Origin: a virus
Strand: one strand, 5' to 3'
Virus record (IMG/VR): IMGVR_UViG_3300021131_000038
Span: 1-30,266 of that record
Length of the DNA stretch: 30,266 bases
The notes below the pieces were generated by a model. The model made no database searches. It was not told where the DNA came from and saw only the letters and a list, made by a program, of their open reading frames with translations. Of the stretch, positions 1 to 30,266 are shown in pieces. Each line of letters begins with the position of its first letter. The stretch's first letter is position 1. The position numbers were made by a program, and so were the translations under genes.

Positions 1-248
1 TGCGTGCGCGGGTTCAGGATCGGCACGGGATCTGCGGGAATGACAATTGAGCGGAGTTGCTCCTGCGGCGTGTCATAGCAGGTATTGCAGACAAGCAGGC
101 GGATGTTCTGCAAAGACGCGCCGCGCCAGTCGAACTGCCACTTGAGTTGGACGTGGTTGTAGCGAAAGCCGCATCTGTCGCATATGGCGTGGGCCTGCGG
201 CGACGTTGCGCTCGTTGATGCCCGGCCTGCCTTGGAAGCGTAACCCAT
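1..248 (-). CDS. Zinc-ribbon-like phage protein (3' end outside window)
   Basis: The gene starts at ATG 248 and runs off the left edge, leaving about 82 codons. The visible protein has two CxxC knuckles (C23/C26 and C54/C57), about 27 residues apart and enclosing a Trp/aromatic-rich stretch. This pattern suggests a zinc ribbon. It lies 12 bp downstream of the P22 gp4-like adaptor gene on the same strand, so it belongs to the late head-tail operon. The role is unknown; zinc binding is inferred from the four cysteines. It could be a small virion protein or the N-terminal part of a larger one, since the stop codon is not visible. Confidence 0.7.
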   Translation of the reverse strand, partial: MGYASKAGRASTSATSPQAHAICDRCGFRYNHVQLKWQFDWRGASLQNIRLLVCNTCYDTPQEQLRSIVIPADPVPILNPRT

Positions 249-260
249 GTCTGCGCCCCC

Positions 261-962
261 TTACGGCCTGTAGTAGCCCATGACTTGGGGCGAGATGTAT
301 TGCTGCGCGGTTTCGACGTTCTGCTCGGCGGCGATTGTATAGGCCTCGTCGGCGAGGGGCTTGAGGAGCTGCGCCTTGTCTGGCGCCCAGATCACGGCCA
401 GACGGGCCGCGAGGCCGTAGGCGAAGGCGTCCATCCAGAGGAAGGGGATCTCGACCTGCGTGCCATTCTGGAGGACGCTATCCTGTATCTGCCGCACGCG
501 GTAATACTTGAGGTATTGCGCGCTGTAGCCGTCTGGAACCTCCCAGAGTGTAACGGTTGGATTGGGCGAGATCAGGCGGTCGAACCAGAACGTCGTCGTG
601 AAACCCTGCTGGTCCTTGTTCGGATAGCTGGCGTATTCGCTGCGGCTCACCGGCATGATGATGCGGTCGATAGGCTGTCCATTGCCATTGTCGATGGTGA
701 CGTAAGCATCGAGCATTGTGACCGTATTCAGCGGCACGTCGTAGGTTTTCTGGCCCTGCACCAGCGGGACCGTGATCAGGTCCACCGCCCACAAGTTCAC
801 GCCCCTGTTGCTCCAGTTCGCGCACAGCATATTGGCGGCCATGCGGGCCGCCTCCATGTGTTCCTGAAGCAAAGACGTGTTCCGAAGCCCGCAGAGGTTG
901 TACGCATAAAGCGTAAGCTCGCCGAGCGACGGATTGAACGTGTAGGTGCCGCTCGTGGCCAT
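261..962 (-). CDS. P22 gp4-like head-to-tail adaptor (tail accessory factor)
   Basis: This 233-aa protein has an N-terminus of the kind seen in P22 gp4-type tail accessory factors: a short TYTFNPSLGEL segment, then helices containing YNLCGLR, the AARMAANMLCANW helix and the NRGVNLW signature (about residues 5-58). Such proteins sit below the portal ring and close the head after packaging. The length is slightly above P22 gp4. The start follows a GGAG ribosome site that directly abuts the upstream stop (972). Its partner would be the P22-type portal encoded at 13400-15694. Assignment is from remembered family motifs, not a search. Confidence 0.7.
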   Translation of the reverse strand: MATSGTYTFNPSLGELTLYAYNLCGLRNTSLLQEHMEAARMAANMLCANWSNRGVNLWAVDLITVPLVQGQKTYDVPLNTVTMLDAYVTIDNGNGQPIDRIIMPVSRSEYASYPNKDQQGFTTTFWFDRLISPNPTVTLWEVPDGYSAQYLKYYRVRQIQDSVLQNGTQVEIPFLWMDAFAYGLAARLAVIWAPDKAQLLKPLADEAYTIAAEQNVETAQQYISPQVMGYYRP

Positions 963-971
963 CTGGGCTCC

Positions 972-1754
972 TTAGAGGCCGGTATCGTTCGCGATCAGGA
1001 CGCCGCCAATGTTGACGCTGACGACGGCCGCAGTGGCGGCGCTGGAGGCGATCTGCCACCGCAGGTCCGTCTTCTCCGCATAGGGGAGCGGGAAGTGGCG
1101 CTGCACTTCATAGGTCGTGTTGAAGGGTGTCTGCACGATGACCTTTTGAACGCCAGCCGAAGAGTTGGTGACGGCGCGGTACGTCGTGTAGTTGGCGGTG
1201 TTGCCATTGAAGGACGAGTAGGCGCCGTAGCGATAGCCATAGAAAGTGTAACCGGCGGGCACCGTAAAGACGGCCATCTGGGTCTGCCCGATGCTGGACG
1301 TTGTGCCGTTATAGACCGCCGTGTTGATCTGCGCGTAGACGGTGCCGCCATTTGAAAGCGAAACGACGCCGGCGGGATTGGTCGCGCTACCAGCGGAGAC
1401 AACCATGCTATTGATGCGCAGATACTGCTTGGTCGTCGGGACGTTCGTCGTGCCGTTCAGAGCCAGCGTCTCGGAGATGATCGCATAGTTTGCGTCGAGG
1501 CCGTTGATGGTGATTGAGGCCGTATCTGACACGCCGGTGCTGACGAGCTGCATGGTCACGGCGGAGCTGGGAAACACATACTCGGTCGTCCCCATGTTTT
1601 CCCAGACGGTACGGAAAGTGCCAGCAGTCGCGGGCGTCGTTCCGTAGGCGAAGATGTTTTGCTCGGAGTGCCAAGAAATCTGACTGCGCGCGACCTGAAG
1701 CTCAAAGGGCTCGAACAGGCCGGACTGCGTGATGGAATATGCGACGCTGCCCAT
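972..1754 (-). CDS. Virion structural protein, beta-rich
   Basis: This 260-aa protein is rich in Ser, Thr, Ala, Gly and aromatic residues, has very few Lys and no signal peptide, and has the look of a beta-sandwich virion protein. Segments such as SETLALNGTT and QYLRINSM resemble a structural protein common in environmental podoviruses. It may decorate the capsid or form part of the tail. The start is supported by GAGGAG six bases upstream of ATG 1754. The neighbours are the adaptor gene downstream and two small cationic proteins upstream. The exact position in the particle cannot be read from sequence. Confidence 0.6.
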   Translation of the reverse strand: MGSVAYSITQSGLFEPFELQVARSQISWHSEQNIFAYGTTPATAGTFRTVWENMGTTEYVFPSSAVTMQLVSTGVSDTASITINGLDANYAIISETLALNGTTNVPTTKQYLRINSMVVSAGSATNPAGVVSLSNGGTVYAQINTAVYNGTTSSIGQTQMAVFTVPAGYTFYGYRYGAYSSFNGNTANYTTYRAVTNSSAGVQKVIVQTPFNTTYEVQRHFPLPYAEKTDLRWQIASSAATAAVVSVNIGGVLIANDTGL

Positions 1755-1756
1755 GT

Positions 1757-1921
1757 TTAGCTCCTCTTACCAGCTCGCGCTGCGGCTGCGTTGTCGATCA
1801 GATTTGGATAGGGACGGCCCGCTGCGCGAGCATGGGCCTTGGCGGACTGAACCTGCTTGCGGTTCAAGTGCTTAACCTTCGCGTCCTTGGGTGCGTCTTT
1901 TTCCCAGAAAGGTTTGTCCAT
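1757..1921 (-). CDS. Small basic phage protein, 54 aa
   Basis: A complete 54-codon frame runs from ATG 1921 to TAA 1757-1759, two bases before the next gene. The protein is very basic: a DKPFWEKDAPKDAK segment is followed by an Ala/Lys/Arg helix and a GRPYPNLIDN motif that I recall from other phage late operons. Its start lies one base beyond the stop of the DUF6321 gene, which supports translational coupling. No function is known. The charge and position in the late operon fit a small virion-associated or nucleic-acid-binding protein, but that is inference. Confidence 0.7.
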   Translation of the reverse strand: MDKPFWEKDAPKDAKVKHLNRKQVQSAKAHARAAGRPYPNLIDNAAAARAGKRS

Positions 1922-1922
1922 C

Positions 1923-2162
1923 TCAGCAATCCCACTTTCTGAGCGACTTGTTGATGCGACTGTTCGGATCTGCTGCCTTGGCTGACCCAGTCATCTTTCG
2001 CTTCATGCCCGTCATTCTAGCGCAAAAGCTGTCTTTGCGCGAGCCGCCTTCGGGCTGCGGGCGCTTAATGTCGTGGCCTTCGGCCTTGAGGGATGCCCGC
2101 CCCTTGGCGTTCAATCCGCCCTCGGAATTTTTTCCCTCTTTTCGTGTCCATGCACCAGACAT
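1923..2162 (-). CDS. DUF6321-like small basic protein
   Basis: This 79-aa protein carries the GGLNAKGR block, a KRPQPEGGSRKDSFCARM segment and a C-terminal DPNSRINKSLRKWDC, the pattern I associate with DUF6321. These proteins are widespread in phages and have no established biochemical role. The start at 2162 follows GAGGTG about five bases upstream. The gene is cationic like its neighbours on both sides, forming a run of small basic genes in the late operon. Family assignment is from memory of the motif. Confidence 0.7.
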   Translation of the reverse strand: MSGAWTRKEGKNSEGGLNAKGRASLKAEGHDIKRPQPEGGSRKDSFCARMTGMKRKMTGSAKAADPNSRINKSLRKWDC

Positions 2163-2180
2163 GCGTCACCTCATGGAAAT

Positions 2181-2237
2181 GCGGGGGCACGAAGGCCCCC
2201 GCGCGCTCTACTAAGTCGGGGAGGACGCCCTTAGTAG
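2181..2237 (-). terminator. Double hairpin between His-rich gene and DUF6321 gene
   Basis: Read on the minus strand, CTACTAAG (2237-2230) pairs with CTTAGTAG (2215-2208), and the arm overlaps the TAA stop of the His-rich gene. Next comes a GC hairpin, GCGGGGGC with a six-base loop and GCCCCCGC (2202-2181), followed by only three U residues. It could be a weak terminator, or an attenuator or RNA-processing site that lowers expression of the genes downstream. Confidence 0.45.
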
Positions 2238-2656
2238 TGCGAAGCCTTGCCACGGGGCGTGCCGGAGGCGGCAGACGACAGGACGCCACCACCGCTCTTG
2301 CGGGGCTTGCGGCCAGCGTGGTGCGCAGCGTGCTCGCCGTGCATGTGCTCGACATGCTTCTTGTGCTTCATGTGGTGGGCTTCACCGCCATGAGCCTTGT
2401 GCATTTCGTGCTCGGCGTGATGCTTCTTGTGCTTGGCATGATGAGCCATGCCGCCATGCTTCTTGTGCATTTCGTGACCCTCATGACCTTCGTGGTGCAT
2501 CATGCCGCCATGCTTCTTGTGCTTGGCGTGGTGCTTGGGGGCGCCGCCGTGCTTGAAGCCGTCGTCACCCTTTTCAGCCTCTTTGAAGACATTGCTGCCG
2601 CGAGCGTTGTATTCTTCACGATGTTCGCGACCGAGTTTCGGAGCAGTACCCTTCAT
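2231..2656 (-). CDS. Histidine/lysine-rich low-complexity phage protein
   Basis: About 30 of the 141 residues are His, mostly between residues 35 and 115, in imperfect repeats built on KHKKHGG, MAHHAKHKK and AHHMKHKKH. The tail contains AGRKPRKSGG, also found in the 599-aa protein encoded at 7871-9670. The start at 2656 has a perfect AGGAGG site. The composition suggests metal binding or a nucleic-acid-condensing polycation. Family knowledge gives no function. The repetitive DNA is directly visible as recurring CATGCTTCTTGTGC-like words between 2340 and 2530. Confidence 0.65.
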   Translation of the reverse strand: MKGTAPKLGREHREEYNARGSNVFKEAEKGDDGFKHGGAPKHHAKHKKHGGMMHHEGHEGHEMHKKHGGMAHHAKHKKHHAEHEMHKAHGGEAHHMKHKKHVEHMHGEHAAHHAGRKPRKSGGGVLSSAASGTPRGKASHY

Positions 2657-2686
2657 GATTGCCTCCTATGGCAACAGTTCAGTGGA

Positions 2687-3163
2687 TTACGGGACGAGGT
2701 TGAGGGCCTGAACGTAGCGAACCGTCAGGTAGCCGGTGCCCGATCCAGTGTTTGTGGACAACAGGTAGATGCGGACGTCAGTGGCGCCGATGTCGACCCA
2801 GTTGTTGACGCGGGTGGCGCTGGTGCCGGGGCTGACGGCGACGCGGCCAATGGCCACGGCGGTATTGTCAGACGCAATCGCCAGCTCGGTTGCAGTGGCG
2901 CTGGTGCCCACGTTGAAGGTGGAGGCGGCGCCGGTCCATGCCACGTTAACCCACAGGTCAATTGAGACGATCTGGCTCTGGGCCGGGATCACGATTGAAG
3001 TGGTGTTGAGGCCAGCCACAGTGCCGTTGGTCGCCTGCGTGACGGCAACGGTCTGAGCCATCTCAACATAGCCCACGTTGGCCACGTTCTGCCCGAGGGT
3101 AGTCCCCGAGGTATTCAAGATGTCGCCCGCAGTGAGCGGGCCGGTGAATGTAGACATCCCCAT
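2687..3163 (-). CDS. Putative capsid decoration or head-fibre protein
   Basis: This 158-aa protein is rich in Thr, Ala, Val and Asn and almost free of Lys. It opens with STFTGPLTAGDI, a start often seen in small capsid-surface or head-fibre proteins of environmental phages, and the rest looks beta-stranded. ATG 3163 is chosen because AGGAG lies eight bases upstream; ATG 3157 is an alternative. It originally adjoined the major capsid gene and is now separated from it by an inserted endonuclease gene. The function is inferred from composition and position. Confidence 0.55.
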   Translation of the reverse strand: MGMSTFTGPLTAGDILNTSGTTLGQNVANVGYVEMAQTVAVTQATNGTVAGLNTTSIVIPAQSQIVSIDLWVNVAWTGAASTFNVGTSATATELAIASDNTAVAIGRVAVSPGTSATRVNNWVDIGATDVRIYLLSTNTGSGTGYLTVRYVQALNLVP

Positions 3164-3185
3164 GACGGGTACTCCTGCACGATGA

Positions 3186-3230
3186 GATCCCAGAGTCTGT
3201 GCAGCGTCCGCTAGGCCGGTCGCTGGGATC
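3186..3230. repeat. 8-bp inverted repeat between decoration gene and HNH gene
   Basis: GATCCCAG (3186-3193) and CTGGGATC (3223-3230) form a perfect inverted repeat with a 29-base loop, in the 78-bp gap between the HNH gene stop and the decoration-protein start. As RNA it could fold in the leader of the decoration gene. There is no U tract, so it is not a standard terminator. It may be a leftover of the region where the endonuclease gene entered. Confidence 0.35.
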
Positions 3231-3241
3231 AGTTGCCTAGA

Positions 3242-3901
3242 TCATTTGCCAACGGAGTGCTTCCTGATGTAGTCGGCGCCCGCAAGCAAAACTTCTATGT
3301 CGTCCTTTGCTTGACCCAACATGCTATTACAAGAATAGCACAAAAGTTCACGCACGGAACCAGTCTTGTGGCAGTGATCGACGGCGAGAACGCGAACATT
3401 CCCGTGGCGATCCTTGTCCGTTTCTGGAAGCTTGCAAATTGCGCACTTGCCATCTTGGACACGGTACATTTCGGCGTAATCGTTAAGAGACATCCCGTAA
3501 TAACGCTTCAGGCTATAGTGCCTTTGCTTTTCACGAGTGGTCCTATTAATTACGCGGCCATCAGGGCTTATTGTTCTTGTTGTTGAATTGGACAGCTTGA
3601 GATTTGAAATCTTCAAGTTTGCCGTATCACCATCTTCGAACATAACCGACTTGTCTGGCCACACGCCGTAATGCAACATCCACGCAACTCTTGAGGCGAC
3701 CATTTCCCGATCTTTATACCGAATATAAAGGTAGGATTTTGTTTGCCCCGAAGTACGGTGGCGGGTACTTTTTACAGTTCCTGCCGCCATACCTTTTTTG
3801 ACATTCTTGGAAACATCCACTTTCCAGATAAAAGAACCAGCTTCGGGGTCATAAGCGATAGCTTCAGAAACTTCGTCGTAACTAAGCTCTTGCAGTCTCA
3901 T
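3242..3901 (-). CDS. HNH homing endonuclease, Endonuclease VII-type C-terminus
   Basis: This 219-aa protein has two parts. Residues 20-106 look like an HNH_3-type module: SRVAWMLHYG followed by FEDGDTANLKISNL, with the usual Asp-His of the HNH core replaced by Phe-Glu. Residues 128-215 match T4 endonuclease VII-type (gp49-like) domains, with zinc Cys pairs C153/C156 and C188/C191 and the catalytic DHCH at 175-178. It cuts DNA and is probably a selfish homing gene. The gene is more AT-rich than the capsid genes around it and has its own promoter (3927-3954) and an AGGAG site. Confidence 0.85.
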   Translation of the reverse strand: MRLQELSYDEVSEAIAYDPEAGSFIWKVDVSKNVKKGMAAGTVKSTRHRTSGQTKSYLYIRYKDREMVASRVAWMLHYGVWPDKSVMFEDGDTANLKISNLKLSNSTTRTISPDGRVINRTTREKQRHYSLKRYYGMSLNDYAEMYRVQDGKCAICKLPETDKDRHGNVRVLAVDHCHKTGSVRELLCYSCNSMLGQAKDDIEVLLAGADYIRKHSVGK

Positions 3902-3923
3902 GTCTTTCTCCTACTTAGACAAC

Positions 3924-3954
3924 CTTAATATAAGGCTGTTTTCTAGAAGGTCAA
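3924..3954 (-). promoter_or_regulatory. Sigma70-like promoter of the HNH gene
   Basis: On the minus strand TTGACC (3954-3949), a 16-bp spacer and TATATT (3932-3927) form a near-consensus promoter 26 bp from the HNH start. The -10 box is embedded in a small palindrome, CCTTA ATA TAAGG (3924-3936), which could be an operator. It lies between the major capsid gene and the HNH gene, so the endonuclease can be expressed apart from the capsid operon. Confidence 0.6.
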
Positions 3955-3999
3955 CTTGAAACTTGTATCGCTCATAACCCCGCTAACTAGTTGATTTCA

Positions 4000-4905
4000 T
4001 TAGGTCGGGAAGGATCCATAGATAGATCTCCAGTTGTAGTACCCGAACGAGTAGCGTTCGTATCCTTTAACTAAGAGGTTGTCTGTAGTGAAGTCGACCT
4101 GCATGTCTGTTTCAAACTTGATACGTTCCATATAGGAAAGGCCATCAATGTTAGTCAACAGGAACCATGCGCGGGTCGAAGTCAGGTAGTCGTTGACCAT
4201 GTAGCCTTCCGGGAGACCGCCTGCGGTCGAAAGAATGGCGTTCACGTCATTGTCTGCCGTACCGGGGCGCAGCTCGGTCTTCGTCAGGCGGATCGCCACC
4301 GGCTCAAGAGCGGGCGGGATGACCAGACGACGACCGCGAGCGAACACCTTCAGACCGGCCTGATCGCGGAAGTTCGTGCGGATGGCGATCATGCCAGCCA
4401 GCAGCGTGCTCTCGTTCAGGTCGTAGGTGGCGTAGTTCGAGATCGTGCCGCCATCAATCGGATGGCTGGCAGACACGAGGGCAACGCCGTCGCCGCCGAC
4501 CGCCGAGTTATAGGTGGTCGCGGTGTTCAGCACGTTGGCGCCGTAGATTTCCTTGGTCTGGGCAAAGGACTGCGTCAGGCCGAGGTTGGAGGGAGCGAAC
4601 TGGCTCTTGTAGAGGTTGTCGTCAATGGCCTTGCGAGTGATCGCGTAGCCGAGGCCGATCTCAGTGTGCTCCTGATTGTAGACGAAGCGTTCGCCCGCCG
4701 AGTTGTCGAAGGCGGTCTGGCCACCTTCAGTCTTCAACTGGGCATAGCCAAGGAAACGCATCTCAGCGGTGCGCTCCAGAGCCATCTTGGAGTCGTGCTT
4801 CGTAAAGATCTTGTCGTACTGGACAGGGATCTGTTCGTACTGACCTTCAACGCCCCGGAGGCCGGGGAGGAGGAGGTCTTTAATGGCAGAAAGATTGACA
4901 GCCAT
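4000..4905 (-). CDS. Major capsid protein, Mu gpT-like HK97 fold
   Basis: This 301-aa protein resembles the Mu-like major head subunit (gpT) class. N-terminal segments DKIFTKHDSKMALERTAEM and the LGYAITRKAIDDN helix lead to a conserved SASHPIDGG-type segment and a C-terminal half containing GLKVFARGRRLVIPP and the NDYLTSTRAWFLLTNIDGL strand block. It builds the icosahedral shell. ATG 4905 follows AAGGAG and AAGG sites. The decoration-type gene 4919-5536 lies immediately upstream and an HNH gene immediately downstream. Scaffold and portal are encoded further upstream on the same strand. Confidence 0.85.
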   Translation of the reverse strand: MAVNLSAIKDLLLPGLRGVEGQYEQIPVQYDKIFTKHDSKMALERTAEMRFLGYAQLKTEGGQTAFDNSAGERFVYNQEHTEIGLGYAITRKAIDDNLYKSQFAPSNLGLTQSFAQTKEIYGANVLNTATTYNSAVGGDGVALVSASHPIDGGTISNYATYDLNESTLLAGMIAIRTNFRDQAGLKVFARGRRLVIPPALEPVAIRLTKTELRPGTADNDVNAILSTAGGLPEGYMVNDYLTSTRAWFLLTNIDGLSYMERIKFETDMQVDFTTDNLLVKGYERYSFGYYNWRSIYGSFPT

Positions 4906-4918
4906 GATACCTTACTCC

Positions 4919-5536
4919 TTACACGCCGGTGAAGTTGCGGGTAGCAACATTGTTGAGCGCCACGATGGCCCAATCATAGGCCTGCCCGTTGGCGTAGGAG
5001 CCGGGGAAGGACGAGACGGTGGGCTGGTACACGCCGACGATCTTGAAGGGAGCGTTGACGTTGTAGGTGGCGGTGTTGAGGGTGGTGGTGTCGAGATACG
5101 CGCCCGAGATGCCGTTGGCGGCATTGCCCGTGCCAATCGCGAAGCCGATGGTGGCATTGATGTCCGTGGGGAACGCAATGCCAGTGCTGTCGGACTGGGC
5201 GATGAAGCGGGCGTTGGGGTCGTTCACGATGTAGCCGGTGACATAGTTGCCAGAGGCAACGTCAGAGCCGGGCCAGTAGTTCGACCACACGGTGCGCTTC
5301 TGCGCGACCGAGAGGTACTGACAGCCGACGAAGATGCCAGCGATGCCGAGGGCGGCGGGGGTGGCGCCGGTGGACGCGGCCTGAGCGACGGAGCCGTCAG
5401 CCTGCTGCGTTACGGGGTCGCCGAAGTAAATCGCGGATGCGTTGTAGTCAATAACAACGGCGACCTGCTCGTAGGTGGGAGCAGAACCATTGCCCTGATA
5501 CTGACGGAAACCGTAGGGCGCATTGGTATTCGCCAT
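4919..5536 (-). CDS. Virion structural protein, probable capsid decoration
   Basis: This 205-aa protein starts ANTNAPYGFRQYQG and contains the RTVWSNYWPGSD motif and an NDPNARF segment. These are hallmarks of a structural protein that I recall directly upstream of major capsid genes in many environmental phages. It is rich in Gly, Ala, Thr and Asn with few charges. A strong AAGGAG ribosome site precedes ATG 5536, in keeping with high expression. It is the first gene after the terminator at 5675-5706, so it and the capsid gene probably form a separately transcribed unit. Confidence 0.7.
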   Translation of the reverse strand: MANTNAPYGFRQYQGNGSAPTYEQVAVVIDYNASAIYFGDPVTQQADGSVAQAASTGATPAALGIAGIFVGCQYLSVAQKRTVWSNYWPGSDVASGNYVTGYIVNDPNARFIAQSDSTGIAFPTDINATIGFAIGTGNAANGISGAYLDTTTLNTATYNVNAPFKIVGVYQPTVSSFPGSYANGQAYDWAIVALNNVATRNFTGV

Positions 5537-5607
5537 GACGGGTTCTCCTTTTTACGGGAAAGCTCGTCACTTCACACCGGGGAAGCTCGGAAGCCGGGGG
5601 TAGGCGA

Positions 5608-5629
5608 ACCTCCCACGCCGGGGGGAGGT
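5608..5629 (-). promoter_or_regulatory. 5' leader hairpin of the capsid unit
   Basis: ACCTCCC (5608-5614) and GGGAGGT (5623-5629) form a 7-bp stem with an 8-base loop in the leader of the 4919-5536 gene. A weak TATAGT -10-like hexamer lies upstream on the minus strand around 5661-5656, without a convincing -35. The stem could stabilise the 5' end of the capsid messenger. Confidence 0.35.
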
Positions 5630-5674
5630 AAGGCACAATGTGACCTTGACGTAGCACTATAAACAAGTTCGCAA

Positions 5675-5706
5675 CAAAAGAAAAGGGGGCCAATTACGGC
5701 CCCCTT
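5675..5706 (-). terminator. Rho-independent terminator after gene 5711-6256
   Basis: On the minus strand GGGGGCC (5704-5698), a six-base loop and GGCCCCC (5691-5685) form a stem extended by two A-T pairs, followed by TTTTCTTTTG (5684-5675). It starts six bases after the stop codon of the upstream virion gene. It would end the terminase-to-scaffold transcript just before the decoration and capsid genes. Confidence 0.85.
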
Positions 5707-5710
5707 CAAC

Positions 5711-6256
5711 TCAGAGATCCTCGGGGATCGGCATGTCAAATTTCTTGGAGATGGTCGGCTTGACGCGGTCCATCGTGCCCTCTGGCGTGCCGGAGAGCTG
5801 GGCCTCCTTGATGCGCACCTGATCGCGGGCGCGCTTTTGCTCAATGCGGCGGACCTCCTCCGAGATCTCGGTGGGGCGCTCCATGAGCATCATGCCCTTG
5901 CGCTCAATGGTGCCCTTGGTCCAGTTGGATGGCATCATCTGCGGGTGGCGGCTCGACGGCACGGGCTCCCAGCCCTCGCGGGCGATCTGAACCGTGTAGG
6001 CCGGATCTTCTTGGTTCCAGATCGTGTGGCGCTTCCACTCGTAGGTCCAGCCGTCCGGGATGATGTCCTTGGGAATGTAGAACTCATCCGTGCCCTCATC
6101 CATGCCGCCATTGTCGTCGCGGATCTGGGCGGCGCGTGCGGCCGCGCGTGCGCGAGGGTCTGCCTCACGAAGCTCGGGGCGCAGGGACGCGCGCTCAAGG
6201 ACGGGGGCGGCCTGCGCCACCTTCTCGGCGATTGCTCTTTGAAATTTACCAGTCAT
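5711..6256 (-). CDS. Conserved phage virion-region protein of unknown function
   Basis: This 181-aa charged protein has a basic Arg/Ala-rich N-terminal helix (residues 1-45), then a compact core with FYIPKDIIPDGWTYEW and REGWEPVPSSRHP (about 59-105), then a basic helical tail. I recall the core motif from many phage late regions, always without a known role. Its ATG (6256) overlaps the TGA of the scaffold-like gene as ATGA, so the two are translationally coupled. It may be a minor virion or assembly protein. A strong terminator follows its stop. Confidence 0.65.
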   Translation of the reverse strand: MTGKFQRAIAEKVAQAAPVLERASLRPELREADPRARAAARAAQIRDDNGGMDEGTDEFYIPKDIIPDGWTYEWKRHTIWNQEDPAYTVQIAREGWEPVPSSRHPQMMPSNWTKGTIERKGMMLMERPTEISEEVRRIEQKRARDQVRIKEAQLSGTPEGTMDRVKPTISKKFDMPIPEDL

Positions 6257-7128
6257 TGCATGCGTCCTTCTTTCTTGAGAAGCGCCTTGTTGCGGGCGTA
6301 GGCTTCCTCGGTCATGCCAAGGTCGCGGGCGGTTTCTTTCTCTTCACGGGTCAGGTAGGCGCTATTGCGCGACCCGGTCCCGCTGCCATTGCGGCTGACG
6401 GGGGCGGCGGGCGGAGCGCGACGCTGCGTGACCTTGGCGGCGCCAGACGTGGGGTCTTCGTCGTATTCAGCCGCCTGACGGCGGTTGATGCGCAACGTGT
6501 CCTCGATGACGCTGAAGTAGTCGTCGCTGTCGGGCTGGTATCCGTCGGCGACGGCCAGATTGTGGGCGGCGACCATCTTCTGGTACATGCGGGGGTCCGT
6601 CACGCACTGCGGGTGGCGGCGGACCCAGTCTGCGGATCGAGGGGAAAGCTGCGAAGCAAGCTCCTCGACGGGGTCAGAGTGGCGCGGAAGCTCGGGCGCC
6701 ACGACTTTGGGCGCACGTTCCATGTGGGCGCGGCCCCGCTCCAGCTCCATGAGCTTGGCGGCGTTCGTGCCCATCGTCTCTTGGATCTCGGCGGCCTTCG
6801 CGTAGTCGCCAACCGACATCGCCTCGCTGTAGTTTAGCTTGAGGATCTCGTTGTTGCGCTTGACCGTGTCGATGGCGTTGCGAACGAGCTGCAAATTGGT
6901 GTCTTGCGTCTCGTTTTTAGCCTCGGCGGCGGTCTGAAAAGCCATTCTGGCCTGCTTTTCAGCCTCAATACGGGCCGCGCGCTCCTGTTCGAGCTTCATT
7001 TTAAGCTCTTTTATGCCCTCATCGGGTTCAAGAGCGTCGTTTTGAGGAGTTTCGTCCTCATTTTCGACTTTTGCGGCCTCTGGAGCGTCCTTTTTAACGT
7101 CTTCAACTTCATTTTCGACGTCAGCCAT
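6253..7128 (-). CDS. Putative capsid scaffolding protein
   Basis: This 291-aa protein has a highly acidic N-terminus (residues 1-37), a long predicted coiled coil rich in Glu, Lys, Ala and Gln (about 38-135), a flexible middle, and a C-terminal helix pair with LTREEKETARDLGMTEEAY and a basic KALLKKEGRM tail. Acidic, helical proteins with a basic C-terminal helix, encoded between portal and capsid genes, are typical scaffolds that guide shell assembly and then leave. GAGGAG precedes ATG 7128. The role is inferred from architecture and position. Confidence 0.65.
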   Translation of the reverse strand: MADVENEVEDVKKDAPEAAKVENEDETPQNDALEPDEGIKELKMKLEQERAARIEAEKQARMAFQTAAEAKNETQDTNLQLVRNAIDTVKRNNEILKLNYSEAMSVGDYAKAAEIQETMGTNAAKLMELERGRAHMERAPKVVAPELPRHSDPVEELASQLSPRSADWVRRHPQCVTDPRMYQKMVAAHNLAVADGYQPDSDDYFSVIEDTLRINRRQAAEYDEDPTSGAAKVTQRRAPPAAPVSRNGSGTGSRNSAYLTREEKETARDLGMTEEAYARNKALLKKEGRMQ

Positions 7129-7139
7129 AGGTTATCTCC

Positions 7140-7550
7140 TCAATAAACATTGTCGGGGTGCGGGATGCGGGCGCGCACGGCGGTGTCGTCGAACATGCGG
7201 CACAAGACGCCGTTGACGGTGATGTTCCACCCGTCGCTGGGGCGAAAAACGATCCAATCTCCAACGTCCAGACCGAGGTCGGAGAACCATTTTCCGTCTT
7301 CATCAACGAATGCGGACGGCCCGGTCTTGATGATCAGGCCGACTTTGGACTGGTGGCGGTCTTCATCGCGGGCCTTGCCGGGGATGATGACGCCGCCTTT
7401 GGTCATTTCGGGGCGGATGTAGACCGCCACGAGGACTTGTGTGTTCATCAACTCAATGTCGCTGATGTCGCCAAGGTCTTTTAGGAGGGTCTCCTTGGGG
7501 TCGGCCTCATGAAGCATGGCGATGTTGTGGTGCGCTGACACGTTAGACAT
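7140..7550 (-). CDS. GroES-like co-chaperonin
   Basis: The 136-aa product has a GroES beta-barrel pattern: VLVAVYIRPEMT (39-50), a mobile-loop-like GGVIIPGKA with the hydrophobic tripeptide VII (54-56), then KVGLIIKTGPSAF and VGDWIVFRP, a good match to the GD(R/W)VLF strand of GroES. Residues 1-35 are an extra N-terminal arm. ATG 7550 is chosen because it overlaps the stop of the upstream gene (7543); an ATG at 7610 would add 20 residues inside that gene. Phage GroES-like proteins such as T4 gp31 help host GroEL fold the capsid protein, which fits its place just before scaffold and capsid. Confidence 0.8.
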   Translation of the reverse strand: MSNVSAHHNIAMLHEADPKETLLKDLGDISDIELMNTQVLVAVYIRPEMTKGGVIIPGKARDEDRHQSKVGLIIKTGPSAFVDEDGKWFSDLGLDVGDWIVFRPSDGWNITVNGVLCRMFDDTAVRARIPHPDNVY

Positions 7551-7767
7551 TATTCCCCCTCGTTTGCTGGTCACGGCTACAAATAGCGGTCGCCTCGTCG
7601 CAGGCATCAAGTGCCATTCGGAGGCCGCTTATTATTCCTACTTGGTGTTTGTAAGTTGGGAAATCAATCGTCGCCAAACCTGTGGAAAGGTTTTCTTTCC
7701 GGTCTTCTATGGCTGCGATAATTAATTTCTTCAGTTCGCGCTCGAAGAGCGTGTTGAACGTAAGCAT
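7543..7767 (-). CDS. Small conserved phage protein, 74 aa
   Basis: This 74-aa protein starts LTFNTLFERELKK and carries the DFPTYKHQVGIISGLRMALDACDEA motif over residues 35-59. I recall this pattern from small late-region proteins of podoviruses of marine and soil bacteria; no function is known. It is mostly helical. Its stop overlaps the start of the GroES-like gene, so the two are probably co-translated. The 103-bp gap upstream holds a strong hairpin (7799-7834). Confidence 0.6.
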   Translation of the reverse strand: MLTFNTLFERELKKLIIAAIEDRKENLSTGLATIDFPTYKHQVGIISGLRMALDACDEATAICSRDQQTRGNNV

Positions 7768-7798
7768 AGACCCCTCTTTGCTCCCCCTCGATGTAAGC

Positions 7799-7834
7799 GG
7801 GACGGCTGGTAGAGGGGGTCAAACCAGCCGTCCC
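7799..7834. repeat. Perfect 12-bp-stem hairpin between genes
   Basis: GGGACGGCTGGT (7799-7810) and ACCAGCCGTCCC (7823-7834) pair perfectly around a 12-base loop. It sits between the stop of the Lys/Gly-rich gene (7871) and the start of the 74-aa gene (7767). Neither strand shows a following U tract, so it is more likely an RNA-processing or stability element, or a weak attenuator, than a classical terminator. Confidence 0.6.
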
Positions 7835-7870
7835 TTGATCCGCGAGCCGACCGAACAGCCCGCGAATATT

Positions 7871-9670
7871 TTAGCCGCGACGCTTCTGGATCTCGGTCTT
7901 CTCAATGCGACCGAGGCCTGAACCGGCGCCTGCATCCATGTCCTTGTAGGAGCTGTACACCTTGCCGCCAGCCTTGCGGGGCATGGGGTGCATGCCGCCA
8001 GCCGGAGGCATCGGGGGAGCGCCCATCGGAGCCCCGCCCATTGGCATGCCGCCACCCATCGGAGGCATGCCCATCGGCACGGGAACGCCGCCGCCAGCCG
8101 GAGGCCCGCCGGCGGGAGGCATACCCGGCATGCCCGGAGGCAGGCCCGGAGGCAGGCCCGGCATACCGGCGTCGGCGCCCTTGGGGTTGATCATGATGTT
8201 GATGTGCGTGCCCTTTGCCTTGCCCTTGGGGGCCTTGCCCTCGGACAGCGCGCCGCCACCAAACTTGTTGGCGCGGTGCAGGTGCTTGAGGGTCTCGGCG
8301 AGGTGGGCGCGCTTGGCAAGCTTCGGATTGGAGCTGTGCTCGGCCTTCGCCAGCTTCTTCGCCGGGATTTTCTCGCCCATCGGGACGTGCAGGGACTTGT
8401 GGAGCGCGCCCTTGTGCTCAATGGCGCCCTGTATCCACTTACCCGCCTTGCCGCCATGCTTCAGGCCCTTCATGGACTGTTGCTTGTCGTGCTTTTCGTC
8501 GAGCTTGGAATTTTCCCAGTGCTCAAGGGTCATGCCGTGCTTCTTGGCGAGCTTGCGATCCTCGCGCAGATCCTGCTTGGAATGCTCCCACTCCATGTGC
8601 GAGACCTTGCCGCCCTTCTTGAGGGCGGGCGTGGCCTGCGCCCCCGTGAACTTGAGGAACGACGGGGAGTTCACGTTGGGCATGGGGGCCTGCGCGGCAG
8701 GCACGATGCCACCATAGTCGTAGTGCTTTGCCTTGGCGCGGCTGGGCTTGGACAGGTTTTGATCGTGCTTTTCAGTCGCGATCTGCTGCTTGGTCGAGGG
8801 CGCCTTCTTGCCAGCCTCGTCCTCCTGCGGCCCGTAGTGGACGTTGCCGCCATCCTTGCGCTTGGCGCGACCGCCACGCTTATGAGCCTCCTCGGACATC
8901 TCGCGCAGGCGGTCCTTGTCCTGCTGCGAAGGTCCACCAGTGGGCTTGTAGCTGGGGTCCGTCTTGGGCTCGTAGTCGGGGCTGTTGTAGCCGAGGTTGT
9001 CGCGGATGCGGTCGGCTGCGGAGCGTTCACCGCCACCGGCCTTCTTCGGAACCTTGCCGCCCTTCTTCATGGGGGGCATGCCGGGAGCGGCGGCGCGGGG
9101 CATGGCCATCGGCGCGGGGCGGCCGGGCATAACGGGCATGCCCTTCGCTGCGGCCGCCTTGGCCTTCATGATGGCCAGCATGCGGGGATCGGGGCCAGCG
9201 CCAGAGGCGGGAGGCATGCCGGGGCCACCGAAGGCCTTCTTGGCGCGGCCGCCAGATTTGAGGCCGTGCATCATGGCGTCGATGTAAGGCTTCAGGATGC
9301 CGCTGGCGGTGCCGCCGCCCATGTCGCGGTGCGCACGGCCGCCGGTCTTCAAGGCGCCGACGTGCTTCTTGCCGGGGCGCTCGGCGTTCGCTTCCTTCTG
9401 GTCGCGGTTCATGAGGCTGTCGGCGGTCAGGGCGCGGCCACCGGACTTGCGGGGCTTGCGACCAGCGTGGACGTGGGCCTTGGCGCCAGTAACCTTGCCG
9501 CCCTTCTTGAACTGGCGCTGGGAGATCGGGCGCATGCCCGTCTTCACGTCCGCGTTCAGGGGCTCGGCGGGCGTCCAGTTTGAGCTGTCCACCTTCTGAT
9601 CTTTTTCACCGGCGAGGCGCTTGGCCTTGCCCTTCATGGCCTCGCGGGCCTTGTGCGCCATGCTGTACAT
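7871..9670 (-). CDS. Large Lys/Gly/Pro/Met-rich KxGG-repeat protein
   Basis: This 599-aa protein is strongly basic and low in complexity. About eleven copies of a [K/R]-x-G-G motif (KKGGK, KSGGR, KRGGR, KHGGK, KAGGK) punctuate short helical segments, and two Pro/Gly/Met tracts (about residues 175-225 and 520-575) look disordered. AGRKPRKSGG near the N-terminus is shared with the His-rich protein at 2231-2656. ATG 9670 is chosen for the strong GAGGAG site seven bases upstream; a longer frame from 9829 lacks one. Its place between portal and scaffold suggests a virion or DNA-associated role, but no function is established. Confidence 0.65.
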   Translation of the reverse strand: MYSMAHKAREAMKGKAKRLAGEKDQKVDSSNWTPAEPLNADVKTGMRPISQRQFKKGGKVTGAKAHVHAGRKPRKSGGRALTADSLMNRDQKEANAERPGKKHVGALKTGGRAHRDMGGGTASGILKPYIDAMMHGLKSGGRAKKAFGGPGMPPASGAGPDPRMLAIMKAKAAAAKGMPVMPGRPAPMAMPRAAAPGMPPMKKGGKVPKKAGGGERSAADRIRDNLGYNSPDYEPKTDPSYKPTGGPSQQDKDRLREMSEEAHKRGGRAKRKDGGNVHYGPQEDEAGKKAPSTKQQIATEKHDQNLSKPSRAKAKHYDYGGIVPAAQAPMPNVNSPSFLKFTGAQATPALKKGGKVSHMEWEHSKQDLREDRKLAKKHGMTLEHWENSKLDEKHDKQQSMKGLKHGGKAGKWIQGAIEHKGALHKSLHVPMGEKIPAKKLAKAEHSSNPKLAKRAHLAETLKHLHRANKFGGGALSEGKAPKGKAKGTHINIMINPKGADAGMPGLPPGLPPGMPGMPPAGGPPAGGGVPVPMGMPPMGGGMPMGGAPMGAPPMPPAGGMHPMPRKAGGKVYSSYKDMDAGAGSGLGRIEKTEIQKRRG

Positions 9671-9700
9671 GCTTTTCTCCTCGGAGTTCCGGCGTCCCGG

Positions 9701-9728
9701 TTGCCACGTTGGCGTTAGTGAGTATACA
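9701..9728 (+). promoter_or_regulatory. Plus-strand promoter of the 9771 gene
   Basis: TTGCCA (9701-9706), a 16-bp spacer and TATACA (9723-9728) form a good sigma70-like promoter reading right, 43 bp before ATG 9771. On the opposite strand TATACT in the same place is a possible -10 for the 7871-9670 gene, but its -35 is poor. The 100-bp gap is therefore probably a divergent promoter region. Confidence 0.55.
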
Positions 9729-9770
9729 CTGAAACGGTATTCATTAAACGCCCCCTCATGGAGATCTATT

Positions 9771-9968
9771 ATGGCCGTTGTTCGCACGTTCCCCAGTGGC
9801 TTCAAAATCTGGGACGGCAAGCTCACCAAGCAAGAAGAAGCCGATTTCTACCGCCGGATTGGCGGTGGTCCGACGAAAATTTTGCGCTCTAACCCTCATT
9901 GTCCTGCCGCGCAACCAACGGCGCCAAGAGCGCAGCGCCAATTGCCGGAAGAACCGTCCCGTTCTTGA
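9771..9968 (+). CDS. Small plus-strand gene inside the late module, 65 aa
   Basis: ATG 9771 is preceded by ATGGAGATCTATT, a variant of the ATGGAG-N6-ATG leader used by the early plus-strand genes, and by a plausible promoter. The first 40 residues (FPSGFKIWDGKLTKQEEADFYRRIGGG) look like a real folded segment. The Pro/Ala-rich tail (about residues 41-65) is read antisense to the 3' end of the 9889-13398 gene, so the true end of the protein is less certain. No family is recognised beyond similarity to short phage proteins containing YRRIGGGP. It may be an independently inserted single-gene unit. Confidence 0.5.
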   Translation: MAVVRTFPSGFKIWDGKLTKQEEADFYRRIGGGPTKILRSNPHCPAAQPTAPRAQRQLPEEPSRS

Positions 9969-12900
9969 GCGCAGCTTCAAGACGATCAATCCAGCCCGGA
10001 CCTTCGCCAATGATACGGCGTGAGCGTTGGATGTCATCGCGAGTGGCACCCCACTTGCTTGCCCACTCTTCATCGCGGGCAAGGTTATTGAGCGCCTTCT
10101 GCGGGATGTCTGCATTACGGTTGAAAGCCTGACGAATGCCGGGTGTTTGATTGACTTGCTTGAGGAGAGCGCGAGTAGCGTCACCAGATCCGGGCTTGGC
10201 AAATTCGTCTTCATAAGACAGGTAGCCGGTGTCAACACCGGGTTGTATTTTAACGCGCTGCGCGCCGGTAGAACCTTCAGGGCGGGCAAGTTCGATAGCC
10301 CTTTCAACTTGAGCCCGCGCGTCGCGAGAAAGTTCTGGGGCACCGGGGTAAAAAGACGTGGCAGTAATGCCTTGGCCGGTATCAACAATGTCGTTTAGCC
10401 CATGAGGCGAAAGGCCTTCACGCATTTTAACTAATTCATCAACGGTCGCGGGACGATCCATCGGCAAGAAATAGCTGGTGGAAAGTTTAGGGGCTCCGCC
10501 AGCCCAAGGTTTATGCCAAGCACCAGCATTTTGTGCATCAATGTAGGCACGCGTGGCTTCGCCAGCATTCAGCAACGCACGGTCAGCAGGCGCCACGCTT
10601 TTCGCTTCGCCAGATTGGAAAGCAATCAATGGCCGCGCCACTTCGCCCGGATTGGTTTCGAGAACACCAGAAGGCGTCGTGTACATGCCCTGCATCTGAT
10701 TTGTCGGGCGAACGCGCATCGACACGCCAGTGTTGGGGATGCCAAGACCGGAATAGATTGCGTCTCGATTGCCGGGAGCGAATGCCCAAGAACTGCGAGG
10801 ATCTGCGGCAAAGGCATTGCGTTCTTCCTGCGAGGCGCCAACAGAGCCGGGCAAGTGCTGCGTCACGGAACCCGGCTGGGCTTCGTGCGTGGCGAAAGCA
10901 GTGTGCTTATCAAAGGCGTCACCAATCGTTTTGTTAGCTTCTTGAAAAGCATTTTCGTAGGCAAGTTCTTTGGCAATATCCATTTTTGTCATATTACGAT
11001 TAGAACCATAGCCATTATTAAAAAGCTCTTCTGCACGAGGGAGCTGTTCATTAATTAAATTCGGACGCTGATCAAGAATGTCGAGGGCCTTCTGCCGAAC
11101 CCAAGGTGCCGCTTGAAGCTGCTCGCCAGTCCAATTAGAGCGACCAGCTAAATTGGCTTTGTTTGCACGGTCAACAGCCAAAGCAGTTTCATAATCCAAG
11201 AACGAATGCTGAGTTCCGGTTAGTGCAGCGCGCTGTGCGTCGCCGCCAGCTTCGGTATAATTAAAATTTCGCGCATGGCGAAAATCATTCACGCCGGTTG
11301 CGCCGGGCTGCGTAAGCTGATCAGGGTTGATGAGGCGTGCATATTCACCCGTTTTTTTTCCAAGCTGCATTTCGCTCGGGTCTTGCATCTCAATGGCACG
11401 GTTATGAGCCTCAAATTGCGCAGGACGCGCAGCTTTTACTGGCATGCCAGCGATTGAAGCGTTGTTTTCCTTAAGAGCGAACGCCAGCTCACTTTGCGGG
11501 CTTACGCCAGCCGACCATTGTCCTTCTTGCGCAGCCATCCACGCATTAGCTACAGGGTCTCCGCCAGTGACCGAGTTGACCGCAGCACGGTAGCGATCAT
11601 ACCAATCGCCGCCACGAGGGTCAGCTCCAATGTAGGTATCAAAATTTTTGCGCAAAGCATTTAATTGGCGCTTATTTTCGATGTCGCGCGGACCTCCCAC
11701 AAAACCACTATTAGGATTGCCAGCTTCCGTGGGAATTAAATGCTGCTCTTTGCGAGCAATTTTAATTGCTTCGTCAACGGGAAGGTCACGGATGCTGGGG
11801 AGTTCCGTTGCCTTAGTAATTTTGCCGCGCATGCCGGGGATTGCCGCCATAGCAGCATAAGGAGATGCTTCTGAAACGGCCTGACTGGTTTTGCCAAGGA
11901 CCGTCGCAAGTTCAGGAGCAGCCTTCAACGCCCCAACATGGATAGGATCTACAACACTGGCAACAGCCCCAAAGCGGCTACCAATTTCTGGGTTGCCCGT
12001 TAGTTCAGTGACAGCTTGCTCCCCAGACTTAATTGCGCCAGTGAGCGGAGCAGCAAACATCCCGCCAACACCAAGGCCATATTGTAGAGGCCCACTTACA
12101 TTGTAGAGCGGCCCTTTGTCACTGACAGTATTTTCCATGCCTTGGCGAGCATATTCATTGGCATCGCGAAGAGCCTCATGCACATTGCCAATGTAATTCT
12201 CAGCTCCCTTGCGAAGGGGTTCGCCAACGGCGGCGCCAGCTTTTCCAGCGCCAATGCTGGCAGCTTCAATTGCTTTATATCCGGGGACATTGCGATAATC
12301 AGTGTTGTCGCCATAGGCCACGTTGCCCATCGGATCAACATAACTACCATCACTGCCATCAAAGTGGCGCCGAAGGACATGCAGAGCATGGTCGATGATA
12401 TGGCGATGCGTCATGCTCTTGTCTCCATTCGTTTCGCCACCACCAGCCCGCCCCTCACGGTGGAACCGCGTCGCGCCAATGTCGGTGTAGTCGGGGAACT
12501 TGCGCGCCCAGCTTGGCTCATCACGGCCCAGCGCATACTGCGAGCCCGGCCCCCAGAAGAACGTCGCGCCGCCGGTGTTGTCCTCGCCCTGCAAGGCGGC
12601 GTCGAGGGCCTCGGCGGCGGCTTGATACCGATCAGTGCCGGGCTTGATCTTCATCGGGTAGTTGGCCAGAGACTTGTTGCCCCACGGCTCGAACTGGCGC
12701 TTGCCAAACAGGACGTGCTCGGGCGTGGCGCCAAAGCGGCCCGAGTTGATCCGGTTCATGATCACGTTGGCAATGCCCTTGGACTCCTCGGGATGTCCGC
12801 TGCTCTCGGCCGCAATCGTGCGGATGATGTAGTCGGCCTGCTGGGGCGTCAGGTCAGTCATGCCGGGTTGCGCCTCGGCCCGGTCGGTCAGCTTTGGCGC

Positions 12901-13398
12901 CACCGTCATGGCGGTGTCGATGGCGGCCTGAGCAGGCGCAGGCGCAGGGGTGGCGGTCGAGGCGAACGCCATCGGCGTCACGTCCTGCGCAACAGGCGTC
13001 AAAGTGGGCAAAAATGGCCGTGGAGCGCCGTCGGCGCCGGGCATGGCGTAGGCCTTATCAGGCTGCGCAAACGGGATGCTGACAGTCTCCGGCTCCGGCG
13101 CGGGTGCTGGAGTAGCGGCGGCGATCTGTTGGCGCGGGGCGGGCTCCGCAGGCGCACGGCGCGAGGGCTGCGGGATCGAGCCCGTCACGTCTTCATCCCT
13201 CGCCTGCGCCTGCTGCGCCAGACGCATGGCCTTGTCGGCCTTGAAGAAGTCGGACGCTACCTCGGGGTTGCCCCAGTCGCCGGGCGATGGCGCGTTGCCG
13301 GTGGACATGATGTCAGGGCCGGAGAACAGGTCGGACAGGCCGCCGCCCTCGAAGTGCTGGCGAGATGCGTGAAGGGCTCGTGCGACCAGATCGTCCAT
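9889..13398 (-). CDS. Giant virion protein with SleB-type cell-wall hydrolase domain
   Basis: This 1169-aa protein follows the portal gene directly. Residues 1-180 are disordered and Pro/Ala-rich. Residues 184-314 form a cell-wall hydrolase SleB-like (Hydrolase_2) domain, with IAAESSGHPEESKGIANVI holding the likely catalytic Glu198, then GATFFWGPGS. Residues 329-1169 are unrecognised, with an Ala/Gly-rich possible membrane-active stretch near 440-510. At residue 329 an internal ATG (12414) has GGAG eight bases upstream and opens with HRHIIDHALHVLRRHFDG, echoing the protein's own N-terminus. Base composition changes from GC-rich to AT-rich at the same place. It probably acts as an ejected internal virion protein that opens the wall during DNA entry. 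Confidence 0.75.
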   Translation of the reverse strand: MDDLVARALHASRQHFEGGGLSDLFSGPDIMSTGNAPSPGDWGNPEVASDFFKADKAMRLAQQAQARDEDVTGSIPQPSRRAPAEPAPRQQIAAATPAPAPEPETVSIPFAQPDKAYAMPGADGAPRPFLPTLTPVAQDVTPMAFASTATPAPAPAQAAIDTAMTVAPKLTDRAEAQPGMTDLTPQQADYIIRTIAAESSGHPEESKGIANVIMNRINSGRFGATPEHVLFGKRQFEPWGNKSLANYPMKIKPGTDRYQAAAEALDAALQGEDNTGGATFFWGPGSQYALGRDEPSWARKFPDYTDIGATRFHREGRAGGGETNGDKSMTHRHIIDHALHVLRRHFDGSDGSYVDPMGNVAYGDNTDYRNVPGYKAIEAASIGAGKAGAAVGEPLRKGAENYIGNVHEALRDANEYARQGMENTVSDKGPLYNVSGPLQYGLGVGGMFAAPLTGAIKSGEQAVTELTGNPEIGSRFGAVASVVDPIHVGALKAAPELATVLGKTSQAVSEASPYAAMAAIPGMRGKITKATELPSIRDLPVDEAIKIARKEQHLIPTEAGNPNSGFVGGPRDIENKRQLNALRKNFDTYIGADPRGGDWYDRYRAAVNSVTGGDPVANAWMAAQEGQWSAGVSPQSELAFALKENNASIAGMPVKAARPAQFEAHNRAIEMQDPSEMQLGKKTGEYARLINPDQLTQPGATGVNDFRHARNFNYTEAGGDAQRAALTGTQHSFLDYETALAVDRANKANLAGRSNWTGEQLQAAPWVRQKALDILDQRPNLINEQLPRAEELFNNGYGSNRNMTKMDIAKELAYENAFQEANKTIGDAFDKHTAFATHEAQPGSVTQHLPGSVGASQEERNAFAADPRSSWAFAPGNRDAIYSGLGIPNTGVSMRVRPTNQMQGMYTTPSGVLETNPGEVARPLIAFQSGEAKSVAPADRALLNAGEATRAYIDAQNAGAWHKPWAGGAPKLSTSYFLPMDRPATVDELVKMREGLSPHGLNDIVDTGQGITATSFYPGAPELSRDARAQVERAIELARPEGSTGAQRVKIQPGVDTGYLSYEDEFAKPGSGDATRALLKQVNQTPGIRQAFNRNADIPQKALNNLARDEEWASKWGATRDDIQRSRRIIGEGPGWIDRLEAALKNGTVLPAIGAALLAPLVARQDNEG

Positions 13399-13399
13399 C

Positions 13400-15694
13400 T
13401 CACTGCTCCGTCAGGGGCTGCTCGTTTGCCTCAAGGCGCTGGATCATGCCGGGGTCGAGGATGCTATTGGCAATCGGCACGCCCTGCGGATTGGCGGCAA
13501 GATCCTCGGCCAGCTTCACAGCGGCCAGACGCTCGCGGCTCTCGCGGTCGCGCTTGCGGTTGATGGCGTCCATCATGTTGTCCTGCTGCTTGTCGCGCAG
13601 CTCCTGCTGCTTGAGCTGCAAGTCCGTCATCTTGATCTGGTCTTCAATCGTCGGAGACTGCTGCCCCGCAGCGCCACCGGCCTGCCCAGTCTTGGCGCCC
13701 GCCTCCTGAACCTTGGCCTGCGCCACCATCGTCTTGGCGTCAGCCTCCTGCTTTTGGATCTGCACCATTGCCTTGGCGTATTCGACCTCTGGCGGGGGCT
13801 TCTGTTGCAGCGACGTGGGCGGCACCATGAATTGCTGCGGGTTGCTCCAGCCCATCGCCTGCAAGGCCGCAGTGTCGATGGCGATGGGGTCGTACAGGCT
13901 CGGGTTGCCCGCCTGAAGCTGCTTGAGGCCCATGATCTTCATCACACGCTGGGTCTGGCTGGCGGTGTTGGGATCAGCCTGCGGAACGAGGTCGCAGTTA
14001 TTGATGGCGTTGAGGAACGTCGCCTCATCCCACTGGTAGGCGGGCTTTTTGTTGCGCTGCCAGAAGCTGTCGGGGTTCTCGCGGAAGCAGCGGACCAGAA
14101 GCTGAAACTCCTCGGCCTGCGCGGCGTGCATGCGCTTGTGGACGGCGTTCAGCACTTTGGTGGCCTGATCAATCATGGCCAGCGTCGTGCCCACCGGCGC
14201 GTCTGCACGGCCCTCGCCCACCTGCTGCTCGGACGTGCCGCCAATGCGCATGCCGGTTGTCGCCATGTTCTCGACGAGCTGCATGAGGGCGCCGCCCGGT
14301 TCCTTGTAGGGCAGGGGCATGATGGCGTCGCGGATCGGCATGCCGCCCGTCTTGACCAGAGCCCCGCCGCCCGGAGGCACACGGAACATGTTGGTGTTCT
14401 GGCGAGCGCCGCTGTCGGCGTAGAGGAAGCCGGGGAAGTTGGCGTACATGCCCGCGTCGAGCATCTCGCGCCACGCCGCCGTAATGGCGTTCGTGGTGTT
14501 GCCGAGGATGTGGAGCAGGCCGATGTCGTAGAACCCAAGGCCGGGCACGAAGGTGTACTTGACGAAGTTTGTGCGCGCCTCGGGCAGCTCCTGATCGTCC
14601 TCGTCGTAATTGCGGACGATGGACAAGATCTCGCGGGACGACAGGTCGATGGTCACGCGATAAGGGATCTCAAGGCCGCTCTCCTTGCCCTTGTACTTGT
14701 GCTCGAAGCCGGGCAGGTCGAGTTCGCAGTAGCACTCGTAGATCTCGCGGTCGCGGTCTTCGGGGCGGAACGTGCCAGCCGAAATCCCCTGCACCGAGCG
14801 TTCCTCGCGCTGGGCGGAGTCCAGATCCTGCTCCTTGGCCATTGGCAGGTCGATGTCGCGATAGACACCAAGGATCTGAAGGCGCCGCACGGTCGAGGCC
14901 CGCATCATCGAGCGGTGCGTGATCCGCTTGGCGTTGCGCAGGTCGGTCGCCGCGTTGTTCACGATCAGGTCGTCGGCGTCCACGCTCTCGGACACCGGGC
15001 GGCCACGGAGCGGGCAGAAGTAGACCTTCTTGAAGCTGGTGCCGCCAAAGCCGAGCATGAGCAGCATGCGGTCGGTGTCAGGATAATATTCCGTGGCGGT
15101 CGAGGTCAGGTAGTGGTTGAGGTCAAGCTCCAGCGCGTCGGCGAGCCGGTCCTCGACCAGTGTTCCGTTGTTGTTGTCATCACGGATCTTCACCGGCCCG
15201 TCGGTCGGGAGCAGCTCGGATCGGGCGTTGGCCTGAAAGCGGAGGACGGCCTCCAGCAGCAGCGGGTGGCGCACCCGGCTCATGCCCTCGACCGGGGCGC
15301 CGTCCGTCGAGCCCCCAAGGCCCGGTATCTCAATCTTGAGGCCGAGCAGCTTGATGCCGGTGGCTCGGGCCTCGATCCACTCCTTGCGGCTCTCAAGGTC
15401 GTCATTGATGCCGCGCAGCAGCTCGTCGGCCACCTGACCCAGCGTGCTTTGGTCAATGTCTTCGACGAGGTTGTCAAACCAGCCGCCCTTCTTCTTGCCG
15501 GGCTGATCGACGAGGCTCTTGCCATCAAGGCTAATCGTCACCGAGCCGTCGTCGTGCTCAATGCGCAGGATGGCGTCGTCGTCATTGGCGGGCTGGATGT
15601 CGGGGCCGTTCTCCTCGATGACGACGTCGGGCGCCCGCGTCTCCAAGCCGGGGAGGCGGATATTCGGGTTCACTAGGCCGGGCATCGGAGGCAT
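13400..15694 (-). CDS. Portal protein, P22 type
   Basis: This 764-aa protein matches P22-like portals in size and layout. An acidic N-terminus is followed by a core with LMLGFGGTSFKKVYF, AWREMLDAGMYANFPGFLYADSGA, PPGGGALVKTGG and GTTLAMIDQATKVL. The C-terminal coiled coil (about residues 640-730) is rich in Gln, Lys and Ala and would form the portal barrel. The portal dodecamer is the DNA gate and packaging-motor dock. The start at 15694 follows GAGGG and the stop of the small gene upstream. Terminase genes lie further upstream and the SleB protein follows at once. Confidence 0.85.
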   Translation of the reverse strand: MPPMPGLVNPNIRLPGLETRAPDVVIEENGPDIQPANDDDAILRIEHDDGSVTISLDGKSLVDQPGKKKGGWFDNLVEDIDQSTLGQVADELLRGINDDLESRKEWIEARATGIKLLGLKIEIPGLGGSTDGAPVEGMSRVRHPLLLEAVLRFQANARSELLPTDGPVKIRDDNNNGTLVEDRLADALELDLNHYLTSTATEYYPDTDRMLLMLGFGGTSFKKVYFCPLRGRPVSESVDADDLIVNNAATDLRNAKRITHRSMMRASTVRRLQILGVYRDIDLPMAKEQDLDSAQREERSVQGISAGTFRPEDRDREIYECYCELDLPGFEHKYKGKESGLEIPYRVTIDLSSREILSIVRNYDEDDQELPEARTNFVKYTFVPGLGFYDIGLLHILGNTTNAITAAWREMLDAGMYANFPGFLYADSGARQNTNMFRVPPGGGALVKTGGMPIRDAIMPLPYKEPGGALMQLVENMATTGMRIGGTSEQQVGEGRADAPVGTTLAMIDQATKVLNAVHKRMHAAQAEEFQLLVRCFRENPDSFWQRNKKPAYQWDEATFLNAINNCDLVPQADPNTASQTQRVMKIMGLKQLQAGNPSLYDPIAIDTAALQAMGWSNPQQFMVPPTSLQQKPPPEVEYAKAMVQIQKQEADAKTMVAQAKVQEAGAKTGQAGGAAGQQSPTIEDQIKMTDLQLKQQELRDKQQDNMMDAINRKRDRESRERLAAVKLAEDLAANPQGVPIANSILDPGMIQRLEANEQPLTEQ

Positions 15695-15696
15695 GT

Positions 15697-15903
15697 TCAG
15701 CCCTCTTTGGACAACAACAGGGAGATCTCCTCGTCAAACCGACGGAGGCCTTCTTGAGCCGCCAATGTATCAGACATGGCGTTGATCGTATAGACGCGGA
15801 CATAATCGTTGGGCTCGCGGCCCCAGACCTCAACCCTAAAGGCGCCCATGCCCACCGGCGTGGAGGGGCGGATAACATCGACGGTGGCGCTGCACGGGAT
15901 CAC
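15697..15903 (-). CDS. Small phage protein between terminase and portal, 68 aa
   Basis: GTG 15903 is chosen as the start because it overlaps the upstream stop as GTGA and has GGAG seven bases upstream; an ATG at 15930 would read into the upstream gene. The protein has FRVEVWG, VRVYTINAMSDTLAAQEGLRRFDEE (about residues 22-60), an alpha/beta pattern I have seen in small late-operon proteins of other phages. The function is unknown. Tight coupling to the coiled-coil gene and to the portal gene supports it as a real packaging-region gene. Confidence 0.65.
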   Translation of the reverse strand: MIPCSATVDVIRPSTPVGMGAFRVEVWGREPNDYVRVYTINAMSDTLAAQEGLRRFDEEISLLLSKEG

Positions 15904-16331
15904 TTCTGCTCTCCAAACTGGGCGATCCACTCATTCACCTGATCATGCAGGCGCTTGTGGTCTTCATAGGCGCGCTTGAGCTTGTCTTCGACCTGAGCCT
16001 TTTCCCGGCGGAGTTTGTCGAAGTCCGCCATGCGAGCGATATGCTGCTCGGGCGTCTTGCCGATCTTTTCACGCAGCAGTTCGTTCTCGTCATAGAGCTG
16101 GAGGCCAATGCGCCCAGCGTCCTCGCAGGCCTTGGTGGCCTCAAGCAGCTTGACCCGCAGGCGCCGGTTCTCAGCCTGCAAGTCGAACAGGGCACGCAGG
16201 CTATCGGGCCAGAACCACTTCGCCAGCCGGTCGCGCCACGTCGGCGCCAGCTCGGCGCGGTCGTAATCGCCATAGTAACGGCTTTCGCCTTTCAACTCAG
16301 CAAAACCCATGATTTTCAACGGTTCAGTCAT
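15900..16331 (-). CDS. Coiled-coil protein downstream of terminase
   Basis: This 143-aa protein has an N-terminal segment with AELKGESRYYGDYDR and TWRDRLAKWFWPDSLR, then a long coiled coil (about residues 55-138) rich in Leu, Glu, Lys and Arg. ATG 16331 is preceded by a perfect AGGAGG that begins inside the terminase stop codon, so a longer frame upstream is not used. The coiled coil suggests an oligomeric assembly or packaging factor; no family is recognised. Confidence 0.65.
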   Translation of the reverse strand: MTEPLKIMGFAELKGESRYYGDYDRAELAPTWRDRLAKWFWPDSLRALFDLQAENRRLRVKLLEATKACEDAGRIGLQLYDENELLREKIGKTPEQHIARMADFDKLRREKAQVEDKLKRAYEDHKRLHDQVNEWIAQFGEQK

Positions 16332-16341
16332 GTGATCCTCC

Positions 16342-18030
16342 TCAGATCGGATAAAGCGGTGCGTGGACCTTGCTGACGTGCTTACGCCCGGCGTCGATCT
16401 CGGCAATACGCTCAGGCGCCCGGACAAGCAAGCCCGTCTCGCGCAAGTGGCGCAGGGCCTGACTGACGGTGTCCACGAGGTCGTCGTGCTTGCCCTTGGG
16501 AAACACCTCGCACTGGCGGATGACCATGTCGGCCCACCGCCGGTCGGGCGCGAAGATCATGCCCTCGGAAAACAGGTGCTGAATGGAGTAGACGCGGGCC
16601 AGCTTGTCGAGGCTCTTGGGGTTGATGATCTCGACCGCCCACTCCTCGTTGCCATACAGGCGCCGGATTTCTTGCGCCACGCTCAGGCCCGAGGCCTTGC
16701 CCTCGACCAGCAGCTTGTCCACCTTCCGATCCTTGCAGGTCTGGGCGACCTTGGCGACGAGGTCGGACAGCTCCAGCCGCTCCTGCCATGCGTCGATCAG
16801 CATGACGCGGGGCACGCTCTCCGGGTTGTAGTCCAGCATGTCGCGGATGCGGATGCCCTCGTCAAAGCGGGCGGCCTCGTCGGCGGTGTTCTTGCGGCGC
16901 CCGCGATCCGGGCTGATGAAGTTCTCGGTGCGGATGTTGGACATATCGCTGGAGAACACGCCCCATACCGTGCAGGCGCTGAAGTCGTTCTCCTGCTTGA
17001 CGGTGTAGGCCGTGTCGATGCTGGCCACGATGTAGTCAAAGGGCGGGTAGCCCTGCTCGCCCCACGTCTCCCACCAGTCAGGCCGGATGACGCCCTTGCC
17101 TCGGGGCGTCGGCTCCTGCTGGAACTGACCAGCGACCGCATACGGCCCCATGACCTTCTCGTCGCGCTCGACGACCTCGATGGGGAACCGGGCGGGGAAC
17201 AGCAGCTCGCCATCGACCTGACGCGGGTCTTCGATCCCCAGCATCGTGGGCGCCGCACGGACGGGGTCGTAGCGCATGGGCAGCATGACGTGGTCATAGC
17301 CGAGCTGCTTGTCGAGGATCACGCCCGCGATGTCGTTCTGGTGCAGGCGCTGCATGATGACGACGATGGCCGAGCGCACGGGGCTCGTGAGGCGTGACGG
17401 GATCGCTTCGAGGAAGGTCTGCACCTCGTGCTCGCGCATGGTCTCAGAGCCCGCGCTGTCCACGCTGTGGGGGTCGTCGATGATGACCCTGTCGCCGCGA
17501 ATACCCGTCAGGCTCGTGATCGCGGTCGCGATCCTGAAGCCCGAGGCGCTGTTCACGAAGTTAAGCTTCTCGTTCTGGTCGGCGGCCAGCTTGACCCGGT
17601 CGCCCCACCGCTTTTGATACCAGTCAGACGTGATGAGCTGGCGCATGCGGCGGCTGTCGCGGGCCGAGAGGTTCTCGATCTTGTGGGCGGCGCAGACGTA
17701 GCGCAGGTGGGGCATGTTGCGCGGCCCCCACTCCCACGCGGGCCAGAAGACGTTGGTCATGAGGCTCTTCATTGTGCCCGGCGGCACGTTGACGAGCAGG
17801 CGGTTGTAGGGCGTGCCCTCGCTGATCTCGACGCCATCCGTGATCGCCTCAAGGTGGGCGGCGATGAAGTCAACGTGCCAGCCGTGGACGTAGGGCTCAC
17901 CGGGCTCAATGGTGTGCCAGCTCTGTTTGATGAAATCGACGAGGTTCTCCTCGCAGTCCGCCTTCGAGATCTCGAAGAGCTGGGCGTCCACGTCGATGCG
18001 CTGGCCATTGAACTCGATGAAGCGGACCAT
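16342..18030 (-). CDS. terL: Terminase large subunit (packaging ATPase-nuclease)
   Basis: This 562-aa protein has a variant Walker A at 81-89 (NVPPGTMKS), Walker B RVIIDDP (181-187), and an RNase H-like nuclease in the C-terminal half with candidate metal ligands D339 (VASIDTAY), E443 (LLVEGKASG) and D516/D517 (GKHDDLVD). It cuts the concatemer and pumps DNA into the prohead through the portal. ATG 18030 shares its A with the upstream TGA, and it is preferred over an ATG at 18204 because the extra residues are read out of frame through the preceding gene. The length is normal for TerL. Confidence 0.92.
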   Translation of the reverse strand: MVRFIEFNGQRIDVDAQLFEISKADCEENLVDFIKQSWHTIEPGEPYVHGWHVDFIAAHLEAITDGVEISEGTPYNRLLVNVPPGTMKSLMTNVFWPAWEWGPRNMPHLRYVCAAHKIENLSARDSRRMRQLITSDWYQKRWGDRVKLAADQNEKLNFVNSASGFRIATAITSLTGIRGDRVIIDDPHSVDSAGSETMREHEVQTFLEAIPSRLTSPVRSAIVVIMQRLHQNDIAGVILDKQLGYDHVMLPMRYDPVRAAPTMLGIEDPRQVDGELLFPARFPIEVVERDEKVMGPYAVAGQFQQEPTPRGKGVIRPDWWETWGEQGYPPFDYIVASIDTAYTVKQENDFSACTVWGVFSSDMSNIRTENFISPDRGRRKNTADEAARFDEGIRIRDMLDYNPESVPRVMLIDAWQERLELSDLVAKVAQTCKDRKVDKLLVEGKASGLSVAQEIRRLYGNEEWAVEIINPKSLDKLARVYSIQHLFSEGMIFAPDRRWADMVIRQCEVFPKGKHDDLVDTVSQALRHLRETGLLVRAPERIAEIDAGRKHVSKVHAPLYPI

Positions 18031-18254
18031 CAGTAGGGCGTCCCCACGGTGTCCACGAGGTAGTGCTCGCCGGTTTCGACGTCCACCAGCTCGTAGAGCA
18101 GCATCTCTTTTTCGTGCCACTTCATGGCGCTGAAGATCAGGTCGCCGTCTGGCGCCTCGTAGGCGTAGCCGTCGCGGTTGTCCAGCTCCGGGCGCCGGAG
18201 CCACCCGAAGGTGTGGTGGAAGCCCACCCGCACGATCCTCGGGATGGCGGTCAT
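18030..18254 (-). CDS. Small protein before terL, 74 aa
   Basis: ATG 18254 overlaps the stop of the preceding gene (ATGA), and its own TGA overlaps the terL start (TGATG). Such double coupling is typical of genuine phage genes. The protein reads TAIPRIVRVGFHHTFGWLRR and continues with a compact alpha/beta pattern (YELVDVETGEHYLV near the C-terminus). No family is recognised. It may assist terminase or be a small regulator. Confidence 0.6.
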   Translation of the reverse strand: MTAIPRIVRVGFHHTFGWLRRPELDNRDGYAYEAPDGDLIFSAMKWHEKEMLLYELVDVETGEHYLVDTVGTPY

Positions 18255-18439
18255 GCCGAGGGCCTTTTGAAGGTTAAGTTGGGCTGCGCGCGGGTATCTT
18301 GGTTTTGCCATGACCAGATCTCCCCAGTGTCCTGAAAGACCACCCAGACGATGTCCGCCTCGGGGCCGTAGTCAATCACCATATGCGCCAGACCGCGCCC
18401 CTTGGGCGTCGTGACGGGCAGTGGCGGGTTAAGCTGCAT
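18251..18439 (-). CDS. Conserved small phage protein, MQLNPP type, 62 aa
   Basis: The protein starts MQLNPPLPVTTPKGRGLAHM and continues IDYGPEADIVWVVFQDTGEIWSW, ending with a basic tail. This is a pattern I recall from many environmental phages; its function is unknown. Four consecutive ATG codons lie at the start (18448-18437). The last (18439) is chosen because family members begin MQLNPP, but any could be used. The start region lies inside the Asp-rich 3' end of the terminase small subunit gene, so translation is coupled. Confidence 0.7.
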   Translation of the reverse strand: MQLNPPLPVTTPKGRGLAHMVIDYGPEADIVWVVFQDTGEIWSWQNQDTRAQPNLTFKRPSA

Positions 18440-18968
18440 CATCATCATCGTTATCATAACTTTCATTGGGATCGTGCTCGATGACGCGGGAGGCGCTCAG
18501 GAGGGCATGCTTGAAGGCCTCCCGGCTGTCTGCGTCAAGACGTCGCACGTCGATTGTTTGGGGCTTTACGCTCACGTTGCCGGTGACTTCGACGGCCGCA
18601 TTGTTGCCGTAGACCCTCGGCGCCATCTTCATCGCCCTCCATTGGGCCGTCGAGATCTTGAGCTTCATGACCTCGACGTTGTCCTTCGTCGCCTCGTCCG
18701 CCATCGCCTCGATCTTGTCGAGCAGAAAGTCGGCCAGACCTTCGCGCGCGTGCGCGCACCGAGTGCGAAAATCGGGCCGATGTTCGAACCACGAATACAC
18801 CGTGTAACGCGACGGCATGCGATCATCCGAACAGATCTTGGTCAGGTTCTCGCCCTCGATCATCCTGCGGCAGATCTCGTCGGCGACGTCCTGCGAGTAG
18901 GTCGAGGGGCGCCCGACGCGGCGCTTGGGCGCGTCAGGCACTGAGGCTGGGCGGGCTTTTTTGACCAT
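18429..18968 (-). CDS. terS: Terminase small subunit, Sf6-like
   Basis: This 179-aa protein has a basic N-terminal tail, GRPSTYSQDVADEICRRM (about 19-36), and a helix-turn-helix region through residue 60 with a SRYTVYSWF recognition-helix pattern, as in Sf6-like small terminases. The coiled middle (about 75-112) would mediate ring assembly, and the tail ends in Asp repeats. It binds pac or cos DNA and loads the large subunit. ATG 18968 overlaps the upstream TGA (TGATG). The TTG one codon earlier is unlikely to be used. Confidence 0.8.
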   Translation of the reverse strand: MVKKARPASVPDAPKRRVGRPSTYSQDVADEICRRMIEGENLTKICSDDRMPSRYTVYSWFEHRPDFRTRCAHAREGLADFLLDKIEAMADEATKDNVEVMKLKISTAQWRAMKMAPRVYGNNAAVEVTGNVSVKPQTIDVRRLDADSREAFKHALLSASRVIEHDPNESYDNDDDDAA

Positions 18969-19111
18969 CAATCGGTGTCCCAGTTGATGTTCGCCTCGTC
19001 GAGCGCGATCTCGTCCCAGATCTCTTGATTGATTTCGTCGTTGTAGATTTCCCAGCCGACGACGTCATCGGCGTCGAGTGCGGGATTGGTGAAGTCGAAT
19101 ACGATGGTCAT
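18968..19111 (-). CDS. Small acidic protein between GapR and TerS, 47 aa
   Basis: This 47-codon frame starts at ATG 19111, overlapping the GapR stop as ATGA, and its TGA overlaps the terS start as TGATG. The protein is very acidic, with DFTNPALDADDVVGWEIYND followed by repeated Asp/Glu. It could be a DNA-mimic or a regulator of its basic DNA-binding neighbours, but this is only a guess from charge and position. The overlaps on both sides are the main evidence that it is real. Confidence 0.65.
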   Translation of the reverse strand: MTIVFDFTNPALDADDVVGWEIYNDEINQEIWDEIALDEANINWDTD

Positions 19112-19386
19112 GACTTGATCTCCACAGTTGCGGCAAACTTGCCCAAGGGCGTTTCCTTGAAGCCCTCGACGGCGCTCATGTACAGGTCGAAGATGGTCTG
19201 GTTCTGCTCACGTTGGTGCTGGGGCTTCTTGCGCTCGGCGACGACCTTCTTGAGGATCTTGACGTCGTATCCGCTGCCCTTAGCCTCCTTGTAAATCTCT
19301 GATATGTCGAGCGAAATGGCTGCTTTCTCGTCTTCCATTTTCTCGATGCGTTGGACGATGCTGGCGATATGGTTATTGCTAATCAT
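19108..19386 (-). CDS. GapR-like (DUF2312) nucleoid-associated protein
   Basis: This 92-aa protein matches the GapR pattern: I..IVQRIEKMEDEKAAISLDISEIYKEAKGSGYDVKILKKVV (about 8-51), then a basic loop with ERKKPQHQRE and a final helix FDLYMSAV. In Caulobacter GapR binds overtwisted AT-rich DNA and supports replication and topoisomerase action. The length is close to the usual 89 residues. It is the first gene of the leftward late operon, with a candidate promoter at 19420-19448 and an AGGGG ribosome site. The phage copy may bind phage DNA or interfere with host GapR. Confidence 0.85.
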   Translation of the reverse strand: MISNNHIASIVQRIEKMEDEKAAISLDISEIYKEAKGSGYDVKILKKVVAERKKPQHQREQNQTIFDLYMSAVEGFKETPLGKFAATVEIKS

Positions 19387-19419
19387 GACTGGTTCCCCTC
19401 GCTATTGTGCGACCGAGAC

Positions 19420-19448
19420 AGTGTGATCGAATTTCCGCACAGCGTCAA
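19420..19448 (-). promoter_or_regulatory. Candidate leftward promoter of the GapR-terminase operon
   Basis: On the minus strand TTGACG (19448-19443), a 17-bp spacer and CACACT (19425-19420) give a good -35 and a weak -10. The spacer contains GCGGAAATTCG, a relative of the GCGAA/TTCGC palindromes in the rightward early promoters, so one regulator might control both directions. This is inferred from sequence only. Confidence 0.4.
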
Positions 19449-19480
19449 TCGTGCCGGATTTGCGGGAGATTGCGGCCCAC

Positions 19481-19595
19481 CGAAATTATTTTTCAAAAAA
19501 GTTATCCACAGGCTTGTAGAGGGGGTTTACAGGCGAAATTATTTCGCATAAGATCAATTCATGGTCGCTGATGACCGCAGCCTTCGGAGCCCACC
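19481..19595 (+). promoter_or_regulatory. Early promoter cassette 1
   Basis: Parts in order: a CGAAATTATTT half-site (19481-19491); a DnaA box TTATCCACA (19502-19510); -35 TTTACA (19526-19531); a 17-bp spacer holding the perfect palindrome GCGAAATTATTTCGC (19533-19547); -10 TAAGAT (19549-19554); and a GGTC-loop-GACC stem (19563-19576) near the expected 5' end of the RNA. It drives the first early gene, whose ATG has GGAG six bases upstream. Unlike cassettes 2 and 3 it lacks a hairpin between the DnaA box and the -35. Confidence 0.8.
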
Positions 19596-19793
19596 ATGAC
19601 CGCCACCTACCTCGCCCTCACCATCTTCTCTGACGCCGCCAACACCGTTGTGGATCGCGTTGTTCAGTTTGAGGATGGCTCTTTCTGGCTGTCCAAGGCT
19701 GCCGAGCTTGTCGGCCATCCGGTCAAGGAAGGCGACATCATCCTCGGTGTCCGGGTTGACCGGATTGGCGACGAAGTTGAGGCGTGGGGCTGA
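19596..19793 (+). CDS. Early small protein 1, 65 aa
   Basis: First gene of the rightward early operon, starting 41 bp downstream of the cassette-1 -10 box and using GGAG six bases before ATG. The protein reads ATYLALTIFSDAANTVVDRVVQF and GHPVKEGDIILGVRVDRIGDEVEAWG, a small alpha/beta or beta-barrel-like protein with an acidic C-terminal half. No family is recognised. Early position, small size and lack of homology fit a host-takeover or anti-defence protein, but there is no direct evidence. Confidence 0.65.
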   Translation: MTATYLALTIFSDAANTVVDRVVQFEDGSFWLSKAAELVGHPVKEGDIILGVRVDRIGDEVEAWG

Positions 19794-19828
19794 TCCCCAC
19801 GCATCACCACAACCTGATGGAGATTGAT

Positions 19829-20092
19829 ATGATCAAGCAAGTTAAGACCAAGAATGCTGGCATCCTCGGCATCATGCGCAGCGCCGCCTTCGTGACGGGC
19901 TTCAAGGAGGGCCAGACGGGCAAGCACCTGCGGTACGACGCCTATCAGTACGACATCAATAGCCAGTGGGACTATGAGCGCGGGCGCCTGCTGGGCCTGA
20001 TGTTTGACGGCCCCCTGAAGGTGGGCAAAGCCGTCAATCGCGGCGCCGCCCTGTATCTTGCGCTCGCCTTCCGGCAAAAAGAGATCCTGTAA
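19829..20092 (+). CDS. Early small protein 2, 87 aa
   Basis: ATG 19829 follows the exact leader GATGGAGATTGATATG, whose GGAG lies six bases before the start. The protein has AAFVTGFKEGQTGKHLRYDAY and WDYERGRLLG, a Gly/aromatic spacing (GF..G..G...Y.....W.YERGRL) loosely like small ribosome-modulation-factor or CrpP-type proteins, then a C-terminal helix with NRGAALYLALAF. That resemblance is weak and is offered only as a lead. There is a 35-bp gap from gene 1 and no separate promoter. Confidence 0.65.
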   Translation: MIKQVKTKNAGILGIMRSAAFVTGFKEGQTGKHLRYDAYQYDINSQWDYERGRLLGLMFDGPLKVGKAVNRGAALYLALAFRQKEIL

Positions 20093-20097
20093 AAAAG

Positions 20098-20202
20098 TTA
20101 TCCACAGGATGCGAAAATGCTTCGCACCCCCTTTACAGGCGAAATTTCTTCGTGCTAAGAGTTGTGCATGGTCGCTGATGACCTGAACTGATGGAGATTG
20201 AC
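20098..20202 (+). promoter_or_regulatory. Early promoter cassette 2
   Basis: Parts in order: DnaA box TTATCCACA (20098-20106); hairpin TGCGAA-AATGC-TTCGCA (20110-20126); -35 TTTACA (20132-20137); a spacer with CGAAATTTCTTCG; -10 CTAAGA or TAAGAG (20155-20161); the GGTC-GCTGAT-GACC stem (20170-20183); and the ribosome leader ATGGAGATTGACATG ending at the next start. It aligns part by part with cassettes 1 and 3. Confidence 0.8.
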
Positions 20203-20481
20203 ATGGACTTCCGCTTTTACACCCTCGGCGACACTCTCCCATCCCTCGCCTTCACCGCCACCGGCGTGGATCTGTATGACCACATGTGCGAGGCCATCGT
20301 GGACCACGTCCTCGGCGCCGACCCCTACTCCGAGACTGCGGCGCGCGACCTCATGGAGATCGTGGCGATGGAGACCCCGGACGGCGAAGAGTACATCGAG
20401 GCCGTGCTCGTGCGGGGCAAGCTGGTCGGCTCAATGGACGCCCCGTTCGCCCTTGATCCCAGCGAATATTTGAAGATCTAA
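20203..20481 (+). CDS. Early small protein 3, 92 aa
   Basis: ATG 20203 is fixed by the conserved ATGGAG leader six bases upstream. The protein is acidic (DFRFYTLGDTLPSL, then VDLYDHMCEAIVDHVLGADPY, then EIVAMETPDGEEYIEAVLVRG), with an alpha/beta pattern and no recognised family. It is the only gene between cassettes 2 and 3, so it can be seen as a self-contained promoter-gene unit. The codon usage is GC-rich like the rest of the phage. A DNA-mimic or inhibitor role is possible from charge but not shown. Confidence 0.65.
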   Translation: MDFRFYTLGDTLPSLAFTATGVDLYDHMCEAIVDHVLGADPYSETAARDLMEIVAMETPDGEEYIEAVLVRGKLVGSMDAPFALDPSEYLKI

Positions 20482-20485
20482 AAAG

Positions 20486-20592
20486 TTATCCACAGGGTGC
20501 GAAGGATCTTCGCACCCATTTGACAAACGAAAAAACTTCGTGCTATGAAAAATCACGGTCGAGATAGAGACCGCAACCTGATGGAGATTGAT
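20486..20592 (+). promoter_or_regulatory. Early promoter cassette 3
   Basis: Parts in order: DnaA box TTATCCACA (20486-20494); a perfect 10-bp stem GGGTGCGAAG-GAT-CTTCGCACCC (20495-20517); a consensus -35 TTGACA (20520-20525); a spacer with ACGAA-AAAAC-TTCGT; -10 TATGAA (20544-20549); a GGTC-loop-GACC stem (20557-20572); and the GATGGAGATTGATATG leader. It has the best -35 of the three. The hairpin could also end transcription from cassette 2. Confidence 0.82.
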
Positions 20593-20892
20593 ATGACCGC
20601 TTCCAACACCGTCGCCGCCGTCGAAGTCTACCTCGCCGCCAAGGCGCAGTCCGACGCCGCCGAGACCGTTCTCAAGGCCGCCAAGGCCGACGTCGTCGCC
20701 ATCGTGGGCGGCTACGGTTTCCTCGAAGGCGAGACCGCCGACCTCGACGTGGCCGTGCAGGCCCGCTCCTCAATCAACGAAAAACTCCTGCTCCAGTTCC
20801 TGACGCAGGAACAGATCGACGCTTGCAAGGTCGAGGGCGCCGCTTACCCCGTCGTCCGCATCAAGGCCAAGAAGGTCCGCAAGGCCGCCTGA
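20593..20892 (+). CDS. Early small protein 4, 99 aa
   Basis: ATG 20593 follows the exact repeated leader. The protein has an Ala-rich amphipathic helix (VAAVEVYLAAKAQSDAAETV, then LKAAKADVVAIV), a short GGYGFLEGETADLDVAVQ strand segment, and a basic C-terminus (VVRIKAKKVRKAA). Helix-rich plus basic tail suggests nucleic-acid or protein binding. No family is recognised with confidence. It is the first gene after the strongest of the three early promoters and is followed by three more genes with short gaps or overlaps. Confidence 0.65.
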   Translation: MTASNTVAAVEVYLAAKAQSDAAETVLKAAKADVVAIVGGYGFLEGETADLDVAVQARSSINEKLLLQFLTQEQIDACKVEGAAYPVVRIKAKKVRKAA

Positions 20893-20942
20893 TCATCAAC
20901 GGGGGCCTCGGCCCCCACCACCTCACGCTCATGGAGATCGAC

Positions 20943-21125
20943 ATGCTCAAGTTCATTATCGCCTACCGCAAGAACCCCTCAGACCTAAATGCTCTCAAGC
21001 TCATGCGCTACGTCAAAAAACACCCGATGGGCGTCTGCATGCTCTGCCTCGAAGAGATCGCCATTCTCGAACAGGCTAGGGCGCAACTTGCCCCGCACGC
21101 CGAGATGCTGAAGGAGTTCGTGTGA
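20943..21125 (+). CDS. Early small protein 5, 60 aa
   Basis: ATG 20943 has the leader variant ATGGAGATCGACATG; the alternative upstream reading continues in frame from the previous gene's antisense-like region and is not supported. The protein is helical: LKFIIAYRKNPSDLNALKLMRYVKKHPMG, then CMLCLEEIAILEQARAQL. The CMLC pair is not a zinc site by itself. Its TGA overlaps the next start (GTGATG), so translation is coupled. Function unknown. Confidence 0.65.
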   Translation: MLKFIIAYRKNPSDLNALKLMRYVKKHPMGVCMLCLEEIAILEQARAQLAPHAEMLKEFV

Positions 21126-21331
21126 TGAGCCACCCAGTCCACACCTCCCGCCGCAAGTCCGACGGATGCTATGAGATCTTCTACTTCGACCGCCTCATTG
21201 GCTGGGCTCGCGAGGGCACCATGAAGAATGGGCGCCACAAGATCTGGCGTGCGCTGTCGATCCACGGCGACCTCCGCCACACCCACTCCCTCAACGCCGC
21301 GCGCAGCGCCCTACTGGAGATGCACCATTGA
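21125..21331 (+). CDS. Early small protein 6, 68 aa
   Basis: ATG 21125 overlaps the previous TGA; GTG 21122 is an alternative. The protein has a short beta-rich body (CYEIFYFDRLIGWAREG, then HKIWRALSIHGDLRHTHSL) and a C-terminal helix. It is basic and His/Arg-rich, which fits nucleic-acid contact. No family is recognised. Its stop overlaps the TTG start of the HTH gene that follows. Confidence 0.6.
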   Translation: MSHPVHTSRRKSDGCYEIFYFDRLIGWAREGTMKNGRHKIWRALSIHGDLRHTHSLNAARSALLEMHH

Positions 21332-21549
21332 GCCCCGGAACCTTCAAGCAGACGATGGACAACCTCGACTTCACCACCGCCGACATAGCCCTGATCATGG
21401 GCGTCAACCGGCGCACGGTCCAGCTCTGGCTCTCCGGCGCCTCGCCCGTGCCCCAGCCCTGCGCAATGGTCTTGCAGGGGATCTATGAGGGCCTGCTGCC
21501 AATGGAGTGGGTCGAAAACCAGATCATCGCCGCCATGCAGATCGCCTGA
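21328..21549 (+). CDS. Small HTH regulator at the end of the early operon
   Basis: This 73-aa protein has a clear helix-turn-helix, FTTADIALIMGVNRRTVQLW (about residues 15-34), followed by a helix with LQGIYEGLLP. It resembles small Cro/XRE-like phage regulators. TTG 21328 overlaps the previous stop (TTGA) and has GGAG eight bases upstream; an ATG at 21355 would cut off the first nine residues. It is the last gene before a strong terminator. It is a good candidate to bind the GCGAA/TTCGC palindromes in the early promoters and shut off the operon, as an inference. Confidence 0.75.
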   Translation: MSPGTFKQTMDNLDFTTADIALIMGVNRRTVQLWLSGASPVPQPCAMVLQGIYEGLLPMEWVENQIIAAMQIA

Positions 21550-21577
21550 CGCCCGAGGGGGTGCAGTCAGGTGCAGG

Positions 21578-21618
21578 GGGCCGGAGGGACAGGTTTTGCG
21601 TCCCCTCCGGCCCTTTTT
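21578..21618 (+). terminator. Rho-independent terminator of the early operon
   Basis: GGGCCGGAGGGAC (21578-21590) pairs with GTCCCCTCCGGCCC (21600-21613), with one bulged C and a nine-base loop, and TTTTT follows (21614-21618). It lies 29 bp after the HTH gene and just before the end of the convergent minus-strand operon at 21621. Confidence 0.92.
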
Positions 21619-21620
21619 CG

Positions 21621-21878
21621 TTAGTCGTACTGATCCGGCTCATTCCAGATAGGTTTCAAACGACGGCCCTTGGGGGTGAGATATGCCCGCTCGTCATCTA
21701 TGAGCTGATCGACAGCATCCCACACGTCTTCTTCCGGCTCAGGAAAATAAAGGGTCAGGAATTTGGTGGAAAAACCGCTCTCGCGGGAGATCAAATTCCA
21801 TATCCTGTCGGCAAGACACGTCTCCAAGATCTGAAGCGCGCCGCTATCTGGGTCAAGAATGTTGTATTTCTGTTTCAT
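21621..21878 (-). CDS. Last gene of the replication operon, 85 aa
   Basis: This 85-aa acidic protein (KQKYNILDPDSGALQILET, LYFPEPEEDVWDAVDQLIDDE, then a Pro/Lys tail) has no recognised family. The start at 21878 has GAGGAGAAAAGCATG, the same ribosome site used by the 7871-9670 gene. It ends against the early-operon terminator. Function unknown. Confidence 0.65.
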   Translation of the reverse strand: MKQKYNILDPDSGALQILETCLADRIWNLISRESGFSTKFLTLYFPEPEEDVWDAVDQLIDDERAYLTPKGRRLKPIWNEPDQYD

Positions 21879-21890
21879 GCTTTTCTCCTC

Positions 21891-22535
21891 TCAAAACGGA
21901 ATTGCGTCGTCTATGTGCGCCTTGCTATCAGGAATGGCGTCCAACGGGTCTCTAGGCGGCCCTGAGACGCGCTCCACCTGCGCGCCGGGGGAGCTGGCCT
22001 TCACGGCCGCCAGCTCGGGATAGGCCGCCAACATCCTCGCCACCTCGGACATCGTGTAGACTTCGACGTGCCTGCCCTGCGCGGCCACCAAACGCAGGTC
22101 CAGATCGTTTTTAACGACCGCCACAACCGTGCCGTCGGGCGTGACGGCCTCCCACACCTCCGGGGCCAGCAAATGGGCTCCAGCGGCCTCCGCAGCTCGA
22201 TCCAGAGCCCTCCACGCCTTGATCATCCGCTCGGCCTCGATCTTCACGTCCTGAAGGTTGCCATGCCAGATCGCCCGATTGGTCTTGTAGCGTTGCCTGT
22301 CAAACTTTTCACGCAGTTCACGATCTACAAGGAGGCGCAGGCGGTCGCGGCCCCACTTCTCCTCCATCGCGATGGCGACCATGTCGAGGTCGTCGAGATG
22401 CTCCCGGCCAGAAATGTAGGTGCCGGGGGTCTCGTGCCAGTCCGGGAAGTCCCGATCGGTCGTGGGCACGCCAAAGTGCGTGCGCGTGCCCTTGGGCCAC
22501 GGCTCGAAGTCATGCGTCTTGGGCGCCTTAGCCAT
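21891..22535 (-). CDS. Replication-operon protein with SSB-like C-terminal tip
   Basis: This 214-aa protein starts at ATG 22535, overlapping the stop of the preceding gene, with GGGAG upstream; a TTG 15 bases earlier is unlikely. The body is mainly helical and charged (EKWGRDRLRLLVDRELREKF, then IEAERMIKAWRALDRAAE), with a mixed region at about 120-165. The last residues, HIDDAIPF, closely match the acidic DDDIPF tip of bacterial SSB, which docks replication and repair proteins. No OB-fold is evident. It may compete with host SSB or recruit its partners to phage DNA. The family is not recognised. Confidence 0.65.
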   Translation of the reverse strand: MAKAPKTHDFEPWPKGTRTHFGVPTTDRDFPDWHETPGTYISGREHLDDLDMVAIAMEEKWGRDRLRLLVDRELREKFDRQRYKTNRAIWHGNLQDVKIEAERMIKAWRALDRAAEAAGAHLLAPEVWEAVTPDGTVVAVVKNDLDLRLVAAQGRHVEVYTMSEVARMLAAYPELAAVKASSPGAQVERVSGPPRDPLDAIPDSKAHIDDAIPF

Positions 22536-23148
22536 TGGGGATACTCCCAATAACCTTCAACCCTTTAATTTTGGTAGACCTGTTCCGGGTCTCATGCGCC
22601 AGAACCTGAGAGTAAATCAGGTGGCCAATCGTGGCCTCCGCATCAAGCTCGTTGATGCCAAACTTGTGAGCCAGCAATGCCGGGGCATAGCGGCCCTGCT
22701 TGCGCGTCTGCGGAAAGATCGACGACGGAGCAGGCGTGTACCACTGGTCATTGATGAACTTGAGCATGTCCGCGACTATAGGGCCGGTCAAGATTTTTCC
22801 AACGGGCTTTTTTTCCTTCTCTTTGCCAATATCATTCCAAGGTTTGAATTGAGGCAGAATGGCGGGCTCGCCCTTGATAGTCGCCACGACCCACTCGGCC
22901 ATGCCGTGATAATGCTCCTGCAATACGATCACATCACTCGTATGAGCCAGCGTTTCAGTCTCAAGATTGTAGCCAAGGTAGAACGCCTTCTTGGGCGCCG
23001 CAGGAGCATCCCGATACAATTTGTAGTTCTGATATTTTCCACACAGCGACATGGTCGATGCGTGCAATATCCATTCGCCGCTCTTCGCAACTTGCCGCTG
23101 TCCATCCGTCCAGCGCATCTTCTTTCCGCCAATCACTATGCTATCCAT
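22528..23148 (-). CDS. Protein sharing the primase-helicase C-terminal domain
   Basis: This 206-aa protein has an N-terminal part (1-120) without recognised motifs and a C-terminal part (about 126-203) strikingly like residues 641-716 of the primase-helicase: both have DML, then QTRKQGRYA, then QVL, then TK(I/M)xGLKVIGSI. ATG 23148 follows GGGAG, and a longer frame from 23298 would run through the promoter. It may be a DNA-binding partner or regulator that uses the same docking domain as the helicase. It is the first gene downstream of the origin-like block. Confidence 0.7.
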   Translation of the reverse strand: MDSIVIGGKKMRWTDGQRQVAKSGEWILHASTMSLCGKYQNYKLYRDAPAAPKKAFYLGYNLETETLAHTSDVIVLQEHYHGMAEWVVATIKGEPAILPQFKPWNDIGKEKEKKPVGKILTGPIVADMLKFINDQWYTPAPSSIFPQTRKQGRYAPALLAHKFGINELDAEATIGHLIYSQVLAHETRNRSTKIKGLKVIGSIPNG

Positions 23149-23178
23149 GACACTCTCCCGTAAGTTGAGACGGCGGAG

Positions 23179-23208
23179 GTTGTAACATACCGTAAACCAT
23201 ACGGTCAA
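23179..23208 (-). promoter_or_regulatory. Promoter with inverted-repeat operator for 22528-23148
   Basis: On the minus strand TTGACC (23208-23203) and TACAAC (23184-23179) are 18 bp apart. Between and overlapping them lies the perfect inverted repeat ACCGTA-AACCA-TACGGT (23189-23205). A bound repressor would block polymerase. GCGGAGGTTG (23173-23182) overlaps the -10 and recurs at 29012. Confidence 0.6.
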
Positions 23209-23234
23209 TTCCGCATGTCGCTCGTCTAATGAAA

Positions 23235-23329
23235 CGCGGGGGAGCCCTGTAGCGGAAGCGAAAGGGCGATCCCGCGCAACGTCACCGCCCAACCGCACAG
23301 TCCTTGGCGCGGCTCCGTGACGCCGCGCC
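23235..23329. other. Two strong hairpins beside the origin block
   Basis: The first structure nests CGCGGG (23235-23240)/CCCGCG (23271-23276) around GCCCT (23244-23248)/AGGGC (23263-23267). The second is GGCGCGGC (23306-23313)/GCCGCGCC (23322-23329) with an 8-base loop. No open frame with a ribosome site covers them. They may be a small structured RNA, or hairpins exposed when origin DNA is single-stranded. The whole gap 23149-23643 contains no gene. Confidence 0.5.
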
Positions 23330-23339
23330 AGACCGTCGT

Positions 23340-23643
23340 TGTCCGGTATAAAAACCGACCGAATAAATTAACCTACCATAGGTAGTTTATACGGTTAAGT
23401 TACGGAAAAAATTTCGCTTAAAAATTTGCGGAGGAAATGCGGAGGAAGTGCGGAGGATGTCTATTTTCTACCGGATTTCTGGGGTTTTTAGGTTCCGCAT
23501 GTCCTCCGCAAGCGATGTGATAAAGGCGTTTTCTAGCTAAAATTTATGGTTGAAGCCTGAAAGTCAAACTCCGCACCATTTTATATAGGTTTTTTGCTTG
23601 TTCTTGAGAATTGTTGCGGAACGTCCTCCGCACATCCTCCGCA
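23340..23643. other. Iteron-type putative replication origin
   Basis: Three direct TGCGGAGGA copies lie exactly 11 bp apart (23427-23435, 23438-23446, 23449-23457). Inverted copies TCCTCCGCA lie at 23502-23510, 23624-23632 and 23635-23643, with degenerate ones at 23491-23499 and 23567-23575. The left side (23350-23426) is AT-rich and holds the palindrome CTACC-ATA-GGTAG. Phased iterons, an AT-rich unwinding zone and a place inside the replication operon are typical of phage and plasmid origins. No DnaA box is seen within it. Confidence 0.7.
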
Positions 23644-23859
23644 TCACTCCCACGCCCTCTTTGTGTCGTCGGGGTGGTAGGGGCGGTGTACGACCCACCA
23701 GATTGGGGCGATGCCGACGAACTCTTCCTCTCGGTGCCAGACCAGTTTGCAGCCCCTTGGGGCGGTCAGGGAGTAGCCTTCGATGGCCTGAACAGGCACC
23801 CATTTAGCGAGCTTCAGGCGGGCCTTCCATCGGCGCTTGGAGGGCTGTTTGCGGCGCAT
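23644..23859 (-). CDS. Small basic protein next to the origin block, 71 aa
   Basis: ATG 23859 overlaps the preceding TGA (TGATG). The protein has a Lys/Arg-rich N-terminus (RRKQPSKRRWKARLKLAKW) and a Trp-rich C-terminal half (CKLVWHREEEFVGIAPIWWVV). The stop abuts the last iteron. The basic, aromatic character fits DNA binding. No family is recognised. Confidence 0.55.
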   Translation of the reverse strand: MRRKQPSKRRWKARLKLAKWVPVQAIEGYSLTAPRGCKLVWHREEEFVGIAPIWWVVHRPYHPDDTKRAWE

Positions 23860-24293
23860 CAGACGAAGTCCTTCGGGATGATGTAGCAGCGGTTATCGCG
23901 CCCCTGACCGATGATCTGGTGGGCGAAGGGTTCCGCTTCATGGTGCAGGCGGAAGGCTTGCGGCTCGGGGTGCTGGAAGAACCGCATGGCCTTTTCATCC
24001 GCCCGGCTCTCGATGGCCGCCGTTTGGAGGCCTGACATGAACATGCCACTGGTGGCCTTCCCAAGGCGCGTATAGAAGGCGTCGTTCAAGAAGGCGAAGG
24101 GGTCGCCCGCCGTCTCATAGAGTTTTGTCTCAATGATCGCATTCGTGAGGATGTCGCGCCCCCTGACCAGCATGTAGGGGTCGAACGGGATGACCTTGAT
24201 GGGCATCAGGTTCTGGGCGCTGACGATGGCGGGCGCCGCAAACAGCGACGCCATGCCAGTGAGGAAGCCTCGGCGTGATGATGTTAAGCTCAT
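23859..24293 (-). CDS. Phage protein with twin-arginine (Tat) signal
   Basis: This 144-aa protein opens with LTSSRRGFLTGMASLFAAPAIVSAQ, a textbook Tat signal: SRRGFL at 6-11, a hydrophobic stretch at 14-24 and a possible cleavage after SA. The mature part includes MPIKVIPFDPYMLV and a C-terminal RDNRCYIIPKDFV. ATG 24293 has GGAGG nine bases upstream, overlapping the previous gene's end. It should be exported folded to the periplasm. I recall similar short Tat-tagged proteins in other phages of alphaproteobacteria. Role unknown; superinfection exclusion or lysis control are guesses. Confidence 0.7.
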   Translation of the reverse strand: MSLTSSRRGFLTGMASLFAAPAIVSAQNLMPIKVIPFDPYMLVRGRDILTNAIIETKLYETAGDPFAFLNDAFYTRLGKATSGMFMSGLQTAAIESRADEKAMRFFQHPEPQAFRLHHEAEPFAHQIIGQGRDNRCYIIPKDFV

Positions 24294-24294
24294 G

Positions 24295-24483
24295 CTATTT
24301 GTCCTCCAGTGCTTTGCGGGCTTGATTGGCAAGATAGTCATCGCCTGCACTACCAGCGTAGCGGATAACGGCTTGCAGCGCCGCCTCCAGCTTCTCAATG
24401 CGGGCTTCTAGCTTAGCGGCATGTCCAGCACGGCGCATCGCCTCAAGCGTATCTGGACTGATAACCATGTAACGATCAGTCAT
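24295..24483 (-). CDS. Small coiled-coil protein, 62 aa
   Basis: The protein has TDRYMVISPDTLEAMRRAG, then a helix with ARIEKLEAALQAVIRYAG and an ARKALEDK tail. It is similar over its C-terminal 35 residues to the next gene's product, so the two look like a tandem duplication. ATG 24483 overlaps the upstream stop (24476). Proteins of this RIExLEAAL type are common small phage proteins without a known role. Confidence 0.65.
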   Translation of the reverse strand: MTDRYMVISPDTLEAMRRAGHAAKLEARIEKLEAALQAVIRYAGSAGDDYLANQARKALEDK

Positions 24484-24748
24484 CTTTCCCCTCCAATGCT
24501 TTGCGGGCGATTTTAGCGTACCAAATCATTGGGTTGCCCGCATGTAGTTCGATATACCGCAGCGCCGCCTCCAGCGTTTCGATGCGGTCATCAAGCACTC
24601 TTTTGTTTGAGAGATACCATTCAAGCTGTAGTTTTATGTTTGCCTCCAGCTTCTCGATGCGGTCGGCGGCTCGTTTGTCAAAATTGTACTCATTGTCAAC
24701 ATACTGTCGAGAACGCTCGCGCAGCCGCTTCACAAGATCATCAGACAT
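24476..24748 (-). CDS. Small coiled-coil protein, paralogue of the next, 90 aa
   Basis: The protein starts SDDLVKRLRERSRQYVD and carries AADRIEKLEANIKLQ, RIETLEAALRYIELHAG and ARKALEGK; the last two blocks recur in the 62-aa protein. ATG 24748 is preferred to ATG 24751 because GAGG lies six bases upstream. The start overlaps the stop of the DUF551-like gene. It is likely a helical dimer. Function unknown. Confidence 0.65.
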   Translation of the reverse strand: MSDDLVKRLRERSRQYVDNEYNFDKRAADRIEKLEANIKLQLEWYLSNKRVLDDRIETLEAALRYIELHAGNPMIWYAKIARKALEGKDD

Positions 24749-25055
24749 CATTCACCTCTTTTTTAGGCGGATCGGGAAGAGGCATCCAAACCTCCATCCA
24801 GTTCTTCTCAATATGCGGCGGCGCGTAGGCGTCTATCCACCACTCATTGCGTTCAAGATCGTAGCGAGCAATTTCCATGTTCCCTGCGCCCATGTAGGCC
24901 AAAAACAATGTCCCGTCCTTCGGCGCCGTCTCAATCGGGCGCCACGGGCTCCCGGCATAGCGGCGCTCATCCGCCACCATCTTGTGAAGGGCTGTGGAAA
25001 CCTCAGTTTCCACTTCCTCGCTGATCTCCGCCGGGATTACCTCACGGGGCGTCAT
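24741..25055 (-). CDS. DUF551-like protein, 104 aa
   Basis: Residues 38-99 read WRPIETAPKDGTLFLAY and later W.EVWMPLPDPPK, the signature of DUF551 proteins found in many phages and prophages, of unknown function. Residues 1-36 are an acidic helix. ATG 25055 overlaps the end of the preceding gene by 14 bp and has no strong ribosome site; ATG 25067 is the alternative. Coupled translation from the upstream gene is likely. Confidence 0.7.
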   Translation of the reverse strand: MTPREVIPAEISEEVETEVSTALHKMVADERRYAGSPWRPIETAPKDGTLFLAYMGAGNMEIARYDLERNEWWIDAYAPPHIEKNWMEVWMPLPDPPKKEVNDV

Positions 25056-25287
25056 CGGACGACCCATACATTTGGCGAGCGGTATTGAGGATGTCCTGCA
25101 CGCTCGAAGTGAAGGTGCGCAGGTTCTTGTCGAAATTTTCCTCGGTGCTCGTGGTATTGATGGCCTCGGCCACAAGGAATGCGAGGCTGGTCATGATGAC
25201 GGGGCCGCCCTTGCCCTTCATGATGATCCGCATGCGGTGGATGGTTTTTTCGCACTCGTGTGCGACGCGCTGGGTGTCAAATTCCAT
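25042..25287 (-). CDS. Small helical protein after the primase-helicase, 81 aa
   Basis: ATG 25287 follows an AGAGGGGA site just beyond the primase-helicase stop. The protein has EFDTQRVAHECEKTIHRMRI, GGPVIMTSLAFLVAEAINT and a C-terminal SSVQDILNTARQM, all helical. No family is recognised. A longer frame upstream reads antisense-like sequence through the primase gene and is rejected. Confidence 0.6.
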   Translation of the reverse strand: MEFDTQRVAHECEKTIHRMRIIMKGKGGPVIMTSLAFLVAEAINTTSTEENFDKNLRTFTSSVQDILNTARQMYGSSDDAP

Positions 25288-25298
25288 GATGTTCCCCT

Positions 25299-27455
25299 CT
25301 AGTCGATTGATCCAATTACCTTGAGGCCTTGCATCTTCGTGTTCTTGTCCACGACCTCGTAGGACAAAACTTGGTTGGAGAGCCACGTCTCCACCATCAT
25401 ATCGACCACCTTTTCGGGGAGATCGAATTGCGCGCTCAGGACCGCCGAGGCGTAACGTCCCTGCTTGCGGGTCTGGGAATAGCTTGAGAGGGGCCGCCCG
25501 GCGAACCACGCCACCCTGATCACGTTCAGCATGTCGTGGCACACCTGCTTCTCTGGCCAGACGCTCTTGGGCGCCGCCTGAGCATTGGCCTGCGCAGCGT
25601 AGAGACTGCCCTCGCCGGTGATGTCGTTGACAGTCACCTTCTTGAGTTCAAAGGGCTGGCGCCACCCGTCCTCGGCGCTCTTGATCTTGCGGGCGTGGAT
25701 CTCGCCAATGCTCTCGCCCTCCTCGCGCTCAATGCTCAGGAGGAAGTCACCGGCGCCGTCAAAGACCGTGGAGCCCCGCAAGTTGCCCGCCCGGCTCGTG
25801 TGGTGGACGCCCACGACGGTGGCCCCGAAGGTCGTGCGGACGGCGTCGCAGGCGCCAATGAAGAGGGTCATGTCCTTCTGTAAGTTCTCGTCGGCGCCCG
25901 GCAGGACGCGGCTGACGGTGTCCACGAAGACGGTGACGGGCATCTCACCGGCGACCTTGCCAATCTGCGCCACGGTGCGCAGGAGCCGCTCGACGTCGGC
26001 CTGCGCCATGAAGTTGATGGTCTGCTGGATCAGGTAGAAGGGCAGGCCGCGCACCTTGACGCCAGCCTCCTTCTCCCACGCGAGGATGCGGGTGCCGATG
26101 TCGCCCACGCCCTCGGACGAGATGTAGACGACGGGGCCGGTCTTGTTGATCTTGCGCCCAAACCAGTCCGGCCGCTCCGAGCAGATCGACAGGCCCATGC
26201 CGATGGTGATGAAGCTCTTGCCGCAGCCCGGAGGGCCGTAGACGAAGCCAAGAGCCGTCTCGATCATGAGCTTGTCGATCAGATACTTGGGCTTGGGCAG
26301 GGACAGGATGCCCTCGACGTCGAGGAACTCAAATAGATCATCGGTCGTTTGTCTAATTACATCGACGAAAAGCTCGCCGGTTTCTGGATCAACCTTGTAG
26401 AATTTGACGGGCTCGGGCTCATCTGCCTGATCGAAAGGGCGGCTAGGGCGCTCCACCTTGGCGTGCTCGGCCACCTTGGTGTCCCACTGCTCAATGGCGT
26501 TCTCCCACTTGTGGCGAAACATCGAGATGCCCCGCCCCTCGCGCTCCAGACGGTCGGCGTTGGACTGCGGACCCGTCAGGCGGCTCTTCACCTTGCGCTC
26601 ATAGGTGGCGAAGCTCTCAAGCATATGCGTCTCTGACAACGGGCCAAGATCTCCGGGGCAATCGCGCTTGAGGTCCACGACCGCCGCCCACACGAGCTTG
26701 GTCATGTAGTCCTCGCGGCCATCGACGATATTGCCAAAGTTATCCACAGCTTTATTTGGTGATGCAGTTTTTTCGCCTGTTACACGGTTCACGCCAGATG
26801 ATCCGCCGTGCTCTGCGGCCAGCTTCGAGATCTCATCGCAGAGCCACTGCGGGGCCGTGGCGATCTCCATTTCCCACGGCGCGCAGCCCTCCTTCCAGCG
26901 GTATGGTGTGCCGCTCTGGTGCATGCTGGGCGGCATCATGGCGAAGCCCCCCTGCCCACGGATGTCCACGCCAATGCTTGTCTTGCAGGTGGGTGGGGTC
27001 CACCCGAGCGGCGCCCTGAAAAAGAGCTGCACGCCACCTCCGCCGGTCTCCTGCTCAACCGTCTCCAGCTCGCCCGCGCTCTGTTTCATGTGAAACATGT
27101 CGTCCCACCACGCCCGCGATCGGACGTCCTTGTGCAGGTCGAGGTCCACGACGAAGATCCCGCCAGAGCAGGCGCCGGTGATCAGGCCCATGTTGACGCG
27201 GCGTGCGTGCTCGCCGGTCTCGCCATACCAACGCTCGAAGGTGAAGTCCGGGACCAGCTCGTGCTCCAGCTCCCGCCACTTCGGGAGTGCCGGGCGCTTC
27301 CACTGGTTCTTGTTTTCCCTGTGGCTCATGGCCGGGACGACTTGCATTCCGCCGCCTCGGTACATGCGCGCCCACTCCGACGGCTCCGCAAAATCTGGGT
27401 CGAACGTGGCGTTCATAATAATTGTTCCATCATTTCCATCTGAAGGCATCGACAT
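25299..27455 (-). CDS. PrimPol-RecA-like primase-helicase
   Basis: The 718-aa product joins two enzymes. Residues 15-215 look like a bifunctional primase-polymerase domain, with GLITGACSGGIFVVDLDL (metal ligands D104/D106), QETGGGGVQLFFR and VDIRGQGGFAMMPPS. Residues 378-610 form a RecA/RepA-like ATPase (AAA_25): Walker A GPPGCGKS (407-414), Walker B VTVFVDT (507-513) and HHTSRAGNLRGSTVF (551-565). Residues 641-716 are shared with the 22528-23148 protein. It should prime and unwind phage DNA. ATG 27455 lies 11 bp after the upstream stop; ATG 27416 is an alternative. Confidence 0.88.
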   Translation of the reverse strand: MSMPSDGNDGTIIMNATFDPDFAEPSEWARMYRGGGMQVVPAMSHRENKNQWKRPALPKWRELEHELVPDFTFERWYGETGEHARRVNMGLITGACSGGIFVVDLDLHKDVRSRAWWDDMFHMKQSAGELETVEQETGGGGVQLFFRAPLGWTPPTCKTSIGVDIRGQGGFAMMPPSMHQSGTPYRWKEGCAPWEMEIATAPQWLCDEISKLAAEHGGSSGVNRVTGEKTASPNKAVDNFGNIVDGREDYMTKLVWAAVVDLKRDCPGDLGPLSETHMLESFATYERKVKSRLTGPQSNADRLEREGRGISMFRHKWENAIEQWDTKVAEHAKVERPSRPFDQADEPEPVKFYKVDPETGELFVDVIRQTTDDLFEFLDVEGILSLPKPKYLIDKLMIETALGFVYGPPGCGKSFITIGMGLSICSERPDWFGRKINKTGPVVYISSEGVGDIGTRILAWEKEAGVKVRGLPFYLIQQTINFMAQADVERLLRTVAQIGKVAGEMPVTVFVDTVSRVLPGADENLQKDMTLFIGACDAVRTTFGATVVGVHHTSRAGNLRGSTVFDGAGDFLLSIEREEGESIGEIHARKIKSAEDGWRQPFELKKVTVNDITGEGSLYAAQANAQAAPKSVWPEKQVCHDMLNVIRVAWFAGRPLSSYSQTRKQGRYASAVLSAQFDLPEKVVDMMVETWLSNQVLSYEVVDKNTKMQGLKVIGSID
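26740..26748 (+). promoter_or_regulatory. DnaA box inside the primase-helicase linker
   Basis: TTATCCACA lies in a 14-bp match (AAAGTTATCCACAG, 26737-26750) to the three early cassettes. It falls in the codons for the linker (about residues 236-239) between the primase and ATPase domains. A fourth DnaA-binding site is possible; chance cannot be excluded by eye. Confidence 0.4.
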
Positions 27456-27466
27456 CACACCCGTCC

Positions 27467-28183
27467 CTATGCAACGACCCGGTATTCTTTTTGCGCGTCA
27501 ATCCAGCCCTGATCCGCGTTGACGAAGACGGGCTGAATAAAGATCTTTTTGACCTCGGCGTTGCCCTTGCCAAAGTGCTGGTGCCGAATGTGCCCACGGC
27601 GCAGGTGAGGGCGGACGGGGCCACCATTACCGGAAGAGCGCATCGTCTCAGTGATCTTGCCAATGCTTATTTTTGTGATTGAGGAGTATTGGGACATTTT
27701 CCTCTCGCGGCGATTGCGCGAATTTGGCTTGTTACATGTCTGAATTTCCTTGGTGATGTTTTTTGTGGCAAGCAAAACGATCAATAAATTGACAGCCGCC
27801 TCGCCCATAAAACTAAACCAATTCAGATCAGAAGATCCCTCCGTCATATCTAAACCAAAGTCGCACGGATCATAAAAATCATTTCCGTCTTTGGACATGT
27901 TATAGAAAATGTCTATCATCCCCCCATTCATGTTTTGCTCAAAAATATACTCAAACATGATCTCGGCTTTATTATTCGTGACGTCTTCGCTATCAATTTG
28001 GTAAAAAGATTGCATTAAATTTTTAGCAAACTTCAATTTAATTTTAATGAAAAAATTCTCATATGGTGGCTGAAAAATGCCAATTTCCCACATATCGTGC
28101 GAAGTTTTTTTAACGTCCTCAAAGTTTATGGACTCAAATATATCCGAGGCCATATGGAACAGGGGCACGCGCTTGTCGATCAT
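27467..28183 (-). CDS. Phage protein with C-terminal HLRRGHIR motif, 238 aa
   Basis: ATG 28183 follows the same GATGGAGATTGATATG leader as the early genes, here on the minus strand. The C-terminal part (about 188-236) carries RPHLRRGHIRH, IFIQPVFVN and YRVV, a block found at the end of many phage proteins of unknown function. Residues 1-150 are unrecognised, partly hydrophobic near 125-142, and encoded by much more AT-rich DNA than the C-terminal part. The protein may be a hybrid. It lies between the resolvase and the primase-helicase. Confidence 0.65.
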   Translation of the reverse strand: MIDKRVPLFHMASDIFESINFEDVKKTSHDMWEIGIFQPPYENFFIKIKLKFAKNLMQSFYQIDSEDVTNNKAEIMFEYIFEQNMNGGMIDIFYNMSKDGNDFYDPCDFGLDMTEGSSDLNWFSFMGEAAVNLLIVLLATKNITKEIQTCNKPNSRNRRERKMSQYSSITKISIGKITETMRSSGNGGPVRPHLRRGHIRHQHFGKGNAEVKKIFIQPVFVNADQGWIDAQKEYRVVA

Positions 28184-28203
28184 ATCAATCTCCATCGGTT
28201 AAG

Positions 28204-28674
28204 TTACTTCGTTGCGGCATACCAAGCCATGCAGGCGGCGTCTGCGCGGCCATCATCTTTCTTCCGGGCGAACAGGCCCGCGTAGTTGGGAAACAGCTCA
28301 CAGGCGCGCTGGCGTGCGCCGTCCTTGCCCCCACGCACCCCGGCGGCCTTCTGCCACGCCTGCGGGGTGACAATGCTCACGGGGATATGTTCCGCCGCCA
28401 GCACGCCCTCAATGACGCCCACGCTGCGTCCAAAGCTGAAGACGCTTGTGACGCCCTGACCGGGCATGGCGCCCACGCGCTCAAGGACGACGCCTGAAAT
28501 TTTCTGGGACAGGGACAGGACGTCGGAGATCCCGTGGGGGCTCACTTCGCGCTTAAACTTGTTGTTACGTTTAACCTCGAAAGTGGGCATGTCCACGACG
28601 GACAGGTGACCCTTCTCGGTGTCGAGGAACGCAATGGCGCCATTCAGGCCGGGGTCGATGCCGATGTAAATCAC
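28204..28674 (-). CDS. RuvC-like Holliday-junction resolvase
   Basis: The 156-aa product has the RuvC pattern: IGIDPGLNGAIAFLD (catalytic D7), VVLERVGAMPGQG with E65, SVFSFGRSVGVIEGVL, VTPQAWQK, and a C-terminal KKDDGRADAACMA with acidic ligands near 141 and 145. It cuts four-way junctions during recombination or clears branches before packaging. GTG 28674 is chosen because it overlaps the upstream TGA (GTGA) with AAGGA seven bases before; an ATG at 28719 lies inside the preceding gene. The length is close to bacterial RuvC. Confidence 0.88.
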   Translation of the reverse strand: MIYIGIDPGLNGAIAFLDTEKGHLSVVDMPTFEVKRNNKFKREVSPHGISDVLSLSQKISGVVLERVGAMPGQGVTSVFSFGRSVGVIEGVLAAEHIPVSIVTPQAWQKAAGVRGGKDGARQRACELFPNYAGLFARKKDDGRADAACMAWYAATK

Positions 28675-28871
28675 GCTGCGGTCCTTGCTGCCTCGTCGAG
28701 GGCTGTGAAGTGGTCCCAATTGACCACGCCCCGCGTGGCCTCAATAATCTGCGGGCGCCAGCGGTGCGGCACCATCTGCCTGTTCTTCCACTTCGCACGG
28801 GCGTGGCGGCTGACGCCAAGCCTTTCCGCAGCGCGCAGGATCAAGTCCCACTCGTAGTCAGTCTTCCTCAT
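28671..28871 (-). CDS. Small HTH DNA-binding protein, 66 aa
   Basis: The protein has an HTH-like ILRAAERLGVSRHARAKW (about 10-27), then a basic NRQMVPHRWRPQII and WDHFTALDEA. It resembles small Cro/YdaS-like phage regulators. ATG 28871 is preferred to ATG 28874 for its distance from GAAGG. It overlaps both neighbours. As the second gene of the operon beside a divergent promoter with two operator-like sites, it could be the autoregulator, as an inference. Confidence 0.7.
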   Translation of the reverse strand: MRKTDYEWDLILRAAERLGVSRHARAKWKNRQMVPHRWRPQIIEATRGVVNWDHFTALDEAARTAA

Positions 28872-28992
28872 CATGCACCTTCCAGAAGAAGTTGTAGGCC
28901 CGCTCGCACAGATCAGCGGCGCTGACAGCCGCCATCACCATCAAGACTGCGAATGCGGTGTAGATCAGCATACCCGTAACAATCTCGCTCAC
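28858..28992 (-). CDS. Small single-pass membrane protein, 44 aa
   Basis: GTG 28992 has a strong GGAGG five bases upstream. The protein reads SEIVTGMLIYTAFAVLMVMAA, a clear transmembrane helix at about 4-25, then SAADLCERAYNFFWKVHDEED, an acidic cytoplasmic or periplasmic tail. Its TGA overlaps the start region of the HTH gene. It is the first gene of the leftward replication operon. It could alter the host membrane or be holin-like, but early position argues against a lysis role. Confidence 0.65.
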   Translation of the reverse strand: MSEIVTGMLIYTAFAVLMVMAAVSAADLCERAYNFFWKVHDEED

Positions 28993-29011
28993 GGCTACCT
29001 CCAAGTGATTT

Positions 29012-29098
29012 GCGGAGGTTGAGACATTTTGTCCTCAAAGTCAATTCGGGGAAAAGACAAATTGTCTGTTGACGCCGTTTCGCAAATCAGCCTACCCT
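29012..29098. promoter_or_regulatory. Divergent promoter with paired GACA/TGTC operators
   Basis: Rightward: TTGACG (29069-29074), an 18-bp spacer with TTTCGCAAA, and TACCCT (29093-29098). Just before it is the palindrome AGACAAATTGTCT (29055-29067). Leftward: TTGACT near 29044-29039 with a weak -10, and GAGACA-TTT-TGTCCTC (29021-29036) in its spacer. GCGGAGGTTG (29012-29021) is shared with 23173-23182. A repressor could control both operons here. Confidence 0.6.
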
Positions 29099-29126
29099 GC
29101 ACCCGGTTCGAAATTGAAAGTGACGC

Positions 29127-29879
29127 ATGAAAAATCCATTCGAGGTCCATGACCTCCAACACCTCTCTCCATCCGCCTGCAATCTCTTCGCCTCAAGCCC
29201 GGCGATGTTCGTGCTCGAAAAGTGCATGAAGAAACGCAGCCCCGTCGGCGCCGCAGCATACCGTGGCACTGCTGTCGAGGCGGGCATCGTCGAGGGCCTG
29301 CTCAACGGCACGGATGACGCCGCCTGCGTGAAGCTGGCCGAGGCAGAGTTCAACAAGCTCACGGCCCTGTCAGGCGACAGCCGCCGCGAAAAGGAGGCGG
29401 GCGCCATTGGCGACATGGTCAAGATGGGCCTGTCTGAGCTTCGCGCCTACGGGAAGCCAACCTCAACGCAGGGCAAAATCGAATACAAGATTGAGGGCCT
29501 GATGGTGCCCATGATCGGCTTTTATGACGTGGAGTGGTCCAATCATGGCATTCTCACTGACATCAAGACCACTCACGCGCTCCCGTCAAAAATATCCACC
29601 AGCCACGCACGGCAGGTTGCTCTCTATTGCGCTGCACGGGGCAACAATCTCGATGCGCGTCTCACATACGTTACCCCCAAGAAGGTGGCGACTTATCATT
29701 TGGAGAACGTGGACCAGCATGTCTTGGCTCTGGAGAAAATTGCGCTGACGATCCAGCGTTTTCTGTCGATCTCGAACGACCCCGCCGAGCTTGCGGCCAT
29801 CGTCGTCCCCGAGGTGGACAGCTTCTATTTCGCAGACCCTATGGCCCGCAAGGCCGCGTTCGACGTGTGGGGTCTGTAA
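29127..29879 (+). CDS. PD-(D/E)XK exonuclease (RecB/Cas4-like fold)
   Basis: The 250-aa protein shows the family layout: HLSPSACNLFASSPAMFV (11-29), GTAVEAG with E51, GFYDVEW with D134, LTDIKTT with D145 and K147, and HARQVALYC with Q163 and Y167. It is probably the phage recombination exonuclease that makes single strands for annealing. It starts 28 bp after the divergent promoter and has only a weak GAAAG ribosome site. The next gene may encode a single-strand-binding partner. Confidence 0.85.
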   Translation: MKNPFEVHDLQHLSPSACNLFASSPAMFVLEKCMKKRSPVGAAAYRGTAVEAGIVEGLLNGTDDAACVKLAEAEFNKLTALSGDSRREKEAGAIGDMVKMGLSELRAYGKPTSTQGKIEYKIEGLMVPMIGFYDVEWSNHGILTDIKTTHALPSKISTSHARQVALYCAARGNNLDARLTYVTPKKVATYHLENVDQHVLALEKIALTIQRFLSISNDPAELAAIVVPEVDSFYFADPMARKAAFDVWGL

Positions 29880-30078
29880 GTGTTCGGCGGCGGCGTGGAA
29901 AGGAGACACGCAATAATTCATGGGTAAAAAGGCATGTGAAGCGAGCGCCCATGCGCACGACCATCTGGCGGCACAGCGGAGATGGAGACGGTGACACTGT
30001 GAAGATCGCTAATGAACATGACCAGCCGGAGTTCCGCCCGGCCCGCCGATTAAGTTCAGCCCATGTGGGCGAAGGCAA

Positions 30079-30098
30079 GGGGCCAGCCATATGGCCCC
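30079..30098 (+). repeat. Hairpin before the last gene
   Basis: GGGGCCA (30079-30085) and TGGCCCC (30092-30098) form a 7-bp stem with a six-base loop, 16 bp before ATG 30115. It is not followed by U residues. The rest of the 235-bp gap (29880-30114) shows no gene with a convincing start. The hairpin probably shapes expression of the next gene. Confidence 0.45.
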
Positions 30099-30114
30099 AT
30101 CATGGAGAAGTAAA

Positions 30115-30266
30115 ATGGCACTTGGTTTTTCTTACGGCGGCACCGGCGGTGGCGCAGACTTCCTCCCCATCGTGAAGTTCGACGCCCGTGCGGGTCGTTT
30201 CTTCCGCGTGGACCGTGAAGACGGCGTCTCGACGCCCGTGGACATCACCCGCAACTTCAAGGCGGT
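30115..30266 (+). CDS. Putative single-strand-binding partner (3' end outside window)
   Basis: ATG 30115 follows ATGGAGAAGTAAAATG, a relative of the conserved ATGGAG leader. Fifty codons are visible: ALGFSYGGTGGGADFLPIVKF, DARAGRFFRVDRED and VDITRNFKAV. I recall this opening (Gly-rich start, then KFDARxGR and a DIT.NF segment) from conserved phage proteins encoded next to PD-(D/E)XK exonucleases. A role in single-strand binding or annealing is inferred from that neighbourhood and is not proven. Confidence 0.6.
   Translation, partial: MALGFSYGGTGGGADFLPIVKFDARAGRFFRVDREDGVSTPVDITRNFKA

Follow-up and report, generated by a model that had tools for sequence, protein, structure and literature searches.

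Three cassettes that head a small-gene operon in the 30.3-kb viral record analysed here (59% G+C; hereafter the window) repeat an early-promoter module that is real and conserved, and that recombines. For the full model, a modular early promoter with a DnaA-type site, a dyad operator and a 5' hairpin, carried on recombining cassettes, we estimate a probability of roughly 0.6. The operon occupies 19.5-21.5 kb of the plus strand, between the structural genes of the left part of the window (terminase, portal and capsid, on the minus strand) and the replication genes of its right part, which encode a PrimPol-helicase, a RuvC-like resolvase and a PD-(D/E)XK nuclease. The elements of each cassette are a DnaA box without mismatch, a promoter of sigma70 type whose -35/-10 spacer holds a dyad, and a stem where the transcript is predicted to start (Table 1).

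Table 1. Features of the three cassettes and of the neighbouring small genes in the window.
Feature	Position	Strand	Remark
Degenerate upstream dyad/AT-rich element CCGAAATTATTTTTC	19480..19494	+	Conserved 5' of box in first cassettes
DnaA box, cassette 1	19502..19510	+	TTATCCACA within AAAAAAGTTATCCACAGG
Promoter 1	19526..19554	+	TTTACA-17-TAAGAT
Operator-like dyad, promoter 1 spacer	19533..19547	.	GCGAA-N5-TTCGC
5' RNA stem-loop, cassette 1	19563..19576	+	GGTC/GACC; predicted transcript start
Small gene, 65 aa	19596..19793	+	Unknown
Small gene, 87 aa	19829..20092	+	Conserved last gene of unit 1
DnaA box, cassette 2	20098..20106	+	Directly 3' of preceding gene's stop codon
Pre-35 hairpin, cassette 2	20107..20128	+	With dyad GCGAAAATGCTTCGC at 20111-20125
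Promoter 2	20132..20161	+	TTTACA-18-TAAGAG
Operator-like dyad, promoter 2 spacer	20139..20153	.	GCGAA-N5-TTCGT
5' RNA stem-loop, cassette 2	20170..20183	+	
Small gene, 92 aa	20203..20481	+	Conserved last gene of unit 2
DnaA box, cassette 3	20486..20494	+	Directly 3' of preceding gene's stop codon
Pre-35 hairpin, cassette 3	20495..20517	+	GGGTGCGAAG/CTTCGCACCC; with dyad at 20499-20513
Promoter 3	20520..20549	+	TTGACA-18-TATGAA
Operator-like dyad, promoter 3 spacer	20527..20541	.	ACGAA-N5-TTCGT
5' RNA stem-loop, cassette 3	20556..20573	+	CGGTC/GACCG
Small gene, 99 aa	20593..20892	+	Conserved first gene behind last cassette
Helix-turn-helix protein, 73 aa	21328..21549	+	Operon end
GapR-like DNA-binding protein	19108..19386	-	Divergent from cassette 1; restricted to clade I

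A preliminary description of this DNA had proposed a threefold cassette at 19.5, 20.1 and 20.48 kb, and its anatomy is largely borne out. Exact copies of AAAGTTATCCACAGG stand at 19498, 20094 and 20482 on the plus strand, far above chance (five matches with up to three mismatches against 0.29 expected in the window), and the box TTATCCACA by itself has four exact matches where 0.07 would be expected. The palindrome described for the promoter spacer, generalized as CGAA-N5-TTCG, is present in all three cassettes, and its five matches in the window (0.83 expected) all fall inside them. As described, a hairpin precedes the -35 element in cassettes 2 and 3 only, where it holds a second copy of the spacer dyad; the distance from box to -35 is 24, 34 and 34 bp in cassettes 1, 2 and 3. 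The ATGGAG leader likewise ends cassettes 2 and 3, as CTGATGGAGATTGAYATG, while cassette 1 differs in ending with GGAGCCCACCATG, and the one to four small genes said to follow each cassette were counted as two, one and four in the same order. The promoters needed amendment: -35 and -10 elements are present in each, but the spacers of cassettes 2 and 3 measure 18 bp, and under E. coli sigma70 rules cassette 1 alone scores as sigma70-like, with cassettes 2 and 3 weak.

To place the window among its relatives we used the exact hairpin-form pattern, which matched 10 stretches from 9 contigs, and a box plus dyad promoter pattern, which matched 21 stretches plus one metagenome-assembled contig. Rescanning the contigs by promoter and dyad, with the box not required, gave 51 distinct cassettes, the window's three included, and more distant members (G080, G084, G092 and G100) were added by a search with the DnaA domain-IV protein discussed below. 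Cassette number varies among contigs, up to four. The contigs form two clades: clade I, which resembles the window and in most members has a GapR-like gene divergent from cassette 1, and clade II, without that gene. The cassette region had no nucleotide match among known annotated phages, no Rfam match and no tRNAs, and no integrase was found in 15 records. The GapR-like (PF10073) nucleoid protein is 73-97% identical among clade I contigs and was not found in the clade II records searched; among 14 control genomes PF10073 matched in Caulobacter only. Given this gene, and the occurrence of domain-IV homologues in Rhizobium and Bradyrhizobium phages, the phage host is probably alphaproteobacterial.

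The spacer dyad is the core element of the cassette, with a gap of exactly 5 bp in all 51. Such a fixed gap, with half-sites spaced by one helical turn and located between the -35 and -10 elements, is what a repressor operator would be expected to show. The second copy lies 5' of the -35 element: in later cassettes it is part of the hairpin, and in first cassettes it takes a degenerate, AT-rich form 5' of the box. The best candidate reader of the dyad, judged by position alone, is the 73-aa helix-turn-helix protein, which is present in both clades.

The stem placed by the preliminary description at the RNA 5' end starts 7-9 nt after the -10 element in every cassette of the family. It takes the form CGGTC/GACCG or TGGTT/AACCA, with a loop of 3, 6 or 8 nt, or of 4 nt in some folds, and it shows compensatory changes. 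Of the cells, 93% are paired, and the covariation was reached in none of 500 shuffles, which ignore the kinship of the sequences. The variable loop together with the covariation argues that this stem acts as an RNA structure. The pre-35 hairpin folds at -18.4 kcal/mol with its flanks in cassette 3 (z -4.5) and is weaker in cassette 2. It is found mainly where a co-directional gene lies 5', and first cassettes do not have it; this distribution hints at a role in termination or insulation. As a canonical terminator it was unsupported: a terminator scan called none at the hairpin, which has no clear U-run and a weak T-run.

Relatives were then searched for the cassette followed by swapped small genes, whose absence the preliminary description had named among the grounds for discarding its proposal; swapped genes were found, and shuffling is strongly supported. 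A unit consists of a cassette, one or more variable genes and a conserved last gene, and the genes that immediately follow 49 cassettes fall into 19 families. The 65-aa gene that follows cassette 1 in the window follows cassette 2 in another contig (L006), and other gene families change slots likewise. Leaders downstream of the stem are more alike before the same gene (identity 0.88) than before different genes (0.61; 0 of 2000 permutations, a test that ignores shared contig ancestry, the slot changes being direct observations), whereas the 45 bp 5' of the -35 element follow the slot (0.80 vs 0.65). Since leaders track genes and upstream halves track the slot, the exchanges lie inside the cassette, between promoter and leader. 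An unrelated, probably alphaproteobacterial phage family thereby joins the T4-like phages as a case of promoter-borne gene shuffling, and the exchange junction is placed in the promoter/leader region.

The E. coli DnaA box consensus is TTWTNCACA, in which base five sets the quality, and TTATCCACA belongs to the strongest class (PMC5835720). A TTWTNCACA box at the promoter, as expected of a DnaA-regulated promoter, is what the cassettes contain. The box had been described as fixed, which holds for the window, where it is exact in all three cassettes, but across the family it is not obligatory: 42 of the 51 cassettes have it, 39 as exact TTATCCACA and three as TTATNCACA variants (TTATTCACA in two, TTATACACA in one), while TTWTNCACA is missing from the other nine. 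This frequency is inflated, since most contigs were first found by the box; in the contigs that were retrieved through the domain-IV gene instead (G080, G084, G092 and G100), five of nine cassettes have it intact, one of these five (in G092) in reverse. Single-base variants occur in five cassettes (TTATTCACA twice, TTATACACA, TTATCTACA in L100 and TTATCCATA in G084), three of them at the permissive base five (p ~0.01 by our own arithmetic, if changes are even). The box lies 23-24 bp from the -35 element without the hairpin and 34-41 bp with it (observed values 23, 24, 34, 37 and 39-41). Helical phasing of box and promoter found no support, the distance not being locked to one helical face. Taken together, the box is real, and it is probably functional and read by a DnaA-type protein, of host or phage.

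An opposing view, that the box is an inherited passenger of recombining cassettes of which only promoter, dyad and stem matter, seems to us unlikely. It would account for the nine boxless cassettes, which include the last cassettes of clade II with a second dyad in place of the box, and for G084, which carries the domain-IV gene and has no intact box in its cassettes. Yet the box is kept at about 100% (in a set selected for it) while the adjoining stretch up to the -35 element varies freely, its substitutions favour the permissive base, and the box of G092 is in reversed orientation, apparently an independent gain.

Family records also encode a protein of 167-200 aa with the DnaA C-terminal DNA-binding domain (PF08299) and without the AAA+ domain, and thus no full-length DnaA initiator. 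PF08299 scores are 54-66 bits against a cut-off of 31.5, and the signature is GRDHTTV or NRDHTTV; these are observations on relatives, the window ending before the gene. The gene was found in all four searched records that reach about 11-19 kb past the cassettes (G001, G006, G011 and G014). The window ends about 10 kb past its cassettes, short of the gene's position, and by comparison with these records its own phage presumably carries the gene too. Aligned with domain IV of E. coli DnaA (1j1v; E 1e-5), the protein keeps the equivalents of R399, R407, Q408 and D433-T436 (numbered by alignment position), which we take to be base-contact residues in the 1j1v structure. In its AF2 model the mean pLDDT is 73, exceeding 86 over the domain, and the best structural match is that same complex of DnaA domain IV with DnaA-box DNA (rmsd 1.2 A, TM 0.78 by target). 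With domain IV alone and 1j1v as best match, this protein of the relatives should bind the cassette box and is a likely reader of it that the family itself provides.

The box-and-promoter arrangement is not peculiar to this family. Scanning viral contigs for a box 5' of TTGACA-N16-18-TATAAT returned 37 and 59 loci by orientation (L130-L214), compared with 2 loci with the box downstream of consensus promoters and none in a shuffled 11-mer control. The boxed loci make up 49 nucleotide groups, from many unrelated phage contigs; the boxes lie 5-35 bp upstream of the promoters, with spacings to the -35 element clustering at 5-9 and about 27-34 bp. This suggests that a box upstream of a promoter is a common and overlooked arrangement in phages; apart from lambda, a limited literature search brought up no description of a phage early promoter with a DnaA box. 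A phage-encoded DnaA was rejected as the general explanation, PF08299 being absent from all 50 boxed-promoter records (0 of 50), which points to host DnaA. Host DnaA is known to stimulate lambda transcription via the beta subunit of RNA polymerase (PMC8203912), and DnaA is a transcription regulator in Caulobacter (PMC3193534).

The tie to host DnaA that the preliminary description had put forward is plausible and gains strength from the general enrichment of boxes 5' of phage promoters. Some cassettes can do without the box, however, and the domain-IV protein is a second candidate ligand. It is quite possible, if short of probable, that host DnaA is the only protein served by the box, acting as a co-activator or a sensor of the host replication state, and that the domain-IV protein has nothing to do with the cassettes and works at host oriC or in the replication of the phage. 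Besides the lambda precedent, boxed promoters are widespread in phages without the gene, and the idea that a domain-IV gene implies boxes in other phages was rejected on three records, known phages with domain-IV-only proteins and no box array. Against this separation, box and gene occur together in all four family contigs that are long enough and in the distant G100 (domain-IV protein 27% identical), while both the cassette boxes and the gene are missing from MW202675, the nearest relative known. We hold tentatively, as a possibility rather than an expectation, that a captured DNA-reading domain of DnaA has become a private transcription factor wired through the boxes into a shuffling early-gene cassette; host DnaA and a motorless phage DnaA would then compete at the same promoters, tying early expression to the host replication initiator, and the box upstream of strong promoters would be a recurrent, undescribed phage design. 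Whether phages time early genes by host DnaA or by their own copy of its DNA-binding domain is a testable question.

Two further roles were weighed for the boxes, five of which occur in a 61.7-kb genome. That they titrate host DnaA, so that three to five strong boxes per phage genome copy stop host initiation and their promoter position is incidental, is improbable. The boxes are of the strongest class and would multiply with phage DNA, and E. coli offers a known case of titration by boxes linked to promoters (PMC5835720), but in the 61.7-kb genome four of the five share one strand and one position within the cassettes, and the bias upstream rather than downstream of promoters (37 vs 2) is unexpected of a passive sink. 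Seeding of phage replication, by DnaA-assisted opening at the transcription bubble, had been raised at the outset and is now very improbable. Box, AT-rich tract and promoter do recall the transcriptional activation of orilambda (PMC8203912); however, there is one box per cassette, three times in 1 kb, with no cluster of boxes or unwinding element, five boxes in 61.7 kb fall short of the box or iteron cluster with unwinding element of a phage replication origin, and the phage encodes its own PrimPol-helicase and RuvC. A fourth TTATCCACA in the window, antisense in the PrimPol gene (26740-26748), keeps its position in at least eight related contigs, in a stretch that has few synonymous changes; it was rejected as part of the system, as coding constraint may suffice for its conservation.

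Returning to the modular early promoter, we infer promoter activity, DnaA binding, a dyad binder, the sign of regulation and RNA stabilization along the following lines. Each cassette would be a self-contained early expression module in which host RNA polymerase initiates at the sigma70-type promoter. A dimeric, probably phage-encoded repressor would read the CGAA-N5-TTCG dyad between -35 and -10 as well as, in many cassettes, the second copy 5' of -35; were it the 73-aa helix-turn-helix protein of the operon, the outcome would be negative feedback. The DnaA box, 23-41 bp 5' of the -35 element, would receive a DnaA-type protein, host DnaA at entry, and the phage domain-IV protein, once made, could read the DNA without an AAA+ motor and replace or compete with host DnaA. 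The 5' hairpin of the transcript may protect or insulate the RNA end, with the ribosome site next to it, and near-identical cassettes bracketing short gene units would allow recombination to swap small genes between slots and phages.

The cassette had been likened to the promoter early stem-loop (PeSL) elements described in T4-like phages (Arbiol 2010; Comeau 2014; via PMC4503421 and PMC3950731); it works like a PeSL and is no member of that family. As summarized in those two sources, both combine an early promoter with a stem-loop, repeated before small genes and serving as a shuffling junction. In our family, too, promoter and stem-loop lie in intergenic regions (in the window, cassettes 2 and 3 have the pre-35 hairpin and cassette 1 has none), and different small genes follow, with exchange at the cassette. 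PeSLs reside in T4-like phages, whereas the genome here is not that of a T4-like myovirus with T4 early promoters: terminase and portal match other families, and replication is of the PrimPol type. The cassette also differs from the PeSL, as far as these summaries go, in its spacer operator dyad, DnaA box and 5'-terminal RNA hairpin, and in a pre-35 hairpin without clear U-run.

Other systems share single aspects of the cassette. The SAS/ESAS elements of cluster K mycobacteriophages, in the account excerpted from PMC3203893, are also conserved and have inverted repeats upstream of small genes of different families, but the ESAS repeats are of 17 bp with spacers of 4-13 bp and adjoin the start codon, and neither a DnaA box nor a promoter operator of fixed gap nor a stem at the RNA 5' end is part of that account; the start-associated sequence of cluster K is GGGATAGGAGCCC, and the leaders of our family are CTGATGGAGATTGACATG or GGAGCCCACCATG. 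In the haloarchaeal virus HGTV-1 (PMC3950731) a promoter-like box and an inverted repeat precede most ORFs of one genome arm, and shuffling has been proposed, although the motif is an archaeal TATA-type promoter without DnaA box. Lambda with orilambda (PMC8203912) resembles the proposed role in that host DnaA acts on phage transcription, but has no repeated cassette and no phage-encoded DnaA domain IV; conversely, Rhizobium phage RHph_N28_2 encodes a domain-IV (PF08299) protein, as our family does, and genomes of this kind, judged on three records, lack an array of promoter DnaA boxes.

Some further observations concern single genomes. The distant contig G100 (L272/L280) has a box with a GCGAA-N5-TTCGC promoter twice, at 20.9 and 21.7 kb; the GGTC/GACC 5' stem is missing there, and the leader differs. 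In Bradyrhizobium phage OP596614 (L223, 14316-16433), genes for DnaA domain IV, DUF2312 (GapR) and DUF1376 stand together, which suggests a recurring replication or regulation module. Finally, the C-terminal 80 residues of the window's PrimPol (22540-22779, minus strand) have a 42% identical paralogue in the adjoining 256-aa ORF (22528-23298).
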